A model generated the notes under the pieces. The model had not been told where the DNA came from. It was given only the letters and a program-made list of their open reading frames with translations, and did not search any database. This document shows positions 1-64,000 of a stretch of DNA of 64,000 nt, piece by piece. Position 1 is the first letter of the stretch; each line of letters begins with the position of its first letter. Origin of the DNA: a virus; IMG/VR virus record IMGVR_UViG_3300008012_000022, positions 1 through 64,000 of that record; one strand, written 5' to 3'. A program made the position numbers and the translations under genes.

Positions 1-161
1 AAGGAAGGTTGCTTCACCCAGACGGCAATCGAAAATGATGATGTTCCGCCGAGTACATCCGGGATTTCGACGGAATCCGCTCCCGCAAAAGTAAACTCCC
101 GACTCGCGCCACCAAACGCGGGAACGCCAGCACCAAACCTATGTGAATTCGTTACCGTCAT
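1..161 (-). CDS. Partial LamG-like virion protein (3' part beyond window)
   Basis: The minus strand opens with ATG at 161 and stays open to base 1, giving 53 residues. The stop codon of the upstream fibre gene overlaps this ATG (ATGA). The visible sequence has the pattern of a concanavalin/LamG jelly-roll start: a strand with FTFAGADSVEIPD, then SFSIAVWVKQ, which is typical of the FSISFWVK signature of LamG-type lectin folds. Such domains bind glycans and are common in phage tail fibres and decoration proteins. The rest of the gene lies outside the window, so length and further domains are unknown. The fold assignment is from pattern recognition. Confidence 0.72.
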   Translation of the reverse strand, partial: MTVTNSHRFGAGVPAFGGASREFTFAGADSVEIPDVLGGTSSFSIAVWVKQPS

Positions 162-1849
162 GCTTTCGTTCCTATCAGGTAAATCTTGCCACCAGCCCCC
201 GCAACGGTTGAGCCTACCTGATCCACATCAATAGTGATTTCTGCGTCATCTGCTAAAACCGTGTCGGTTAATGTAGGTAAGGTAGCCGCTGTGGTGGAGG
301 TCTTCTCCGTAGCATCTATCTGGACTTTATTAGTCGTCATGATCGTGCTGCCCCCTTCATTAATATCAAATATTAGTGCCGCACCAGTTGGGGCAGTATC
401 CACACTGGCGCGAACTTCTGTAAGGTTCATTCCATAGGGCATTCTGAAAGTAGTCACTCCCGTGCCGGTTGCTAGATCTTCACCTTCATCACTAAGCGAT
501 ACCGCGATGGCATATAGCGTAGCATCAACCACGATGGCAATCTTGAGTCCCTGTCCCGCGATAGTACTTCCCACCTGATCTATATCTACCGTAATTTCAG
601 CATCGTCTGCAATGGCTGTATCAGAAATAACCGCCGCAGTTGCCGCAGTCTCGCTAGTTTTCTCGGTCGCATCTATGGTCAATTTGGTAGACAGAATGGA
701 AACCCCAGACTCGTTGATGTCCACCTGTATTGCTGCTCCGGTTGGTGCAGTGGTAACACTGGCTCGAACCTCTTTAACGGTACATGCATACGGTGCGCGA
801 AACGTCAGAGCTGCCGTGCCTGTTTCCAGATCAACATCTTCTGCACCAAGAGCAAAATGAAAAGTTTGCTGTGTTGTGACTTGAGAAACTGGTTGAAAAG
901 TTGGTGGCGATCCCGACCCATTACTTGTTAATACTTCAGTTGCGTTGCCTACCGTTACCGTTGTAGGTGCCCCAGCAGCATCCCATGTAATCAGTTCACC
1001 GTCAGTCCCGTTAGAAAGATCTTCTACATCAATATTTGATATAGAGTTGCCAGTTCCATTAGCATCAAAGGTTTTATTAGTTAACGTATCTGTTGAAAAA
1101 TCAGTAAGAAAATTGCCGGAATCAGTCTTCTGTAATGAATATTCCTCGATATGACCAGAATATGTTTCGTTCCAACCGATTTCCTCCAAATTACCAGAGT
1201 CAGCTAAGGTGAGGAAATTGCCAGAATCAGATTTATGTAGACTATATTCATCCAAATGTCCGCTTGCCGTAGCAACATACGCATCGGAGTATTCTTCGAG
1301 ATGGCCAGAAGACTGTATATTAAGAAGTTCCCCACTGTGCCATTTTGATAGAAAATTTCCTGAGTCAGAGGTTAATAATGTATTCTCTAAAACATGACCA
1401 GATAACGTTTCGTTCCAGCCTATCTCCTCTAAGTTGCCAGAGTCAGCTAGCGTAAGGAAATTGCCGCTATCGCTTTTGTGGAGTCCATACTCGTCGAGAT
1501 GTCCACTCGCCGTAGCAACATAAGCATCAGAATATTCTTCAAGATGTCCTGACGGAATTTCTCCCCAGCTTGCCCCACCGATTTGTTCGACAATATGACC
1601 CGAATTAACCTTATCCAATAAATTTCCTGAGTCAGATTTTTGCAATGAGTATTCTTCAATATGCCCAGAGTACGTTTCATTCCAACCATTCACACCTCCT
1701 ATATTACCCGAATCGGAAATTTTTAAAAACGGTAAATTCGTAATTAAGGCTCTGAACTCCGCTGTTCCCTCCGCATTATGACCTACAACATAATCCCCAG
1801 TATCAGGAGAAATGTCTTCAGAAAATTGAGTGAAATTTTGATCTGCCAT
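158..1849 (-). CDS. Tail fibre protein with SGH/SDSGN repeats and duplicated C-terminal domain
   Basis: 563 residues. Residues about 40-270 are an array of short units built around SGH-x-x-EY and SDSGN-F-L, spaced 12-16 residues apart. One longer stretch (SDAYVATASGHLDEY onward, about 46 residues) occurs twice almost unchanged while the DNA has drifted at synonymous sites. The C-terminus holds two tandem copies of a roughly 105-residue domain (about 335-450 and 455-563) with the shared cores DINESG/DINEGG, IDATEKTS, DDAEIT and DQVGST. This domain recurs in many phage fibres and is probably a beta-rich receptor-binding or trimer-tip module. The same repeats and C-terminal domain appear in the fibre gene at 9073-10230. 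It probably forms an elongated, receptor-facing fibre. The structural role is inferred. Confidence 0.8.
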   Translation of the reverse strand: MADQNFTQFSEDISPDTGDYVVGHNAEGTAEFRALITNLPFLKISDSGNIGGVNGWNETYSGHIEEYSLQKSDSGNLLDKVNSGHIVEQIGGASWGEIPSGHLEEYSDAYVATASGHLDEYGLHKSDSGNFLTLADSGNLEEIGWNETLSGHVLENTLLTSDSGNFLSKWHSGELLNIQSSGHLEEYSDAYVATASGHLDEYSLHKSDSGNFLTLADSGNLEEIGWNETYSGHIEEYSLQKTDSGNFLTDFSTDTLTNKTFDANGTGNSISNIDVEDLSNGTDGELITWDAAGAPTTVTVGNATEVLTSNGSGSPPTFQPVSQVTTQQTFHFALGAEDVDLETGTAALTFRAPYACTVKEVRASVTTAPTGAAIQVDINESGVSILSTKLTIDATEKTSETAATAAVISDTAIADDAEITVDIDQVGSTIAGQGLKIAIVVDATLYAIAVSLSDEGEDLATGTGVTTFRMPYGMNLTEVRASVDTAPTGAALIFDINEGGSTIMTTNKVQIDATEKTSTTAATLPTLTDTVLADDAEITIDVDQVGSTVAGAGGKIYLIGTKA

Positions 1850-1851
1850 AG

Positions 1852-2148
1852 CTATTCATTAATTACAGTGTTACCTCTACTACTGCGATAGCTGCTGTTG
1901 CTTCGTGATGCAGAACTGCGTGATGAGCGACTGTTGCTATAACGACTGTTGCTATAACGGCTATTGCTGCTACTACGCTTCAACCAATTACGCTTCCACC
2001 AATTACTACGGTAATTTTTCTTGCGAAATATTTTGCCGCTTTTCGCCCTCTTGAAGATTTTTGGTCGTGCCTCTACATCAGTTGCAGTGAAATACACCAC
2101 TGGCAATGCCATAACTGCACATAATAAGATTGTTAAAACTTTTTTCAT
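1852..2148 (-). CDS. Small exported Arg/Ser-rich basic protein
   Basis: 98 residues. The N-terminus is a good Sec signal peptide: basic MKK, a hydrophobic core VLTILLCAVMALPVVYF, and a likely cleavage near VEA-RP. The mature part is very basic and low in complexity, with SRYSNSRYSNS repeats followed by SRSS-type runs from about residue 60 on. No enzymatic motif is visible. It lies between the fibre gene and small membrane proteins in a block that ends with a lysin, so a role at the host envelope during lysis or exclusion is possible but unproven. The charge and export signal are seen; any function is inference. Confidence 0.65.
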   Translation of the reverse strand: MKKVLTILLCAVMALPVVYFTATDVEARPKIFKRAKSGKIFRKKNYRSNWWKRNWLKRSSSNSRYSNSRYSNSRSSRSSASRSNSSYRSSRGNTVINE

Positions 2149-2164
2149 ACCTTTGATTACACTT

Positions 2165-2566
2165 TTAATGATTAAAGATGAACAACATCAAAATAAATCC
2201 CAAAACAGCCGAAAAACATATTAATGTTTTTAAAGAAAGATTCGCCGCTTTTAAATGACAAAATGCCGCAATAATTCCCAATGTTTGTCTAAATGGAATG
2301 TTATTATAAACTCCGTTGTTAAACCACATCTCGGCATCAGGAGAATCAATAGCATGTAGTGTCCATGCAATGCCCCAATAAATATTGTCGCCGCATTGTC
2401 CGATAAAACTAATAACCACCCCTAAAATTAACCATGCAACCGAATCTTTTTCTATTGCATATACAGTAGAAATAGCTGTTCGCCACCAATGATAAATTAC
2501 AGCTAACGCTAGTATAATTGTTGCAGGGGTAAGCCCCATAGATATTGCTTCCGCTACGTTATTCAT
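2165..2566 (-). CDS. Multi-pass membrane protein, possible holin
   Basis: 133 residues, not recognised as a named family. Hydrophobic segments lie at about residues 12-28, 43-58, 94-108 and 113-131, which predicts three or four membrane spans and a very short C-terminal tail. The start overlaps the end of the next upstream gene by 8 bases, so the two are probably translated together. The position two genes downstream of a peptidoglycan-binding lysin makes a holin-like role reasonable. No holin family signature is certain. Confidence 0.6.
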   Translation of the reverse strand: MNNVAEAISMGLTPATIILALAVIYHWWRTAISTVYAIEKDSVAWLILGVVISFIGQCGDNIYWGIAWTLHAIDSPDAEMWFNNGVYNNIPFRQTLGIIAAFCHLKAANLSLKTLICFSAVLGFILMLFIFNH

Positions 2567-2921
2567 TTAGTTTGTCTATTGTTTTACGAGTTGTTTGTCG
2601 AATTGCCTCTTCTCTTAAAGCTTTAATTCGAATTTCTTCTCTTGAAAGTTTGGGGTTAAATACCCATTTATACGTACCGACAAACATTAATAGCGATATA
2701 ACAAATGGTATATAAGTATCGTCCATAATTTTAAATATTAAATAGTATTCCTCCATAATACCTGAAATTCTTCTACACGCAATTACACAAAAGGCACTAA
2801 AAAACCAAATATCAGACGGGAAACGTTTATTTAAGAACATTGATTTAGCAAATAAAACGCATACCCCCACCTGCATTGCTACTGATACAAATTCTAAAAT
2901 ATAAGATGTCATATTATGCAT
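2559..2921 (-). CDS. Small membrane protein with basic cytoplasmic tail
   Basis: 120 residues. Three hydrophobic stretches (about 5-27, 36-52 and 70-87) are followed by a charged, helical C-terminus rich in Arg, Lys and Glu (about 92-120). It overlaps its neighbours on both sides by 8 bases, so it belongs to the same lysis-like operon. I do not recognise the family. The arrangement of membrane spans then a charged tail would suit an accessory holin or antiholin, but this is inference from topology and context only. Confidence 0.58.
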   Translation of the reverse strand: MHNMTSYILEFVSVAMQVGVCVLFAKSMFLNKRFPSDIWFFSAFCVIACRRISGIMEEYYLIFKIMDDTYIPFVISLLMFVGTYKWVFNPKLSREEIRIKALREEAIRQTTRKTIDKLNE

Positions 2922-3579
2922 GTTCGTGTGGCATTAAACTATCAGCAATCCGTTTAAATCTATTAGCTATTAACTGGCATTTGATTTCTGTTTGTTTATC
3001 TATGGGATCATCGCCAATAGTTGCGAACGAACAATAAGTAATCATTCGTGTTCCTTCTTGAGTATCATATGATGCAATATGAAACCACGCAGAATGTTTA
3101 ATATCTTCAGCGACATAAATACTTTTAGTTAATGACTCTGGAATTTGATCTACAGTAAATTTTAATTTATTAGAATTTACAATCGTTCCCAACCTTTCAA
3201 TATAATCCTGATCTAACTCGACAAATTTATAATCCACAAAATATTTAGGATCAGATCTCATTTGAAAAATAGCATTAGTCCACTTAGGTTTTTCTTGACC
3301 ATTGAAAGCGCGTAACACCAAAAATCTATCAATACAAGTTTCTTCAAGCAGAGATTTTAAGTCGTTTTCAATAGATTGCCATTCTCTAAAAAAATCATCA
3401 AATGATAAAGCAAAGCGATGAAGCTCTACTTCATTTTCCACATGATTAAGTCGCACTTGTTCGTTTCGTTTCGCCAAATAGCCAAAATAAGCGGTAGCAA
3501 GAATACCGACCAAACCAAAAAAAGCAATAATAATTTCTCCCCATGGTAATCCATTATCTGTGGCTACTTCTGCAATCAT
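2914..3579 (-). CDS. Membrane-anchored protein with possible GAF-like domain
   Basis: 221 residues. One strong transmembrane segment lies at about residues 16-36, followed by a short charged linker with coiled-coil character (about 38-85). The C-terminal half contains DRFLVLRAFNGQ and later HSAWFHIASYDT and ITYCSFATIGDD, which resemble the strand order of GAF-type folds seen in some phage membrane proteins. The gene starts one base from the stop of the lysin and belongs to the same cluster. The anchor is clear; the GAF resemblance is tentative and the function unknown. Confidence 0.58.
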   Translation of the reverse strand: MIAEVATDNGLPWGEIIIAFFGLVGILATAYFGYLAKRNEQVRLNHVENEVELHRFALSFDDFFREWQSIENDLKSLLEETCIDRFLVLRAFNGQEKPKWTNAIFQMRSDPKYFVDYKFVELDQDYIERLGTIVNSNKLKFTVDQIPESLTKSIYVAEDIKHSAWFHIASYDTQEGTRMITYCSFATIGDDPIDKQTEIKCQLIANRFKRIADSLMPHEHA

Positions 3580-4431
3580 CTATACTATCAAATTTCCTTT
3601 TCGTCTTTCTCGTTCATCAATTAAAATATAAGGAACAACATACTGTTTCCCATACGACTTGTAATCAAGATACATTTTCGGATTATCGAAATCTGCCATT
3701 GCATCATAAATGTAGCTTCTGAGTTTGCTAAACTCAGATGGTGTATTTGTTTGACACCCTAAGCTACTTGTCGAAGACGTTCCGCCGCTATGCCAATTAA
3801 TGGCGTGATAGCCTGTATGCGGATATGGCGGCGAACCATCTCTAATTACGCGAAACGGAACAGCTTGACGAAATGATGGTCTTCCCTTATGCGGTCCTTT
3901 ACCAAAAAACCAAACTCCCTCGTCAAGACACGCCATTCCTTTTCCACTACCTTTTCCACTACCTTTACGATATCCATTTGGATCAGTATTTCCTTTGAAG
4001 CTTACCATGCCTCGTGGAGTAACTATAAAGTGAGCATCATCATATATGCGACGATCATTTACACCATCTTTACCCATATCAAGACTATAGCCGCGAATTG
4101 CTACTACAACTACATGTTCATCTGGATCGAATGCTGTCGGCGACGGATTATTTTTATTAGCATCTGCTACTAGTTGATGAGCATTAGCCATAACAATAGC
4201 GCGAATATCGTCCTCAGATGGTCGTTTACTCTGTGGCGTGATTGATTTACGCCCCAACGTTTTCCATGTTTTTGGCCCAATGATTCCGTCACCCTTTATT
4301 CTTTTACGTTTTTGCCATATTTTGATGACTGAATCTAACTTTCGATCAAACAACCCGTGATGCTTTAAACCAAAAAATTTCTGGACTTCGGACACATCTG
4401 AACCTTTAACGCCCTTTTTTAATGTCCTCAT
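3580..4431 (-). CDS. Endolysin: peptidoglycan-binding domain plus L,D-transpeptidase/peptidase-like domain
   Basis: 283 residues from the ATG at 4431; an upstream TTG at 4452 would add seven residues and lies inside the opposite-strand promoter. Residues about 3-60 are a PG_binding_1 module (KKGVKGSDVSEVQKFFGL, then DGIIGPKTWKTL). The C-terminal half carries the pattern GYHAINWH ... SSLGCQ near residues 207-227, the His ... Ser-x-Gly-Cys arrangement seen in L,D-transpeptidase-fold enzymes and some phage lysins. A GSGKGSGKG stretch forms a flexible linker. It should bind and cleave or remodel host peptidoglycan at lysis. The binding module is confident; the precise chemistry of the catalytic part is not. 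Confidence 0.75.
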   Translation of the reverse strand: MRTLKKGVKGSDVSEVQKFFGLKHHGLFDRKLDSVIKIWQKRKRIKGDGIIGPKTWKTLGRKSITPQSKRPSEDDIRAIVMANAHQLVADANKNNPSPTAFDPDEHVVVVAIRGYSLDMGKDGVNDRRIYDDAHFIVTPRGMVSFKGNTDPNGYRKGSGKGSGKGMACLDEGVWFFGKGPHKGRPSFRQAVPFRVIRDGSPPYPHTGYHAINWHSGGTSSTSSLGCQTNTPSEFSKLRSYIYDAMADFDNPKMYLDYKSYGKQYVVPYILIDERERRKGNLIV

Positions 4432-4445
4432 GTATTTTTTTACAC

Positions 4446-4473
4446 TTGACAATATGAAATTTGGCGCTATTTT
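4446..4473 (+). promoter_or_regulatory. Sigma70-type promoter for leaderless gene at 4479
   Basis: The -35 TTGACA (4446-4451) and -10 TATTTT (4468-4473) are separated by 16 bases. The -10 ends 5 bases before the ATG at 4479, so transcription should begin at or next to the start codon. The spacer contains TTTGGCGC, an octamer common across the window. The -35 match is perfect; activity is inferred. Confidence 0.7.
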
Positions 4474-4478
4474 TATCT

Positions 4479-5003
4479 ATGAATATAATGTTATTAGATG
4501 AAGATCCTCAATTATGTGCACAATTAGCATGTGATAAACACGCAGTTAAAATGGTTACTGAATCTTCTCAACTTATTGCTACATGTTTTTCGTTAAATAA
4601 ACTCAAAGAAGCACCAAAAACTCAATCGGGGAATTATCGAAAACATTTCAACCCAAAACACCCCTCATCAATTTGGGCACGTAAATCAACAGGAAATCTT
4701 GATTGGTTGCTTATATTTGCCCTTTATCAATTAGATGAATATAAATTCCGTTACAATCGTGATCATTTCTGTAATGAATTTATTTATTGGGCAATTAATA
4801 ATGTTGATGAAGCACAAGTTGTTTGTGGAGAACTAACCGAATTTTCTGTTGCTATATCACAAGATTCTTTATGTAGACAAAAAATAACCAATTTTGATGA
4901 TTTGTGTGTTGTGCAAAAATATCAAGAATACTATAATTGGGACAAAGCTTATTTTGCCAAATGGGAAAAAGGAAGAAGCAAACCAAACTTTTTTAGACAT
5001 TAA
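4479..5003 (+). CDS. Conserved phage protein of unknown function (MNI-x-LDEDP / CDKHAVKM family)
   Basis: 174 residues from the ATG at 4479. This start is chosen over an upstream TTG at 4461 because the protein then begins MNIMLLDEDP, as in related phage proteins, and because the promoter -10 lies 5 bases before it. The motif CDKHAVKMVTESSQLI (about residues 18-33) and a later HPSSIWARKS are the recognisable family signatures. Similar proteins occur in many phages without known function; conserved Cys, Asp, His and Lys could form an active site. It is the first gene of a two-gene forward unit with a phosphoesterase. Confidence 0.7.
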   Translation: MNIMLLDEDPQLCAQLACDKHAVKMVTESSQLIATCFSLNKLKEAPKTQSGNYRKHFNPKHPSSIWARKSTGNLDWLLIFALYQLDEYKFRYNRDHFCNEFIYWAINNVDEAQVVCGELTEFSVAISQDSLCRQKITNFDDLCVVQKYQEYYNWDKAYFAKWEKGRSKPNFFRH

Positions 5004-5005
5004 TT

Positions 5006-5731
5006 ATGGAAACCTTTATTATAGGAGACACCCACGGAGATCTGTCAAAATTTTATTATTGGCAAATGCGATTCTCAAAAAAGAATTTTAATCTCATTCA
5101 TGTGGGAGATGTGGGAATTGGTTTTCCCCATTATAAAAAGAATTATATAGAAAGATTAAATAGGCAATTTAAACGGTGCGGAATTATGTTCTATGGGTGT
5201 CGTGGAAACCATGATAACCCACGATACTGGAATGTTGGTGATGGCGCGGAACATATCAAACTTTCTAACTTCGAATTGGTGCCAGATGGTGAGGTTAGAA
5301 ACATTAGCGGTAAAGACGTTTTATTTTTCGGTGGTGCGTCCTCTGTCGATAGATGTGTCCGTAAACACGGTTGGGATTATTGGCGCAATGAACACCCAAT
5401 ACTTGATATCAACAAATTAGGAAATCACGATAACGTTGATGTCGTAATAACACATGGTTGTCCATCTCGTGTAATCCCTGTAACTTTACCAACCGCTAAA
5501 GGTGATGGTATCGTTCAACACTTTGCAAAGAGAGATATCACGCTTGTCGAAGATTTAAAAAGTGAACTTAAACTATTTGATACTTTTGAACAGTTCATTC
5601 TAGACTCTTACGATATAGAAAAGTGGTATTTCGGACACTACCATATCTCACAAACTTGTGAGATAGATGATATAGAGTATCGATGCCTCGATATATCAGA
5701 AATTGTGGAACTTAACCGAACCCAAAGCTAA
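5006..5731 (+). CDS. Calcineurin-like metallophosphoesterase
   Basis: 241 residues. All five metallophosphoesterase motifs are present in order: GDTHGD (7-12), GDVG (34-37), GNHD (67-70), a lone TH (149-150) and GHYH (210-213). These coordinate two metals and hydrolyse phosphomonoesters or diesters; phage members act on nucleotides, RNA ends or protein phosphates, and the substrate here cannot be told. It starts three bases after the upstream gene with no clear ribosome site, so translation is probably coupled. Its end overlaps the end of the convergent structural gene by 20 bases. Confidence 0.9.
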   Translation: METFIIGDTHGDLSKFYYWQMRFSKKNFNLIHVGDVGIGFPHYKKNYIERLNRQFKRCGIMFYGCRGNHDNPRYWNVGDGAEHIKLSNFELVPDGEVRNISGKDVLFFGGASSVDRCVRKHGWDYWRNEHPILDINKLGNHDNVDVVITHGCPSRVIPVTLPTAKGDGIVQHFAKRDITLVEDLKSELKLFDTFEQFILDSYDIEKWYFGHYHISQTCEIDDIEYRCLDISEIVELNRTQS

Positions 5732-6929
5732 CGCCCGACATCCAACCGCATGAAGGTGTTGGAGCATCCACGGCAACATCTGCAACCATTGGGAGTGGGC
5801 TTATCCCCCAAAGTCCACCCCATTTGAGCATTCTGATTCCTCCATCTGGATAGATATAAGCAAAAGGTTCGCGCACCAACAATGAACTTGTGGTATCAGA
5901 TATAACGTTTTTCTGTTGTAAACTGGAAAGTTCAGAGTCAGTATATCTATTTCGACCTTCATCATATTCTCTCGTTTTCGTCTCTATAGTCGCTGTAATG
6001 TTTTCACCATCGGGCACCTTCCAACCCCACGGACTATTAAAATCTGCTACTACTTCCCCTATAGTATCTTTATAACTCCGTAAAATAACGAGTATATCTT
6101 CAGGAATGATCGCGTCTTTCCATACTAATGATAGTGTCGCCTCATAATAAACCTCAAGAATAGGTTTGTTTCCCTCTTCGATGAATTCGCCGCTATTTGG
6201 TCCTTCCTCATATGTAGAATAAGCGAATTTATCTTCAAATCCTCCACCATCTCCAACTGGTATTGTTGGCCAACCTGAGTCACTGAATATTGCAACATCA
6301 GTTTCTTCTGAAATTCCACTGAGCCACGGCACTCCTGCCGCATCAATTTCATTATTGATCTCTAAATCAATATCGACAGTAAATTCATACGCATTTGTTT
6401 CTACAGGATTATATTTGTAAGCAGAAAGAACATTAGGTAACACTTTATACGTAGCTGTGCCCTGATTCCCCTCTGGCATTTCAGTAATAACAACCGAACC
6501 TGCTGCTATAGGTTCTTTATTAAAAAAGATAACGTCTTCTGTCAGTATAGGCTGATTATTAGCCCAAATAACAATCTTATGGGCGCGAAAATTATCTTCA
6601 GTATTTTCTAATAGATAAGGATCATCTAAATCTGTAATTGAATCATCGTCTAAGATGGCAATTTTTGTCTTATAGATACAGTAATATCCTGATGGAAAAC
6701 GATGGCAATATATTTCCAGAACATAAGTTGCATCTTCAACATAAGGAAACTCTTTATCAATATTAATTGGTTCATGTATCTTACAACCACGTGAAAAACT
6801 TTCATCACCATTACTAGTGAATGTATTTGACGTATCAATAATTTTCCCGCTACGAAACTTTATTACTTCTTCGTCTTCGTCATTTGTATAAACTGACCCC
6901 TCAAACGGGAATAAAACTAAAGTCTTCAT
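5712..6929 (-). CDS. Probable virion structural protein
   Basis: 405 residues from the ATG at 6929, which overlaps the upstream stop as TAATG; an in-frame start 33 bases upstream would lie inside the previous gene. The sequence is acidic, rich in beta-strand-like segments and aromatic residues, with no enzymatic motif I can recognise. It begins MKTLVLFPFEGSVY and ends with a Gly/Phe-rich SGVSFGFG. Its position at the end of a three-gene run next to the fibre gene at 9073 suggests a tail or adhesion component. The family is not recognised. Confidence 0.6.
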   Translation of the reverse strand: MKTLVLFPFEGSVYTNDEDEEVIKFRSGKIIDTSNTFTSNGDESFSRGCKIHEPINIDKEFPYVEDATYVLEIYCHRFPSGYYCIYKTKIAILDDDSITDLDDPYLLENTEDNFRAHKIVIWANNQPILTEDVIFFNKEPIAAGSVVITEMPEGNQGTATYKVLPNVLSAYKYNPVETNAYEFTVDIDLEINNEIDAAGVPWLSGISEETDVAIFSDSGWPTIPVGDGGGFEDKFAYSTYEEGPNSGEFIEEGNKPILEVYYEATLSLVWKDAIIPEDILVILRSYKDTIGEVVADFNSPWGWKVPDGENITATIETKTREYDEGRNRYTDSELSSLQQKNVISDTTSSLLVREPFAYIYPDGGIRMLKWGGLWGISPLPMVADVAVDAPTPSCGWMSGVSFGFG

Positions 6930-8245
6930 TATGCTTCTGTTACTATCAAGTCGTTCATCCAATCTGAGTCTGAGTAATACTCTCCTAATACATAATAATC
7001 ATATTCATCAATAACATCTGATTGAGTCCACATTTCAAATCCATCATCATTTATATAACCCACCGTACTCGGATCAATACCTAAGTATAAACCAAAATCT
7101 ACGTCATCTTCCCATGGAAAAATACAAGCGTCTTCATCATATCCCGCTTGTATCAACCATAATTTAGAGGGACGAATAAAATAAGCAAATAGATTATTCG
7201 GACCATGATAAAATGGGTCATAGTTTGCATAAACCGCTTTGAAACGATTAACAGGATAAATACATTCACCTAATTCTTCTCCTTCTCCCTCATACATATT
7301 AACGATGTTACTAAAGTTAGAAGGGTTTTCGCCCCAAATATTATGGAAGAAATCAGTCTTAGAAGCAGTATTAATATTGACTGAAAATGTAGTGCCGAAA
7401 TCTGGAGGGAAACGCAAGAATGGTAATGCTCTATTCTCGTGCTTGAGGTAAAGCGCCGATTCCATTTCGTATTCTGTAATTGCATTATTACTCGCCGCTT
7501 TCTCAGCAATAATCATTGTTATATTTGCATCATCGTCATCTTTGTGATTAGGATTTTTAAATGTTACAATATCATCAGGTTCATCTACAATCTCAAATTT
7601 TTCGGTAACACGATAATCATTGTTACTAGTTGATTTTTGCTCTTTGGTGTTACGAATCGCAGGTCTTTTCCCCGCATGTCTCATAATAACACGCGTTTCA
7701 ATCGGATCACTGCCCCACGAAACGTTTAATTTTTCTTCCGCTAAAAATAAAAAGTCTGATACTTCCTGACCTCCAGATTTACGCCTCGTAACCTTTATAT
7801 TTGACCTATCAAACGCACCATTTTCAATTGGTTCGTCGTCTGAAGAATCCCCGTATCGATTGATGGTATCTGGATAATTTCGGTAAATATGCGTATCTGA
7901 TTCAATACCCATTTCTTTAATTGTCCACCCATCATTAGTTTCTTCTAACCTAATTAAAGGAATCATTAGGTTTAAAAGACTATCCAATTCTTCATCAACA
8001 TCATCGTATTCGGATAGTGGAACGACCTGCACTTTCGACAATCCACCATAAAGCCTGAATTGAAGATTGAGATAAAATTCTTCCTCTAAATCAAATTCTT
8101 GATCGAACGATTCAACCAATTCTCCCTCGTTGATGGTCATGAAAGTAGCGCCGAAATACGCTTTACCCCCATCAATATTCGGCACTAAATTAGCCGAAGG
8201 ATTGATTATCTTAATATTGTCTTTGACACCAACTAAATCTATCAT
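6929..8245 (-). CDS. Probable virion structural protein
   Basis: 438 residues, strongly acidic, with runs of Asp and Glu in loops (DEELDS, DDDDAN) and no signal peptide or membrane span. It overlaps its upstream partner by 4 bases (ATGA) and its downstream partner by one base (TAATG). I do not recognise the family. The context of three translationally coupled genes of 265-438 residues divergent from a fibre gene points to a virion or fibre-associated role, which is inference. Confidence 0.58.
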   Translation of the reverse strand: MIDLVGVKDNIKIINPSANLVPNIDGGKAYFGATFMTINEGELVESFDQEFDLEEEFYLNLQFRLYGGLSKVQVVPLSEYDDVDEELDSLLNLMIPLIRLEETNDGWTIKEMGIESDTHIYRNYPDTINRYGDSSDDEPIENGAFDRSNIKVTRRKSGGQEVSDFLFLAEEKLNVSWGSDPIETRVIMRHAGKRPAIRNTKEQKSTSNNDYRVTEKFEIVDEPDDIVTFKNPNHKDDDDANITMIIAEKAASNNAITEYEMESALYLKHENRALPFLRFPPDFGTTFSVNINTASKTDFFHNIWGENPSNFSNIVNMYEGEGEELGECIYPVNRFKAVYANYDPFYHGPNNLFAYFIRPSKLWLIQAGYDEDACIFPWEDDVDFGLYLGIDPSTVGYINDDGFEMWTQSDVIDEYDYYVLGEYYSDSDWMNDLIVTEA

Positions 8246-9039
8246 CCTGTATTTATAATTGGAACTTTATAAGGATCTCTCATGGGATAAATTAATTTAC
8301 TATCCTTATCAATAATCGCATTAACTCTATAAAGTGGATTTCCTATTACTGTATTATAGCTAGCTGTGAACCAATTATCAAACGTGTATTGTTTTAAAGG
8401 GATACAGTGTTTTGGATCATCAAATTCCCAACTTGTATCTAAACTTGCTTGATGCGCTGGATTTTGCCCTTGTCCCACAACTTCATCTGCTTTCCTATCA
8501 ATCCAATCCTCAACCGCTTCATTCATATTTGCCGTATAAATTACGGGTGTAGCGGCGAATCGAATACCAACAGCAGTTAAATCATATGATAATTTCATAT
8601 ATGTATAATGTTGAAAAGGAGACTCTTCAAGATCAGTATGAGGATTAGTGAATGAAAACCATTCTTTTGTGAGCATTACGTAAGTATCGCCATCAATAGT
8701 CCATAAGGCTGAAGTTCGGCCTTTATTTTCATTAATAATATCTTTTCTTAAATGCTGAACCTCATCTTCATAAACCTTCGTGACCCAAACAATACAATTA
8801 TTTAAATCAGCATACCCATTAGCTGGCGCTCCATTTAACTCTGCTAAAAGGTCTGTTTTATTTATAATAGCGGGAGTAGAAGAAGAATTACGCACAATCA
8901 TCCATAACGATTCCTCTTCTTCGGTTTCAAGGCTCTGAACGCCGTTATAATAGCCATTAGACAGACCTTCATCCCGTTTGAGGAAAGACGCTGAAATTGG
9001 GTAAAAAACAGTGTTGGTGCGACGATTCAAGTAATCCAT
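8242..9039 (-). CDS. Probable virion structural protein
   Basis: 265 residues, first gene of the three-gene minus-strand run 9039 to 5712. It contains no catalytic motif I recognise. The N-terminus (RRTNTVFYPISASFLKRDEG) and several AxTPVIYT or SPFQHYTYMKLSY stretches look like beta-sheet. It is divergent from the fibre gene at 9073 with 33 bases between the two starts. A structural role is assumed from context only. Confidence 0.57.
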   Translation of the reverse strand: MDYLNRRTNTVFYPISASFLKRDEGLSNGYYNGVQSLETEEEESLWMIVRNSSSTPAIINKTDLLAELNGAPANGYADLNNCIVWVTKVYEDEVQHLRKDIINENKGRTSALWTIDGDTYVMLTKEWFSFTNPHTDLEESPFQHYTYMKLSYDLTAVGIRFAATPVIYTANMNEAVEDWIDRKADEVVGQGQNPAHQASLDTSWEFDDPKHCIPLKQYTFDNWFTASYNTVIGNPLYRVNAIIDKDSKLIYPMRDPYKVPIINTG

Positions 9040-9048
9040 TCTTTAATC

Positions 9049-9066
9049 AATTACACGTGTATAATT
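9049..9066. promoter_or_regulatory. Palindrome and -10 box between divergent virion operons
   Basis: The 33-base gap between starts at 9039 and 9073 contains the palindrome ACACGTGT flanked by AATT on both sides. A TATAAT box (9060-9065) lies 7 bases before the ATG at 9073, without a clear -35. It could be an operator or a promoter that depends on a phage activator. The symmetry is seen; the function is inferred. Confidence 0.4.
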
Positions 9067-9072
9067 AGGTGT

Positions 9073-10230
9073 ATGAGCACTTTTCAGTTAAACCAAACAG
9101 CCGAAGAAGTTAATAAAGCAATTTCAGGCTCATTATTGACGTTTGTTGACCCATGGGGTTATACTGGTAATATCGCAATTTACGGAGATTTTTACCAAAG
9201 CGGGTCAAAAGTTGTATTTTCCGACTTTCTACAGTCAGTAAATTCGGGACATATTGTAGACCAAATTAATGCGGTTAGTGGGTGGAGTTTAACACCATCT
9301 GGTCATCTTGACGAATATGCGTTGCACAAAACTGACAGTGGAAACTTTCTCGACAAACAGGATAGTGGTCGAATCAACCAATGGACCGAAACTGCGTCAG
9401 GACATCTTAACGAGTATGGGTTGCACAAAAGTGATAGCGGAAATTTCCTTCAAGATTTGGTTATAACGAATTTAACTGGTCCAGATGGTGTCCAACTAGA
9501 AAGTTCAGTTGGTGGGGGAAAAATTTGGTTACTTGATGTAACAGCTTATATAGGATCACCAGACAATGCTAACTATGCTGACTTCATGGATTCTGCTATT
9601 GTTTTCTCTACCGATTCAACTAATCGCCTTCAAATCGACGATAACACTATAACAGCCAGTTTACCTGTTGAAGTGCCTGATGAAGCTCTTACTTCGGATT
9701 GGGACAGTAGCACAGAAACTCCTACGAAAAATGCTGTATATGACGCTTTTATTACTACATCAGGTCATCTTGTATTAGACGAAGATGATATGGCATCATA
9801 TTCTAGTGGACAAGCGCCGAGTCAACAAAGTGTTGTAGAATATATCAAAGAACAAACTTATAAAACAGTTGGTTTAGCATGGCAATCCCCAACCTCTGAT
9901 GCTACCGTAGGAACTAAGAAGACTTATTTTGTCGTGCCACCATCTATGAGCGGTATGAATTTAGTTTTTGCTCATGCAGAAGTAGCTAATTCTGGCGTAG
10001 CGGGTGTCCAAACCTTTGATATAAATAAAAACGGATCTTCTATGCTATCAGGTAAATTGTATATTGATAGCACGGAATTAGGCAGTGATACTGCTGCGAC
10101 AGGCGTTATTATTGATACAACGAATCACACTGTTGTCACACACGATGTTATATCTGTAGACGTAGATTCTATCCACAGTTCTACTGCGGCACAAGGAGAA
10201 CTTGTTACGCTTGAATTTAGAACACCGTAA
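9073..10230 (+). CDS. Tail fibre protein, paralogue of the 158-1849 fibre
   Basis: 385 residues. Residues about 75-135 carry the same SGHLDEYALHK-x-DSGNF and SGHLNEYGLHKSDSGNF repeats as the first fibre. The C-terminal roughly 110 residues hold one copy of the shared tip domain (DINKNGSSMLSGKLYIDS, then DTAATGVIID and DVDS). The middle contains TENxAVYDAF and SGQAPSQQSVVEYI segments typical of phage fibre shafts. It is read opposite to the neighbouring structural genes, which may allow separate control of the two fibres. A receptor-binding role is inferred from the architecture. Confidence 0.75.
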   Translation: MSTFQLNQTAEEVNKAISGSLLTFVDPWGYTGNIAIYGDFYQSGSKVVFSDFLQSVNSGHIVDQINAVSGWSLTPSGHLDEYALHKTDSGNFLDKQDSGRINQWTETASGHLNEYGLHKSDSGNFLQDLVITNLTGPDGVQLESSVGGGKIWLLDVTAYIGSPDNANYADFMDSAIVFSTDSTNRLQIDDNTITASLPVEVPDEALTSDWDSSTETPTKNAVYDAFITTSGHLVLDEDDMASYSSGQAPSQQSVVEYIKEQTYKTVGLAWQSPTSDATVGTKKTYFVVPPSMSGMNLVFAHAEVANSGVAGVQTFDINKNGSSMLSGKLYIDSTELGSDTAATGVIIDTTNHTVVTHDVISVDVDSIHSSTAAQGELVTLEFRTP

Positions 10231-10265
10231 TTTAGTGTTTACGAGACAAGACGTTTCCAAAAAAT

Positions 10266-10294
10266 AAAGGTTGGAGCTTTTTCTCGCGACCTTT
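10266..10294 (-). terminator. Intrinsic terminator hairpin (minus strand)
   Basis: AAAGGT pairs with ACCTTT, extended by a G-T wobble, a G-C pair and an inner GAG/CTC, with a T-rich loop. On the minus strand it is followed by ATTTTTT. It would end transcripts from the genes upstream at 10349-12617. Confidence 0.6.
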
Positions 10295-10296
10295 AA

Positions 10297-10321
10297 AAAA
10301 CAAGATTCCCTCTCTTGTTTT
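10297..10321. terminator. Second hairpin, possibly bidirectional terminator
   Basis: A perfect 9-base stem AAAACAAGA/TCTTGTTTT with a 7-base loop. On the minus strand it runs into six T; on the plus strand the 3' arm itself ends in four T. It lies between convergent genes (fibre ending 10230, small gene ending 10349) and can serve both. Confidence 0.6.
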
Positions 10322-10348
10322 GTCGTCTACTTCCCATGCGTCAAGCTT

Positions 10349-10522
10349 CTATATTTGCGTGCCCATAGAATATTCGTTTGTTAAATCGGGACCACCCCCA
10401 TATAACGCTTCGATATCTTCTGTTAGAACAACCTTAACCGCCAACAGTAGACTTTTATCTTCTGCTTTCGTGGCTTTATCTAAATTCGCCGCTAATATTG
10501 TTCTAACACGTTCTTCAAGCAT
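10349..10522 (-). CDS. Small acidic hypothetical protein (57 aa)
   Basis: Starts at ATG 10522 inside the 3' end of the upstream gene (31-base overlap) and stops at TAG 10349. The product begins MLEERVRTILAANLDKATK, then has a helix rich in Leu and Ala and a tail with YGGGPDL. The predicted helical, charged composition looks like a real small phage protein, and it fills an otherwise empty space before the terminators. No family is recognised. Confidence 0.55.
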   Translation of the reverse strand: MLEERVRTILAANLDKATKAEDKSLLLAVKVVLTEDIEALYGGGPDLTNEYSMGTQI

Positions 10523-10860
10523 AATGATATATGTCCCGCTGTATCTTCGGGATTTAAAGGTACGTTATGCATCTCAAGAGAAAATGACTCCATAAACCAC
10601 GTATAACCCGCGATAGTTGATTGCATCCCCATCAAGTCACCATAAATAGGTCGAAGGTAAGAATTCCATTCTTTCACAGAAAAATTAAAAGAAAATTCTG
10701 ATCTGACTGCCTCTTCGTATTCTATTGCCCTGAAAGGTTTATATGGATTGACAAATTTAGGTTGTGGAAGTTTTAATGTTATTTCGCGCCTGTTAAACAC
10801 GGCTTCAATAAGGACTTTTTCCAAATATTTCTTAAATTGACTCTTTGCATCTGTGCTCAT
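10492..10860 (-). CDS. Hypothetical protein
   Basis: 122 residues from the ATG at 10860; a GTG immediately before it is possible. It overlaps the upstream gene by about 29 bases. The N-terminus is basic and helical (SQFKKYLEKVLIEAV), followed by beta-like segments and several tryptophan and tyrosine residues. I do not recognise the family and see no motif. It lies downstream of a run of glycosyltransferase-like genes. Confidence 0.6.
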   Translation of the reverse strand: MSTDAKSQFKKYLEKVLIEAVFNRREITLKLPQPKFVNPYKPFRAIEYEEAVRSEFSFNFSVKEWNSYLRPIYGDLMGMQSTIAGYTWFMESFSLEMHNVPLNPEDTAGHISLCLKNVLEQY

Positions 10861-11611
10861 CACCTATATGTTCGGCTGTTACAAAATCAGGGTTAAAAAA
10901 GCAAAATGGATGAGGATCATCAGTGAACATATCCTTCATCGTTATACCACTGATTAACTCGCAATGATATTGCTCTAAAAGGTTGGGAATAGCCTTGATG
11001 CTATTATTAATTACTCGTAACGCATGATACCATTCTCGTGGTCGCACGAAAGTTGGTTGAAATGTCATCGTTGGTCCATATGGAGTAGCTTTGTCACCTT
11101 GAACGAAAATATCATCCGTCGCCTTAAACCAATCTGGCACCTTATCAGTATCACGATTTATACGCACACATAACTTTTCAGGATGTTCGTGTAAATATTC
11201 TTCTGCTAATCTAACAACCTGATGCATACTTGCCTGAGTAGTCTCGATAAGCCAATCATCTTCTATAAAAAGAACAGTATTATGTTTTAATACCTCAGGG
11301 TGTGAGAAACAAGTCAATTTATCCGCATAATAACCATTAGCATGAGAAGCGTCATTGTGACTCCATTCTGCTTTTGTTTTTAAAACATAAAAGTTGTGTT
11401 TCCGAAAGAACTTCTCCATTTCCTCCGCGATATCATCCTCATCGGGAGAAACTTTAATATGCGCGAATTTTTCAAGCGGATAATTTGAAGGAAACGCTAA
11501 TGCATTTGAAGAGGGAAATTCCCGCTCTAACCGTTCAACTGTTTCCTGATAACAATTTTTGTATCCGAAGTGTCCCTTTGTAGACGTATATAAAACTATT
11601 CCGCAATTCAT
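10832..11611 (-). CDS. Glycosyltransferase-like protein (GT-A type)
   Basis: 259 residues. The central NTVLFIEDDWLIET (about 113-126) has the hydrophobic strand followed by an acidic EDD that binds the metal and sugar nucleotide in GT-A enzymes. Later segments VCVRINRDTDK and YGPTMTFQPTFVRP fit an acceptor-side loop region. It overlaps the small upstream gene by 4 bases. The sugar donor and acceptor are unknown; with neighbouring transferases it may decorate virion proteins or phage DNA. The assignment rests on the EDD-type motif and size. Confidence 0.55.
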   Translation of the reverse strand: MNCGIVLYTSTKGHFGYKNCYQETVERLEREFPSSNALAFPSNYPLEKFAHIKVSPDEDDIAEEMEKFFRKHNFYVLKTKAEWSHNDASHANGYYADKLTCFSHPEVLKHNTVLFIEDDWLIETTQASMHQVVRLAEEYLHEHPEKLCVRINRDTDKVPDWFKATDDIFVQGDKATPYGPTMTFQPTFVRPREWYHALRVINNSIKAIPNLLEQYHCELISGITMKDMFTDDPHPFCFFNPDFVTAEHIGDEHRCKESI

Positions 11612-11820
11612 ATCACAATAATTTTCCAGTTATGTGCTTCTGCGAGTTTTTTTAATTTCGCGTAATCAATATGTGTGAAGTAGATAGCCCCATGTAACGG
11701 CATCAGATGCTCTACATAAACCAGATCCTCATCAGGATGCGTCAACTCCCACCAACGATAATTATCATCGTCAATATTTGAAACTTTCTTCTCACAATAT
11801 TTGATTCTTATTTCCACCAT
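11608..11820 (-). CDS. Small hypothetical protein (70 aa)
   Basis: 70 residues, beginning MVEIRIKYCEKK and ending KLAEAHNWKIIVI. The pattern of strand, acidic loop with WWELTHPDED, then helix and final strand suggests a small alpha/beta fold. It overlaps the upstream glycosyltransferase by 13 bases and the downstream one by 4, so it is embedded in that operon. No family is recognised. Confidence 0.6.
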   Translation of the reverse strand: MVEIRIKYCEKKVSNIDDDNYRWWELTHPDEDLVYVEHLMPLHGAIYFTHIDYAKLKKLAEAHNWKIIVI

Positions 11821-12617
11821 TTTTTCCCCAATCCATGAGATATCGAAACATTTTCATCCTCAATTGTTTCAATGTCTGTTGCTACCGAAACTTTTTCGCC
11901 GTTTCGTGCGCTCCAAACTGGACCCCAAAATTTGTTGTTTTCCACGCGTTTTTCTAAATCAAGGTATCCGAGATGAATCACATGTGGAGCATAGGTGCTG
12001 AACATTTCATTTTCCGCGCCGAGTGCTGCGGGTGATGCAAATCGTTCTTCTGAGATGAATGGAACGAGATTACCACGTTCATCAATCAATTCACACGTAT
12101 CTGACTGATTAGTGTCAATAGTGCCATCTGCCCGTTTTGCGAAATTGACAGGGCCGCGAAATGTGCCCTCTCGCTTGTGCAAATACCATTTGCGCCCGAT
12201 ATCCTTAAAATGCTCTGTATCCTTGTATAAGTCGATTACTGGAATCATAGCGGCGACTTTATCAGGATTATTTGCAAGCGAAGAGGTTAATTGCGCCCAC
12301 ATGATTTTATCGCCACCCATCCTTTCGTCAAAGTCTTGTTGAACAACAAAGTCATATTGACATTCTTGCAAAGCCGCATTTTTTAGTTTTCCGTCGAAAT
12401 ATGGGTCATCTAGATCTGTATCAACTTCGACTACCCGAACTTTTACTGTTGATACGTTGTCAGAAAGAACCTGACACGTTTTTCGCGCTTGACCCTTGAT
12501 TGTGGCAACTAAAATTTCCTTTGCGTAATAACTCCAATTTGTTAAAGCACCATCTATGTCAAATAACCCATTATCCACATTAAAGAGGCTAGTATATACT
12601 GAGAAGTTTCCTGTCAT
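11808..12617 (-). CDS. Glycosyltransferase, family 2-like
   Basis: 269 residues from the ATG at 12617, chosen because the protein then begins MTGNFSVYTSLFNVDNG, a typical first strand of GT-A transferases; the frame is open for 30 more codons upstream without homology-like sequence. The segment DGKLKNAALQE then YDFVVQQDFDERM (about 75-100) gives the donor-binding DxD-like acidic cluster. C-terminal residues include several Asn and Trp typical of sugar sites. It probably transfers a sugar to a virion or DNA acceptor. Donor and acceptor are not known. Confidence 0.65.
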   Translation of the reverse strand: MTGNFSVYTSLFNVDNGLFDIDGALTNWSYYAKEILVATIKGQARKTCQVLSDNVSTVKVRVVEVDTDLDDPYFDGKLKNAALQECQYDFVVQQDFDERMGGDKIMWAQLTSSLANNPDKVAAMIPVIDLYKDTEHFKDIGRKWYLHKREGTFRGPVNFAKRADGTIDTNQSDTCELIDERGNLVPFISEERFASPAALGAENEMFSTYAPHVIHLGYLDLEKRVENNKFWGPVWSARNGEKVSVATDIETIEDENVSISHGLGKKWWK

Positions 12618-12873
12618 GATATTTAAAATTGTGACGGTGGGACGAGTGCGACCCCACTTTGACTCTGGCAACGTAACCAAAGATTTTCGTCTGTTTCTTA
12701 CTGGCACTGATTATCTTCCAAAGGTGATCAAACCTTTCGCACTTCAATACTCATGGCACGGTTTGGACGTTACCCCAAAGTTTCTAATTTATTTTTTTCC
12801 AGTTTTGGTAATTTAAGTGTATTTAAGTGGATTTTTGGTTCCACTTTTTTTTTGCGATATGCGTTTTTTGGCG
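12618..12873. other. AT-rich gap without convincing gene
   Basis: About 256 bases between the HAD-like gene and the glycosyltransferase. The glycosyltransferase frame extends into the first 90 bases with no supporting start or family match. The rest is A/T-rich on one strand. A Lys-rich minus-strand frame continues from inside the HAD-like gene to 12770 but has no start of its own. I see no clear promoter or hairpin. Confidence 0.4.
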
Positions 12874-13227
12874 CTAAAACACGTCCTGCGCCTGTTTCAA
12901 ATCCATCCCATCTGCACGTGAGCCACAGTTGGTGATTATTTGTACACACCTGTCGTCCCACAACTCTACCATCTGCATATCCTTTTGGCAAGTGATTTTT
13001 AACTCTTGACCGAGATTTTTTTTGCACCATGCTCTAATCGCGCCCTCAATTTCAAGATGAACGGCTGGATCATCTACCGCTACGCGTGCGGTAAAGATCC
13101 TTACGTCCTTACCTTCCTTTAGCCACTGCTTGACGCGTTCAAGCATACGAGGGACAGGTTCACCAATATCATGGTGGATCAACCACTGGTGGTTCAATTG
13201 GTTCTTTAGTTGTTTCCAAAAGAACAA
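12874..13227 (-). CDS. HAD-like phosphatase homologue lacking the N-terminal nucleophile region
   Basis: 117 residues at most. DIGEPVPRMLERVKQWLKEG, VRIFTARVA and the C-terminal VELWDDRCVQI match the body of a phage HAD-like hydrolase family. In that family the chain normally starts with a DLDGTLA-type strand carrying the catalytic aspartate; here the residues before DIGEPVP are unrelated and the gene overlaps the lipoprotein gene by about 59 bases. The true start is uncertain (ATG 13227, or TTG codons nearer the motif). The protein may be catalytically dead or a degraded copy. Confidence 0.62.
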   Translation of the reverse strand: MFFWKQLKNQLNHQWLIHHDIGEPVPRMLERVKQWLKEGKDVRIFTARVAVDDPAVHLEIEGAIRAWCKKNLGQELKITCQKDMQMVELWDDRCVQIITNCGSRADGMDLKQAQDVF

Positions 13228-13366
13228 TGCGTTCTTCCAGTTTACCTACATACTCATTGAGGTTCTTATTCTTCTCTTCAAGTTGCGCTACTTTATTTTG
13301 ACATTCTTTATCTGAACAAGAGGTCAGACAAAAAAGTATAATGGCGCATAATATATATTTGATCAT
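13169..13366 (-). CDS. Small lipoprotein with coiled coil
   Basis: 65 residues. MIKYILCAIILFCLTSC is a lipoprotein signal with lipobox LTSC. The mature part is a heptad-like coiled coil (about 22-53) ending in a proline-rich EPIEPPVVDPP. This small outer-membrane lipoprotein with a Pro-rich end resembles an o-spanin, though it is not near the lysin. It overlaps the upstream gene by 4 bases. The lipobox is seen; the spanin idea is inference. Confidence 0.6.
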   Translation of the reverse strand: MIKYILCAIILFCLTSCSDKECQNKVAQLEEKNKNLNEYVGKLEERIVLLETTKEPIEPPVVDPP

Positions 13367-14259
13367 GTTAATGCTATTGGTTTATATTCCCAAACGTTTT
13401 CTGTTTCTTCGATGCTTTCGAAATCTTCTTTAAGTAGATGATATCGAAAGAAGTTCTTCCATACTCTATGAGAGTTAACGAAGTGGCCTAACTGTTCATT
13501 ATCTTCGGTGCGAAGATGTTGCATGAAATTTTTCAGACCTTCAACGTTATCAGTTCCACAATAGTTTTCTACTTCAATATGGTTCGCCCAATGACGCATC
13601 ACCTGTCTTATGGTGTCTGCCCTCTCAATAATAGCTGGCGCAAGGGGATCGTCAGGGTCAACGCCTAAGTATAGATGGTTGGTGCGACCATAGCACCAAA
13701 GATATTTAGCTTCATGATCTATCTTGTTATCCACGGGGCGACCACCTTCTTCTCCGTCTCTAATGCGCCACGTATGTTCGTGTTCGTCTTCGCTGAAACT
13801 ATCTTTAAGATCAATAGATAGAGGGCGAACACCATGTAAACCCCAATGAGGACTGCCAAAGAAAACAAGCCCATCATGCCATTTAAAAGCGAATCCTTTT
13901 CCATAATTATAAATACTCTGCACCTTTTGCATAGCCAAACTATCTAAAAGCTTTGGTAATCCTTCAACCCATTCGGAATTGAATCGTTCCATGCTATCAC
14001 GCATGACAAACCAATCACCTTGTTCCATTACAGACTCGCGTAAGAATACATTCATCTGTAGGTCATGGTCGTTAGTCCACTTGCGCCGTAAAACTTCGCC
14101 GCACCCTTTGCGTTCTTCAAGAAGATCAAGTGTTTCCTGATCTGTTTTGTGGTCACATACCCATATCATCCCATCGAATACCTCATGGCACGGATCTGTC
14201 AGTGCTTTGAGGTTATCGAATTCGGATGACGTTATTCCACATAAATATACTTTACTCAT
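13363..14259 (-). CDS. Glycosyltransferase-like phage protein
   Basis: 298 residues. MSKVYLCGITSSEFDNLKAL then EVFDGMIWVCDHKT and GDWFVMRDSMERF follow the pattern of a GT-A Rossmann start with an acidic donor-site loop (DSMER in place of DxDE). A later region, WCYGRTNHLYLG, also occurs in related phage transferases as I remember them. It starts as TAATG with the stop of the HNH-AP2 remnant. Substrates are unknown; it is one of several transferases in this region. Confidence 0.58.
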   Translation of the reverse strand: MSKVYLCGITSSEFDNLKALTDPCHEVFDGMIWVCDHKTDQETLDLLEERKGCGEVLRRKWTNDHDLQMNVFLRESVMEQGDWFVMRDSMERFNSEWVEGLPKLLDSLAMQKVQSIYNYGKGFAFKWHDGLVFFGSPHWGLHGVRPLSIDLKDSFSEDEHEHTWRIRDGEEGGRPVDNKIDHEAKYLWCYGRTNHLYLGVDPDDPLAPAIIERADTIRQVMRHWANHIEVENYCGTDNVEGLKNFMQHLRTEDNEQLGHFVNSHRVWKNFFRYHLLKEDFESIEETENVWEYKPIALT

Positions 14260-14531
14260 TAAATATTGTTTAGGTTTACAAAATTAGAATTTAATTTTGT
14301 TGCTGCCTCATTATAAGCAAGCGCGGCATCTTTTTCAGTATCAAAATATCCAATATTTTTAGTTTTCGCTTCGAAAGTGAGAGAAGACTTCCATTTTTTC
14401 TTTTCTTCACACCATGTAACACCTCTATATTTACTCGCAGAATCAGTATAAGCACCTCCATTTAACTTATTCTCACTGGCAGAACAACTACGTAAATTAT
14501 TAGTATTATTTCTCGTTCTTGAGGCGATTTC
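14259..14531 (-). pseudogene. Remnant of an HNH-AP2 homing endonuclease
   Basis: An open minus-strand frame of about 90 codons with no start codon. It reads TRNNTNNLRSCSASENK, matching the end of an HNH nuclease core, and then a complete AP2 DNA-binding domain (KYRGVTWCEEKKKW, NIGYFDTEKDAALAYNEAA). The first residues lie inside the NAMPT gene in another frame, and the stop overlaps the next ATG. The catalytic HNH half is missing. It is related to the intact copies at 45483-46007 and 47511-47978. The remnant is clear from sequence; that it once interrupted or flanked nadV is inference. Confidence 0.75.
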
Positions 14532-16077
14532 TCACGTCTTCAAACTTATGATCAATAATAAGTTGGCTATTTTTAAAAACAGGAACGAGGTGACTGTTCT
14601 GAGCGGCGAACCATGATACGTCTTCCATCATGACATAATCATTTCCAACCTTATACACCGAGACTAATCCAACTGCCGACTTCTTCAATCCATCATCTGT
14701 CTTTGGATCTTTGAACAGTGCTTTTGGTTCACCGTTAATCTCTGCATAAGTAGCTTTCATAGCGAACCCATAGGTGTCACGTGTCACGATAGCATCAGGT
14801 GTAATTGCACCCTGATATGTAAAGCTACCAATACCATAAACTACATTGGTTGACGAGAACCCTTTAGCTGCAAGACGCTCAGAGATTTCATTAGCACGAG
14901 CAAGTGTGATAGAATCCCCATAGATAGCGCCGATATGTGGGTCAAGAGTTTTGAATCCTGCGTAGTCAGTGCCTCCAAAGGTTTCCCATAGGCACTGGAT
15001 CAATCCTTTCTTTTCATCAGGCGTAATGTATGTTCCTGTCTTCTTGAGTCGTAGCTTGCGACTCTCAATGACTTGTGGATAATATTCTACCTCATCATCT
15101 GTGTAGCCTGCTACAATATGAACAGGATCTCCACTATCAGGACGAATAACTACCTTACCATCACGCTTCATGATTTCTTCTTTAAGCTGAACAAGTGTGC
15201 CACCATCAGGTGTGACAACCTGCCAGAAATCAAAGGTGTCACTGACAAGAGATACTATTCCATCTGGATATACTTCGGTAATCATACGCTTGAAATAATC
15301 GTAATCATCACCTCCATTGTCACCGTATGAAGAACCAGCACAAGCAACTGAGTGTTCCGTTGCATTGACTGAGCAACCAATCAATTCCTGACTTGAGTTG
15401 CCGTTATAATACTTCTCAACGAAGTCGATAGCAGGAACAGTATCGGTGCCAACGAATGATAAAAGGTGTGCAGCGCCAGATAGTATAGCTGATTCAGGTG
15501 AACCATGACCACGCATAGAGAAGTCGTGCCCCTGAAAAGGAACGAAATCACTATCACCTAACGTTTTTTCAGCCCATCCATCAAGCAACTGTCGATACAT
15601 GTGTGCTGTAGTTGCGCTTGTGCATGGCAACCATAAAGTATCACTAAGCAATGTCTCAATCGCATTGCTAATCCAAAAATGATCAGGGTGAGTATTATAT
15701 ACTACCAACATAGGCACACGAAGATTGACTCGTGACCCTTCGGGTAACGCCAAAATTTCAATTGGTAGATACCCTAAATCATGTAGTGCTTCAATGTGGT
15801 CACACTTAGCTTCGCTACCCATGTAGTTCTTATAGCGACGACGATACTGTGCCATCACTTCACCTTTAGGACGGTCAAAGAAATTGCGATCCCAATCGTC
15901 GATGAGGTATCGCTTGAGGAAATATTGTAGTCCGAAGAAGACTACCTTATCTACCCCCTCGACTCGTGATCCACGAGCAGTAAAGTTGCTATACATCATG
16001 GTAGTTCCTTTGGGGAACTGGTGATAATGGCCAAACTTGTAGCCATCCAACATGTAATGAGGACAATTAAGATTCAT
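14506..16077 (-). CDS. nadV: Nicotinamide phosphoribosyltransferase (NadV/NAMPT family; possible Namat)
   Basis: 523 residues, full family length. Signatures: DGYKFGHYHQFP (11-22), DFSMRGHGSPE (185-195), the catalytic-His region SVNATEHSV (about 236-243), RPDSGDP (312-318), IYGDSIT (385-391) and GIGSFTYQ (415-422). The family joins nicotinamide to PRPP to form NMN. In phage NAD+ reconstitution pathway 1 a homologue (Namat) uses ADP-ribose pyrophosphate and makes NAD+ directly. The upstream Prs-like gene fits either scheme. Its start overlaps the end of the 54-codon gene by 11 bases. Its last codons are overlapped by an HNH-AP2 remnant in another frame. Confidence 0.93.
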   Translation of the reverse strand: MNLNCPHYMLDGYKFGHYHQFPKGTTMMYSNFTARGSRVEGVDKVVFFGLQYFLKRYLIDDWDRNFFDRPKGEVMAQYRRRYKNYMGSEAKCDHIEALHDLGYLPIEILALPEGSRVNLRVPMLVVYNTHPDHFWISNAIETLLSDTLWLPCTSATTAHMYRQLLDGWAEKTLGDSDFVPFQGHDFSMRGHGSPESAILSGAAHLLSFVGTDTVPAIDFVEKYYNGNSSQELIGCSVNATEHSVACAGSSYGDNGGDDYDYFKRMITEVYPDGIVSLVSDTFDFWQVVTPDGGTLVQLKEEIMKRDGKVVIRPDSGDPVHIVAGYTDDEVEYYPQVIESRKLRLKKTGTYITPDEKKGLIQCLWETFGGTDYAGFKTLDPHIGAIYGDSITLARANEISERLAAKGFSSTNVVYGIGSFTYQGAITPDAIVTRDTYGFAMKATYAEINGEPKALFKDPKTDDGLKKSAVGLVSVYKVGNDYVMMEDVSWFAAQNSHLVPVFKNSQLIIDHKFEDVRNRLKNEK

Positions 16078-16231
16078 CTCGTTTAGTTACTTTAAATGTG
16101 ATCGGGACTCCGTTAAAAACTTCTACCCGATATTTTTTCTTGAATTCGTCAAGGAAATTTTGCAATACCAATACGTGTTGTAGATCTGCTTTAGGAGAAT
16201 GTCTAATAGGTGGATCGCCAAAGTCAATCAT
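16067..16231 (-). CDS. 54-residue protein embedded in the NAD operon
   Basis: ATG at 16231 overlaps the Prs stop (ATGA) and the stop at 16067 lies 11 bases inside the NAMPT start, so the gene is exactly fitted between the two enzymes. The product begins MIDFGDPPIRHSPKADLQHV, then a helix LVLQNFLDEFKKKYRVEVF and a basic strand ITFKVTK. I do not recognise it. The tight coupling suggests co-expression in fixed ratio with the NAD enzymes, perhaps as a subunit or regulator; that is inference. Confidence 0.72.
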   Translation of the reverse strand: MIDFGDPPIRHSPKADLQHVLVLQNFLDEFKKKYRVEVFNGVPITFKVTKRDES

Positions 16232-17097
16232 AATACATCTACTACAGTTAAATTTCCGCCACTACAATAATCGCTCTGAGAATTGGTGACATATACGTTA
16301 TCAAATTTTTCACAAAGATCGGGTAAACCATTGCGGTTACAATCTATATGAGCCAGCACGATATCAATATGTTTCGCGCCCCTTCCTTTCAGCTTATCGT
16401 GAAGTCCGAGAAACGTGCCACACATAGCGCCAACATCATCAACCACAATATATTGTTGATCAGGATAGAGATCGCTATCAAAAATAGACCCACCCTCTGG
16501 TCCAGACTTATCTTGCACAACAATATTATTTATTTTACCTGTGATAGGATCACGATCTTTATCAGCATAAACAATATCGAACCACCGATCATTAGTATAA
16601 CCCTGACTATCAAGATACTTCATTACTCGACCCGTGCGTTTGATAGCACCACCATCAGGAGATACTAAAATAATATTATCCTTCTTAAATATTGTATCCC
16701 ATGGCATAACTTCCTCAACTTCGATAGTAAAACAATTATTTAAAAGTGCGGGAAGCACATCAGAATGTGGTTCAACAGTTAAAATTTCATCGACATCTAA
16801 TGAATTTAAAAAGTCAGCATAAACCTTTGAGGTTAATGGTTCGCCACTATCACACAAACGATCTTGCCGTGCTGCTGGAATGTAAGGAATCTTAAGAACG
16901 ATATGTGTTCTTTTACCACCTATTAATTCAGTGCGCCGAATTGCATCCACTTTCGTTGCAATCACCATGGGATCAAACCTTGATAAAATGATTACAGTAG
17001 TTGCTCTTAGTAATTGTACATCATTTATTTTACAATGATAGGTTCCGTCAGGAAACCACAGTTGCTCTTTGACTACCTCGCTGAATGTTTTTATCAT
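16228..17097 (-). CDS. prs: Ribose-phosphate pyrophosphokinase family (Prs; possible Adps)
   Basis: 289 residues, slightly short for Prs (about 310-320). Motifs: PYIPAARQDR (71-80), EPHSDV with the catalytic His (109-114), YADKDRDPITGKI (177-189) and the phosphoribosyl-binding loop VVDDVGAMCGTF (218-229), which departs from the bacterial VDDMIDTGGT. Prs makes PRPP from ribose 5-phosphate; the phage homologue Adps pyrophosphorylates ADP-ribose for NAD+ reconstitution. Which reaction applies cannot be read here, but the NAMPT partner two genes downstream argues for NAD metabolism. A perfect -35/-10 pair ends 5 bases before its ATG. Confidence 0.9.
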   Translation of the reverse strand: MIKTFSEVVKEQLWFPDGTYHCKINDVQLLRATTVIILSRFDPMVIATKVDAIRRTELIGGKRTHIVLKIPYIPAARQDRLCDSGEPLTSKVYADFLNSLDVDEILTVEPHSDVLPALLNNCFTIEVEEVMPWDTIFKKDNIILVSPDGGAIKRTGRVMKYLDSQGYTNDRWFDIVYADKDRDPITGKINNIVVQDKSGPEGGSIFDSDLYPDQQYIVVDDVGAMCGTFLGLHDKLKGRGAKHIDIVLAHIDCNRNGLPDLCEKFDNVYVTNSQSDYCSGGNLTVVDVL

Positions 17098-17102
17098 GTT
17101 TA

Positions 17103-17130
17103 ATTATACTACAACTTTGGCGCTTGTCAA
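17103..17130 (-). promoter_or_regulatory. Consensus sigma70 promoter of the NAD operon, leaderless
   Basis: On the minus strand TTGACA (17130-17125), a 16-base spacer containing GCGCCAAA, then TATAAT (17108-17103), both perfect. Only five bases separate the -10 from the prs ATG at 17097, so the predicted start site is the start codon itself. It lies just after the terminator at 17135-17164, giving the NAD operon its own strong early-type promoter. Confidence 0.85.
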
Positions 17131-17134
17131 TAAA

Positions 17135-17164
17135 AAAGGTGAGCGACTTTCGCCGCTCACCTTT
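17135..17164 (-). terminator. Strong intrinsic terminator
   Basis: An 11-base stem AAAGGTGAGCG/CGCTCACCTTT with an 8-base loop that contains TTTCGC on the plus strand. On the minus strand the stem is followed by a T run (TTTTTTATTG). It ends transcription of the preceding operon and of the structured region 17165-17463, directly before the prs promoter. Confidence 0.88.
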
Positions 17165-17463
17165 AGGCAAGATAGCCTCCACCTTTGCGAACATCCACAA
17201 AGGAAAACTAGATACTTTTTATTGGTGGTGTCGGCGTGTATCCCGAAAGACACTGGCCTCATCAGTTTAGCGACTTAGAAGATCAACCTTACCCCGTTGG
17301 AACGTGCACTCTCTTAATAAGGGATTAATCTCTACTCCTTCCAACCGTTGCACAGTTGTATTGAATGAGCTATAGCGTATTTGATTGTCGGCGTATCGCT
17401 TTCACGAACCTAACCTACATTATGACTCTTGTACTCTTATTATGCTGTTAGTATCTAAATTAA
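17165..17463 (-). ncRNA. Candidate structured non-coding RNA (about 300 nt)
   Basis: No reading frame of note lies here. On the minus strand several helices can form: CCTTTG/CAAAGG around 17174-17202; GTTGGAA with TTCCAAC enclosing about 17296-17345; GGC-GTGT with ACAC-GCC near 17232-17256; and AGCG with CGCT near 17373-17400. The motif GATACGCCGACA recurs in slightly altered form (GATACACGCCGACA). It is followed at once by a strong terminator, as expected for an RNA gene or a long 3' regulatory RNA. No known RNA family is matched. Strand is chosen from the terminator; helices are by eye. Confidence 0.5.
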
Positions 17464-17898
17464 TTACTTCTTGACGTATTTCACGCCATCGAAGATTAAA
17501 CTTTTTAGTGTGCGGTGATCTACTTGACGCAAGCGATTATCATAGTCACCCTTTCCACGTTCAATGTCAAGATCAACCACTTGTGATCGACCCATGCCTG
17601 TCTCACGTGTTATCATATAGCCACGAAGTTTTCGCAAGCTACCGTTCTGTTTTTCAAACTCTACAGTGAATACATTGTCACCAACCTCTCCAAATTTGTC
17701 AGCTAGCTGAGTCTTTGTCAGCTTTTCTGTTGATGAAAATTCATCTGCCGAATCTAATGACCTCACTAACGAGGCACCACTGATTGTAATATCATCGATA
17801 CCACGATTAAGATCATTCACATGAATTTGTGTATCTGCTCCATTGGTTTCAGTAACTTCAAGATACTGAACCATCCTTACAATATTTCCTTTTTTCAT
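17464..17898 (-). CDS. Small phage protein, SH3/WYL-like beta barrel
   Basis: 144 residues from the ATG at 17898, which overlaps the upstream stop; a longer frame upstream runs through another gene and is rejected. The C-terminal half, FTVEFEKQNGSLRKLRGY, GRSQVVDL, then DNRLRQVDHRTLKSLI and KYVKK, follows the strand order of small phage proteins that end in a ring of strands with a V-D-x-R-T motif. Those are thought to bind nucleic acid or nucleotides. The start MKKGNIVRMVQYLEV is well coupled. Function is not established. Confidence 0.65.
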   Translation of the reverse strand: MKKGNIVRMVQYLEVTETNGADTQIHVNDLNRGIDDITISGASLVRSLDSADEFSSTEKLTKTQLADKFGEVGDNVFTVEFEKQNGSLRKLRGYMITRETGMGRSQVVDLDIERGKGDYDNRLRQVDHRTLKSLIFDGVKYVKK

Positions 17899-18104
17899 TT
17901 GTTTGCTATTACTACGAATATACCAATTACGGCAATAAAAATAAAAGCGAGAGTCGTTGGAATCCATAAGGGGGCAGTCACCCACCACCATGACCAATCA
18001 ATCACATCTGTTAGTTTCAGATAAAGAAAGATTAAAAAAGTTCCAGTGCTTAATACACCACCACAACCAACATTTACAGTTCCATTTCCGCTATTATTTT
18101 CCAT
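17895..18104 (-). CDS. Small membrane protein, transmembrane Fragile-X-F type
   Basis: 69 residues. After a polar Asn/Gly-rich start (TVNVGCGGVLSTG) come two membrane spans, at about 20-38 and 47-68, joined by VIDWSWWWVTAPLWIP. The Trp-rich WSWWWV-APLWIP signature is that of small phage and bacterial proteins annotated as transmembrane Fragile-X-F. Their function is unknown. It overlaps both neighbours, by 11 and 4 bases. Confidence 0.7.
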   Translation of the reverse strand: MENNSGNGTVNVGCGGVLSTGTFLIFLYLKLTDVIDWSWWWVTAPLWIPTTLAFIFIAVIGIFVVIANK

Positions 18105-18846
18105 AGATAATTTTAGGTTTTTGTTCGCCTGTCTTTTCGAAATAGTTATCGTCGAATTTCAATTGTTCGTCCTCCCACTTAAAACTACAGTGGCCAAAAT
18201 GCTTCTGTTGGTATTCAACTTTACGCTTACCAATCTCATCATTCAACCATGAATAATGATCGATCCATGCTATATCTTGTGGCACAGTAAGATTAGTTAA
18301 CTGTCGATAATCAACAAGTCCATTCGTTCCGATCCGATGATACGCCATATCATTATCCCATACAAAACGAGGACTAAAATCGCCATTATAATGAGTGGAA
18401 AAGATACGCGGAGGACAAAAAGGTTCCTCCATATAACTATCAGTATCGAAGATGTAATTCTTGAGACATAATTTATACCATGCAGCAGGATTATCCTGAA
18501 CGAACTGAACAATATTATTTATTTGTTCAGGGGTATAGATCTCGTCGCCATCTACCAACCAAATATAATCTACATTTGGTAATTGTTGAAGCGCCAAATT
18601 TCGCGCTTCGTGTTCCTGTATATATTCAGGACCGTCTACCAAACGAATTCGAAACTGATTATGACTATTTCTATAGCCACGAAGAATTTCCGTTGTGTTG
18701 TCCCGATAATCTTCTTGAGTAGAATACTCTGCGAAGGGAACCGAGACTGCGCTCACCTCAAAATCGGGACGCAGAAACGGCTCTAAAGATTTGTGCACAT
18801 AAGGCTCTACATTATATGCACAGAAAACTATTCCGAAAGTTGGCAT
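18094..18846 (-). CDS. Family 2 glycosyltransferase
   Basis: 250 residues. MPTFGIVFCAYNVEPYVHKS is the first strand of a GT-A fold, EARNLALQQ the helix before the donor site, and YIWLVDGDEIYTPEQ (about 93-107) gives the metal-binding DGDE. The end has HYSWLNDEIGKRKVEY, usual for GT2 acceptor regions. It likely moves a sugar from a nucleotide donor to a virion, DNA or host acceptor. The start forms TAATG with the upstream stop. Confidence 0.82.
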   Translation of the reverse strand: MPTFGIVFCAYNVEPYVHKSLEPFLRPDFEVSAVSVPFAEYSTQEDYRDNTTEILRGYRNSHNQFRIRLVDGPEYIQEHEARNLALQQLPNVDYIWLVDGDEIYTPEQINNIVQFVQDNPAAWYKLCLKNYIFDTDSYMEEPFCPPRIFSTHYNGDFSPRFVWDNDMAYHRIGTNGLVDYRQLTNLTVPQDIAWIDHYSWLNDEIGKRKVEYQQKHFGHCSFKWEDEQLKFDDNYFEKTGEQKPKIIYGK

Positions 18847-19151
18847 TAGAATGGAGCGTCACTACCGCTGTCACCACTGCTACTACCACCTGATGATCCT
18901 GACGACCGTTCATTGTCATCAGGCATCCCTGCATGAAGTCGGAAGTCTGGCGTTTTCTCGCCGCTTTCTTTCTTTGTGTTTTTCCAGACGACGAGGCGAA
19001 CTTTCTCACCGTTCTTCAGTTTATCTGCGATGTCATCACGGAGAGACTGATCTAAACGTGAGAGGTCAATCTCACCCGACTGCATACTGTCATTTTTTGC
19101 GGAGTTCCAAAGACCTCCAATACCAAAATCTGACCAATTAATTTTACTCAT
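18846..19151 (-). CDS. Small protein with SSB-like acidic C-terminal tip
   Basis: 101 residues. Residues about 48-77 (EKVRLVVWKNTKKE, TPDFRLHAGMP) resemble small phage proteins with a strand pair KxRLVVWKN and HPDFRI. The tail is a Ser/Gly linker ending GDSGSDAPF, close to the DDDIPF tip by which single-stranded DNA binding proteins recruit partners. It lies directly upstream of a glycosyltransferase and downstream of a clpA-like gene. It may bind DNA or hook onto replication proteins; the tail is seen, the role inferred. Confidence 0.6.
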   Translation of the reverse strand: MSKINWSDFGIGGLWNSAKNDSMQSGEIDLSRLDQSLRDDIADKLKNGEKVRLVVWKNTKKESGEKTPDFRLHAGMPDDNERSSGSSGGSSSGDSGSDAPF

Positions 19152-19193
19152 GCTTGTTACTTGTTAGTTATTACTAGTTACGTTACTTGTCGT

Positions 19194-21467
19194 TTATATT
19201 GTAGCCTCGATCTGAGATAAGTCAACTACTTTTTTCTGTTTTTTTAGTCCATCTATTGCGAGAGGAATCACAGATTGACGGAAGATTCTTGATATGTCTT
19301 CGTAACCCTTTGCCGTCCCAATATTTAAGTCTAAAGCAGAGGCAAGACCCTTTGTTTTTATGCCTTGTCTATCCAAATCTTCAATCAATTTCTCAAGTTT
19401 GCACGCAAGAAAAGTTTTTAAATGTTCGGTTGTAGGTTTTTCTAAAAAGACAAATTGGGCTAGTTCTACAATGTCATCTGAAACATTCGGCGCTTCATCT
19501 CCACCAGCAAATCCCACCTTACCGCTCTTGCAATTAGCGCCGAGAATAAAAGTTACATTGGTTAACGGAATGATTTCATTATCGATAGTTTCAAAGCGAC
19601 CTGTCTTAAACCCATCAAGTAGAATATCTGCTGCATCTTTATCCAACCTGTCAACGTCATCAATGATCACAACAGGGTTCTCATGGTATCCTAATTTTTT
19701 AGCGAAGGAACCTTTACCGCTATCCATGAAGTTACCTAAGAGTGATACTGGATTGAGCGCGAACCTTGTCGCATTCAATACCTCGCAACCACATGTTCTT
19801 AAACATTCGCCAGCAGATTTGAGGAAGTATGACTTACCAACCTTTTCATTACCGTATACCACAATAATATTTGGTTCACTACCCGCACTAATATTCACAG
19901 AATACAGTGCTGTATCAAACAAGTCTACGTTATCTTTATTGATAACCTTTCGACTCAAACGCTGCACGAACTCGTGTTGTAACTCTTTAGACAGAAGGTT
20001 AACAATATTTTCCTTAAGATAAAAATGAAGATGATCTAATGTAACAGGTGCCTTAGTATCCTTGATAGATAATCCCCACTCACGATAAAGGTGATGTAAT
20101 TTTTCTACGTCATCATTTAATTCACCCTCTTCGCTAGCGTCTTTCGCTTTTTCCATGAGTGTTAATTCAAACTCTCGAATATCATCAGGCACCACAAAAT
20201 AATCCATCTTCGCTCTAGCGCCACAAAAATCAATAACATCTACAAGCTTGTCAGGATATGCTTTGTGTGGCAATTCCTTATCGCAAAAAGAAATTACTTG
20301 TTCACAGAATTCGTCACCATATTTTACAGGATGTAATTGCTCATAATGATCTACTAGTTGAGGTAGAATTTCCTTCATCTGTGTTGATGTAGGAGGATAC
20401 ATACGGATCAACTGGAACCGTCGCTCAAGAGCAGGGTTCCCTTTAATCTTAGAGTCGTATTCAGAAGGTGTCGTAGCGCCGATGCATGAAATTTCTCCAC
20501 GCGCCAACGCGGGTTTGAGAATGTTTGATGCCTCAAGGTCATCACTCTTACCTCCTGTGCCTGCCCCAACTAGAGTATGAATCTCATCAAAGAAGAGAAT
20601 AACATTATGCTTACTCTTAACTTCTGCAATGAACTGAGTTAACTTAGCCTCGAATTGTCCGCGCCAAATAGATCCACTAAGCATATCTGCAAGGTGAACA
20701 TCATATACTACCTTGTCTTTCAACAGGTCTGGCGCACGACCCTCAACGATTTCTCTAGCTAACAATTCAATGCAAGAAGTTTTTCCTATACCAGCAATAC
20801 CCGTGACGATAGCGTTCTTCTTTTTCTCTCTACACAATGTTGTATAAAGTTTCTCAAGAGTATTATCGTAGTCAACCAGTCCATCGTATTCTCCATAAGC
20901 TGCAAGAGAGTTGAGGTTAGTTGCAAATTCCTCGATGATCGGGTTATATTCAAATGGATCTTGCTTATCTTCTTCTGCGTCTTCATTATCGATTAGAAGA
21001 TCAAGTGCGTCATAATTTTTGAAGAAAGAAAAGTTTTGAATTGGTTCGTCACGAATGAACGATACTAATATCTCTTGCCACCTTTCAGAAAAACTATCTT
21101 CCTCACCCCCTAATTCTTCATCAAGAAAAAGATAAATGTATGGTCTTTCATTGTCAACCAAATCAGTCATGGCTAACAGAAGAAACTCTAAATTATTTTT
21201 GTTTTCTGGTTGGCCGAACAGCTTCGAAAATTTCTCTGCTGTATCAAAGACTTTTCGAACCACTGTCTGTTGCTGAACAGACTGAGGTTTCTTCATGAGG
21301 AACAAAGCAGATGCCATTTGCAACTGCTTAATCTCCACACCCAATGAATCAAATAGAGTCTTGACCGAAAGTGATCCGTGGTTGATAATGGCCGCGAACA
21401 ATACGTCCACACAAACAAACTCTAAATTAATACTATCTGCGTATTCTTTTGCGTCTTTAAATGTCAT
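19194..21467 (-). CDS. clpA: ClpA/ClpB-like AAA+ ATPase
   Basis: 757 residues. A Clp N-domain-like region fills about 1-150. The first AAA+ module has Walker A GIAGIGKTS (223-231), Walker B VILFFDEIH (289-297) and Arg finger ERR (348-350). The second has Walker A GNEKVGKS (539-546) and Walker B VVIIDDVDR (599-607). This is the ClpA layout: a hexameric unfoldase that feeds substrates to ClpP or remodels complexes. I do not see a clear ClpP-docking loop and no clpP gene is in the window, so it may use host ClpP or act alone. It overlaps the polymerase gene by 4 bases. Confidence 0.85.
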   Translation of the reverse strand: MTFKDAKEYADSINLEFVCVDVLFAAIINHGSLSVKTLFDSLGVEIKQLQMASALFLMKKPQSVQQQTVVRKVFDTAEKFSKLFGQPENKNNLEFLLLAMTDLVDNERPYIYLFLDEELGGEEDSFSERWQEILVSFIRDEPIQNFSFFKNYDALDLLIDNEDAEEDKQDPFEYNPIIEEFATNLNSLAAYGEYDGLVDYDNTLEKLYTTLCREKKKNAIVTGIAGIGKTSCIELLAREIVEGRAPDLLKDKVVYDVHLADMLSGSIWRGQFEAKLTQFIAEVKSKHNVILFFDEIHTLVGAGTGGKSDDLEASNILKPALARGEISCIGATTPSEYDSKIKGNPALERRFQLIRMYPPTSTQMKEILPQLVDHYEQLHPVKYGDEFCEQVISFCDKELPHKAYPDKLVDVIDFCGARAKMDYFVVPDDIREFELTLMEKAKDASEEGELNDDVEKLHHLYREWGLSIKDTKAPVTLDHLHFYLKENIVNLLSKELQHEFVQRLSRKVINKDNVDLFDTALYSVNISAGSEPNIIVVYGNEKVGKSYFLKSAGECLRTCGCEVLNATRFALNPVSLLGNFMDSGKGSFAKKLGYHENPVVIIDDVDRLDKDAADILLDGFKTGRFETIDNEIIPLTNVTFILGANCKSGKVGFAGGDEAPNVSDDIVELAQFVFLEKPTTEHLKTFLACKLEKLIEDLDRQGIKTKGLASALDLNIGTAKGYEDISRIFRQSVIPLAIDGLKKQKKVVDLSQIEATI

Positions 21468-23986
21468 TTTAAATCTCTAACTTTAAGATAAACCCGTTCT
21501 CCCATAATGTCAATCGAATTTACCCACTCATCGTTACCACGCACGATAACGATGTCAGATTTAGACATTCCGCCAGACTCTTCCTCCCAATCGGAGAATT
21601 TCTGAGCACGCGGCGAATCACAGAACATCATTGTTTTTTGTGTCTCTTCATCAGAGATTGTAAAACGGATGTAGCGATTTCCTTTAACACTTTTCTTGAT
21701 AAAAAAGTCATCAACGTGCCCTATCACGCGCCAACTATTTGATCCACCCACTGCTGAGATAGGATCAAGTTGGCCATCGAAACATTCACGAAGTTTATAT
21801 GTATAAGCATACCCTAATAATTTCTTTTCAAACCACCAGATAGCAAGCTTCTCAAATTTTTTGTTAGCCTCATAAAGCTCTTTATATTTGGTATAGTCAC
21901 GCTTGAAAACATTTTCAAATCGTTTGTCTGCCATAATTTGCTTAGTGACATCGCCCTTACCGATACGATGACGAGTTTTAGCAATTACATCTAACAGTTT
22001 GTAATTAAACTCTTTGCCGAACGCTTCAAAGTTCATTTTCTCCCTGTCTGTTAGAATGTTAAAGGTCTGAGCTTCCAATGCAGTTAACAAACGAAAGTCT
22101 GAACCGAGTGCTCCAGCATAAATCAAACTAGATAACACACCAATATTAATACCACATTGTTTCGCGCTACGAAACACATCAAATTTGTTATCGCGCTTAG
22201 TCTTAACGAAGTCTCCTAATGCGTCTTGAGTTGAAGTAGAAATACCCTTGATAGATTTTAAACCGTAACGGATATTACCGTCTTCAATTGTGAAGTCCAT
22301 CTCTGATTTATCAAGCTGTGGTGGTAATAAATTAATACCAAAGTCATGTAACTCACGAGTCACTTCTGCCACTACCTCAAGAGGTTCCTGCTCATGCTCC
22401 GCTATCTCTAATATAGAACAGAAGAATTCAGATGTATGCTTATACTTAAGCCACACAGTCTTAGCAGCAAGAGATGCATAGCAGATACTATGCGACAAAT
22501 TAAACTGGTAGGCTGCACTGTTCTCAACAACGTTCCAAAAATAGTTGGGAACCTCATGGTGAATACCTGCTGCGTCTGCCGCATCAAAGATTTTACCTTG
22601 CCATTTAGGAATTTCATCTACCTTTTTCTTACCGATAGCGCGACGAAGATTTTCCGCATCATCAAGTGACATACCAAACACCTCGTGACAACTGCGCATC
22701 ACTTGTTCCTGATACAACATTACATTTTTTGTTGTAGCAAGAATGTCATCCAAAGCATCATTCATACCTAACTTCTCAGGAGTCACCTTTTGCTTCTTGT
22801 AATCACTTACAAATTGTAGTGCCGCTGGTCTAGCTAAAGCAACCACGTCAGATAACTCAAAAAGATTGAGAGGTTTAATGGCCTGTGCAACTTCACAGTT
22901 GGTATGCGCCGAAATTTGAAATAGTCCAGCGGGATGTTTATAATCTTGCAACTGTTGATAGATGAATGGGTCTTCGGGATCAATGTCATCGAAATCAACT
23001 CCAATCTTCTCACATGCTAAGTAAGCTATTGACAATGTGCGTAGACCGAGAATGTCGAACTTAACCATAAGGTCAGCGACATCATCCATATCATAACCAC
23101 TAACTAAGCTACCATCTTTGGTAAGCTGTAACGGCATGACCTTACGAATATCTTGTGAACAGATGGCAATACCTGATGGGTGAACACCATTGTTCTTATG
23201 TAAATTTTCAATCACTAATGCGTGATCAAAGATTTTTCGATTTTCGTCTACCCATTCTTTGAACTTATCAGATTCCTCATAGGCACGCTCTAAAGATAAC
23301 ACTTTACCATGTTCCTTCGGCACCATATCAGAAATACGGTTAGCCTCTTCCTCGTCTACCTCCCCAAAATATTTCGCCGCTTCTCTAATACATAGCTTCG
23401 AAGAGAATGTATTGTATGTAAGAATTTTTGATGTGCGACCTTTATGTTTTTCCTCAATGTAATCAATAACGAGTGGACGATGAGAATGGGCGATATCAGT
23501 ATCCACATCAGGAGCAAGAGCACCAACAAGAAACGTTTTTCCATGTTTGTCTGTTATTTTCTTCGCCCGTGACGGAGACACAAATCTCTCAAAATACAGT
23601 CCGTATTTAATCGGGTCAATATTTGTAACCCTTAATAGATACAGCACTAATGATCCAGCGGCGGAACCTCTACCATCTCCGATGGGCACCTTATTTTTCC
23701 GCGCAAAATTTATTACATCCCAATTCAATAAGATATAGTCAGTGAAACCCAACTCTTCAAAAATTTGAAGCTCAGTTTTAACCCTGTCGTAGTATTCTTG
23801 TTTGTTGGGTAAGTTTTCAATACCACGTTCCTTCGCACCCTCTAGTGCAAGCCCACGCATTACATCAAAACTTGATGCGCTATTGTCTAACCCCAACTTG
23901 TCTAAAACTTTAGCTTCAACCTCGATTTTAGGAAGTTCTAGACCTGCTGGTTCACAATCGTCATATGGTTTAAAATCTTCAAACAT
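21464..23986 (-). CDS. dnaE: DNA polymerase III alpha, catalytic core without PHP domain
   Basis: 840 residues. It begins at the palm/thumb region: IGDGRGSAAGSLV (102-114), catalytic PDVDTD with Asp160 and Asp162, and the third aspartate in VKFDILGLRTL (Asp311). Finger and HhH regions follow, and a C-terminal OB fold is visible in WRVIGHVDDFFIKKS. The N-terminal PHP domain of the family is absent and encoded separately at 28356-29039. This is the replicative polymerase of the phage. The start forms TAATG with the upstream small gene and there is no room for a PHP domain. Confidence 0.92.
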   Translation of the reverse strand: MFEDFKPYDDCEPAGLELPKIEVEAKVLDKLGLDNSASSFDVMRGLALEGAKERGIENLPNKQEYYDRVKTELQIFEELGFTDYILLNWDVINFARKNKVPIGDGRGSAAGSLVLYLLRVTNIDPIKYGLYFERFVSPSRAKKITDKHGKTFLVGALAPDVDTDIAHSHRPLVIDYIEEKHKGRTSKILTYNTFSSKLCIREAAKYFGEVDEEEANRISDMVPKEHGKVLSLERAYEESDKFKEWVDENRKIFDHALVIENLHKNNGVHPSGIAICSQDIRKVMPLQLTKDGSLVSGYDMDDVADLMVKFDILGLRTLSIAYLACEKIGVDFDDIDPEDPFIYQQLQDYKHPAGLFQISAHTNCEVAQAIKPLNLFELSDVVALARPAALQFVSDYKKQKVTPEKLGMNDALDDILATTKNVMLYQEQVMRSCHEVFGMSLDDAENLRRAIGKKKVDEIPKWQGKIFDAADAAGIHHEVPNYFWNVVENSAAYQFNLSHSICYASLAAKTVWLKYKHTSEFFCSILEIAEHEQEPLEVVAEVTRELHDFGINLLPPQLDKSEMDFTIEDGNIRYGLKSIKGISTSTQDALGDFVKTKRDNKFDVFRSAKQCGINIGVLSSLIYAGALGSDFRLLTALEAQTFNILTDREKMNFEAFGKEFNYKLLDVIAKTRHRIGKGDVTKQIMADKRFENVFKRDYTKYKELYEANKKFEKLAIWWFEKKLLGYAYTYKLRECFDGQLDPISAVGGSNSWRVIGHVDDFFIKKSVKGNRYIRFTISDEETQKTMMFCDSPRAQKFSDWEEESGGMSKSDIVIVRGNDEWVNSIDIMGERVYLKVRDLK

Positions 23987-24144
23987 TACCCTCTTCCGTT
24001 GTCGATGTTTTGTGGAATTGTTACGTCATGAATCCAACCTGATACCTTATCGCCCCACTTCCAACATGTAAACCAATGAACGATTTCGGAAAGTGGGTGA
24101 GCTATCAAGTTGTGAACGGTCCAGTTTTTATATAATTTATTCAT
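23986..24144 (-). CDS. Small conserved phage protein (52 aa)
   Basis: 52 residues, start ATGA-coupled to the gene before and stop TAATG-coupled to dnaE. MNKLYKNWTVHNLIAHPLSE then WKWGDKVSGWIHDVTIP matches a small phage family with the pattern W-x-VHN-x-x-xHP ... GD ... HD-x-T-x-P. The conserved His and Asp residues suggest metal or nucleotide binding, but no function is known to me. Confidence 0.75.
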   Translation of the reverse strand: MNKLYKNWTVHNLIAHPLSEIVHWFTCWKWGDKVSGWIHDVTIPQNIDNGRG

Positions 24145-24419
24145 TTTAATTTTTCTTTTGTTACAATAGTTTCATCGGTAACGGACACTTGCCAACCGTG
24201 TAACTCAGCAAGAAAGCATAAGGTTTTAAATTGATCTTTACTATATTGAAAGGGAACATAACTTGTTCTCACCAAATGGCAACAACACAAACGAGTTTTA
24301 TTGGTTTCGTCATTAACGACCCACCATTCTCTTACTGGACCAGATGATTGTTTGCCTACATTTCCATTAATAGCATACTCAACACTAGCCTTACGAACCT
24401 TTTTAAATTTTAATATCAT
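24141..24419 (-). CDS. Hypothetical protein
   Basis: 92 residues. It starts MILKFKKVRKASVEYAING and carries a CCC cluster in LCCCHLVRTSYVPFQYSKD. The first ATG overlaps the stop of the frame-shifted HNH gene as ATGA, and its own stop overlaps the next ATG. Strand-rich with a final ELHGWQVSVTDETI. Not recognised; a place in the nucleotide-metabolism operon is all that can be said. Confidence 0.6.
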   Translation of the reverse strand: MILKFKKVRKASVEYAINGNVGKQSSGPVREWWVVNDETNKTRLCCCHLVRTSYVPFQYSKDQFKTLCFLAELHGWQVSVTDETIVTKEKLK

Positions 24420-24713
24420 TTCTGATTTTCTATATTATAACGCATTTGGCCTGATAGCCTGACGTATCGTTGAAACATAGGTTGAAACATTCTCCAACCA
24501 CGATCAGGGTCATCGTCTAAACAATCAATAGTGCAATTGTGACGGTGCACAGAGCGACACACCATTGTTAAGACGTGTTTCTAAAAAAGGATAAAGGGAT
24601 CGTGGTTTAATATGGTGAGCGTGCAAGCGCCAAATTGGAAACTTGCCTCCGCATACCACACAATGCCCACCATCTCTTAGGCGAACTAGTCTACTCCATC
24701 TCGTTACGTCCAT
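24416..24713 (-). pseudogene. HNH endonuclease gene with a frame disruption
   Basis: The first frame (24713 to 24525) reads CVVCGGKFPIWRLHAHHIKP and RLNNGV, the start of an HNH nuclease, then stops. The +1 frame continues VCRSVHRHNCTIDCLDDDP and RGWRMFQPMFQRYVRLSGQM before a TGA at 24416 that overlaps the next ATG (ATGA). The total length is one base more than a multiple of three. Either the gene is inactivated, a +1 shift occurs in translation, or there is a sequencing error near 24565-24575. Both halves look protein-like. Confidence 0.7.
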
Positions 24714-25204
24714 TGTTGTGTTTCTATAAGCGCCCGAAGGTTGCGTTTAAGATCGTCCATACTTCCGTTGTTGTCAACCCAAAAGTCTGCCATCCATGGT
24801 TCAATATCCATAGACTCATTAGATTCTTTTGGTAATACATCTGAACGATCAATCCATATAGCTGCATCGAATAGGTTCTGATTTTTCAAAGCATAGAATT
24901 CGCGCCGACTTCTGATGCCACTATAAATATCATGGCGCTTGAAAATCTCGCGGCCTAATCTAGCTGGATCATACCTGTTATAATCACAGATCAAATCAAA
25001 CCATTCGTCACGGTGATTATATCTATCCTCGAAACATTCTTCTTTGGAGGTATAACCATATTTATCTTTGAGTGCACTATAGATAAACAAATCATTTGCA
25101 ATGGCGCTACTACCCTGAGTAGTCAGAATAGGATAGTCAATACATAGAAAATCTGCCGAAGTATCTTTACCATGCCGAGCATAGCCCATGATGATTAGTT
25201 TCAT
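24704..25204 (-). CDS. Deoxynucleoside monophosphate kinase-like P-loop protein
   Basis: 166 residues. MKLIIMGYARHGKDTSADFL has a P-loop variant (GYARHGKDT), and IYSGIRSRREFYALKN (about 93-108) is the arginine-rich lid region of phage dNMP kinases, with AAIWIDRSDV as the following strand. Such enzymes phosphorylate dNMPs for DNA synthesis, in line with the neighbours. It overlaps the HNH gene by 10 bases and the DUF4406 gene by 4. Substrate range is unknown. Confidence 0.75.
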   Translation of the reverse strand: MKLIIMGYARHGKDTSADFLCIDYPILTTQGSSAIANDLFIYSALKDKYGYTSKEECFEDRYNHRDEWFDLICDYNRYDPARLGREIFKRHDIYSGIRSRREFYALKNQNLFDAAIWIDRSDVLPKESNESMDIEPWMADFWVDNNGSMDDLKRNLRALIETQQWT

Positions 25205-25743
25205 GATTTTTCAACAATCTTACGTAAATCAGATTTTTTTGCAAGTGGTCGTGTGTTTCGAAAAACATCAAGAGTAGTTTGCATCGACTGTTTCAAGTTT
25301 TTGACTTGATCATCTATATTTTGGATAACCAACTGTTCAACTACAATTAACTGTCCAACTGGTGCACTCAATAGTTCATCCATACTATCAACAAATTTGT
25401 AAATTGGAATACCGCGCCATTGAGCAAGCATCACCTCTGCCTTTGCCCCTGTTGAATGTTCCCATCCATTAAGTAACGCTAGCGCATCAACAGTTTGAAT
25501 GACTTCTACATCGCGACGAATACAATCATCCGTAAATTCCCGAAGCTCCTGCTCATTCATGTGATCAAGATCATCACCACCTGTAGGATCATAGCTAATC
25601 GCCCTATCCATATCTGCTGGTGATATTACAATCCAATCTTTTTCCAACCTCGATTTAGCATAATCAAACGCAGGAAAATTATGTTTAGGATAACCAGTCA
25701 TAGGACCAGCTACATAGATCTTTTTCTTTTTATTACCAATCAT
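25201..25743 (-). CDS. DUF4406 nucleoside deoxyribosyltransferase-like protein
   Basis: 180 residues from the ATG at 25743. KKIYVAGPMTGYPKHNFPAF (about 6-25) is the hallmark of DUF4406, followed by CIRRDVEVIQTVDALALLNG and STGAKAEVMLAQWRGIPIY, the Rossmann-like core of nucleoside 2-deoxyribosyltransferases. The C-terminal 55 residues add a coiled coil. It may recycle or sense nucleosides. It lies between a dNMP-kinase-like gene and other nucleotide enzymes in one operon. Confidence 0.82.
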   Translation of the reverse strand: MIGNKKKKIYVAGPMTGYPKHNFPAFDYAKSRLEKDWIVISPADMDRAISYDPTGGDDLDHMNEQELREFTDDCIRRDVEVIQTVDALALLNGWEHSTGAKAEVMLAQWRGIPIYKFVDSMDELLSAPVGQLIVVEQLVIQNIDDQVKNLKQSMQTTLDVFRNTRPLAKKSDLRKIVEKS

Positions 25744-26101
25744 GTTTAAAGCTGCGAATAAATTTAACAGTTGCTTCATTTCGAAAAGGTTCTAACTCTT
25801 TCTCACTGTAACCCTTTTCTAAAAGTTGGGTATGGATATCTTTTACATCTATAATGCAATGCCTCTGCAACCCAAAATCCTTAATCCAATCCACTGCCCT
25901 ACCGAACAGTTGTTCTAACGAATCGAATACAGTATACCAACCACGCTTGCCAAAATCATAGTTAGTTAGTAAAATCCAACGTTCATCAGTATTGAAATGA
26001 TAATTAGTAACGAAAGATTCTACATCCTGTTTGATCTTATCAGCTTTTTCCTGATACTGATCAACCATTATTTTTAATATTCTATAATCTGTAGTAGGCA
26101 T
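25733..26101 (-). CDS. Hypothetical protein
   Basis: 122 residues from the ATG at 26101; upstream codons run through the neighbouring gene and are rejected. Begins MPTTDYRILKIMVDQYQEK, with a helix then strands ERWILLTNYDFG and HCIIDVKDIHTQLL. No motif is recognised. It overlaps the DUF4406 start by 11 bases and sits in the nucleotide operon. Confidence 0.6.
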   Translation of the reverse strand: MPTTDYRILKIMVDQYQEKADKIKQDVESFVTNYHFNTDERWILLTNYDFGKRGWYTVFDSLEQLFGRAVDWIKDFGLQRHCIIDVKDIHTQLLEKGYSEKELEPFRNEATVKFIRSFKHDW

Positions 26102-26102
26102 T

Positions 26103-26498
26103 TTAATAAAGGTGCAAGTCTTGTGCTGCTTTCTCACACATAGCGGCAATCTGAACCAGTTCCTTGAGAGCAGCTTCTCCATTCAACTGTTTTTCTTTTA
26201 CCTCGTCCCAAAACTCGTCTAACTCTTCACGGATGATACCGTATGCTTCATGAGGTGAATGCATATCACCATGAAGTTCACGTGACCGTGCTAGTTCAAC
26301 AGCTACCCGTGCCGCAAATGGAGAGGTGCCTTGTGAAGAAAATAAATCTCGTTCACCGTCCATAAATGATTGTGCCTCTTCATATTCTTGCATTTCACGC
26401 TCAAGAATCCTTTCGTTTTCATCATCCATCGCATTCATTCCTGCCAACACTGTATATAGCGAAGTTGACGGATCTATATTTGTTAAATCATATTTCAT
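26103..26498 (-). CDS. MazG-like nucleotide pyrophosphohydrolase
   Basis: 131 residues. The C-terminal half, MHSPHEAYGIIREELDEFW then ALKELVQIAAMCEKAAQD, carries the EExxE-type metal site and the helical bundle of the all-alpha NTP pyrophosphatases. Phage members hydrolyse dNTPs or ppGpp-like alarmones. The N-terminal 60 residues are acidic and not recognised. It overlaps the SLOG gene by 11 bases. Confidence 0.72.
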   Translation of the reverse strand: MKYDLTNIDPSTSLYTVLAGMNAMDDENERILEREMQEYEEAQSFMDGERDLFSSQGTSPFAARVAVELARSRELHGDMHSPHEAYGIIREELDEFWDEVKEKQLNGEAALKELVQIAAMCEKAAQDLHLY

Positions 26499-26997
26499 CT
26501 GTTAATTCTAATACTAATTCAAATAGTGTTTGTTTGTCGAAGTCTTTAGCTCCGAAATTATATACAGGAATGTTCAATGTCTCTGCCATCTTAATTCCTT
26601 GACCAGTGCCGCCCGTATCGTTTCCGTTCTCTGTCCAACACACAACGAACTCCACTGGAGAGTTAAGCTTCGGTCCTAAAAGTTGATGGACATTCCGCGC
26701 CAATAACTTTTGTGATCCAACGGATTTCTCTTTCCAGTTTGGATGAAACCTTGCCGCCATGGTATGAGCCTCTTTCGAAGGAGTGAATAATTTAGAGGTA
26801 TGACCATTAAATCCGCGCCACGGAAGAAAGATTTGTTTGTTAGCAGGTATCACATACTTCTCAAAAGCTAAGTCTGCACCTTCGGCACCACCTGAACGAA
26901 GAGTTAACCCTTGATCTTGCGCCCATCTACCGAACTTCTCAAATGATACTTGAATATCATCTGGTATAGTTCGCCGCCCTATTCCTGCGTAATACAT
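26488..26997 (-). CDS. SLOG-superfamily (DprA/Rossmann-like) nucleotide-binding protein
   Basis: 169 residues from the ATG at 26997. MYYAGIGRRTIPDDIQ, LTLRSGGAEGADLAFEKYV and VEFVVCWTENGNDTGGTGQG are the three glycine-rich motifs of the SLOG fold as found in DprA and related proteins. The fold binds nucleotides, in defence proteins also NAD-derived signals. In this replication operon it may act on nucleosides; no catalytic residue can be certain. Confidence 0.78.
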   Translation of the reverse strand: MYYAGIGRRTIPDDIQVSFEKFGRWAQDQGLTLRSGGAEGADLAFEKYVIPANKQIFLPWRGFNGHTSKLFTPSKEAHTMAARFHPNWKEKSVGSQKLLARNVHQLLGPKLNSPVEFVVCWTENGNDTGGTGQGIKMAETLNIPVYNFGAKDFDKQTLFELVLELTDEI

Positions 26998-27281
26998 TCC
27001 CAATCTAATTTTTTAAATTCTTCTTCTGACAGAGTTTTGATATTACCTAAAACTGATGCACCATATACTGTCATTCCATATGCTTCTTTGTGGCACTCAT
27101 AAACTGATCCACTGTATCCACGAAATATATAATGTGTGTCAGTCTCTTCTACCTTACTGATACAAGAGTTAGTGCGCCAACTATCTCCACTGAGATAACC
27201 ACCAGACCATGTAGCGAACACTTTGTAATCAGTGCCATTGTTACACTGAAACACACACCATTTATCAGGATAATAAGTCAT
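26979..27281 (-). CDS. Hypothetical phage protein with aromatic-rich beta fold
   Basis: 100 residues. Alternating strands with WCVFQCNNGTDYKVFATWSG and HYIFRGYSGSVYECHKE suggest a small beta-sheet protein. It overlaps the SLOG gene by 19 bases and shares an ATGA junction with the 53-residue gene before it. A similar style, WxS-x-WR, occurs in that neighbour. Unknown function. Confidence 0.6.
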   Translation of the reverse strand: MTYYPDKWCVFQCNNGTDYKVFATWSGGYLSGDSWRTNSCISKVEETDTHYIFRGYSGSVYECHKEAYGMTVYGASVLGNIKTLSEEEFKKLDWECITQE

Positions 27282-27439
27282 TCTCTTATGAGTTGAAGGT
27301 TCCAGTTTCTACTTAGTATGTTAAATTCTAAATCTGTAACAACACCGTCTCCCAACGCTATCTCTGTATCATTACTGCGCCAAACTGATCTTATTTTTAT
27401 TCCGCCCTCGCTTTGTGAACTGTAGTAAATACCAATCAT
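27278..27439 (-). CDS. Small hypothetical protein (53 aa)
   Basis: 53 residues, bounded by ATGA overlaps on both sides (with the exonuclease stop and the next start). The sequence MIGIYYSSQSEGG then KIRSVWRSNDTEIALGDG suggests a single beta-sheet. No family is recognised; the double coupling supports it being real. Confidence 0.68.
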   Translation of the reverse strand: MIGIYYSSQSEGGIKIRSVWRSNDTEIALGDGVVTDLEFNILSRNWNLQLIRE

Positions 27440-28065
27440 AATTTCAAAATCTTTTTTAGTTCTAAAAATATCTTCCAGTTCATTCCTACATCATACAAAC
27501 CATCGTGCAGTTGATAACGATCATATGGAATACCTAACGCTTTCAACAACGCTTCTTGTCCTACTCCACGACGTTTAAGATCCTTATCATAATGCAGCTT
27601 GTAGAACCAGTGAAGGTAGTCTCCATCTCGTGGTTTGTCAAGTTGATTTTTCCATGCGACCGCAAGAAATCTAGTGTCCATGAATCTGTCCATGAACGAG
27701 TAATCAAACTGTTCAATCTTGACTCCTGCCATCTCTGCAATCAGTGGAATCATCCACACATCAAAAAACAAAATGTTTTGTCCTACTAGAATATTGTTTT
27801 CGTCATAGATGATAGCTTCAATTTCATCCCACGCATCACGCGGCGAAATTTTTGTGTCATCATATTTCTCTTGACTAAAACCTGTTAGCTTTTTGACAAA
27901 ATCAGATAACTGCAAGTTAGGAACGTCAATATATACTTGACGCTTTGACTTAACTTGATGACCCTGACACTGGAGATAAGAGAATTCCCATGGACGAGAA
28001 TACCTATAGTTTAATCCCTCTGTCTCCGTATCAAAGTCTATATATTTTTGGTTATACTCAAACAT
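27436..28065 (-). CDS. DnaQ-like 3'-5' proofreading exonuclease
   Basis: 209 residues from the ATG at 28065; a longer open frame upstream lies over another gene. ExoI motif FDTETEG (11-17), ExoII region LVGQNILFFDVWMI (about 116-129) and a C-terminal HDGLYDVGMNW as ExoIII give the DEDD family. It probably edits errors of the Pol III alpha encoded 3.4 kb further along the same operon, as the epsilon subunit does in bacteria. Confidence 0.85.
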   Translation of the reverse strand: MFEYNQKYIDFDTETEGLNYRYSRPWEFSYLQCQGHQVKSKRQVYIDVPNLQLSDFVKKLTGFSQEKYDDTKISPRDAWDEIEAIIYDENNILVGQNILFFDVWMIPLIAEMAGVKIEQFDYSFMDRFMDTRFLAVAWKNQLDKPRDGDYLHWFYKLHYDKDLKRRGVGQEALLKALGIPYDRYQLHDGLYDVGMNWKIFLELKKILKL

Positions 28066-28079
28066 ATCAACTGATATCT

Positions 28080-28104
28080 TCGAAACATATGTCACATGTT
28101 TCGA
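28080..28104. repeat. Inverted repeat upstream of the exonuclease gene
   Basis: Perfect 9-base arms TCGAAACAT and ATGTTTCGA flank a 7-base centre, 15 bases before the exonuclease start and just after the end of the preceding gene. It fills the only gap in a run of overlapping genes. It may be an operator or an RNA hairpin limiting exonuclease synthesis. Confidence 0.5.
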
Positions 28105-28108
28105 CACC

Positions 28109-28393
28109 TCAATTATCTGCTTTAGATCGGCGCAGTGTAGGTTTAGGAAGTCGTTTGATAGCACGACCGAGAGCAATACGAACGCCGAGTTTCTTATCGA
28201 ACACGTCATGACTACTACACTCAGCTTCCCCAATAAAAGTCTTTCTATTAGGTGTAGTGAGAGTAACAATAGTTGCTCCACCTTTTGGTTCAATTCCTTT
28301 TTCACTACGCTGTCTAGCGTGTGCGATAGTTACTTCATAACCTTGAGTTTCAAGATTACGAATCCGTTCGTGATTTTTCAATCTGTTTTTCAT
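28109..28393 (-). CDS. Conserved hypothetical phage protein
   Basis: 94 residues from the ATG at 28393, giving MKNRLKNHERIRNLETQGYE. A strand region with KGGATIVTLTTPNRKTFIG and then DKKLGVRIALGRAIKRL match a small phage family with the ending G-x-xIALGRAI. It overlaps the PHP gene by 38 bases. Lys/Arg-rich throughout, perhaps nucleic-acid binding; function not known. Confidence 0.62.
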   Translation of the reverse strand: MKNRLKNHERIRNLETQGYEVTIAHARQRSEKGIEPKGGATIVTLTTPNRKTFIGEAECSSHDVFDKKLGVRIALGRAIKRLPKPTLRRSKADN

Positions 28394-29039
28394 AATTTTG
28401 CCAACTGAATAGATTACTTCCGCAATCATCTAGTTCAGGTCTACCTCTATTGGGAGGTCTGCCCCCTTTACGATGGGTGACAGATTTATAGAACTGAAAT
28501 TCTTCAAAATGTTTATCAAATTCGTATAGAACTGTATGCGCAGGTTGAGTCTCTACACCTAACCTATCAAGCGCACGCTTAATTTGGTAGTCATATGGAT
28601 GACTGTGTTCCTCTACTAAATGAATATGATCATTCAATGGTAGGTCATAGATACCGAAATGGTGTAGTGACTTGTGAACATACGAATCGTAAAAGGGAAC
28701 ACACAATAAAAGATTCTTAAGTGACGCTTTGTTATATTTCCAGACGCCAGATTTAGTTTGGGCGCGAGAATATATCTCCCGCAAATCTTCCATACCCTTA
28801 TTATCCTTAGCGAATAGAATAATCTTACTCGCCTTGTTATCGGCATAACTACAGTTAAGTCTGATGCCCCAACGAAATGGCTTATCAAATTTCTCTGATA
28901 GCACCTTGATCTTTCGGAACCCACCGAAGGAGTCTTCAACGAAAACAACTTCTTCTAAATCTTTGGCAAGCTCAAAACATCGTTTAGGTGTCAGAATAGA
29001 TTTACCTATAGAAAAATGTGTTTTAAATAGTGGGGTCAT
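28356..29039 (-). CDS. dnaE: Detached PHP domain of DNA polymerase III alpha
   Basis: 227 residues from the ATG at 29039. MTPLFKTHFSIGKSILTPKR corresponds to the start of phage DnaE PHP domains, followed by EDSFGGFRKIK and IRLNCSYADN. The metal-binding HxH of active PHP nucleases is not present, so it is probably structural. Normally fused to the polymerase, here it is a separate gene 4.4 kb upstream of the core, with the exonuclease between. The two must assemble as separate chains if they function. Confidence 0.8.
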   Translation of the reverse strand: MTPLFKTHFSIGKSILTPKRCFELAKDLEEVVFVEDSFGGFRKIKVLSEKFDKPFRWGIRLNCSYADNKASKIILFAKDNKGMEDLREIYSRAQTKSGVWKYNKASLKNLLLCVPFYDSYVHKSLHHFGIYDLPLNDHIHLVEEHSHPYDYQIKRALDRLGVETQPAHTVLYEFDKHFEEFQFYKSVTHRKGGRPPNRGRPELDDCGSNLFSWQNYEKQIEKSRTDS

Positions 29040-29214
29040 CAACCTGACTTTCGTGTATAGTTTCGCACTCCGACGTTTCTAAATTAGTAGCTAAATAGAA
29101 ACCATCGAAATACATCCATAGAATAAAATCTACTTGAGCATCTGAAAAAACACCAAACGCAATAGGACTACTGCGAGTCAGTGTCACCCTCTGTGGTAGC
29201 TTCCGCTTGCTCAT
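29023..29214 (-). CDS. Small hypothetical protein (63 aa)
   Basis: 63 residues from the ATG at 29214, beginning MSKRKLPQRVTLTRSSPIAF. It has an aromatic segment FILWMYFDGFYLATN, perhaps a strand pair rather than a membrane span, and an acidic end. It overlaps neighbours by 47 and 17 bases. Not recognised. Confidence 0.52.
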   Translation of the reverse strand: MSKRKLPQRVTLTRSSPIAFGVFSDAQVDFILWMYFDGFYLATNLETSECETIHESQVDDPTI

Positions 29215-29533
29215 CCTCAATCTCCTTCTTTGCTTTTTCAAACAGTTCGCTCATCACCAGACGTTTCTGGAACAACTGAGCCTTGCGATTAGTGCCACGT
29301 TTACCGAACGCACCCTTTGTTTTTACTGCGGGGGCAATAGCATTATGCATCAATACTAAACGCGATATTGTTTCTGGCGAGATTCCCTTTCGTCGTTTTA
29401 CTGTCTCACCAGTAGCCTCATCAAACTCTTCAATAATATCGTTCTGCTCTCTCAGTTCAAGCTTAATCGATACTTGATCTTCAAGAGGAAGGTGCTGGAG
29501 GACACGAGCAATTTTCCATGGCGTCAACTTCAT
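29168..29533 (-). CDS. Hypothetical DNA-replication operon leader protein
   Basis: 121 residues, first gene of the unit that runs down through PHP, exonuclease and polymerase. It is directly driven by a consensus promoter with 5 bases between -10 and ATG. The chain is helical and charged, with ETVKRRKGISPETISRLVLM and FGKRGTNRKAQLFQKR, so a DNA- or RNA-binding role is possible. The C-terminal 20 residues are acidic. No family known. Confidence 0.62.
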   Translation of the reverse strand: MKLTPWKIARVLQHLPLEDQVSIKLELREQNDIIEEFDEATGETVKRRKGISPETISRLVLMHNAIAPAVKTKGAFGKRGTNRKAQLFQKRLVMSELFEKAKKEIEDEQAEATTEGDTDSQ

Positions 29534-29538
29534 ACCTC

Positions 29539-29566
29539 ATTATAGCATGATCACGTCCCTTGTCAA
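29539..29566 (-). promoter_or_regulatory. Consensus sigma70 promoter of the polymerase operon, leaderless
   Basis: TTGACA (29566-29561), 16-base spacer, TATAAT (29544-29539), both perfect. Five bases (GAGGT) separate the -10 from the ATG at 29533, so the transcript should begin at the start codon. The -35 overlaps the stop of the preceding nuclease gene. Confidence 0.83.
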
Positions 29567-30663
29567 GCGAAACCTTCTTTTTCAGCACGTAAAAGCATCT
29601 TTTTATTGTAATCTAAGTGTTGAAATTTAGGACACCCTTCATAATATCGGCGCTTGACTACCTGACCATCTTGTGGTTCTGGTAAATCCGATGAGTCTAT
29701 TGCCGTAGCTAAGATTTTTCCATCGTCGCTTAGAAGAACATAATAAAAATAAGCAAACTTGCATTCGCAATACCACATGGGATCTCCATTAACCTTCTTC
29801 GCATCAGGGTGGTCAGCAGAAGTTTTGCCGTAGACACCACACTTCAACAGTCCAGCAAAACCGTGATACTTATCGACATAACCTTTGTCAGCAGCGAATT
29901 GTCTGGTAGCATCATGACGAGTAAAGTTATCTAAAGTATTTTGAATGTCAGTTAAGAAATGTTTGAACCCTTCAAGTTCAGCATCAGAAACGTCTGGTGT
30001 TTTAACAGAACCTTCATCAGGTCCAAACTGTAATAGATAAAATTCTGTCTCACGTTTAACCACATCAGGATATAGATGAGCAACGGCTAACCGATACATT
30101 AAGTCCTGAGTGTTATCTTCAATATCTTTCTGACAGAATAAACGTTTATTTGATTTAAAGTCACGTATTAATGCACGAGTTTTATTTTTAAAAAGGAATA
30201 ACTTATCAATGAAGCCGCGAATATGGTAACGAGTTTCACCGTCATCGTGCTCAATATCAAATGAAATTTCATCTACTGACTCGTCAGGATTGACAGACTC
30301 ACCAAAGAAATCATAGCGTAAACCAGAAAGGATCATGTTATTACAATGATCAATAGCCGCGATTTCTGACTCACCATCACGTCTCTTAACTAACTCAGAT
30401 GGATCACAACCATCTTTCTGTAAAAATTTCTCAACGTATCTATAAACCGCTGGTGAACCTGCTATGTCACCCGCATCAAGGATAGCTTTGTAGTGATGTT
30501 TATGGCGCGGATTTCCTAAGCATTCAAAAACTCCGTGACAAGCCGAACCCATAGCCAAAGCTGGTGTTTTGGTCTGTGGTAATTTCAATATATAATTGCA
30601 CCAGTATACCCAACTGCAATCCTGTAAGGTTTTGATTCGGCTAGCCGAAAGTTTAGTCATCAT
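29563..30663 (-). CDS. PD-(D/E)XK nuclease (RecB/Cas4-like)
   Basis: 366 residues. SASRIKTLQDCSWVYWCNY at the N-terminus and IRGFIDKLFLF ... LIRDFKSNKR (about 168-190) are the RecB/Cas4-family motifs, with the catalytic Asp-x(n)-Asp-x-Lys. Gln/Tyr in DLMYRLAVAHLY completes the core. Cas4-type Cys residues are few, so an Fe-S cluster is unsure. It probably processes DNA ends in recombination with the RecA-like protein. The start overlaps the primase stop by 11 bases. Confidence 0.8.
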   Translation of the reverse strand: MMTKLSASRIKTLQDCSWVYWCNYILKLPQTKTPALAMGSACHGVFECLGNPRHKHHYKAILDAGDIAGSPAVYRYVEKFLQKDGCDPSELVKRRDGESEIAAIDHCNNMILSGLRYDFFGESVNPDESVDEISFDIEHDDGETRYHIRGFIDKLFLFKNKTRALIRDFKSNKRLFCQKDIEDNTQDLMYRLAVAHLYPDVVKRETEFYLLQFGPDEGSVKTPDVSDAELEGFKHFLTDIQNTLDNFTRHDATRQFAADKGYVDKYHGFAGLLKCGVYGKTSADHPDAKKVNGDPMWYCECKFAYFYYVLLSDDGKILATAIDSSDLPEPQDGQVVKRRYYEGCPKFQHLDYNKKMLLRAEKEGFA

Positions 30664-31690
30664 AATGAAAGTGATACTCCTTTTTTAATTTGCTTAGGGT
30701 TGGAAGAAGAGTCTTCATAGGAGTAATCGTTTGAGTGCCACGGAGCAACAAAGCAATCTGCTTTTTATGTTCCTCTTCGTCGTAGGTCACTCGAAAGTGG
30801 TCGGTAATTTTGTTACCTTTCATCTCACCGAAATCAACATGTTTGACTGGTGGCATGAACCACAGTTTCTTGAAATCAATCAATTGAAAAAGTTTTAGTA
30901 GGCTATTAATGCCCCCTTTTACACCCTCGTTTTGAGCTAATGGTTTTTGATGGTCGTTATTGAATGCAACGACCACATCTACATTAAGGGCGGCGAGTCT
31001 TGCCACAAGTCGCGGCGAAATACTGTTAGTAAATGCAACTATATTATTTGGAAATCCAGCTTGATACAGGGCCATTGAATCACCAATGGACTCGACAAGA
31101 ATCAAATACCCACGTTCACGAATAGATTCACGACATTCATTTACCGTATAGTAAGGGTATAGCCAATTATTTGCTTTGCCATTATGTAACCACTTAATAC
31201 GTGAGCGACCAGTAATATCACGCCCCGAAAACCCATGGATCTTACCATCTTTATTTCGGATAGGAAATACTACACGGTTATATAAACTCCCCTTAGTCGC
31301 TACACCAGCAGAATAAGCTTTTTGCGTTGCGGCTGTAATGGAAGCATCCTTTTCTTTATGCAAAAAGAAATCGTAGTCTGGTAGCAATCGCCCCAAACAA
31401 TCATCGGGAAATGTTTTTTCTTCGCTCAAAAATTGCCGCCTTTCATATCGTAACTGTTCTAGCTCAAACTGAGAAACGTCTTCTTTCCCTGTTGTTTTCT
31501 GTAACAGTTTTTTAAAGCTTTGCGCTTTACCGTCACCATCAACGAAGTCAATCCAGACACCCGAATTTTTGTAAATCTTGAGTGCCGTTGGATTGTCACC
31601 GTGTCTGAACACAGCGGCAGTCTGCCAGTAGTCGCCGCGATTATGTAGTTTGTATCCGAGGTTGACTAAAATTGTATAGTAGTCACTCAT
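30653..31690 (-). CDS. dnaG: DnaG-like primase with altered toprim
   Basis: 345 residues from the ATG at 31690. YNRVVFPIRNKDGKIHGFSG is the RNA-polymerase domain strand pair, and YLILVESIGDSMALYQAGFP then VVVAFNNDHQ form the toprim. The usual acidic pair DxD reads NND, and the first Gly after the Glu is Ser. The N-terminal zinc module is present only as a fold-like region without Cys. It should lay primers for the DnaB helicase encoded just upstream. Confidence 0.82.
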   Translation of the reverse strand: MSDYYTILVNLGYKLHNRGDYWQTAAVFRHGDNPTALKIYKNSGVWIDFVDGDGKAQSFKKLLQKTTGKEDVSQFELEQLRYERRQFLSEEKTFPDDCLGRLLPDYDFFLHKEKDASITAATQKAYSAGVATKGSLYNRVVFPIRNKDGKIHGFSGRDITGRSRIKWLHNGKANNWLYPYYTVNECRESIRERGYLILVESIGDSMALYQAGFPNNIVAFTNSISPRLVARLAALNVDVVVAFNNDHQKPLAQNEGVKGGINSLLKLFQLIDFKKLWFMPPVKHVDFGEMKGNKITDHFRVTYDEEEHKKQIALLLRGTQTITPMKTLLPTLSKLKKEYHFHYDD

Positions 31691-32463
31691 AGTGCAAGCA
31701 AGTCGCACACCTGTCCCTCCCCTTTCAATTCAATAGTATAGGGAGCATCATGCTCAGACTTAACGTAAATTTGAGAAGTTAACTCGTGTCGTTCATTGCG
31801 TCTACCTCGTGGTGACATACCACAATAAAACAAACCATTGTCCCATGCCAAACCACGAGACATAAACTTTTCTGGATCACCTATCTGTATAGTAGACAGG
31901 CATCGATTTAGACTAGTAGAAAATTCCTTGACTGTACACTCGTTTGAACTACACACCCATATCGAACCTTGATGTGGTTTGATAGTATGGATTCCATCTG
32001 CCTGCTCTAGTTTGTCAAACAGAATTTCACCGCTACTATGCTGGCGATACAGCTTGTTATTTGTCAACCCTGCAATGTAAAAACAGTTTTGATAAAATTC
32101 GATTGTGTTAATGTGTGGATGGGAACCCAACCAGTCTTCGGTTTTAACATTCTCGTTATCGATGTCGAAACTTACTACTCGTTTATGTGCTGTGTCCGTA
32201 AGGTATACGCGCCGATTTACGTAAGCAATACCATGAACATCACCAACCGTTGGCACCGTCCACTTCTCACGTAGTTGTAGATTGTGTTCCTTGTTGAAAC
32301 AATAATGGTATAGAATTGTAGCTGAGTCATGATGGCGACTTGCCACCAGAAATCCGTCGCCAGTTTTGGCGAGTCCATAATATAATCCGTTGTCCTGATC
32401 AAGTGTCTCAATTGTAATGCCCTCGATCTTCAATACTTTATTTGATGTTGTAGCTATGACCAT
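31687..32463 (-). CDS. Beta-propeller (NHL-like) protein
   Basis: 258 residues. Repeating strand pairs such as DVHGIAYVNRRVYLTDTAHK, INTIEFYQNCFYIAGLTNN and IHTIKPHQGSIWVCSSNE indicate a five- or six-bladed propeller. No signal peptide is present. It lies between the small gene at 32480 and the primase, overlapping the primase by 4 bases; a link to replication is unexpected. Possible ligands include sugars or peptides; unknown. Confidence 0.65.
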   Translation of the reverse strand: MVIATTSNKVLKIEGITIETLDQDNGLYYGLAKTGDGFLVASRHHDSATILYHYCFNKEHNLQLREKWTVPTVGDVHGIAYVNRRVYLTDTAHKRVVSFDIDNENVKTEDWLGSHPHINTIEFYQNCFYIAGLTNNKLYRQHSSGEILFDKLEQADGIHTIKPHQGSIWVCSSNECTVKEFSTSLNRCLSTIQIGDPEKFMSRGLAWDNGLFYCGMSPRGRRNERHELTSQIYVKSEHDAPYTIELKGEGQVCDLLAL

Positions 32464-32479
32464 AACTTTTTTACTGTCC

Positions 32480-32686
32480 TCATGTTTTAACTTTTGGTTC
32501 TAGTCCGTCCTTTATTATACGGAATCCTTCAATTTCATCAGGTAAGGAACGATAAACTTTCATCGATCCCGCCTGATACCTTACATACAAAACTACCTCG
32601 TCTTCCCAATTGCCAACTCGAACGACAAGGCGTGAATGAAATTCTTGTAACCTTTCTTTCGCTATATCTACTGCCTGTGGTTTCAT
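32480..32686 (-). CDS. Small hypothetical protein (68 aa)
   Basis: 68 residues: a basic helix MKPQAVDIAKERLQEFHSR, then strands LVVRVGNWEDEVVLYVRY and KVYRSLPDEI. Its start overlaps the stop of the frame before it by ATGA. No family recognised. It is the first well-supported gene after the terminator at 32845-32877. Confidence 0.6.
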   Translation of the reverse strand: MKPQAVDIAKERLQEFHSRLVVRVGNWEDEVVLYVRYQAGSMKVYRSLPDEIEGFRIIKDGLEPKVKT

Positions 32687-32811
32687 CCACCCTTCGCCGC
32701 TTTACTTCTCTGTAGACTTTTTACGTATCGATCCCACGTGCGGTAATCTTTGCGCTTTCTTAGTGCTCGTTTCCACCCGTTTTTCCAAAAGCTGTAGTTT
32801 TCTCCACTCAA
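32683..32811 (-). CDS. Possible 42-residue basic protein (TTG start)
   Basis: The frame that ends in ATGA with the next gene reads SGENYSFWKNGWKRALRKR and then RTWDRYVKSLQRSKAAKGG. The only start in frame is a TTG at 32811. The Trp/Arg pattern and coupling support it; a competing frame starting ATG at 32836 is less protein-like. Low certainty. Confidence 0.4.
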   Translation of the reverse strand: MSGENYSFWKNGWKRALRKRKDYRTWDRYVKSLQRSKAAKGG

Positions 32812-32844
32812 AATAAAATTGTGTTTCGTAGTGCATAATAAAAG

Positions 32845-32877
32845 GTCCAGCCAACAGCTTTATGCCATCAACCGGAC
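32845..32877 (-). terminator. Intrinsic terminator after the helicase operon
   Basis: On the minus strand GTCCGGTTGATGGC pairs with GCTGTTGGCTGGAC over 14 positions including several G-U pairs, with a 5-base loop, followed by CTTTTATT. The G-U pairs form only on the minus-strand RNA, fixing the direction. It ends the RecA-DnaB unit. Confidence 0.68.
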
Positions 32878-32895
32878 AGCCCCTATTACACTAAT

Positions 32896-33126
32896 TTACC
32901 ACGTTTTAATCGCCGCTTCACTCCCCGTCTCTAAGAACTCTAAAAGTTCTTTCTTAGTAATATCGTTGGTTAACGACTCAAATAATTGCCCCAAAAGTTT
33001 GACGCTAAAACCTGTGTCTGCTATAATTTCCTCATCAATGTGTTTGATAAGCTCAAGAGTTTCATCTTCTGAAAGCTCACTTGCTGCCTCCAATACATCT
33101 ACTTCAATTGTTACTGTTGCATTCAT
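32896..33126 (-). CDS. Small acidic protein after DnaB
   Basis: 76 residues, acidic and helical (EAASELSEDETLELIKHIDE, then LGQLFESLTND). Its ATG overlaps the DnaB stop (ATGA). It could be a helicase-associated factor or DNA mimic; no family is recognised. It is the last gene before the terminator. Confidence 0.62.
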   Translation of the reverse strand: MNATVTIEVDVLEAASELSEDETLELIKHIDEEIIADTGFSVKLLGQLFESLTNDITKKELLEFLETGSEAAIKTW

Positions 33127-34667
33127 GCTAATTCATTTGGTAATTCTGATTCATCAGATTGTTGAGGTTGAACATCACGATTCTCAAGGTGATGCACGAT
33201 GTCTCGAAAGTCACCACGATCTTCGAAACTAAAATTTTCAAAATTTAGGTTAATGAAATTCTTTCTTGCTGGTCCGTCTGGATGATCAACAGGATTAATA
33301 TGTCCAGCAACATCTTCTCCTAAGTGCCGCGCCAACAAACCAATTAAGTTGTGTGTTCCGAATTGTTCGCCCCATCTACCACGTTCATCTTGAGTTTTCC
33401 ACCTTAACATGAAAGACCACGAAGCAAATTGGGGGATTAAATCTGACAGCGCCATTGCCCCTTCATGCTCAAGGTCTTGAACGCTGTTAGCATCATGACC
33501 TGACGTGATACCCAAACGATTACATTGAACACTGGTTGCCATAGATACAACAGGCTCACCATCAAATTTTAAATCTTTGGTTATCACTCGCTTAAATCCG
33601 TCAAGAGTCTTGCCAACAAATGCCCAATCACTACCACGTCCGAGATTATCAAAATCAGTCTTGAGATAATCAAATGAGAAAACAGCTTCCTCACCCCTAC
33701 CTACATTCTCATAGTAGACACGCTTGAGAAGACTACACATTTCTTCACTTGATAATCCTGCTACATTCTCATATAAGATCTTTGTTTTCTTTATGCGACT
33801 CCATACGTCACGGACCCGTTGAAATACTTCTTCGGCACTCCAATCATTGTAGCTACGCTTGCGCCATGAACCATCCTCCAACATAAATTGTGGGATGCCT
33901 GACATACCACTAACCATACGAAACATCAATTCGCGCTCTGACATCTCCCCATTATCAAAATGAATGATAGGAACCTGATGCGTATATGAAGTTTTCATCG
34001 CCATATCGATGAGGAAAGAAGTCTTACCAGCTTTTGATCGTGCCGCAAGACAGAAAATGTTTCCTCCGCGAAGAACACTACCATAAATACGGTTCATCGT
34101 CTCGTATGGAGAGGGAAACCCAATGTGTTCAGGTGGATTGTTGGCGATACCTTCGATAAAATCTTCAGCACGCTCCGATAGATTGACTGTAGTTTTTTCG
34201 CCGCCAGCTTCAAAAGATGAGATAGCATCATTGTGTATCTTATCTACAGACGACATTAACTCATTGTATGGAGTCGAAGGATCTACCTTTTTGACAAACT
34301 TCTTTTGTTCTTCTGCAACGTTCCACATTGCTCGACGGAACGTTACCTTTTTCAATTCTTTGATTGAAGTTAAAAAGACATCAAGGGGTATCTCATAATA
34401 AATTAATGACCTGACATATTCTGGTAGGTCAATGTTATCTACAAAGGATGTTCCTAATTGTTTGAAGCGCCCAATTAATATTGTGTCATCAATTGCTTCG
34501 CTGTTGTTTAGCGCCGAACGTATCAGCTTAAACATAGATACGTGAACCTTACTATCCTCTGAGTAGAAGTCGTCTTCTACGAGAAGTGTTGCTATCTGCC
34601 CCCACGTTTCCTGATGCTGTAGTAATCCACTCAGCACCTTCTTTTCTAGATCAAGTTCTTTAATCAT
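33123..34667 (-). CDS. dnaB: Replicative DNA helicase DnaB
   Basis: 514 residues from the ATG at 34667, which lies inside the acidic tail of the upstream gene; the protein then starts MIKELDLEKKVLSGLLQ, typical of DnaB N-domains. Walker A ARSKAGKTS (about 209-217), Walker B VFSFDYLKTD and a C-terminal HLGEDVAGH/FINLNFENFSFED region follow. It unwinds DNA at the fork and recruits the primase. It is coupled to its neighbours on both sides. Confidence 0.9.
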   Translation of the reverse strand: MIKELDLEKKVLSGLLQHQETWGQIATLLVEDDFYSEDSKVHVSMFKLIRSALNNSEAIDDTILIGRFKQLGTSFVDNIDLPEYVRSLIYYEIPLDVFLTSIKELKKVTFRRAMWNVAEEQKKFVKKVDPSTPYNELMSSVDKIHNDAISSFEAGGEKTTVNLSERAEDFIEGIANNPPEHIGFPSPYETMNRIYGSVLRGGNIFCLAARSKAGKTSFLIDMAMKTSYTHQVPIIHFDNGEMSERELMFRMVSGMSGIPQFMLEDGSWRKRSYNDWSAEEVFQRVRDVWSRIKKTKILYENVAGLSSEEMCSLLKRVYYENVGRGEEAVFSFDYLKTDFDNLGRGSDWAFVGKTLDGFKRVITKDLKFDGEPVVSMATSVQCNRLGITSGHDANSVQDLEHEGAMALSDLIPQFASWSFMLRWKTQDERGRWGEQFGTHNLIGLLARHLGEDVAGHINPVDHPDGPARKNFINLNFENFSFEDRGDFRDIVHHLENRDVQPQQSDESELPNELA

Positions 34668-35088
34668 CTTCTTCCTCTTCTTCCCCGTAATTGTGATACG
34701 TATCACTTACGCAGCTTGATATAGCACAATACGTAGCTTCATCTTGATACTTTTCATAATAGACTGGCTTGCCATTTTCATTAATATAGAAGAAAAGGAA
34801 ACCTTTGTTGTTACCATAAACGTCACCTGTTGAATGAAACAAGTTTTCCAATAAGGCGAGTGGATTATCATCTTCATAATCCTCATCGGGGTAGAATTCG
34901 ATGATTGATATTATTGCTAGCCGAGTTGCAGTATTGACTGGTCTAGCCACACAATTAGGAATACCATCACGACCAATAAAAAATAAAAAGAAACCTTTGT
35001 TACCACCACGGGAGTTTCCCGTAGCATCAAATAGTTTTGTAAGTAAACTGTCGGGAACACCAGTTTGGGGCAATCTTTCTTTGTCCAT
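34660..35088 (-). CDS. Tandem-duplicated acidic protein
   Basis: 142 residues made of two copies of a roughly 50-residue unit: LLTKLFDATGNSRGGNKGFF (15-34) and LLENLFHSTGDVYGNNKGFL (79-98), each followed by FF-x-x-x-x-GxP and a second helix. The end is EEEEEDD. The duplication is internal and old, since the copies share less than half their residues. Located just before dnaB; partner or function unknown. Confidence 0.7.
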   Translation of the reverse strand: MDKERLPQTGVPDSLLTKLFDATGNSRGGNKGFFLFFIGRDGIPNCVARPVNTATRLAIISIIEFYPDEDYEDDNPLALLENLFHSTGDVYGNNKGFLFFYINENGKPVYYEKYQDEATYCAISSCVSDTYHNYGEEEEEDD

Positions 35089-35114
35089 ATTTCTGCTTAA
35101 GAATCAAGTTACCA

Positions 35115-35525
35115 CTACTTTTCATAATCGTCAAGTATTTTTTGCACACTTTCAGATAAATCCTCTCCCTCGTAGATACGATACAGCTTGATACCATTGT
35201 CTTCGCAGAAAATTTCCTTCTTATCATCTCGTTTGAGTTGATCTAGAAAGTTCATTCTGTTACCCCTGTGAAAGAATTTATTAAATTCGATGTGTTGTTT
35301 GCCATCGACTTCTATCGCCACCTCCTGAGTGGCGTTGTAGAAGTCGATGGTCATCCTCGTTCCAACAACAGGAAATTCTTCGAAAACTCTATCGCCGCGC
35401 CAAACTTCTTTTAAGATTTGTTTGACAGAAGCTTGTAGTTTACTGCGCGATTTAGCGTCCCAATCCACCACATATTTAGATGAATTGACTTTTATTTTTC
35501 TGCCAGTCGCGCTTAGGAAAATCAT
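35115..35525 (-). CDS. PD-(D/E)XK endonuclease, Vsr/resolvase-like
   Basis: 136 residues. MTIDFYNATQEVAIEVDGKQH (about 58-78) has Asp ... Glu-x-Asp-Gly-Lys, then FLDQLKRDDKKEIFCEDNGI and KLYRIYEGED close the Vsr/DUF559-like fold. It may resolve branched DNA or nick at recombination sites; its stop and the RecA gene it follows overlap by 4 bases, which fits recombination. Confidence 0.72.
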   Translation of the reverse strand: MIFLSATGRKIKVNSSKYVVDWDAKSRSKLQASVKQILKEVWRGDRVFEEFPVVGTRMTIDFYNATQEVAIEVDGKQHIEFNKFFHRGNRMNFLDQLKRDDKKEIFCEDNGIKLYRIYEGEDLSESVQKILDDYEK

Positions 35526-36655
35526 AGTTTATCTAAAATGTTTGTGTCAACAAAGTCCGATAGCTTATTACACAAGTCTTTGTCTTCTTCGACAACAGTA
35601 TACCATTTTTCTATACCCTGAATATTTAGAGGCTTGTCTTCACCTAAGTAGCTAGTCACGGAATCATCTGTCTTGATCCACGAACCCTTTTTAATTAAAT
35701 ATCCCCATGCTAAAAGTAAATCAATAATTTCGCGCTCATTCCAGATCGCAGACTGACCAACCCTACCAAACTTAATAGGATATTTGGCTTGCAACTGAGT
35801 AGTTTCATTAGTCGATTTACAGATACGAATACCTACATTTCTTCCCCATGGTTTATTCTCTGGTCCAATCTGCCCCTTCATATCGGGACGAAAGTAATCA
35901 CCTTGATTGGGGCGCATAAATTCAATCACCCAATTGGGATAGTGCACAGCCGCATTACCACCTGATGCGCCACCGAGTTTGTTTCTGTCCTTCGGATCAT
36001 ACTGACTGGTCTTGATCTCTGCTCGTACCTGTGCCATCATAATACATAGATGTCCGAACTCTCCGAGATATAGATTTGTGCGCTTAAGAAAATCACCTGT
36101 CATGACAGCACCACCCGCGACTTTCGGTGCATCACCTGTAGACTTTTCAAGATCCTCTTTGCGAATCAGTCCGTCCATGGAATCAACGAGAATACAGTAG
36201 CGGGTTTTGTTTTCTCTGTCTGTAATGAGCGCACGTAATAGGTCGAATACCACCTCATATACATTACATTTAAACACCCAACACATTCCCTCTTCCCACT
36301 CTTCGGGGTCGTCTGTGAACTTAGTATTCACACGTGCGGTCATGTTCTCATCTAAGCGACCTTCTGCTTTGATGAGTATTCCCTTTGAATTGGGAACTGT
36401 AGCTAGAAAATTCTCTTGAACCTCTAAAGCTTCAGCGGTTTTGCCCGTCTCAGTTGGTCCAACAAACCTCACTAAACCACTGCCGAAACCACCATCTATC
36501 AACTTGTCGAAAATCTTCGAACCTGTTGAAATTTTATAGTCACCACGAAATTCTTCACCATTCAGGTGATATTTTTTAATATCTTTCGTAGCTATATAGT
36601 TTTTTACATATCGTTGATCAAAATCTAATTCGTCTTCTTCTTCTTTTTTACTCAT
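35522..36655 (-). CDS. recA: RecA/UvsX-like recombinase
   Basis: 377 residues. Walker A GPTETGKT (66-73), Walker B YCILVDSMDGL (153-163) and the L1/L2 region with MMAQVRAEI and GGASGGNAAVHYPNW. The C-terminal domain is phage-type, long and without the bacterial acidic tail. It forms filaments on single-stranded DNA for recombination and repair. The start overlaps the upstream gene by 8 bases. Confidence 0.88.
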   Translation of the reverse strand: MSKKEEEDELDFDQRYVKNYIATKDIKKYHLNGEEFRGDYKISTGSKIFDKLIDGGFGSGLVRFVGPTETGKTAEALEVQENFLATVPNSKGILIKAEGRLDENMTARVNTKFTDDPEEWEEGMCWVFKCNVYEVVFDLLRALITDRENKTRYCILVDSMDGLIRKEDLEKSTGDAPKVAGGAVMTGDFLKRTNLYLGEFGHLCIMMAQVRAEIKTSQYDPKDRNKLGGASGGNAAVHYPNWVIEFMRPNQGDYFRPDMKGQIGPENKPWGRNVGIRICKSTNETTQLQAKYPIKFGRVGQSAIWNEREIIDLLLAWGYLIKKGSWIKTDDSVTSYLGEDKPLNIQGIEKWYTVVEEDKDLCNKLSDFVDTNILDKL

Positions 36656-37019
36656 TGAGGAACTGTCTTAAGGATGGGATGGCTTTGACATCTTTATCCT
36701 CACCGATCTTTTCCTCTTGCTCGACAGACTCAATTGTTTTGGGTTTGAAATTGAACTTGTTCAACTCCGTTTCTAAATAAGCTTTTCCTTTCTCTCCTAA
36801 AAAGTAACACACACTATTCATATTCTTAAATGCTGGTGCCACTTTATTGAGAAATTCAATAGGATATCTTAGTTCCTTTGGCGTTTTTGATTTGTGATCA
36901 ACAAAGAAAATTTTCTTTGTATGACCCATCTCTACACGCCATTGGATTTTTGAATGATCAGGAATCATTCGACCCAAAAAGTCTTTCCGCTCTTGAAAAT
37001 AAGTCGGTGGTTTAGCCAT
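36648..37019 (-). CDS. Hypothetical protein, possible recombination accessory factor
   Basis: 123 residues, beginning MAKPPTYFQERKDFLGRMIP. Basic in the first half (WRVEMGHTKKIFFVDHKSK) and acidic near the end. Overlap with the RecA start suggests it is made together with it. No family recognised. Confidence 0.6.
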   Translation of the reverse strand: MAKPPTYFQERKDFLGRMIPDHSKIQWRVEMGHTKKIFFVDHKSKTPKELRYPIEFLNKVAPAFKNMNSVCYFLGEKGKAYLETELNKFNFKPKTIESVEQEEKIGEDKDVKAIPSLRQFLNE

Positions 37020-37275
37020 AACTTTCTAAACTAAGATATGTTCTTTCGTGAATAATTTTAATCGGAATATCAAAAAAAGTTGGAAAAGGGACTCCAATCA
37101 ATCCCAACCCCTCTAACTCTGCTGTTCCTAAATGAAGCTCTTTAACTAACGCTGAAATAGGATAGTTTTTAAGAACAAAATTCGCACTAGCCAGACTGCG
37201 GCGATAAGAAACAAGAAAATCAATGATGCGATCAGCAACGCTAAAGTCCTTGACGTTTAATTTCGTTGTGATCAT
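37012..37275 (-). CDS. Small hypothetical protein (87 aa)
   Basis: 87 residues, helical, starting MITTKLNVKDFSVADRIIDF. The tail PFPTFFDIPIKIIHERTYL looks like a strand pair. Overlaps the end of gmd by 35 bases and the next gene by 8. Not recognised. Confidence 0.55.
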   Translation of the reverse strand: MITTKLNVKDFSVADRIIDFLVSYRRSLASANFVLKNYPISALVKELHLGTAELEGLGLIGVPFPTFFDIPIKIIHERTYLSLESYG

Positions 37276-38365
37276 GTTGAACCATCTTACTTACTAATCC
37301 CTGAAAGTCAAGTAGGGGTTGCCAATTTAAATCTTCTCTTGCTGGAATTGAATCGCCCCAAAGTAATTCAACTTCATTGGGTCGCCAAAATTCAGGATTT
37401 ACCTTTACAAATGTATCTGTAATACCTGTGCGAGTAACACGAAACGTTTCCTTCTGTCCCTTGCCGTGCCACTTACCTTCTATACCTAATTCCTTGAACG
37501 ACAATTCAACAAATTCACGAATAGTATGAGTCTCATCACTAGCAAGAACATAATCTTTGGCATGGCGATTATCGAATTCATAAACGCGCCCAACAGTATA
37601 TGCTTCTTCACATCCATGAGCACTAGAAAAAGACTTGTCTTGATTTAACATGCGCCAAATTCCATCCATGAAATCCATGCTATCACTCCAGTCTCGCTTA
37701 ACTCCGAGATTACCTAATTCAAGTGGTGTAATAGGAACACCTCTATCTAGTTGATGTCTGATGCGTGCCACAGCTTTAGAAATCTTTCGTGTCACGAATT
37801 CTTCTCCCCGTCTAACTCCCTCGTGATTGAATAACAATCCTTGAACGGCATAAATGCCATAAGATTCGCGCCAGACTTTTACCATGTGATGCGCCGAACA
37901 TTTTGATATACCATATGGTGATCGTGGTCGGAACGGATGAGCTATATCTTGTGGTGAATATTTTACGTCACCAAATTGTTCGCTTGATCCTGCATTATAG
38001 TAACGACAGTCTGGTGCATGACGCCTGATTGCCTCCAGTTGATACATGACAGGCATAGCATTGTTCATCATGTGTTGCACTGGCATCTTCCAACTCGTGC
38101 CGACAAAACTATTCGCCGCAAAGTTGATAAAGTAATCAGGTTCTTCTTCCTGTATGATAAGGTTAGTATTTATTTGATCTGTAACGTCAAGGTCTATCAG
38201 CTTGAACCGTGGCTCATCTTTTAGATGTTCAATGTTTTCGTGATTCTTGACAGATAGTCGGCGCACTCCACCTACTACTGTATCATCAGTATGCTTAAGC
38301 AGGTAGTCAACCATATTGCTACCATCTTGCCCTGTTACTCCTGTAATTAAAATTTTCTTACTCAT
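37241..38365 (-). CDS. gmd: GDP-mannose 4,6-dehydratase
   Basis: 374 residues from the ATG at 38365. NAD(P)-binding GVTGQDGSNMVDYLL (9-23), NAGSSEQFGD and the catalytic YGISK of the extended SDR family. Converts GDP-mannose to GDP-4-keto-6-deoxymannose, the precursor of fucose, rhamnose or perosamine-type sugars. The phage encodes glycosyltransferases near by that could use the product. Start forms TAATG with the small membrane protein gene. Confidence 0.92.
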   Translation of the reverse strand: MSKKILITGVTGQDGSNMVDYLLKHTDDTVVGGVRRLSVKNHENIEHLKDEPRFKLIDLDVTDQINTNLIIQEEEPDYFINFAANSFVGTSWKMPVQHMMNNAMPVMYQLEAIRRHAPDCRYYNAGSSEQFGDVKYSPQDIAHPFRPRSPYGISKCSAHHMVKVWRESYGIYAVQGLLFNHEGVRRGEEFVTRKISKAVARIRHQLDRGVPITPLELGNLGVKRDWSDSMDFMDGIWRMLNQDKSFSSAHGCEEAYTVGRVYEFDNRHAKDYVLASDETHTIREFVELSFKELGIEGKWHGKGQKETFRVTRTGITDTFVKVNPEFWRPNEVELLWGDSIPAREDLNWQPLLDFQGLVSKMVQHDHNEIKRQGL

Positions 38366-38508
38366 TATACAAAAATAAACACTCCGAGAAATATCCCCAC
38401 TACAAGGCTCTGCACAAGACCTTGCCACCACTCGTCACTAGTATTAAATAATACAAGATAAATAGGTACTGTTAACGCTAGTTGCTGCCAATAAGTAACT
38501 TCAATCAT
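38365..38508 (-). CDS. Small two-span membrane protein (47 aa)
   Basis: 47 residues, start ATGA-coupled to the HMA lipoprotein gene and stop TAATG-coupled to gmd. Two hydrophobic spans, LALTVPIYLVLF (about 10-21) and LVVGIFLGVFIFV (35-47), joined by NTSDEWWQGLVQ. No family recognised. Its overlap pattern supports it being real. Confidence 0.66.
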   Translation of the reverse strand: MIEVTYWQQLALTVPIYLVLFNTSDEWWQGLVQSLVVGIFLGVFIFV

Positions 38509-38816
38509 CGAATAAGTTCCCCCATAATAAATGTGTCAGGTCCACAACGTGTAGTATTGACAGCCTCTTGAATATCCAGAATAATTTGCTCCAACAAAAT
38601 ACCTTGATCTAACTTTATTTGGACTTCGTTGCGGTCCTTATCTGCTTGCGCCCACCGAACACCTTCGACACGGAACACAGCTAGTTCTACTGCTGACTCA
38701 CAGTTGCCACAACCCATACCTTCAATAGCTATGACTCGTGCATCTGCTGGATATTCTACTTTTTCGGCGCACCCAATTAGTGCTACTGCCGCTATGATTG
38801 ATAGTAATAATTTCAT
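38505..38816 (-). CDS. Lipoprotein with heavy-metal-associated (HMA) domain
   Basis: 103 residues from the ATG at 38816. A lipoprotein signal MKLLLSIIAAVALIGC (Cys16) is followed by an HMA domain with the metal motif GMGCGNCESAV (Cys36 and Cys39). HMA domains bind Cu(I), Hg or Zn; here it would hang on the outer or inner membrane. The C-terminal TTRCGPD adds another Cys. Metal chelation at the host surface, or superinfection exclusion, is conceivable. Unusual cargo for a phage. Confidence 0.75.
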   Translation of the reverse strand: MKLLLSIIAAVALIGCAEKVEYPADARVIAIEGMGCGNCESAVELAVFRVEGVRWAQADKDRNEVQIKLDQGILLEQIILDIQEAVNTTRCGPDTFIMGELIR

Positions 38817-39448
38817 TTTTGATAACAACTCCACACTGCCGCATTAGCTTCCTCAGTGCAGAAATCTTTTAAGTTTTCATTGAGAACAGTAGCAGAAATC
38901 TCTCCATACCAACTCTCATGCCAGTCCCATCGTTTGCCTAAATATTCGGCCTCAAATATTTCTTTGTTTGGTGCGTAGTCGTGAGTCATGATGACATCAC
39001 CCGTTTTAAGATATGGAGAAAGTAATTGGAACTCAAGGTTTTTGTCACCACCATCACAGAATACTAACGATTGACCTTCGTTTTGAATTATTCCTCCAAT
39101 TCTTTCTATCATATGAAATATGTTACCATGCACCCTCATAACTCTATTGGACAGTTTCGATTTCTCTAACGCTTCAATATCGTAAGCATAAATGGGAATA
39201 TTTCTTGATAAACAATGATCATGAAGTAATGAGGTAAAACCTCCATGACGATAACCCAACTCAAGAATTCTCATTGGTGAAGTTTCACGCGACAACTTAT
39301 TTAGAAACTCAAATATATTATTGTTTTGTTCTGTTCTAACCCCTTTATAGAAAAAAGGATAATAGTCTTTGTCAGGGAACTCAGGATCAGGAACCACATT
39401 GTTCATGTTTATTCCATAGCGCCATCTTTTATATAATTTCTTTATCAT
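38813..39448 (-). CDS. Class I SAM-dependent methyltransferase-like protein
   Basis: 211 residues from the ATG at 39448. The SAM motif I is MRILELGYRHGGFTSLL, motif II YAYDIEA, and LVFCDGGDKNLEFQLLSPYL and GDVIMTHDYAP follow as in cephalosporin-hydroxylase/macrocin-type O-methyltransferases. It may methylate a sugar, matching gmd and the FkbM-type neighbour. ATGA overlaps bind it to both neighbours. Confidence 0.72.
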   Translation of the reverse strand: MIKKLYKRWRYGINMNNVVPDPEFPDKDYYPFFYKGVRTEQNNNIFEFLNKLSRETSPMRILELGYRHGGFTSLLHDHCLSRNIPIYAYDIEALEKSKLSNRVMRVHGNIFHMIERIGGIIQNEGQSLVFCDGGDKNLEFQLLSPYLKTGDVIMTHDYAPNKEIFEAEYLGKRWDWHESWYGEISATVLNENLKDFCTEEANAAVWSCYQK

Positions 39449-40275
39449 ATCCACCAATCTAGCACATAGTCTGGTCTTCCATCATAATTTGGTTCATCCA
39501 ATCCATCAACTGGAAATTTTTCGCGCCTGACTCCGAGATCCTTACCCCACTTCTTACTTATATATGTTAGCTCAAGAGAGTCAGGGAAGTCTACGTGTCG
39601 TGGCGCGTGGTTGTTAGCGTGCATGTGCCACAACCAAAAATGTTTGTTTAGACCCTCAAAGAATCTCAGTCTACCAGCAAAGTCACGCTTTGCCTGTGCC
39701 AACTGTGGCTCAAGCACCCATCCATCAGGAACTTCTTCGATTAAAGAATGAACCTCAATACATATGACAGCGAAGTAACTCTTAAGCAGTGCAAGGTTAT
39801 CATCATTTAACCAATCATATTCGTGACCTTCAATATCCATCTTCAACACATTAAAGTCAGAACCACCTCCAAACGTATTTTCTTTAAGATGTTTATGAAA
39901 GTTGTCTGCCGTTAAATATTCCTTGTAGAACTTTCCGTATTGTATTTTAGCAGGAACTTCATCAATGGAACCGTCATACATAGATATCCAATTATAATCT
40001 TTATCTAACGACTGTTCAAATGATACACCCTCAGGATCGTCGCCAATACCATATGACAAAATCTGTAATGGTGAGAACTCCACCATTTGTGCAGGTAATA
40101 CATAAGACCCATCACCCACACCACAACGACAGAACTTATAAGTATAACTCCAGTATTTACCGTCGAATTGACTGCTCAAACGACCAGTCCAATTTTTCAT
40201 CTCTACATTGTGCGGCACCAGTAGATCTTTTAGGCGCTGATATTTATTTGGATTCTGTTCATCAAAAAAGGTCAT
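39445..40275 (-). CDS. FkbM-family methyltransferase
   Basis: 276 residues. NVLKMDIEGHEYDWL (about 143-157) is the FkbM signature and FWLWHMHANNHAPR ... SLELTYI the C-terminal signature shared with METTL24-like proteins. They methylate sugars or amino sugars. Acts with gmd and the transferases in a sugar-decoration cluster. Overlaps the downstream gene start by 4 bases and the small membrane gene by 14. Confidence 0.82.
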   Translation of the reverse strand: MTFFDEQNPNKYQRLKDLLVPHNVEMKNWTGRLSSQFDGKYWSYTYKFCRCGVGDGSYVLPAQMVEFSPLQILSYGIGDDPEGVSFEQSLDKDYNWISMYDGSIDEVPAKIQYGKFYKEYLTADNFHKHLKENTFGGGSDFNVLKMDIEGHEYDWLNDDNLALLKSYFAVICIEVHSLIEEVPDGWVLEPQLAQAKRDFAGRLRFFEGLNKHFWLWHMHANNHAPRHVDFPDSLELTYISKKWGKDLGVRREKFPVDGLDEPNYDGRPDYVLDWWI

Positions 40276-40468
40276 TGTAAATAAGGTAAAAAATTCCAGA
40301 TATTAACACAAGAAAGCTTCCTATAAATATCATTACGGTATAAAAACGATGGAAAAAGGAATAGAGTGAAGGGGTATAGCGCCCGAAATAATGGTTGGCG
40401 ATTAGACCTAAGACCGCAAAGCTCCAAAATAACCAACAGTATAGATGTAACTCTATACTATCTTGCAT
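40262..40468 (-). CDS. Small membrane protein (68 aa)
   Basis: 68 residues from the ATG at 40468; a longer frame upstream overlaps the glycosyltransferase and is rejected. Spans at about 9-26 and 43-65, with FGRYTPSLYSFFHRFY between. Overlaps the transferase stop by 11 bases. Not recognised. Confidence 0.6.
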   Translation of the reverse strand: MQDSIELHLYCWLFWSFAVLGLIANHYFGRYTPSLYSFFHRFYTVMIFIGSFLVLISGIFYLIYNDLF

Positions 40469-41405
40469 AACAAATACATGGGTTATTGTTTTCTGTATAC
40501 CCCCCACAGTGAGGACAAACCATATAATTTTCCTCAAACTCTTCGAAAGTCATCAAATTCTCATAATTTAATTTCCAATATTCCCATTCGGGGGTTTCAG
40601 TCCCGTCCAATTGTGATGGGTCAATTGTTGCTGGTTTCTTATTCCACACTTCGAATGAATTATCTGCCCACGCATTAATGATACGACCTTCCTCAGGCCA
40701 ATTACCACCTAATGCTAGCTGCCATTCAGACTCGTCAAGCGGCGGAAACGAAAACCTTTCAGTAGGTTTCTTTAAACAATATACCACCTTTGTGTCGGGG
40801 TGATGTTTCCAACAACTACCATCTGGATTGCTACGAACAGAATCTCTACCCTTGTCTATGAATAGCGGCGAACCATTTGGTAGTCTAACTGTATAGAATC
40901 TATTCAAATCTTCTGCTTCCAAATAATTTTGGACGCACTCTTCTGTCCACTTCAAGTCATCGAGCGGACCCGGCCCTCCAAAATTCTTTGGTACGGTGAG
41001 ATAGAAATCGCGGCCTATAAATTGTGCCCTTTCACTATACCCTCCGTTACCCTGATTACCTGCTAAGTCTACGTATGTATAACCTTGATTTTCTATCAGG
41101 TCAACAAAGCCTCTAATGTCTGCTTCGTATACTGGATTAGCTAGTTCATGATCTACTTGAATATAGAATGCATACTCACTCTGACACTGACTGAATAATT
41201 GCACGGTGCCAGCACCACAACCAATATTGATCTGGTTGTTGATTACCTCCACCCTCTCTTCACGAGCATACTTGTCAGCGTATCGTTCGCCACCATTGTT
41301 GAGAATCACCACCTTGTAATCGAAGTGACAAAGCCTCCTGATGGATGATAGTAGTTCCTCCAGTTCCTTTGGTCGATTGTAATCGAGTATAAGAATTTCT
41401 GTCAT
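40458..41405 (-). CDS. Glycosyltransferase (GT-A) with C-terminal zinc ribbon
   Basis: 315 residues. MTEILILDYNRPKELEELLS and NNQINIGCGAGT give the GT2-type first strands, and AFYIQVDHEL (about 78-87) the donor-site acidic motif. The last 25 residues hold CPHCGG ... CICY, a likely zinc-binding end. Donor may be the GDP-sugar from gmd. Overlap of 4 bases with the next gene. Confidence 0.75.
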   Translation of the reverse strand: MTEILILDYNRPKELEELLSSIRRLCHFDYKVVILNNGGERYADKYAREERVEVINNQINIGCGAGTVQLFSQCQSEYAFYIQVDHELANPVYEADIRGFVDLIENQGYTYVDLAGNQGNGGYSERAQFIGRDFYLTVPKNFGGPGPLDDLKWTEECVQNYLEAEDLNRFYTVRLPNGSPLFIDKGRDSVRSNPDGSCWKHHPDTKVVYCLKKPTERFSFPPLDESEWQLALGGNWPEEGRIINAWADNSFEVWNKKPATIDPSQLDGTETPEWEYWKLNYENLMTFEEFEENYMVCPHCGGYTENNNPCICYAR

Positions 41406-41950
41406 GCTATTATTCTAACCTTTTTAGGGAAGAACTTACATTCATATTCCCTCATATAATTCTCTGGTTTCGATTGGTGAAAGATAGGCATCGGCATATC
41501 ATCTTCGAGTTCTTCGATAGGAAAGCGCCGATCATTAAACATACCGCTCATAGCTATACGATGATAACCTTCGATAGCTTCCTCTGAACCTGATAGTGTA
41601 GCGAAAACTGTCAGTTTAGGTATGTGAATAAGACCTCTATCGTCATCGAACCTCATCACCTTCTCTCCACACAGATAGTATGTTCCCCTGTGATTCTCTT
41701 CTAGATCGTTATCTATCAATTCTTCATCAGGTATATCGACTTGACGTTTCTCCCACCAACCCCTAATGTAATCTGCCATGTAGGTCTTGCCAGTTGCAGG
41801 GGGCATGATGAATAAATTATAATCATACTTTAAGTAGTCACTCCATATTTGATTCTGACAATTATAGGTCCACTCAACTTCTGGAAGTGTTGGTAATGCT
41901 GCGGCTAGAGGTGCTACAACCGCTGTCTTCAATAAATTTCGTCGCTTCAT
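41402..41950 (-). CDS. P-loop protein with twin-arginine-like N-terminus
   Basis: 182 residues. It starts MKRRNLLKTAVVAPLAAALP, which looks like a Tat signal peptide (RRNLLK and a hydrophobic run), followed at about 47-56 by a Walker A-like MPPATGKTYM. A P-loop ATPase with an export signal would be unusual. The next gene starts with the same eight residues. Alternatively the hydrophobic stretch is a membrane anchor. Function unknown. Confidence 0.6.
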   Translation of the reverse strand: MKRRNLLKTAVVAPLAAALPTLPEVEWTYNCQNQIWSDYLKYDYNLFIMPPATGKTYMADYIRGWWEKRQVDIPDEELIDNDLEENHRGTYYLCGEKVMRFDDDRGLIHIPKLTVFATLSGSEEAIEGYHRIAMSGMFNDRRFPIEELEDDMPMPIFHQSKPENYMREYECKFFPKKVRIIA

Positions 41951-41954
41951 ATCA

Positions 41955-42140
41955 CTAAATTATATTTGATACTTTGTCATCTATGATGATTCGACCCTCA
42001 TGAAGCTCCGCATACCAACCAACCTTCTTTGACCTGTCAACATAAACAAGTTCGTCTTGAATCCTGACTTCTATCTCTTCCTCTTGTTTCTTTATAAAAG
42101 GAAGTGCACAAAATAATTTTAATAAATTTCGCCGCTTCAT
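41955..42140 (-). CDS. Small protein with MKRRNLLK N-terminus (61 aa)
   Basis: 61 residues. MKRRNLLKLFCALPFIKK, then an acidic strand-rich part EEIEVRIQDELVYVDRSKK and GWYAELHEGRIIIDD. The first eight residues and most of the first 21 bases are the same as in the gene at 41950. The hydrophobic run is short for a signal peptide. Not recognised. Confidence 0.55.
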   Translation of the reverse strand: MKRRNLLKLFCALPFIKKQEEEIEVRIQDELVYVDRSKKVGWYAELHEGRIIIDDKVSNII

Positions 42141-42535
42141 GATAGTTTCTTCGTCATGATTGGGTTCCCTTTCTCATCTACGTTAGGATTGCTGAACGGA
42201 TCACCTTTAACTTCAGATTGTGACCTTTTTGATTCCTTTTCTGGTTTACATTCATCAACAAATTTAGGAATTTGCCCCGCTTTTAGTTGAGCGTCAAGTT
42301 CTCTCTGTTCCTCTTTGAGGTCAGCAAGGTCAAGTTCTAACGCAAGAACTTCTTCTTTTGCACGTCGAAGATAGATCGCAAAATCTAAAGCTTCCTCATA
42401 TGCATGTTGTAACCATTCACGATGCGACAGTGGATTTTCTTCAACCGTCGTTCCATATTTCTCCTTACCGAACTTTTGACGAGCGGCGATATCTTCACAC
42501 ACTCGCTTCTCTGTTCCTTCTACTTCAATTTCCAT
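42137..42535 (-). CDS. MazG-like/phage NTPase-related helical protein
   Basis: 132 residues. The N-terminal half, RQKFGKEKYGTTVEENPLSH then WLQHAYEEALDFAIYLRRA, matches a small phage family with KYG ... NPL ... WLxHAYEExLD that resembles MazG-type helical hydrolases. The rest is a coiled coil and a polar tail. Perhaps a nucleotide hydrolase; metal ligands EE/D are visible but not proven. Confidence 0.65.
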   Translation of the reverse strand: MEIEVEGTEKRVCEDIAARQKFGKEKYGTTVEENPLSHREWLQHAYEEALDFAIYLRRAKEEVLALELDLADLKEEQRELDAQLKAGQIPKFVDECKPEKESKRSQSEVKGDPFSNPNVDEKGNPIMTKKLS

Positions 42536-42541
42536 AGCTAT

Positions 42542-42622
42542 TTATCTCAAAAACGCCCAAATCCATAGGGCACCACCTGCTATCAAACTACATATTATAT
42601 AGCCAACGCAGAATTTTATCAT
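42542..42622 (-). CDS. Single-span micro-protein (26 aa)
   Basis: ATG at 42622, stop at 42542: MIKFCVGYIICSLIAGGALW then IWAFLR. It is one hydrophobic helix with a basic end, in the gap between nrdA and the previous gene. Short length makes it uncertain, but several tiny membrane proteins lie in this region. Confidence 0.45.
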   Translation of the reverse strand: MIKFCVGYIICSLIAGGALWIWAFLR

Positions 42623-42633
42623 CTGTTTATCAT

Positions 42634-44280
42634 TTAGCCTTCGCATACTGAACATTCGTTCAAGTTCTTGCGATAGAATGTCTGCGCTGCATTTGATGCG
42701 TTGTGCTGGTAATACAATGATTTAATACCATTCTCCCACGCATATATTAGCAGTTCATTCATTTCTTTCGCTGGTGTGTCAGGATGAATCATCAAGTTAG
42801 TTGATTGACCCTGATCAATATAGGGTTGTCTCCCTGCCGCTTGCATAATAATATCCTTCGGCGCTATCTCAGGAAACGTTTTAAAAACTTCCTTCTCGTG
42901 ATCATCAAAGACGTTTAAGTTTTGAATTGATCCATCGGCTAAAAGAATTTGTCGCCACACCTTTTCATCAATGTTTCTTTCCGCAAAAAGTTTCACTAAT
43001 TCAGGGTTCTTAATCGGCGTATCGATCTTTGCCAATTCTTTGGTATAGTAATTCTTCCAGATTGGTTCTTTTGACTGAGATACTTGACCGAGAATAAAAG
43101 CAGATGAAGTGTTCGGCGCTAAAGACATTCGTGTTGCCCATCTCTCGTTATATGGTGCCATCATTCGTGTGGTCCCATGAGTCTCAGCCATCTTACGTGA
43201 CGCTTCAAGACTCTGTTCATCCATGAGGCTAAAGATTTCTTTGTTCAACTGTAATGCCTCAAGTGATCCGAATGGAATACCTTTCGACTGCAACAGTGAG
43301 TGCCAACCTGTAGCTCCCATACCGACTGCACGATGCTCCGCAGCAAATCTTACAGCACGCTCCATGTGTGGAACTAAAGACGCTTTAGCAATGAACTCTG
43401 ACATTATTGCATCAAGAAACTGCATCATGATTTCTACTGCATCAGTGTCTTTCCAGTCGTGATAGTGCAGAAGATTCATCGATGATAAACAACACACAAA
43501 AGATTCTTGAGTGTTTGATGGCAGCATGATCTCAGAACATACATTCGATGCATAGATTTCCTTTTGAAGATCCTTATAAACTTGCGGCTTGTTATCGTTT
43601 ACGTTGTCGCTAAAAAAGATATAAGGTAGACCTATCTCAAAGCGAGACTTGATTACCTTAGCCCAAATTTTTCGTTTTTCTACATCACCTTCAATCATTT
43701 CCCGCATCCATTGATTGGATACAGTGACACCTGTAAATAGATGCTGGATAGGATGACCTTCATGTTTGATTTGTAAGAACTCTTCGATATCACCATGATC
43801 AATAGGAAGGTAACAGGCACAGATCCCGCGCCGAACTTTTGACTGTTTCGACACGTCAACAGTGACGTTATTTATCCGCATGAATGATACCGAACCATCT
43901 GACTTGCCACCTGTTGAGATTTTTGAACCTCGTGATCGAACAGCACCATAGTATGCGCTGGTTCCACCACCCATTTTGCTCATCATTCCTATCTCAGAAT
44001 TCGTATCAAGAATTCCCTCCATAGTATCAGGAACATACGATCCAAAACATGAGATAGGAAGTCCGCGCTTGCGACCAAAGTTCGCCCATACAGGAGAAGA
44101 AAAAAGAAAATGTCCTTTGGCAGCATGGTCAAGGAATCTGTCTGCGAAACCCTTGATACCGAGAATTATTTCTGCTGTAGCGGCGATATCACGAACCCTA
44201 TGAATTGGATCTTCACCCTCTTCTAAGTATCCACCCGAAAGAAAGATCTTAGATTTTTTGTTAAGCCATTCGAAATCCAT
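42634..44280 (-). CDS. nrdA: Ribonucleotide reductase class I large subunit
   Basis: 548 residues, shorter than the bacterial enzyme and without an ATP-cone. Redox Cys in ISCFGSYV (Cys78), active-site NVCSEIMLPSN, second redox Cys in FVCCLSSMN, tyrosines LYYQH for radical transfer and C-terminal CSVCEG redox pair. Makes dNDPs from NDPs with NrdB, lacking overall-activity control because the cone is absent. Start TAATG with the zinc-ribbon gene. Confidence 0.93.
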   Translation of the reverse strand: MDFEWLNKKSKIFLSGGYLEEGEDPIHRVRDIAATAEIILGIKGFADRFLDHAAKGHFLFSSPVWANFGRKRGLPISCFGSYVPDTMEGILDTNSEIGMMSKMGGGTSAYYGAVRSRGSKISTGGKSDGSVSFMRINNVTVDVSKQSKVRRGICACYLPIDHGDIEEFLQIKHEGHPIQHLFTGVTVSNQWMREMIEGDVEKRKIWAKVIKSRFEIGLPYIFFSDNVNDNKPQVYKDLQKEIYASNVCSEIMLPSNTQESFVCCLSSMNLLHYHDWKDTDAVEIMMQFLDAIMSEFIAKASLVPHMERAVRFAAEHRAVGMGATGWHSLLQSKGIPFGSLEALQLNKEIFSLMDEQSLEASRKMAETHGTTRMMAPYNERWATRMSLAPNTSSAFILGQVSQSKEPIWKNYYTKELAKIDTPIKNPELVKLFAERNIDEKVWRQILLADGSIQNLNVFDDHEKEVFKTFPEIAPKDIIMQAAGRQPYIDQGQSTNLMIHPDTPAKEMNELLIYAWENGIKSLYYQHNASNAAQTFYRKNLNECSVCEG

Positions 44281-44501
44281 TATCGTTCGCTTATTCCTCG
44301 TGGTTCAGGTTTAGGAAGTTTGGTGCCGAAAATTTGAGTATTACAATCTTTCGTTGGACAGTCAATATGAAATAGTGTCTCATTCCTGTCATGAGATGAT
44401 GAACCTTCTTTTCTTTGCCACTCTACAATTGCTCCACACGTATGACACTCGCCTCGATATAAATCCTCTGATGGTGGATGACCCTCTTTAATAATTCTCA
44501 T
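44280..44501 (-). CDS. Small zinc-ribbon protein between nrdA and nrdB
   Basis: 73 residues with CHTCG (19-23) and CPTKDC (49-54), a likely four-Cys zinc site. No catalytic motif. Fitted by one-base overlaps between nrdB and nrdA, so it may regulate or assist the reductase. Similar small proteins sit in phage nrd operons. Confidence 0.65.
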   Translation of the reverse strand: MRIIKEGHPPSEDLYRGECHTCGAIVEWQRKEGSSSHDRNETLFHIDCPTKDCNTQIFGTKLPKPEPRGISER

Positions 44502-45511
44502 TAGAATAAATCGTTCTCTGAAATCGCCTTATTTTTGCGCACGTAATTAGTTGGTCGCTGATTGAAAAAATCTACATGGACACCAGCAATTAGCTTCTCG
44601 TCAAACCATCTGGTTTTTTCAAGACGAGCTTCATTTACGTCAAATATAGGGTCTAATCCTATTCCTGTCAAGCTTTCATTTAGCCTATTCTTAATAAAGT
44701 CTTTCACTTCTAAGATTTTTATATGATCTGGCTTGCATCCATCCACTGTTGGTTCAAAGATTAAATCGCCATCAGGAAAAATCCATTTCAATAACTTCTC
44801 TTCAGCGCGATAAGCCTTGCGAGAGTAGAGGTAAATGAGTTTTTTTAACTCATCATTGAAAAAGTCAGGATGTTCTTCTTTAATCTGGTTGATTAACCAC
44901 GTGCCAAACATTCCATGAATTGCTTCCTCCTTCGAAGTTGCCGCGACTACATTGTTGATATCTACCAGCCACTTGCGATGCTTGTTGAAGGATTGAATGA
45001 TAAAAAACTGAGAAAATAACGAAACATTTTCTATAAAAAGAGAAAATAAAATGATTGATTTGAGGAAATTCTCTTCCAGTCTTGCCGTGGAGAACTCTTT
45101 ATATTTCGTTAGGTAAACGTGACGGTCATTCACCGCAGGAATTTCTTTAATCTTCTCGAACTCTTCGTTTAGCCCCAAAATTTCTAACAGTGCAGAGTAT
45201 GCATCAAGATGACGTTTCTCTGACTCACCAAATGTAGCGCCAACTCCGAGCACTTCTGGTTTAGGTATGTGACGATGTAGGTTGCACCAGAAAGTTTTGA
45301 CGCCAACCTCTACTTGAGATATTAGAAGTAGGCATTTCTTAATTACCTCTCTTTGGTAATCATTTAGTTCGGTGTGATATTCTTGAATATCTGTTGTAAA
45401 ATTAAACTCTGTATGTACCCAATAGGATTGTCGGATTGCTTCTACGTAATCTTCACAGATTGGATACTCAAGTGGTTTAATATTATCTCTCGGTTCGAAT
45501 AAGTCGCTCAT
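44501..45511 (-). CDS. nrdB: Ribonucleotide reductase class I small subunit
   Basis: 336 residues. Di-iron ligands and radical tyrosine can be placed in SQVEVGVKTFWCNL, ESEKRHLDAYSALL and ATSKEEAIHGMFG. The C-terminal end (RKNKAISENDLF) would dock to NrdA. The HNH-AP2 gene overlaps its first 29 bases. Provides the tyrosyl radical for NrdA. Confidence 0.92.
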   Translation of the reverse strand: MSDLFEPRDNIKPLEYPICEDYVEAIRQSYWVHTEFNFTTDIQEYHTELNDYQREVIKKCLLLISQVEVGVKTFWCNLHRHIPKPEVLGVGATFGESEKRHLDAYSALLEILGLNEEFEKIKEIPAVNDRHVYLTKYKEFSTARLEENFLKSIILFSLFIENVSLFSQFFIIQSFNKHRKWLVDINNVVAATSKEEAIHGMFGTWLINQIKEEHPDFFNDELKKLIYLYSRKAYRAEEKLLKWIFPDGDLIFEPTVDGCKPDHIKILEVKDFIKNRLNESLTGIGLDPIFDVNEARLEKTRWFDEKLIAGVHVDFFNQRPTNYVRKNKAISENDLF

Positions 45512-46007
45512 GGTTTGTGTCTAATTGATTAAGTTGCGCGAACTCACCAAACAAACACATGGCTTTTCGATTATAAGCCTTAGCAGCTTCGACTTCTGAA
45601 TCAAATCTGCCGATCCAAATCTGTTTTCCTTCGAAACGAATACTTGCCAACCATTTAGAGCGTCGTTTCTCCCAACAAACCCCCTTGTATTGACTAGTAG
45701 TTTTAGCTTTTTTAAATCGATTACGGTTATTTTCTGCTTGAGTGCATTCGCGTAAATTTGAAAAATGATTATTCTGTACGTTACCATCTTTATGGTCTAC
45801 GAATTCAGGCCAATAATCATTTTCCAAAAAGAACACAAGGCGATGAACATAAAATGTTTTTTTGCCGTCTTGTGTTTCTAATATTAGGCGCAATTTTTTA
45901 TTATCACGCCTAACAGGAGATGAAATTCCTTTCTTAGAAATAACACCTTTAGACCTATTGTAATCGACTTGATTAAGAAGTTCTGCTCTGGTTAATAAGT
46001 TTTTCAT
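45483..46007 (-). CDS. HNH-AP2 homing endonuclease beside nrdB
   Basis: 174 residues from the ATG at 46007. HNH core: YVHRLVFFLEN, EFVDHKDGNVQNNHFSNLRE, then AP2 domain YKGVCWEKRRSKWLASIRFE and IGRFDSEVEAAKAYNRKA. These free-standing nucleases spread by cutting alleles that lack them. It overlaps nrdB by 29 bases and the upstream nuclease gene by 35, suggesting a recent and precise insertion. Catalytic residues are intact. Confidence 0.88.
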   Translation of the reverse strand: MKNLLTRAELLNQVDYNRSKGVISKKGISSPVRRDNKKLRLILETQDGKKTFYVHRLVFFLENDYWPEFVDHKDGNVQNNHFSNLRECTQAENNRNRFKKAKTTSQYKGVCWEKRRSKWLASIRFEGKQIWIGRFDSEVEAAKAYNRKAMCLFGEFAQLNQLDTNHERLIRTER

Positions 46008-46476
46008 AATTAGTATCCAGATCAGAAATGGGCATATCATAGACATCTAATTTAGCCACAAAGCCGTTCTCTTTGCACACGTCACCCTTGCGGACACGTA
46101 TACCCTGAGAAATTAATTCGTCGTGTTTTTTAAAGCCGAGAAACCAGCCTTTTGTTAAATTTTTATGCACACGCACGAACGCATAGTAATCACAGTCCTG
46201 TAAATAATAATCAGCAATGGTGCACATATAATGAGGTAGTGGAGTTACCGAAGTCATTTTGGTTTTAACGTCTATTGTTAAACCATTCTCTAGAACGAGA
46301 TCGTATTCGTATGTGTTTGCAAATTCGCCGCCTAAAACATGTTGTGCGATGTGCTCTCCTATAAAACCAACTAAATTCCCTGCACCTTTTCTGATCGAAT
46401 GATTGAGATGACCTAACTCATCTGCTTTTTCTTTTGCGGACTGATACCACTCGTCTGTGACTTCAAACTCGATCAT
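45973..46476 (-). CDS. PD-(D/E)XK endonuclease-like protein
   Basis: 167 residues. RKGAGNLVGFIGEHIAQHVL then YDLVLENGLTIDVKTKM (about 59-75) carry the Glu and Asp-x-Lys of the fold, and PHYMCTIADYY a later strand. Related phage proteins are called restriction-endonuclease-like and may handle host DNA breakdown for nucleotide supply. It has its own promoter, and the reductase genes follow. Confidence 0.7.
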   Translation of the reverse strand: MIEFEVTDEWYQSAKEKADELGHLNHSIRKGAGNLVGFIGEHIAQHVLGGEFANTYEYDLVLENGLTIDVKTKMTSVTPLPHYMCTIADYYLQDCDYYAFVRVHKNLTKGWFLGFKKHDELISQGIRVRKGDVCKENGFVAKLDVYDMPISDLDTNYEKLINQSRTS

Positions 46477-46485
46477 AGGTAAACT

Positions 46486-46513
46486 ATTTTACACAACTTT
46501 TCAACTTAGTCAA
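46486..46513 (-). promoter_or_regulatory. Sigma70-type promoter of the nrd operon
   Basis: TTGACT (46513-46508), a 16-base spacer, TAAAAT (46491-46486), then 9 bases to the ATG at 46476. Predicted start site only one or two bases before the start codon, again nearly leaderless. Confidence 0.65.
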
Positions 46514-46792
46514 AGGCTTTTTGTAACAATTTTTTACTATACTAAAAACTCAAAGGTTCGGTGCTGAGAAAATACTCGACACGTCAGACTTACTCGCGCT
46601 GTTAACTAATCTTAACAGTTGGCGCTTCGTAAGTCTTCCTCTAACCGATTCTTGTTTCTGTAAGTCGTCAACTGTTCGAAAAACTCGCAACGATGAGCAA
46701 AGATAATGTCCTAACTTTCTCGTTTTTAAGCAAAGCCTATCAGCTACTCGTCAGTTATTCCTCACGGGAGGTCGTTCGTTTTTCTCGCACTA
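46514..46792 (-). ncRNA. Candidate structured non-coding RNA region
   Basis: No gene fits this gap. A long composite hairpin lies at 46587-46635: GACTTAC/GTAAGTC outer stem, GCG/CGC and CTGTTAA/TTAACAG inner stem, symmetrical enough for either strand. A CCTC/GAGG hairpin lies near 46759-46772, and GAAAAAC can pair with GTTTTTC around 46690-46790. A TTGACA/TAAATG promoter on the minus strand at its far end favours that strand. GACTTAC and AACTGTT motifs occur twice. No known RNA family is recognised. Confidence 0.48.
46587..46635. repeat. Long composite inverted repeat
   Basis: Outer arms GACTTAC/GTAAGTC, middle GCG/CGC, inner arms CTGTTAA/TTAACAG around a 6-base loop. With small internal loops it is a 17-pair stem. 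It is the core of the gap 46514-46860. Confidence 0.75.
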
Positions 46793-46821
46793 CATTTACC
46801 TGTCATTTGTTTTCTTGTCAA
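46793..46821 (-). promoter_or_regulatory. Candidate minus-strand promoter for the structured RNA
   Basis: TTGACA (46821-46816), 17-base spacer, TAAATG (46798-46793). No gene start follows within 300 bases on this strand, so it would transcribe the structured region 46514-46792. Confidence 0.5.
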
Positions 46822-46869
46822 GTATTATTTTCATTTTTTTTCTTTTTTGTAATAAAAAGAGGAATTTAA

Positions 46870-46898
46870 TTGATTTTTACTGTAAAAGTGAATAGTAT
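46870..46898 (+). promoter_or_regulatory. Promoter of the sigma factor gene, leaderless spacing
   Basis: TTGATT (46870-46875), 17-base spacer, TAGTAT (46893-46898), then exactly 5 bases to the ATG at 46904. Same spacing as the promoters at 4446, 17130 and 29566. Confidence 0.62.
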
Positions 46899-46903
46899 CG
46901 TGT

Positions 46904-47521
46904 ATGGATAACGATTTTATGCAGTTTTCAGGGTCTAACAGGTCCGAAATGGACGACAATTATCTCGTATCGTTGGTAAAAGATGAAGCAGATGAGGGAG
47001 CTTTGTTAGAGTTGATGGAACGTCACAGTGGCATCTTTCATCAGACCGTAGCTAACTTCATGCCGCCATCTTATACGAATTCTCAGCGGGAAGATGTCTT
47101 TGAGGAAAAGCCGACTTACTTCTTCGAAGCTATCGCCTCATTTGACGAAGCTCGTAACGCAAAATTTTCAACATGGCTTGCGAATAAAACTAAGTACACT
47201 CTACTTACTCAAAGGTCAAAGGTAAAGGGTCAACCTACATTCTGTGAGTATGACGACAGCTTAGGCGGCGAACATGGACTGTCACCAGAAACATATCTGT
47301 TGCGAAAAGACCAGTCAGAAGAAATTCTAAATTTGGTCCTTGACAAATATGGATCTGAGGTCTACGATATCGTGAAGCAGAAATATTTTGGTGGTGAGAA
47401 GAAGACTGGACAAACGTTCAGTCAAATTGCTGACGGTTTAGGGGTATCACCTCAAGCCATTCAAGCAAAACATAAAGACGCCATGTTATTTTTGAAAAAG
47501 AAACTATCGTATGATTTTTGA
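46904..47521 (+). CDS. Phage sigma-70-family factor
   Basis: 205 residues. A region 2-like part (about 25-105: LLELMERHSGIFHQTV, FFEAIASFDEARNAKFSTWLA) and a C-terminal region 4 helix-turn-helix (TFSQIADGLGVSPQAIQAKH, about 172-192) match small phage sigma factors of the ECF or late type. It would redirect host RNA polymerase to phage promoters. It heads a forward unit and is followed directly by an HNH-AP2 gene that overlaps its end by 11 bases. Confidence 0.78.
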   Translation: MDNDFMQFSGSNRSEMDDNYLVSLVKDEADEGALLELMERHSGIFHQTVANFMPPSYTNSQREDVFEEKPTYFFEAIASFDEARNAKFSTWLANKTKYTLLTQRSKVKGQPTFCEYDDSLGGEHGLSPETYLLRKDQSEEILNLVLDKYGSEVYDIVKQKYFGGEKKTGQTFSQIADGLGVSPQAIQAKHKDAMLFLKKKLSYDF

Positions 47522-47978
47522 TCGGCAAAAAATTCTGGAAAAATACAATTATAATCCAGATATGGGAATCTTAATAGCGAAAGATTCTGCCAAAATTATT
47601 GGTGCTTTAAATACTAGTTCAAAATATTTACAAATAAAACTTGATGGGCAGCAACCCTTAGTTCATCGAATTATTTATTTTTTAGAAACAGGAGAACAAC
47701 CTGAAATTGTTGATCATATTGATGGTGATACTCGTAATAACCGTATTACTAATCTTCGCGCCTCAAACAACCAATTTAATCAAGCTAATCAAATTCAACA
47801 TAGGGGCTATTCGAAATATAAAGGTGTTTGTTTAGACCGTAAGTATTGGAAAGCTAGCATTCAATATAATAGAAAATCTATCCATATAGGCAATTTTAAA
47901 ACAGAATTAGAAGCAGCACAAGCTTACGATAAGAAAGCAAAAGAACTTTTTGGAGAACACGCACGCACAAATTTTTAA
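47511..47978 (+). CDS. HNH-AP2 homing endonuclease after the sigma factor
   Basis: 155 residues. HNH core LVHRIIYFLETGEQPEIVDH then IDGDTRNNRITNLRASNN, and AP2 domain YKGVCLDRKYWKASIQYNRK and IGNFKTELEAAQAYDKKA. All key residues are present. It starts inside the sigma gene end and stops one base before the next ATG, a tight insertion. Sister of the nrdB-linked copy and the NAMPT-linked remnant. Confidence 0.88.
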   Translation: MIFDRQKILEKYNYNPDMGILIAKDSAKIIGALNTSSKYLQIKLDGQQPLVHRIIYFLETGEQPEIVDHIDGDTRNNRITNLRASNNQFNQANQIQHRGYSKYKGVCLDRKYWKASIQYNRKSIHIGNFKTELEAAQAYDKKAKELFGEHARTNF

Positions 47979-47979
47979 T

Positions 47980-49059
47980 ATGATTCTAGAAGCACCAATC
48001 AACCCATTGTCGATAGGCAATGTAAGTTATAATATTTTAAGGGAACTCCATCGAAGCGATTGTCGCGTCGATGGTATCTTTCCAGTCGGTAACAACTACG
48101 ATTTTACCGCTTATGAACCTGTTGACTCTGAACTGAGGCAATGGGCAGACGAAAGGAGAGCAAACGCCATAGAAAGATTGGCGCGGAAAACGCCTGTCCT
48201 GAAATGCTGGCACATTGGAGGATCAGAATCTAAACTGACTGATCATCAGACGCTACTAACCTTCTATGAGGTTGATGCCCCAACTAAAACTGAAATTGCT
48301 ATCGTGAAGTCAATGGACCACGTAGCTTTTTCCTCAAGCGAAGCTGCCGAAACTTTTAAAAGTTGTGGTTGTGATAATGTTTCACATGTTCCATTAGGTT
48401 TCGATGAAGACTTTGCAAGAGATCAAGAGGTAGTTCGGCGCGTCAACCAATGTCATTTTATTCTCGTCGGCAAGTTGGAAACACGCAAGAATACCCAACG
48501 CATTATTAAGTTGTGGTTAGAGAAATACGGTAACAATAACGATTACCAATTGACTTGCGTGGTCAACAATCCATTTTTCAAAAAAGAATTTTACACCCAA
48601 ATTGTGAATAACATATTGGGCGGCAAAACATGGTCTAATCTTAATTTTAAAGACCCTATCGCCACGAATTACGAGGTCGCTATGCTGCATAGGGCAGCAG
48701 ATATTGATTTAAGCGGAATCTCTAATGGTGAGGGGTGGGGTCTACCCGCGTTCAATAGCACGTGTCTCGGTAAGTGGTCGGTTGTATCTAATTGTTCCGG
48801 CCACTCCGATTGGGCGAACGAAGACAATTCTATTCTGATCGAAACCAATGGGAAACAGCCTTGCTATGATGGAATGTTCTTCCATGAGGGTCAACCATTC
48901 AATCAGGGGAGCTACCATCGCATCGAAGATGATGCAATTATTGATGGTATGGAGCGAGCGGTTGATAAGGTTGGAACTATTAATCAAGCTGGTCTTGATT
49001 TGGGGCGGAAGTTGACTTACAAAAATACTGTTGAACAACTATTAGAAAAATTGTCATGA
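47980..49059 (+). CDS. GT-B glycosyltransferase (GT4-like)
   Basis: 359 residues from the ATG at 47980. HFILVGKLETRKNTQRIIKL (about 154-173) and ISNGEGWGLPAFNSTCLGKW (about 237-256) are the donor-binding signatures of GT4 enzymes. Start MILEAPINPLSIGNVSYNIL is the first Rossmann strand. Probably adds a sugar to a phage or host acceptor. Overlaps the next gene by 4 bases. Confidence 0.84.
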   Translation: MILEAPINPLSIGNVSYNILRELHRSDCRVDGIFPVGNNYDFTAYEPVDSELRQWADERRANAIERLARKTPVLKCWHIGGSESKLTDHQTLLTFYEVDAPTKTEIAIVKSMDHVAFSSSEAAETFKSCGCDNVSHVPLGFDEDFARDQEVVRRVNQCHFILVGKLETRKNTQRIIKLWLEKYGNNNDYQLTCVVNNPFFKKEFYTQIVNNILGGKTWSNLNFKDPIATNYEVAMLHRAADIDLSGISNGEGWGLPAFNSTCLGKWSVVSNCSGHSDWANEDNSILIETNGKQPCYDGMFFHEGQPFNQGSYHRIEDDAIIDGMERAVDKVGTINQAGLDLGRKLTYKNTVEQLLEKLS

Positions 49060-49478
49060 GAAAAATTCATGCACAAGCTTTTGTTGAAGCAGAACATGCT
49101 TGCAACATTGACATTCTTGTTCTTGTAAGAGAGAAGGGGCGCACTCGTCCAGCCTTACCAAAGGAAATTCAATCTTATATTATAGATACAGACTATGCGC
49201 CAGATTCTAAGTGGGCAAAAATTACATGGCATACAGGTAGCATCATTATCTTACGTTTAGTTACTGATGAAATACCAACCGATAAGGCTCAAGTTGTATT
49301 ATTTGACGGTGCCCCCGACAAGTGGATAAATATTATTGATCAAGAGAAGCTTGATGGATACATTGACAACCTTGAAGTTTCGCGCTATTTTGACAAAGAG
49401 CTAGCCGAAACAATAGAAATCTTAGCTGGCACGAATATTAATCCAATCGATGCAGCGCCCAAATTTAAGTTCGTATGA
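49056..49478 (+). CDS. Hypothetical protein
   Basis: 140 residues with no recognisable motif. Beta-rich, starting MRKIHAQAFVEAEHACNID; later KWAKITWHTGSIIILRLV and a helix. Couples to its neighbours by 4-base overlaps in the forward operon. Confidence 0.6.
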   Translation: MRKIHAQAFVEAEHACNIDILVLVREKGRTRPALPKEIQSYIIDTDYAPDSKWAKITWHTGSIIILRLVTDEIPTDKAQVVLFDGAPDKWINIIDQEKLDGYIDNLEVSRYFDKELAETIEILAGTNINPIDAAPKFKFV

Positions 49479-49684
49479 TGGAGATAGTTAGCATAATTAT
49501 AGGGATAGCAGTTACATTTATTTCAATACCGTGTCTGTTTTTAAGTATTAGTGGAAGTGCCGAGATGTCAGAAACGATAGAGATTAATGGTATTCAATAT
49601 GATACTACATGGAGACTTTTTGCGCTACCATGTTTACATCTTGTCGGTGGAATACTTTTGATCCTGCATGGATTTAATGTGTAA
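49475..49684 (+). CDS. Small membrane protein (69 aa)
   Basis: 69 residues; ATG at 49475 or the adjacent ATG at 49478. Two hydrophobic stretches (5-27 and 47-65) flank a polar loop MSETIEINGIQYDTTWR. Overlaps the gene before by 4 bases. Unknown function. Confidence 0.6.
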   Translation: MMEIVSIIIGIAVTFISIPCLFLSISGSAEMSETIEINGIQYDTTWRLFALPCLHLVGGILLILHGFNV

Positions 49685-49692
49685 TCGGTGGT

Positions 49693-50148
49693 ATGCCACA
49701 ATATTTGTATAAACATCCTGAAAAAGATCAATACGTGGAGATTACTCAACGTATGGTCGAAAAACATGAGTTCATTGATGCTGAAGGTGTTGAGTGGAAA
49801 CGAGTATTCACCGTGCCACAAGCTATTATTTCTGCGGGAAGTGAAGTAGACCCATTTGATATCAAATCTCACGTTGATAAGACGGGGCACATGAAAGGAA
49901 CGATGGGAGATCTTTTCGACTTCTCAAAAGAGATGTCTGAACGTCGCGCCGAAAAATTAGGTCACGAAGATCCGTTGAAACGCAAGTTTCTTAACGATTA
50001 TCACAAGCGCACTGGTAGTAAGCACCTTGACGACTTACCGAAGAAAATCGAAACAGAGCACGCCACGATTGATTTAACAAAACCGATGGAACTTCCAACG
50101 GGTGGCGCTTATGATCTGCCGACTTCTACTTCTAGCGATGACGATTAG
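49693..50148 (+). CDS. FmdB-like N-terminal phage protein
   Basis: 151 residues. MPQYLYKHPEKDQYVEITQR then EWKRVFTVPQAII resembles the FmdB-type start found in many aquatic phage proteins, but the zinc-binding Cys residues are absent. The C-terminal 60 residues are charged and end SSDDD. Last gene of the forward operon; it abuts the convergent virion gene. Confidence 0.62.
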   Translation: MPQYLYKHPEKDQYVEITQRMVEKHEFIDAEGVEWKRVFTVPQAIISAGSEVDPFDIKSHVDKTGHMKGTMGDLFDFSKEMSERRAEKLGHEDPLKRKFLNDYHKRTGSKHLDDLPKKIETEHATIDLTKPMELPTGGAYDLPTSTSSDDD

Positions 50149-51267
50149 TTACCAACTAAGTGCAATTCGCGCCCAACCGCTATCATTTCTAGACCCCCAT
50201 CCTGTGCAGACGTACATATAATCGTCGTCCCACACAACTTGTCGTCTTCTACCCGTCGAATTATAATTGGTAGGCACAGTAACTCCTGAACCGAGTTGAA
50301 TATACTCTTTGACAAATAACTCTCCTGAGTCCGTAATGGCACCACAAAGTTCATCGTTGCCATTCTCTACTGACAGAGAATTTTCTCTGAAATACGCGTC
50401 GTTATCGCCAGTGTTATGGTAATCTCGACCAGAATCTATATCGTTGATTCTGAGGTTGAGACTGCTTCGGAATACTCCTGATGAATGGTGCTCTAATTCT
50501 GGCGCGAAAGTATGAAGAGTGAAGAAATTGTTGTATCCTGATGCTTTGATACGATCACCTGATGACATCAAAATATCGTTTTCCATTTGGATTTCACCAG
50601 TAATATTCTCTTCGATACTGTGTATCAATGAGTCATTGCTATCCCTCATATCTCCGAGGAATCTAGCTACTCCACTGAATGTTCCAGTTCCACCAACATC
50701 TAAATTGTTATTTGCGACAATATCGTGTCCGCTTATGAATAATTCTCCACCTGTTATCCACAACGCATCATCTAAATAAGTTTGGTTCTGTAAAAATATA
50801 CCCCCATTGAAATACATAGCGAGAGTATCATCACCCATATCTTCACCGATGGTGAACAGACTATCTTTCAATACCATAGCTCCTGTATGAAGGATATTAA
50901 TGTAACTACCTATAGCTGTAGAATAATCGCCGCTTACATCGTTACTTACTCCACCAACAATTGTATTATTTTTGCCAGTTATCGTTGAATTGGAAGACGA
51001 TACGATGGTATTATCTATTCCTCCTACGACATTATTTATGCCGTTAAACATGTGAGAACGATCATCAGTTGTCACATTATTACTAGAATTCGGAGTATAA
51101 ACAGATCCCCCGTTTAGTCCGAGAGAACCTGTTACAGTAAAGTCTCCCGTTAAAGATTCTAACAGAATGACATTAAAGAAGTCCACACCTTGATCAGTAT
51201 GGATATTTCCCGAAGGAACGTTCAAGGCGTAAGGCGTATATTGCCGTGGGTCTATCTTATTTTTCAT
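50149..51267 (-). CDS. Virion fibre/adhesin with YadA-like head repeats
   Basis: 372 residues. NNVVGGIDNTIVSSSNSTIT and NNTIVGGVSNDVSGDYSTAI are head repeats of trimeric autotransporter type, suited to a trimeric beta-roll. The C-terminal part (RRRQVVWDDDYMYVCTGWGS) is a common phage fibre ending. It is a likely receptor-contact structure, read opposite to both forward operons around it. Confidence 0.72.
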   Translation of the reverse strand: MKNKIDPRQYTPYALNVPSGNIHTDQGVDFFNVILLESLTGDFTVTGSLGLNGGSVYTPNSSNNVTTDDRSHMFNGINNVVGGIDNTIVSSSNSTITGKNNTIVGGVSNDVSGDYSTAIGSYINILHTGAMVLKDSLFTIGEDMGDDTLAMYFNGGIFLQNQTYLDDALWITGGELFISGHDIVANNNLDVGGTGTFSGVARFLGDMRDSNDSLIHSIEENITGEIQMENDILMSSGDRIKASGYNNFFTLHTFAPELEHHSSGVFRSSLNLRINDIDSGRDYHNTGDNDAYFRENSLSVENGNDELCGAITDSGELFVKEYIQLGSGVTVPTNYNSTGRRRQVVWDDDYMYVCTGWGSRNDSGWARIALSW

Positions 51268-51314
51268 TGATAAATTGTGGGGCGTTCCCTATGATTGAAA
51301 AAGTATTCACTGAT

Positions 51315-51842
51315 ATGAGTTACACTATTTATAAGCCAAATTCCAAATCAACAGGAGGATTAGCCTCTTTCCGTGTATCGAAGTCCGAAAAAGGAGATGA
51401 TACCGTTGCCCAATTATTTGTAGAATTCGTTCCACAAGAGTCGTGGGATTCGAAAAGTCGAACAGGAAAGTTCAGTAAAACCACCAAAAAATGCGTGATG
51501 TTTAATGTTTCTGAGGCTGGCGAGATGATTGCCTGCCTGAAAAACGGTTATCCATGGCAAACTTATCACAAATCTGAATCATCTGACACTCAAATTACTT
51601 TCGGACCATGGGCTAAGGACCATGAAGTAGGAAAAAAAGGAAATAATGGTTATTGGAGCGGCAAAAAAAATGATTGGGTGCTATCAGTTTATACCAACGG
51701 AGAGCGTAGTGGTATCACAGCGTCGGCTGGTGAAGCAGAAGTACTTCTGCGATTACTGGAGAAGTTTGTAGACACAGCATTGCTCTGTAATGCAGCGAAT
51801 CATAAGCGCCGATTTGAAGAATCACAAAAGAATAAAGACTAA
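51315..51842 (+). CDS. Conserved phage protein (YTIYKPNSK family)
   Basis: 175 residues from the ATG at 51315, beginning MSYTIYKPNSKSTGG as related phage proteins do; an ATG at 51291 is an alternative. QESWDSKSRTGKFSKTTKKC, FNVSEAGEMIACLKNGY and ITFGPWAKDH are further shared features. The family is common in aquatic phages; a single-stranded DNA or RNA binding role has been suspected but I cannot show it. One-base overlap with the MazG gene. Confidence 0.68.
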   Translation: MSYTIYKPNSKSTGGLASFRVSKSEKGDDTVAQLFVEFVPQESWDSKSRTGKFSKTTKKCVMFNVSEAGEMIACLKNGYPWQTYHKSESSDTQITFGPWAKDHEVGKKGNNGYWSGKKNDWVLSVYTNGERSGITASAGEAEVLLRLLEKFVDTALLCNAANHKRRFEESQKNKD

Positions 51843-52147
51843 TGGGAGAGAAATCTATATTTGACCTGATTGCGTTGTGGCATCATGATCGAAATTTAAT
51901 TGAAGGTGCAACGGATAAAGACCAGTTTGCAAAACTTATTCAGGAAGCTGGAGAATTGTCAGTAAGTATCTGTAAGCAACGATCACCGAAAGATGATATT
52001 GGTGATATGATTGTGGTTCTAACCAACATTGCCGAACGACACGGACTCACTATAGAAGAATGCGCCGAACATGCTTATAACGAAATTAAAGATCGTCGTG
52101 GTAAGATGGTTGATGGAGTGTTTATCAAGGAAGATTGTGACGATTGA
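51842..52147 (+). CDS. MazG-like nucleotide pyrophosphohydrolase
   Basis: 101 residues. QEAGELSVSI (about 35-44) and DDIGDMIVVLTNIAERHGLT carry the EExxE ... ExxD-type metal ligands of MazG, and IKDRRGKMVDGVFIKE is the usual C-terminal signature. It hydrolyses NTPs, dNTPs or alarmones and may free dNMPs or reset the stringent response. Confidence 0.83.
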   Translation: MGEKSIFDLIALWHHDRNLIEGATDKDQFAKLIQEAGELSVSICKQRSPKDDIGDMIVVLTNIAERHGLTIEECAEHAYNEIKDRRGKMVDGVFIKEDCDD

Positions 52148-52203
52148 ACCGCAACATTTGTAACAGTTAACGGTGGGTTAGCTGGAGCTAGTTTATTTAA
52201 GTA

Positions 52204-52404
52204 ATGAAAGTGGGTGATATAATATCACATGACAGATTGGGTCGTGGGGTTGTAACTAAATTGTTTATAGGTAAAGGTAATAAAAAAGGAACAGATGAAA
52301 TAATTGATTGTCACATGATGAAAGTTAAATACGATTCAGATGGACAAATAAGAAGTTGTTTTCAAAATTGTTCTTTGGTTACGAAATTGCGTAGTGAAAA
52401 TTAA
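52204..52404 (+). CDS. Small SH3/CarD-like protein (66 aa)
   Basis: 66 residues. MKVGDIISHDRLGRGVVTKL resembles the Tudor/SH3 start of CarD- or DUF3553-type proteins, which bind RNA polymerase or nucleic acids. The remainder has few features. It abuts the large glycosyltransferase gene with a one-base overlap. Confidence 0.58.
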   Translation: MKVGDIISHDRLGRGVVTKLFIGKGNKKGTDEIIDCHMMKVKYDSDGQIRSCFQNCSLVTKLRSEN

Positions 52405-54287
52405 TGAAAATCCTATTCGTTTCCAACTTTTCTAAAGCTGTTACAGGGTTTGGAAAGAACATGAAGAATGTCCTTCGGGCACTTCATGAAGATCCGCGCT
52501 TCGAAGTAGTTGAAGCGGCGAACGGCTGTCTATATGGTGCCGATTTGAGGACACCATGGAAAAGCTATGGCACATTTCCATCTAATCCATCTGTGCGCCA
52601 AAAGATTGAGGCTAACCCTCATGAAAAACGGATGGCAGAGTATGGCAACCATACTATTGACGATATTGTTTACGCTGAGAAACCTGATATCATCGTCGGT
52701 ATCGAAGATATTTGGGCGTTCGATTGGGCCAAAAGGAAGTGGTTTAACGAAATACCTGTAGTTATCTGGACAACTCTTGATTCTTCACCTGTTTTACAGC
52801 AAGCGTATGATTTAGCGCCGAAGGTTGATAAATTTTTGGTGTGGGCATCCTTCGCAGAGAAGGAGATGAAAAAGAATGGAGTAGATAATGTTGAAACTAT
52901 ACACGGAGCTATTGATCTGTCACATTTCCATCCTTTGGAAGACGAAAAGCGCCAAAAATTACGAGAGCGTCATGGAATTGATGACTTTCTGGTGGGTTTT
53001 GTTTTTAAAAACCAGCTACGCAAGTCTGTCCCTAATCTACTGGAAGGTTTTAAACAATTTCAAGAAAAGAATCCTAACGCGAAACTGTTACTACATACCG
53101 ATTGGGTGGTAAGTGATAACACGTGGGACATTCCGCGCTATATCAAAGAGAAAGGTTTACACCCTGCTTCTGTATTAGCCACATATTTATGTGAAGGTTG
53201 TAAGCGTTACCAGTTGCTTCCATATACAGGGGAGAAGATTCGTTGTTCATGTTGTGGCGGCGAAGATACTCTTGTCACAAAGTCGAACATGTTTGGTGTC
53301 ACCGAACATGAACTGAACGAGATTTATAATATGATGGATGTATATTGTCATCCATTTACATCAGGTGGGCAAGAGCTACCTGTTCAAGAGGCTAAAGCTG
53401 CGGGTTTAACGACCTTAGTAACTGAATATAGTTGCGGCACAGACTGTTGCTATGAGAACATGGGAGGTCTACCGCTGAAATGGGTAGAATATAGAGAACC
53501 ATATACTCAGTTCATCAAAGCTACTACACTTCCAGAGTCTATTTGTGAACAGCTACAGAGAGTCAAAGATTTTACCGAAGAAGAGAAACAGATTATGAAA
53601 AATCGTTCTCTCAATTGGGTCGGACTTAACTTTTCTGTAAAAAGAACAGTTGAAAAGTTAACGTCCATCTTTGAAGAGTTTGGTAAATGCGAGTGGGATT
53701 TTAATCGTGAGGATAAATATTATGATTCAGACTTTGAACCAGATTCGGCGCTCCACGATACTGAATGGGTCCAATCTTTATACAAAGGAATTTTCGATAA
53801 GGATTTTGATGATTCACACGTAGAGGTTAAAGAAAGTCTACAAGTTATTCAACGCGAAGGTAGAGACAAGCTACATGAATATTTAAAAGCTGCGGCTAGA
53901 CAAAAGAATGCTGAAAAGAAAGGGCGCGAAACTTCTCTAGAGGATCTGTTAGATGGTAAGAAGCAAGACAGAATTGCAGTTGTTCTACCAGAATCCGCTG
54001 GAGATGTATTAATGTGTAATTCGCTACTATCGAATTTGAAGAAACTATACCCAAAGAAGGATATTTACTTTTTCACAAACCCTATGTTTTTTCCCATGGT
54101 AAATGCTAATCCAGCAATACACAAATTGATTCCTTATAAAGAAGGACTTGATAATCTTCTATTATTAGAGGGTCAAGGCAAGCATAGTGGCTACTTTGAT
54201 ATGGCATTTTTGCCACATGTAGGTTGCCAAAGAATACTAAATTATTTACATAATGGAAAACAACAACACCAATTCAGTCTCCGCTAA
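52404..54287 (+). CDS. GT-B glycosyltransferase fused to the first half of a GT9 heptosyltransferase domain
   Basis: 627 residues. Residues 1-440 form a GT4-type enzyme (MKILFVSNFSKAVTGFGKNM; FVFKNQLRKSVPNLLEGF; TSGGQELPVQEAKAAGLTTL) with a CEGC ... CSCC zinc insertion. From about 530 a second domain begins RIAVVLPESAGDVLMCNSLL, the first strand of GT9 heptosyltransferases, and breaks off after ILNYLHNGK; the last residues QQHQFSLR are off-pattern. The rest of GT9 is in the gene at 54741. A two-gene insertion separates them. Confidence 0.82.
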   Translation: MKILFVSNFSKAVTGFGKNMKNVLRALHEDPRFEVVEAANGCLYGADLRTPWKSYGTFPSNPSVRQKIEANPHEKRMAEYGNHTIDDIVYAEKPDIIVGIEDIWAFDWAKRKWFNEIPVVIWTTLDSSPVLQQAYDLAPKVDKFLVWASFAEKEMKKNGVDNVETIHGAIDLSHFHPLEDEKRQKLRERHGIDDFLVGFVFKNQLRKSVPNLLEGFKQFQEKNPNAKLLLHTDWVVSDNTWDIPRYIKEKGLHPASVLATYLCEGCKRYQLLPYTGEKIRCSCCGGEDTLVTKSNMFGVTEHELNEIYNMMDVYCHPFTSGGQELPVQEAKAAGLTTLVTEYSCGTDCCYENMGGLPLKWVEYREPYTQFIKATTLPESICEQLQRVKDFTEEEKQIMKNRSLNWVGLNFSVKRTVEKLTSIFEEFGKCEWDFNREDKYYDSDFEPDSALHDTEWVQSLYKGIFDKDFDDSHVEVKESLQVIQREGRDKLHEYLKAAARQKNAEKKGRETSLEDLLDGKKQDRIAVVLPESAGDVLMCNSLLSNLKKLYPKKDIYFFTNPMFFPMVNANPAIHKLIPYKEGLDNLLLLEGQGKHSGYFDMAFLPHVGCQRILNYLHNGKQQHQFSLR

Positions 54288-54444
54288 GGTTCTACAAGAA
54301 GCATTAACCGTGGCTAAAAATCGTGGCGAAGGGGTAAACTGGTCTGCTTTTGAGCGCCGAATTCTCAACGCACTTGAGGAAGAACATGGCATCAAGTTTC
54401 GTAATGAACGATTGGCACGTAAAACTATAGAGGCTACTAGATAA
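54253..54444 (+). CDS. Small protein of the inserted pair (63 aa)
   Basis: 63 residues starting MENNNTNSVSAKVLQEALTV. Predicted helical, with WSAFERRILNALEEEHGIK. It overlaps the end of the broken GT9 gene by 35 bases, so the insertion point lies near 54250. No homing nuclease motif. Possibly DNA-binding; unknown. Confidence 0.58.
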   Translation: MENNNTNSVSAKVLQEALTVAKNRGEGVNWSAFERRILNALEEEHGIKFRNERLARKTIEATR

Positions 54445-54447
54445 AGT

Positions 54448-54744
54448 ATGGACTTAAATGATCTAAACGATTTTTATCAAAGTATTAATAGAGATCCGTT
54501 GTATTTGATTAGCGACTCTATTATAATCGACAATAAAAAATCTGAACATTTTGGGAAAAGAGCTATAGAGATACGACATCCTAACGGACTTGAAGTTACA
54601 TTAAAGGTTGGGGATAAAATTGATTGGCCCTCAACCCTTAGCGACGAAGAAGAGACTAAAACGATCGTCGCAATCGAACATCTACGTCAATGTAGTTATA
54701 CCCTTAGAGATAATAAAGATAGAATTTGGGCAGTAATAGAATGA
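54448..54744 (+). CDS. Second protein of the inserted pair (98 aa)
   Basis: 98 residues. MDLNDLNDFYQSINRDPLYL, then strands IEIRHPNGLEVTLKVGDKID and SYTLRDNKDRIWAVIE. The stop overlaps the ATG of the GT9 C-terminal gene (ATGA). Together with the previous gene it interrupts GT9. No family recognised. Confidence 0.58.
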   Translation: MDLNDLNDFYQSINRDPLYLISDSIIIDNKKSEHFGKRAIEIRHPNGLEVTLKVGDKIDWPSTLSDEEETKTIVAIEHLRQCSYTLRDNKDRIWAVIE

Positions 54745-55874
54745 GCCATTTAGTAGAACTATACGCAAAAGATCTCGGTGTTAAGATAGGTGATCCTGTC
54801 TTACATCCACATTATTATCCAGTTCCTTATGAGAAGTATATTACTATACATACTTCTGACAAGGTTCCAGCAAAGAACTATAGCTATTGGAATACAGTGG
54901 TCAAGATCCTACGCAAATCATTAGGCGACATCAAGATTGTTCAGGTCGGCACCGAAGTTGACCCACCAATTGAAGATGTTGATTGCTTCTATAATAAAAC
55001 GACTTTTAATCAGAGTATGTTTATTCTTCAGCACTCGCTATGTCATGTAGGAATCGATTCGGTTCCTGTTCATCTAGCGGCAGCATTGGAGACACCAACC
55101 GTAACAGTATACGGACATACATACTCGACCACCTGTGATACCTCATGGGTGAATACAAAGCTTAGGCATATCCAACTGAATCCAAAGCGCGAAAAAGGTG
55201 AATGTCCATCATTCTCTCTGAGCGAACACCCTAAAACCGTTGATAGGATTTTACCTGAAAAAATTGCAGAGGCAGTTTTTAAGCAGTTGGGTATGTCCAA
55301 ATTTCAATCAGAAAAAACAGTTCATGTTGGGAGAAACTTCTTACATAAAACGATTGACGTAGTGCCAACCAATGAATTCTGTAATCTACCGAAGGTTAAT
55401 GATGCTGTGGTCAGACTTCGTATGGATCTAAATCATAGCGAAGTGGATATGCACACCATTCTTCAAGGTAGTCCTAACAGTTTTGAAGTAGTAACTAACC
55501 AGCCTATCAATACGCAACTTCTTGAAATGCGTAAACCACAAATTGAAAAGGTTGTTTACACGACAGATGAATTTGACGAACCATTCCTTGAATACCTTCG
55601 GAATTCAAATATTAAATTTGAACTGAATTCGACAAACCCCAAAAAGCTTGCCGAACAACGCAATAAGTTTTTTCACTTCGATATTGTTCTTGAAGTTCCT
55701 CCAGAAATCCCATCGAAGGTTAAAAAAGATGTGTTAAAGAAAAATGTTCAGTTTGATACGGGGAAAATATACCTCATAGGAGATAAAAGAGTCGTCACAT
55801 TAGCAAAAAGTTACGATTCTGATGAATTTTGGCTTGACGCAGAGTATTTTAGGTTCTATACTAACACAAATTAA
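54741..55874 (+). CDS. C-terminal half of the GT9 heptosyltransferase plus extra domain
   Basis: 377 residues from the ATG at 54741. MSHLVELYAKDLGVKIG continues the GT9 sequence, and CHVGIDSVPVHLAAALETPT then VTVYGHTYS (about 103-132) is the donor-binding signature of heptosyltransferases. After about residue 190 comes an unrelated domain of 180 residues with no known motif. The GT9 enzyme may be rebuilt from two chains or be dead. Confidence 0.8.
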   Translation: MSHLVELYAKDLGVKIGDPVLHPHYYPVPYEKYITIHTSDKVPAKNYSYWNTVVKILRKSLGDIKIVQVGTEVDPPIEDVDCFYNKTTFNQSMFILQHSLCHVGIDSVPVHLAAALETPTVTVYGHTYSTTCDTSWVNTKLRHIQLNPKREKGECPSFSLSEHPKTVDRILPEKIAEAVFKQLGMSKFQSEKTVHVGRNFLHKTIDVVPTNEFCNLPKVNDAVVRLRMDLNHSEVDMHTILQGSPNSFEVVTNQPINTQLLEMRKPQIEKVVYTTDEFDEPFLEYLRNSNIKFELNSTNPKKLAEQRNKFFHFDIVLEVPPEIPSKVKKDVLKKNVQFDTGKIYLIGDKRVVTLAKSYDSDEFWLDAEYFRFYTNTN

Positions 55875-55879
55875 GAATT

Positions 55880-56674
55880 ATGAGTACAACTAAGAAAGCT
55901 CCAACTAAGAAAGCTTCAACGAAAAAAGCACAACCGCTTCTCAAACGAGATAGTAATGGTTTGTTAGAAGGAGTTGAATACAAATTTGACGATGATGGAT
56001 TTATTGATTGGAGGGCAATGGTATCGCCTGATATGGTCTATCCTAATAAGGACTGGTTCGCGGCTCATAATAAGCCTGTGCCACCTGAGACTCCAGAAGA
56101 ACTAGCCAAACTAAAAGATAATCAGTTAGTTATTAAATTGGGTGGGTTGAAAAAATTGCTCCGACTTCGCGGCTATGATCGTGTTGAATTCGATATCAAC
56201 AATGTCGCAGAAGGACACGTAGTAGCTAGTGCATGGATCTCATTCGCGCCGAACTACGAAACTAATGGTGAGAAAGTCCACTACAACGAGGTAGCCAACG
56301 CACGAGACGACAACACAGATAGCTTCGGAGAGAAATATTTGGAAACATTCGCGGCTAACCGTGCATTTGCACGGTGCATCCGTAACTTTCTGAACATCAA
56401 CATCGTCTCTAAAGAGGAAATGGACCAGTCTAGTGGTAAGTCGCCATCATCATCGAGCAGTAATAATGATGCGCCTGCTTCATCAGGATTCACGCCTCAA
56501 GATTCCCTCAAGAATAAGGCTAACGAAAAAGGTTTTAACACCTTTCCTAAATTCCTACAAAGACTTCGCGACCTATGGGAAGAAGGAACCTACAAAAACG
56601 CAGAAGCTAAGAATTGGAAAGGTTTCAAAGATGTTCCTGCTAAAGATGCACGGACCCTTATCACCTTAATCTAA
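55880..56674 (+). CDS. Probable single-strand annealing protein (Rad52/RecT-like)
   Basis: 264 residues. A Lys-rich start (TTKKAPTKKASTKKAQ), a core with LLRLRGYDRVEFDINNV and FAANRAFARCIRNFLNINI, then a Ser-rich linker and a C-terminal helical domain WEEGTYKNAEAKNWKGFKDV. The core with A-x-NRAxxR-x-LR resembles phage annealing proteins of the Rad52 or RecT type. It would pair single strands in phage recombination. The family call is tentative. Confidence 0.6.
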   Translation: MSTTKKAPTKKASTKKAQPLLKRDSNGLLEGVEYKFDDDGFIDWRAMVSPDMVYPNKDWFAAHNKPVPPETPEELAKLKDNQLVIKLGGLKKLLRLRGYDRVEFDINNVAEGHVVASAWISFAPNYETNGEKVHYNEVANARDDNTDSFGEKYLETFAANRAFARCIRNFLNINIVSKEEMDQSSGKSPSSSSSNNDAPASSGFTPQDSLKNKANEKGFNTFPKFLQRLRDLWEEGTYKNAEAKNWKGFKDVPAKDARTLITLI

Positions 56675-59235
56675 AGGTTCTTAGAGTAAGCGTTCGCATA
56701 GTTAGGTTCCGAATTCACAATAGTAGATCCAACAATGGCACGAGACGATCCTAAATAGTCTCGTGCTATTGATTTATCTATTACAATAAATTTACGTGAA
56801 TCATATCCAATTGTTGTTGTAATACCTCCTTGAGCATTGATGCCCACAGAGATAGAACTAACACCCGTCTCTATATCAAAATCTGTACGCAATGGCCCAC
56901 GCTCATATCTTACTGTTGAACTGATTAATGGGCACGGTGTGGGAGGATTAAGTGTGCCAAAGTTTTCTAAAAATAGTTTTGCTTCAACAATACCCATGCT
57001 CATTACATCAAGAGATCGTTTGTAAAAACAGCTTTCTTGCGACTTTAAGTTTCGAATAAATTTAGGAGATCCTTTATCATGCATTGGGCTTTCTGTTGAC
57101 TCAGACCCACCTGTATTATCCGACTTAGTTTTGAAAAAGGGAACGAGTATATAATCATACTTTTTCTTTACAGCTTCTTGTAAAAGCTGTTCCATACTTC
57201 GTTCTAAAGACTGCATCATAGGACGGAAATCTTTAGTTCCCATCACAATGAATCCATGTTGAACACCAATACGTGATGGTATTGGGTGCTGAATCACTTC
57301 AAGATTCGTGCCAATATATCTAGCTGTATTAACAGGCATATTTGCAACATCACCCCCTACCGCTATTTTCTGAACAGCTATCATATGGTAATTGCTGCCC
57401 AAAATATTTGTATTAGCTCCACTTACAACAGGATTAAAACCAACTGGATTATCATCGATATCTAAATTGTCACCAACGTCATCAGCAGCACGTATTACGT
57501 TATTGACAGCAGGATCTTTTCGTACATTAGTATCGTCTGCCAATTCTTTGATCGTAATATTTGTTCTATGTTTCGCACGACGTAATATGCGAACTAAAAA
57601 ATCTAACTCAGGAATTTCTGAAATGAAAGCATCGGCTGGAGCGGCGAAAATTTGAACTTGTTGACCTCGTTTGGTAACTGAATTATATACTCTTGCCTCT
57701 GCCTCTTTTTGATTCATCGCATCGGATATATAAATTCCGCCAAATAGTTTAACGAAGTCTTCCATGTAAGGAATGTAATCATCCAACGGATCAATTACTA
57801 TGCCTCGTGTACTCACGCCTCCCCTCGGCGTATGTAAACTAGTTATTTCAACTGCTGTTATACCATCGTTCTTTATGTCAAATAAACCAGTAGAAGATCC
57901 AGCATCTATTGCGTCATCCCAAAAGTTTTTTATACGAGGATTGTTTTGACCTTCTGGTCTAAATAGTGTTGAGCTACCTACTTCGAAATCTCTATGGAAA
58001 CCTGTTAATACATCATTTCCCTCTCCATATAATTCTCCCCAATTTGCAGCATCAGATCCTTCATAGATCATTGTCCCATAAATATAGTAAGAAATTATTT
58101 TAGGCGAAATGCCTAATAATAGTAATGGAAGAAACTTATTTATATAACTCAACTCTTCTTCTGACAGTTTAGTTAAGTAGGTATCATTTAGACGGTATAA
58201 TTTATCTGTTCTTAAACGGGGTTCACTATCATTTTCCCCACCCGCCTCTTGATCTCTTTGATTAAGATCTCCTTTCAATACAACATGAGTAGCTTCAATC
58301 CCTTTGATAGATTGTGAGAATTGAATCTGAGAAGCACACGGCTCATTAAAATCTCCATGTTTGGCAGATATGTTAGCATTAATTTGTGCTACATCAGCAT
58401 TCGTCAAAATTTTAATTTGCTGAGTCATAGGATCAACATACCACGTCATTCCTATTTTACTAAGAACAGATGTTAATACGTCCCTCAGTGTTCCAGTGTC
58501 ACTAAATAATACATTGTTATCTTCTAAATATTTGGCGCTATCATCCTTGAACGACATACCGAGTTGAATCGTTAAGTCACGCAAGTCTGTAAGATAGTAT
58601 CCATATTCAACACTAACTTGTGATGGATCACCAAATCTCCAATTCACTGGAGGTTTCGTTGATATATCTTTTTGCCAAATCCCTTTATCGAATTTTAGAT
58701 AACCTGCGTCAGGTTCAAAGTTATAGTCTCGTGTGATAGGTGTTACATCTACATCATTAATTGTAGCTCGTGCAAAACCCATAAGGTTAATGCCGTTTTG
58801 AGAACGTTGTATTCGTGGGTAAACAGGAAGGTCCATATCTGGATGCCTGTGAGTTTGCCAATATTTTTCGGCTACAAAATAAGAACGAAAAGTCCAATAC
58901 AAATCTTCGTTTAATTCAGACTTGTGTGTACTATGTTCCCCATACAGAATAATTAATTCTTTATCAAGAATCTGATGCGTGTGTTCAACCAATTCAACTT
59001 GAAGATATTTGTAATTGTGTTTAACCTGAGTAACCTCCACTACATCCATAGCAAGACCAAAGGGAGGTAAATTAATAGTAGTATCAAACTCAGGAATTTG
59101 ATAATTCTGATTTTCATTTACCACTACAATTGTAGCTGTAGACGCTTGACTTGATGGTTGAAAATTGTAATCAATACTTACAATCTTACCACCAAACAAT
59201 TGCCCCAAATTCTTTTTTGCTAATACATCTGCCAT
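56671..59235 (-). CDS. Large tail hub/baseplate-like virion protein
   Basis: 854 residues. N-terminal strands with FGGKIVSIDYNF and a central LTDLRDLTIQLGMSFKDDSA, TLRDVLTSVLSKIGMTWYVD with QQIKILTN resemble tail-hub proteins of the gpD/gp27 kind. Rest acidic, beta-rich. Last gene of a five-gene virion run; convergent with the annealing protein gene, overlapping by 4 bases. Confidence 0.65.
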   Translation of the reverse strand: MADVLAKKNLGQLFGGKIVSIDYNFQPSSQASTATIVVVNENQNYQIPEFDTTINLPPFGLAMDVVEVTQVKHNYKYLQVELVEHTHQILDKELIILYGEHSTHKSELNEDLYWTFRSYFVAEKYWQTHRHPDMDLPVYPRIQRSQNGINLMGFARATINDVDVTPITRDYNFEPDAGYLKFDKGIWQKDISTKPPVNWRFGDPSQVSVEYGYYLTDLRDLTIQLGMSFKDDSAKYLEDNNVLFSDTGTLRDVLTSVLSKIGMTWYVDPMTQQIKILTNADVAQINANISAKHGDFNEPCASQIQFSQSIKGIEATHVVLKGDLNQRDQEAGGENDSEPRLRTDKLYRLNDTYLTKLSEEELSYINKFLPLLLLGISPKIISYYIYGTMIYEGSDAANWGELYGEGNDVLTGFHRDFEVGSSTLFRPEGQNNPRIKNFWDDAIDAGSSTGLFDIKNDGITAVEITSLHTPRGGVSTRGIVIDPLDDYIPYMEDFVKLFGGIYISDAMNQKEAEARVYNSVTKRGQQVQIFAAPADAFISEIPELDFLVRILRRAKHRTNITIKELADDTNVRKDPAVNNVIRAADDVGDNLDIDDNPVGFNPVVSGANTNILGSNYHMIAVQKIAVGGDVANMPVNTARYIGTNLEVIQHPIPSRIGVQHGFIVMGTKDFRPMMQSLERSMEQLLQEAVKKKYDYILVPFFKTKSDNTGGSESTESPMHDKGSPKFIRNLKSQESCFYKRSLDVMSMGIVEAKLFLENFGTLNPPTPCPLISSTVRYERGPLRTDFDIETGVSSISVGINAQGGITTTIGYDSRKFIVIDKSIARDYLGSSRAIVGSTIVNSEPNYANAYSKNL

Positions 59236-59948
59236 TATAAAACGAAAACTTGTTTTTCATGTGGGAACACTTGCTCAATACAAGGTTCTAATCCCGTCTC
59301 AATGTTAGTTACTACACTTCCTAATTGTAGAAACTCTTCATCTGTTAATCTAATTCCATTCAAGTATGCCACAAACCCATTTCTATTATATGTTGTGGCG
59401 GTAATGTCATAAACTCCACTGTTATAAACATGTGGTCGATACGGCATAGAAAATAATATTCCTGTTATCCCATCTTCTGGATCAGTCCATTCCCATGTTC
59501 CATCCTCTTGAATAAAGAAAGATTCGCCACTTCCATGCACTAATTTCTGTCCGTTCAGAAATACTTGTTCATTGTTATCTAAATCTGCCACACCAGAAAA
59601 TCCAGAAATCACCTCTGCGTGAACATCATCCTCATAGAAGAAACGCCCCGAATCTGAAACCCAATCGTAAGTCAAATTACCATCTGTTGGCAGAAGATAT
59701 GCTTCACCTGTAGAATTTTTCAGTTGATATCCACTGAGAAAAATCTCGCCCGTATTATCATAGAAGGTCCGTAGCCCCGAAATTGTTACGATAGGTTGTG
59801 TCTCATGCAACACATCACCGTTCACCGCAATTTCAAGACGCATAGTTTCCACAGACGGAATTGAACCTTGCTCAGAGAATATGCTTCCCTGTTGATGGTA
59901 ATTTTCGCCGCTAAAATATTCGCCTGTATTGAGAATGATCTCTATCAT
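59235..59948 (-). CDS. Virion protein with GE-xFLxG repeats
   Basis: 237 residues. Repeats GEIFLSGYQLKNSTGEAYLL and EQVFLNGQKLVHGSGESFFI, then VAYLNGIRLT, each a short strand-turn-strand of the kind found in fibre or neck proteins. It overlaps the next gene by one base. Structural role inferred. Confidence 0.62.
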   Translation of the reverse strand: MIEIILNTGEYFSGENYHQQGSIFSEQGSIPSVETMRLEIAVNGDVLHETQPIVTISGLRTFYDNTGEIFLSGYQLKNSTGEAYLLPTDGNLTYDWVSDSGRFFYEDDVHAEVISGFSGVADLDNNEQVFLNGQKLVHGSGESFFIQEDGTWEWTDPEDGITGILFSMPYRPHVYNSGVYDITATTYNRNGFVAYLNGIRLTDEEFLQLGSVVTNIETGLEPCIEQVFPHEKQVFVL

Positions 59949-61306
59949 ATCCTTTTTTCTACGTAATATAGATAGTCTGGTTTGTATTGTTGTATTACAT
60001 CTTCTTTGAAAGCTAATGTTTCAAGGATATCGCCTGTTCTCAAGACTGTTCCTGCAAGATATTCTTTTTCATATCCTGTCGGTTGATCAAGTATAGCACC
60101 AGTTAAAGGGCGCATTTCATACAGTGGAATAGCACCTGTCAACTGGACAGAACGTGTGGCAACAATTGAATAACGTGTCACTAAATCACTTTGGTCAATC
60201 AAGCCACGAGTATCAAATGCTTGATCACCTGTTGGCGTATAATCATCAGTCTCAATTAAGAACGAAGTTTCCTCCATGTAATCTCCCAAAGAAGACGGTA
60301 AAGAATAACCTGTAAAAAATCGTTCACCATCTGTTCTACTTACACCAGTCTCTTCCTGTAGCGTAAACTCAATAAATTCTGAATCTCCCCATGTGTCTTG
60401 ATATCCAGTAAGCACAGGTTGATATCCTGTAACACCTGATCTTAAAATTAAGGTTATATCTTGACCAGTAATCACAGTATCCACCAATGACGCTCCACTA
60501 TTCTGAATCCCCGTCGCCACAAACCCACTCATAATAGGTTTCAAATCTGGCGCTGTATAAAATCCACTAATCACCATGAATTGATCTATGTATCCGCTTA
60601 AAGAATGGAACGCACTGCGATAAAACGTTGGTGATGCTCCGAGATAATAAGGTTCATCCTGACGATTGTTTTGAAATTGTCCGTTAGTGAACAATGATTG
60701 TTCATCATACGTATCGTCTGAAAGCTGATATCGCGCCACTGAGACGTTGTAAGGCGAGATAGATACCGAGAGCAGATTTTTATTTGCAAGCTCTATATCG
60801 TCCGCTGTGAGGCAAAATTCACCTTTCTCTTCGTTAATACCCTGAAAGAATACCTGATTACGGCTATTTAGTCCAATATTGAACCCACGACCGAAGACTT
60901 GACCGTCAGAATACTCATCTCTCACCAGCGAACCAAAGAGGATACCAGCATCCGTTTCCACTTTTTCACAAGAAAAAAGAAAGGTTAACTCTGTATTATA
61001 ATCTGTTTCTGAAACGTGGTCTTCTGCGAATGGCCCGAACTTTACATGAGAATACGACACGTCGCCACCTGACCTTTCATTTAACCGAAAGTTTTCAATT
61101 GTGTGTTGCGCGTTAACTTGTGTGCCGCCTGAGATTTGAACAACTCCTGTATATTGGCCAATAGTCGCCGCTGGTGCTGTATTTATCAGCGCCCCACTAT
61201 TTTGTGCCCCGTCTACTATAACCCCTGTATCATCGAAGTCGTAATAGAGTAGCACGGCACCAGTGCCCCCCTCAAGGTAAGCGTTAATTAAATTTCCTAA
61301 AGTCAT
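59945..61306 (-). CDS. Virion protein with LamG-like lectin domain
   Basis: 453 residues. The first 250 residues have the LamG strand pattern, ending with FYRSAFHSLSGYIDQFMVIS, like the last strands of LamG. The C-terminal half has repeated TGYQ/TGE segments. Likely binds surface glycans as part of tail or fibre. ATGA junctions on both sides. Confidence 0.66.
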   Translation of the reverse strand: MTLGNLINAYLEGGTGAVLLYYDFDDTGVIVDGAQNSGALINTAPAATIGQYTGVVQISGGTQVNAQHTIENFRLNERSGGDVSYSHVKFGPFAEDHVSETDYNTELTFLFSCEKVETDAGILFGSLVRDEYSDGQVFGRGFNIGLNSRNQVFFQGINEEKGEFCLTADDIELANKNLLSVSISPYNVSVARYQLSDDTYDEQSLFTNGQFQNNRQDEPYYLGASPTFYRSAFHSLSGYIDQFMVISGFYTAPDLKPIMSGFVATGIQNSGASLVDTVITGQDITLILRSGVTGYQPVLTGYQDTWGDSEFIEFTLQEETGVSRTDGERFFTGYSLPSSLGDYMEETSFLIETDDYTPTGDQAFDTRGLIDQSDLVTRYSIVATRSVQLTGAIPLYEMRPLTGAILDQPTGYEKEYLAGTVLRTGDILETLAFKEDVIQQYKPDYLYYVEKRI

Positions 61307-62865
61307 ATCAAGAATGTTTTATTCAATGAAATTCTATTGTTACCTGTTTCACAAGAATGAGATAGTAAAGTCCCATCTTGCACCGAATATTGTTCCATCC
61401 ATCCTGAAACTGTTAATAGCGCCGAACTTACTGACACTCCAGTTGGCACGATACCATTTACACTGATACTTTTTCGTTCACGAGTTTGAAATAATTCTTG
61501 CACACAAAACGAATCATCAACAGTAGGTGATATTTTCCATCGTGGCAACGAATGCTCACATGTAACTGTTACGTTGGGATTGAATAGTTGCCCTGAAAAG
61601 ATATCGATCTGATTGTTATAAGTATATTCGTATTCGATTTGAGATTGGAAAGGTGACTTGTTGATGTTAAATGTCTCATAACGAGTCTCCAATGGTCTAT
61701 CAGAATAATCTAAACCAGCTTCATTGAAATAGTTGAAATGTAATTGAGTTATCGCAAACGGATTAACACCAGAGAAATATGCTTCCACTTTCTTGTAGCG
61801 AGTTTCTTCCTCTGGTGCTTCGGTCAAGAATATATCTTTGTATGAATCATAATATACTCTACCACGTATGTTAGCCTTTATAACTGGATCGGTTTTATTA
61901 GCGGCGAAATTTACTGTGAAGTCGTGATTAACTTCTCCCGTCTTTGGGTTCGATGGGTCTGCAAAGTTAAACGCGAAGCTTATAGAGTTAGCACCTGTAA
62001 CCTCTGTATATTCATAATCAGAAGGTCCACTAAATACATTATCATAATAACCATCTTCAAGTAATGATTTGAAATTCTGTGTTGCTTCTTGAGCGAACTC
62101 TTTAGCTTGTTCAGGTGTGAAGTCTCCTGTAGAGACAGCGCCAGATATACCTCCACGGATCGTTCCGTTGACAGAGACAGTGAAATCTTCTCCATTGTAA
62201 TCTATTTGTGCTGTTGGGCGAACGATAGCTGTTGCTGTATCATACGAATTGATAGCAGTGCTTAAACTCCACGTCTCTGCTATCCCATATGAATTGTTTG
62301 CCCTATCTAACGTCTCAGTTTTATTATCAAGTATCATCGTGTCACCTGAAAAATATAGAGAGATAGCTTCAAAACCATTCATTCTTCCATTAACGAAATT
62401 GCGAACTTTCGTTAACGAGTCTGCATCAGTTTTTACCGCACGTGCTGATACATTATGAGTAGCAGTAACTATTCGTTCATCCTGTTCTGTGAAATTCCAT
62501 ACGTCTATAGGATCAAGTATACCGAAGAATTGAGAGAAATCTTGTTCTTGATAAGCTTCGAATCTTACTTCATATGGCAGAATCTTTGTTAACTCCGACT
62601 CTCTAAATGATATACTGATAGGTTTAGCATATGTGAATCCTGTATTTCCAACTGTTAACTGTTGGAACCCTGTGGTTAATGCATCTACTAGTTCATCCCG
62701 TTGAATCTTTAACTCCGTAAGATTACAACCTGTTAACTGTCCTATCAGCCCAACATTTTGGCGCAAGTAATCCAACTGACCACTTAGAAAGATAGATTCA
62801 TTATCTAAATCTAAAAATGGAGCAGGACTAAAATCATAGTTACCATATGAAACTGTATTACTCAT
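61303..62865 (-). CDS. Large virion structural protein
   Basis: 520 residues, beta-rich, with KPISISFRESELTKILPYEV and ISLYFSGDTMILDNKTE. No enzymatic motif. It shares repeated phrasing with the next gene (SGVNPFAITQLHF, SPFQSQIEYEYTYN). Part of the virion operon; probably tail or adhesin shaft. Confidence 0.6.
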   Translation of the reverse strand: MSNTVSYGNYDFSPAPFLDLDNESIFLSGQLDYLRQNVGLIGQLTGCNLTELKIQRDELVDALTTGFQQLTVGNTGFTYAKPISISFRESELTKILPYEVRFEAYQEQDFSQFFGILDPIDVWNFTEQDERIVTATHNVSARAVKTDADSLTKVRNFVNGRMNGFEAISLYFSGDTMILDNKTETLDRANNSYGIAETWSLSTAINSYDTATAIVRPTAQIDYNGEDFTVSVNGTIRGGISGAVSTGDFTPEQAKEFAQEATQNFKSLLEDGYYDNVFSGPSDYEYTEVTGANSISFAFNFADPSNPKTGEVNHDFTVNFAANKTDPVIKANIRGRVYYDSYKDIFLTEAPEEETRYKKVEAYFSGVNPFAITQLHFNYFNEAGLDYSDRPLETRYETFNINKSPFQSQIEYEYTYNNQIDIFSGQLFNPNVTVTCEHSLPRWKISPTVDDSFCVQELFQTRERKSISVNGIVPTGVSVSSALLTVSGWMEQYSVQDGTLLSHSCETGNNRISLNKTFLI

Positions 62866-64000
62866 TAAAATAATTGTAGGCTAATACCGCTTGAACTGTC
62901 TGTTTAAGTATGTTTTCCGTTGTAGTTTGGCGCACCAAAAAAGAATAATCTGCATCAGGCGCAAACCCACTAGCAAATGATAATGCATTTGGCACTAAAA
63001 CATCATTAGTTTTTGCAGTTAAAGATACATTAATCGTTCTTTCTCCGAGCGTTTTACCTGCTCCTTGTACTAATATCTCTTCGTCACCGTAGATAGGAAT
63101 AACAGTATCTCTACTCACAGGTTTTCTATCTGAAATAGTTGCTGTTCGAAGTAGAGTGCCATCTGCTAATCCAGAAAACTGTGGATCAGTAGAAAATCTA
63201 GAGGTGTCAGACACGGTGTTGCCGAAGGGTTCAAACGAAACATTTCTGTCAACTTCGAAAAGTTCGCCAGAAGTTACTTCGGGAAAGAGAACTGGAATTT
63301 TACTGTATGGCAAGTTGGTGTTACTCTTCCAATAATCTTTGTTACGAGTAAACTTCGTAACGTCGTTCTTTCCCCTTGACGACACCGTTAGGTTAAAAGT
63401 GAAACTGTCAAAACCCTCTGGCGATTCGGTCTTCGCCGCAGAGTAGTCTATATTTGTATTATTATTTCGGCGCGGGTCATTTGTGAATTCTACATCTAAT
63501 GTAGCTACATTACCCTGCTCTGATACCCCTTTTGAAATAAGGGTGGGTTGACTGTAGGCACCCGTGTTAGCTTGAATTACAGCGTCTAATGTGCCAGTGA
63601 TACCATGTATTATATTCGCTTCGTATGGTTCAGAAAGCGCCCGAATTTCAAACGAATAATTTTTTAGTTTGTATCCATCTGACTGTAGCACCGTCTTCGA
63701 AGTCTCTGATTTAGAAAAAGGAAGGTTAGCAGTTGTTTCTATCCTGCTAGTTTCTAAAGATTCTGAAAACTCGACACTCTTGTTAAGTATATCAATCGAT
63801 TCAGTTGCGACAGGTTTAAGTCCCGCATCTACTCTTCCCCATTCAGAAATACCATCTTCCTGAAACCCATAAGCTGGACGGTTATTTAGATATACATTCT
63901 TTAAGAATAAGTATGCTTTGTTTAAAAACTCACCACCAGCATCTTGACGATACTTTAACGAAACACTTCGTTCATAACTATATGAATTCTCGCCGCGATT
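62858..64000 (-). CDS. Virion structural protein, 5' end beyond window
   Basis: The frame is open from the window edge to the stop at 62858, 380 residues, so an internal GTG at 63691 is not the true start. Strand-rich with ENSYSYERSVSLKYRQDAGG, FEPFGNTVSDTSRF and DVLVPNALSFASGFAPD. The stop overlaps the next start. It continues the tail/adhesin run; its N-terminus is not visible. Confidence 0.65.
   Translation of the reverse strand, partial: NRGENSYSYERSVSLKYRQDAGGEFLNKAYLFLKNVYLNNRPAYGFQEDGISEWGRVDAGLKPVATESIDILNKSVEFSESLETSRIETTANLPFSKSETSKTVLQSDGYKLKNYSFEIRALSEPYEANIIHGITGTLDAVIQANTGAYSQPTLISKGVSEQGNVATLDVEFTNDPRRNNNTNIDYSAAKTESPEGFDSFTFNLTVSSRGKNDVTKFTRNKDYWKSNTNLPYSKIPVLFPEVTSGELFEVDRNVSFEPFGNTVSDTSRFSTDPQFSGLADGTLLRTATISDRKPVSRDTVIPIYGDEEILVQGAGKTLGERTINVSLTAKTNDVLVPNALSFASGFAPDADYSFLVRQTTTENILKQTVQAVLAYNYFNE

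Follow-up and report, generated by a model that had tools for sequence, protein, structure and literature searches.

We analyzed a 64,000-nucleotide stretch of viral DNA (the window), taken from a virus record of 93,368 bases. On its minus strand lie, in the order of transcription, a promoter, a gene for a Prs-like kinase, a small open reading frame (ORF), and a gene for a NAMPT-like transferase. The promoter (17103..17130) is of the sigma-70 type, TTGACA-16-TATAAT, and matches the consensus at 12 of 12 positions. The kinase gene (16228..17097) encodes a protein of 289 amino acids, the small ORF (16067..16231) one of 54, and the transferase gene (14506..16077) one of 523. The small ORF overlaps both enzyme genes, by 4 bp (ATGA) on the kinase side and by 11 bp on the transferase side, as would be expected under coupled translation. 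Searches of Pfam, PHROGs, and the fetched loci found no relative of the 54-residue product apart from itself. A PADLOC run gave no match. The original prediction had described a minus-strand operon in which one small gene separates a Prs-like and a NAMPT-like gene behind a perfect promoter, and all of these elements are present.

Directly ahead of the promoter lies a strong intrinsic terminator (17135..17164, minus strand) with a 13-pair stem, a 4-base loop, and a T run, which ends a preceding, probably non-coding transcript. Because the TATAAT element ends only 5 nt from the ATG at 17097, the message that starts from this promoter would be predicted to be leaderless or nearly so. Upstream of the promoter, about 330 nt (17131-17463, minus strand) are non-coding, fold better than shuffled sequences (z = -2.45), and end in the strong terminator; no Rfam family matched this structured stretch.

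NARP1 is a recently found phage counter-defense pathway in which Adps turns ADP-ribose into ADPR-PP, and Namat then uses ADPR-PP and nicotinamide to make NAD+ (PMC12774641). Two elements form the clamp that favors ADPR-PP: Arg40 in a loop, and a helix whose signature ends in TRD and includes the aromatic residues Phe392 and Tyr396; single clamp mutants lowered the activity 1.3- to 1.7-fold and the R40A/F392G double mutant 16.6-fold, and the proven Namat uses PRPP too in vitro (PMC12774641).

The kinase of the window matched PHROG 619 (E = 5e-53) and NCBIfam TIGR01251 (E = 5e-22, under the cut-off of that model). Its AlphaFold model had a pLDDT of 88.7, and the best fold in the PDB was that of E. 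coli PRPP synthetase (Foldseek E = 3e-16). A PDB sequence search with the Adps of the Bacillus phage SPbetaL1 as the query returned PRPP synthetases and their relatives only. In the kinase tree, canonical Prs formed one side of a branch with a support of 100, and the window kinase fell among the Adps on a long branch of its own (1.85). It carries the RD..TG motif seen in the Adps of NARP1 loci, at a place where E. coli has KRRPRANV, and it keeps all of the invariant Adps positions (Arg77, Asp79, His111, Asp148, Arg182, Asp220, Asp221, Thr228, Phe229, and His250). In its FxxGE motif, Glu is replaced by Thr, which is also the residue of the ICP1 Adps at that position.

The transferase matched PHROG 448 (E = 6e-184) and Pfam NAPRTase (E = 9e-32). 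Among solved structures, SPbetaL1 Namat came closest, with a phmmer E value of 1e-155 (human NAMPT, about 1e-54). It was also the top match among 50,697 phage records (50.2% identity) and ranked first in the PDB (9w5x/9w5w) when the AlphaFold model (pLDDT 88.0) was searched with Foldseek. A 65-row maximum-likelihood tree split Nampt from Namat at 100/100 and placed the window transferase in the Namat half. The same half contains Haemophilus ducreyi NadV (HdNadV; PDB 9KE8 and 9KEO), an NMN-forming enzyme solved with NMN that is about 40% identical to the window transferase, so tree position alone cannot settle the choice of donor. The tree placement that the original prediction had set as a test thus put both proteins in the Adps and Namat halves, outside the canonical Prs and NAMPT clades.

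The window transferase has the same residue as SPbetaL1 Namat at 18 of the 20 positions that touch NAD+ in the Namat crystal structure; at the other two, Ser replaces Ala362 and Ile replaces Tyr396. The catalytic and nicotinamide-site residues (Phe189, Arg192, Asp215, Arg306, the catalytic His, and others) are all identical. The clamp residues Arg40, whose counterpart is Arg38 (codon at 15964..15966, minus strand), and Phe392 are kept, whereas human and Xcc Nampt have neither. In the clamp-equivalent region, canonical NAMPT has GGGLLQ or GGALLQ, without adenine contacts; the window transferase has GSFTYQ there instead. With SPbetaL1 Namat as the closest named-phage relative and Arg40 and Phe392 retained, the proposed NARP1 (Adps/Namat) reading is supported at the sequence level.

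The selectivity-clamp helix region of the transferase, GIGSFTYQGAITPDAIVTRD (residues 415-434; 14776..14835, minus strand), contains a seven-residue insert, GAITPDA (residues 423-429; 14791..14811, minus strand). The helix reads GSFTYQ-GAITPDA-IVTRD, with the insert immediately ahead of the Tyr396 position and Ile430 in the place of Tyr396. The published signature is an uninterrupted GSX-X-X-TRD in which positions 3 and 7 are aromatic; here, Phe is kept at position 3 and Ile stands at position 7. The transferase departs from the strict signature, and we therefore filed it as a variant branch. The position-7 aromatic is also missing in other phage homologues, namely phiEa104 and UPM2146, both of which have Met. 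The insert occurred in 0 of the 33 other sequences of the alignment, and the AlphaFold confidence was low around it (residues 421-430, mean pLDDT 56).

Searches of IMG/VR, in which 272 entries were examined, duplicates among them, revealed the same insert in 13 distinct other viral contigs, with the pattern GA[VI]xxxAI, in which L268 has C in place of A. The window and these 13 contigs formed one clade (98/96) in the 65-row tree, from which columns filled in <30% of the rows, including those of the insert, had been dropped; the clade also encloses one further contig, L265. The Adps partners of the window and of six insert contigs (the seven in the tree) grouped together as well (SH-aLRT 92). 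The papers found do not describe the insert-bearing Namat branch; the pathway itself is known from other phages; PMC12774641 does not mention a clamp insert and uses the word "insertion" 0 times.

Nested in the insert clade, L265 is the sister of L264. Its Namat (3501-5033 of L265, from contig IMGVR_UViG_3300012348_000136) has the clamp GSYTYQYVTRD, in which Tyr396 is present and the insert is absent. The Adps proteins of L264 and L265 are 82% identical, and their Namat proteins are nearly alike outside the clamp. Because L265 swaps the insert for Tyr396 while having a similar Adps, the most likely role of the insert is to stand in for Tyr396, with the substrate unchanged, which suggests that the insert and Tyr396 may be alternatives for one donor.

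The PRPP-type loop of the kinase, VVDDVGAMCGTF (residues 218-229; 16411..16446, minus strand), does differ from that of canonical Prs, as had been noted in the original prediction. The accompanying proposal that the loop may point to a changed substrate was weakened by similar loops in SPbetaL1 Adps (DDLSSFGGTF) and by the L265 swap, which keeps the Adps. A loop other than DDICDGG accompanied the insert in all 13 pairs whose Adps could be read and, by the same loose criterion, also occurred in 27 of the 155 insert-free pairs, SPbetaL1 included; related rows are not independent, so these counts do not constitute a test. With comparable loops in other Adps, that of SPbetaL1 among them, the loop alone is no pointer to a changed substrate; judged from its sequence, it is a family-level variant partly common to SPbetaL1 Adps. 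A close peptide search of IMG/VR with the window Adps gave no match.

An Adps-type gene was found at 87 of 90 distinct viral Namat loci, each with at least 2.5 kb on either side of Namat, and at 80 of them it was no more than 1.5 kb from Namat and in the same orientation; L265 was scored as lacking Adps in this count, its Adps sitting just beyond the fetched stretch. At bacterial Namat loci, mostly from Bacteroidota, an Adps-type gene was present within the fetched flanks in 35 of 72. The operon order of the window matches that of SPbetaL1, Staphylococcus, mycobacteriophage, and other loci. When four insert-bearing phage contigs were compared with the window phage, each had 4 to 7 ORFs in common with it; the Adps-Namat pair was among these in all four, and Namat was the most similar gene (56-60%). 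The DNA polymerase of the window phage was absent from the other insert-bearing contigs. Being common to several phages that have little else in common, the pair behaves as a transferable cassette in which the two enzymes travel together.

The NARP1 locus of SPbetaL1 (Namat PDB entries 9W5X and 9W5W) shares with the window the gene order, both folds, the catalytic residues, the clamp residues Arg40 and Phe392, 18 of 20 NAD+ contacts, and an Adps without the ICDGG-type loop. It differs in that the window has the seven-residue clamp-helix insert, has lost Tyr396, and carries the 54-residue ORF between the genes; the two Adps are only 28% identical. The NARP1 locus of Pseudomonas phage Adele has the same order of Adps, small ORF, and Namat as the window, but its Adps has the ICDGG loop and its clamp, GSYTYQCNTRD, has no insert. 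In HdNadV, the clamp reads GAQTYQRNTRD, with neither of the two contact aromatics retained.

NARP2, which consists of Nampt and NadM and occurs, for example, in Caulobacter phage CcrPW, resembles the window locus in its transferase fold and in its likely purpose, NAD+ supply. However, CcrPW has a Nampt-type clamp (GGGL) and an adjacent NadM, neither of which was found here. The 93,368-base record, which may be incomplete, gave no match to an NMN adenylyltransferase (NMNAT; CTP_transf_like, PF01467) or to a NUDIX domain; the lack of both fits NARP1 and not NARP2. NARP2 was rejected on the basis of these missing matches and of the missing Nampt-type clamp. NARP1- and NARP2-type parts are combined in an Acinetobacter contig deposited as phage MD-2021a, in which Adps-like, Namat-like, and NadM/Nudix genes are consecutive (L018, 3099-6316) and lie beside chromosomal-looking genes.

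Our preferred reading, to which we assign a probability of about 0.82, is that the locus is a NARP1-type counter-defense cassette with a transferase from a sub-branch whose conserved insert in the selectivity-clamp helix would assume the role of Tyr396 in holding adenine. The Adps-like enzyme is predicted to transfer pyrophosphate from ATP onto ADP-ribose, yielding ADPR-PP (ADPR-pyrophosphate), which the Namat-like enzyme would combine with nicotinamide to give NAD+ directly; the rebuilt NAD+ would then allow the infection to survive host NADase defenses. Ordinary nicotinamide salvage, with the kinase making PRPP, a NadV/NAMPT enzyme making NMN, and a host NMN adenylyltransferase completing NAD+, would suit the family annotations of both proteins, the place of the NMN-forming HdNadV on the same side of the tree, the PRPP activity that Namat retains in vitro (PMC12774641), and the missing clamp Tyr396. 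We nevertheless consider it unlikely, given that Arg40 and Phe392 are both kept, whereas HdNadV is without Phe392 and Nampt without both; that the kinase groups with the Adps of NARP1 loci, not with canonical Prs, and has an RD..TG motif like theirs; and that the record shows no NMNAT, whereas NARP2-type phages have NadM beside Nampt (CcrPW). The trees and the clamp residues thus disfavor what the original prediction had offered as its alternative, an ordinary PRPP supply for NMN synthesis.

It is still less probable that the insert retunes the clamp to another donor, for example, another ADP-ribose derivative, in which case the product would not be plain NAD+ or a different immune metabolite would be used. 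The exact location of the insert at the adenine clamp, its conserved GA[VI]xxxAI pattern, and its constant company of an altered-loop Adps (13 of 13 readable pairs) would be compatible with such a change, but L265 regained Tyr396 within the insert clade, without the insert and with an Adps 82% identical to that of L264, and altered loops accompany insert-free Namat in 27 pairs (by the loose criterion), among them that of the proven SPbetaL1 Adps. We hold it to be just as improbable that the insert-bearing Namat branch and the Adps inherited with it work not on plain ADP-ribose but on one of its derivatives; if they did, the pair would regain a usable pyridine nucleotide from another product of host immunity. 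Least probable is a decaying cassette with an inactive kinase: the long Adps branch, the Glu-to-Thr change in the FxxGE motif, and the homing-endonuclease remnant adjoining Namat might hint at decay, yet the invariant Adps positions are all kept, the reading frames are intact, the promoter is perfect, and ICP1 Adps has Thr at the same FxxGE place. The NARP1-type cassette bears on the clamp itself, the proposed determinant of the choice of ADPR-PP over PRPP, in that a branch with an insert and one clamp aromatic lost, together with the aromatic regained in L265, provides a natural test of how the clamp works.

Several other genes were also recorded. Directly after Namat lies a remnant of an HNH-AP2-type homing endonuclease (14259-14510, minus strand) without a start codon; its AP2 domain (about 14286-14435) gave a Pfam E value of 4e-7, just under the cut-off. 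A short DNA polymerase III alpha of 840 amino acids is encoded at 21464-23986 (minus strand), with a ClpA-like AAA+ protein (19194-21467, minus strand) directly downstream; elsewhere in IMG/VR, this polymerase was found only on one near-identical contig end (L244). The product of 25201-25779 (minus strand) is a DUF4406/nucleoside 2-deoxyribosyltransferase-like protein, which may be an enzyme that acts on bonds between base and sugar. The small gene set in common with otherwise unrelated insert-bearing phages also includes a PHROG 624 protein (4461-5003, plus strand), a metallo-phosphoesterase (5006-5731, plus strand), and a DprA-like protein (26488-27003, minus strand); a link between phage SLOG-type proteins and derivatives of ADP-ribose has been described (PMC9503650).
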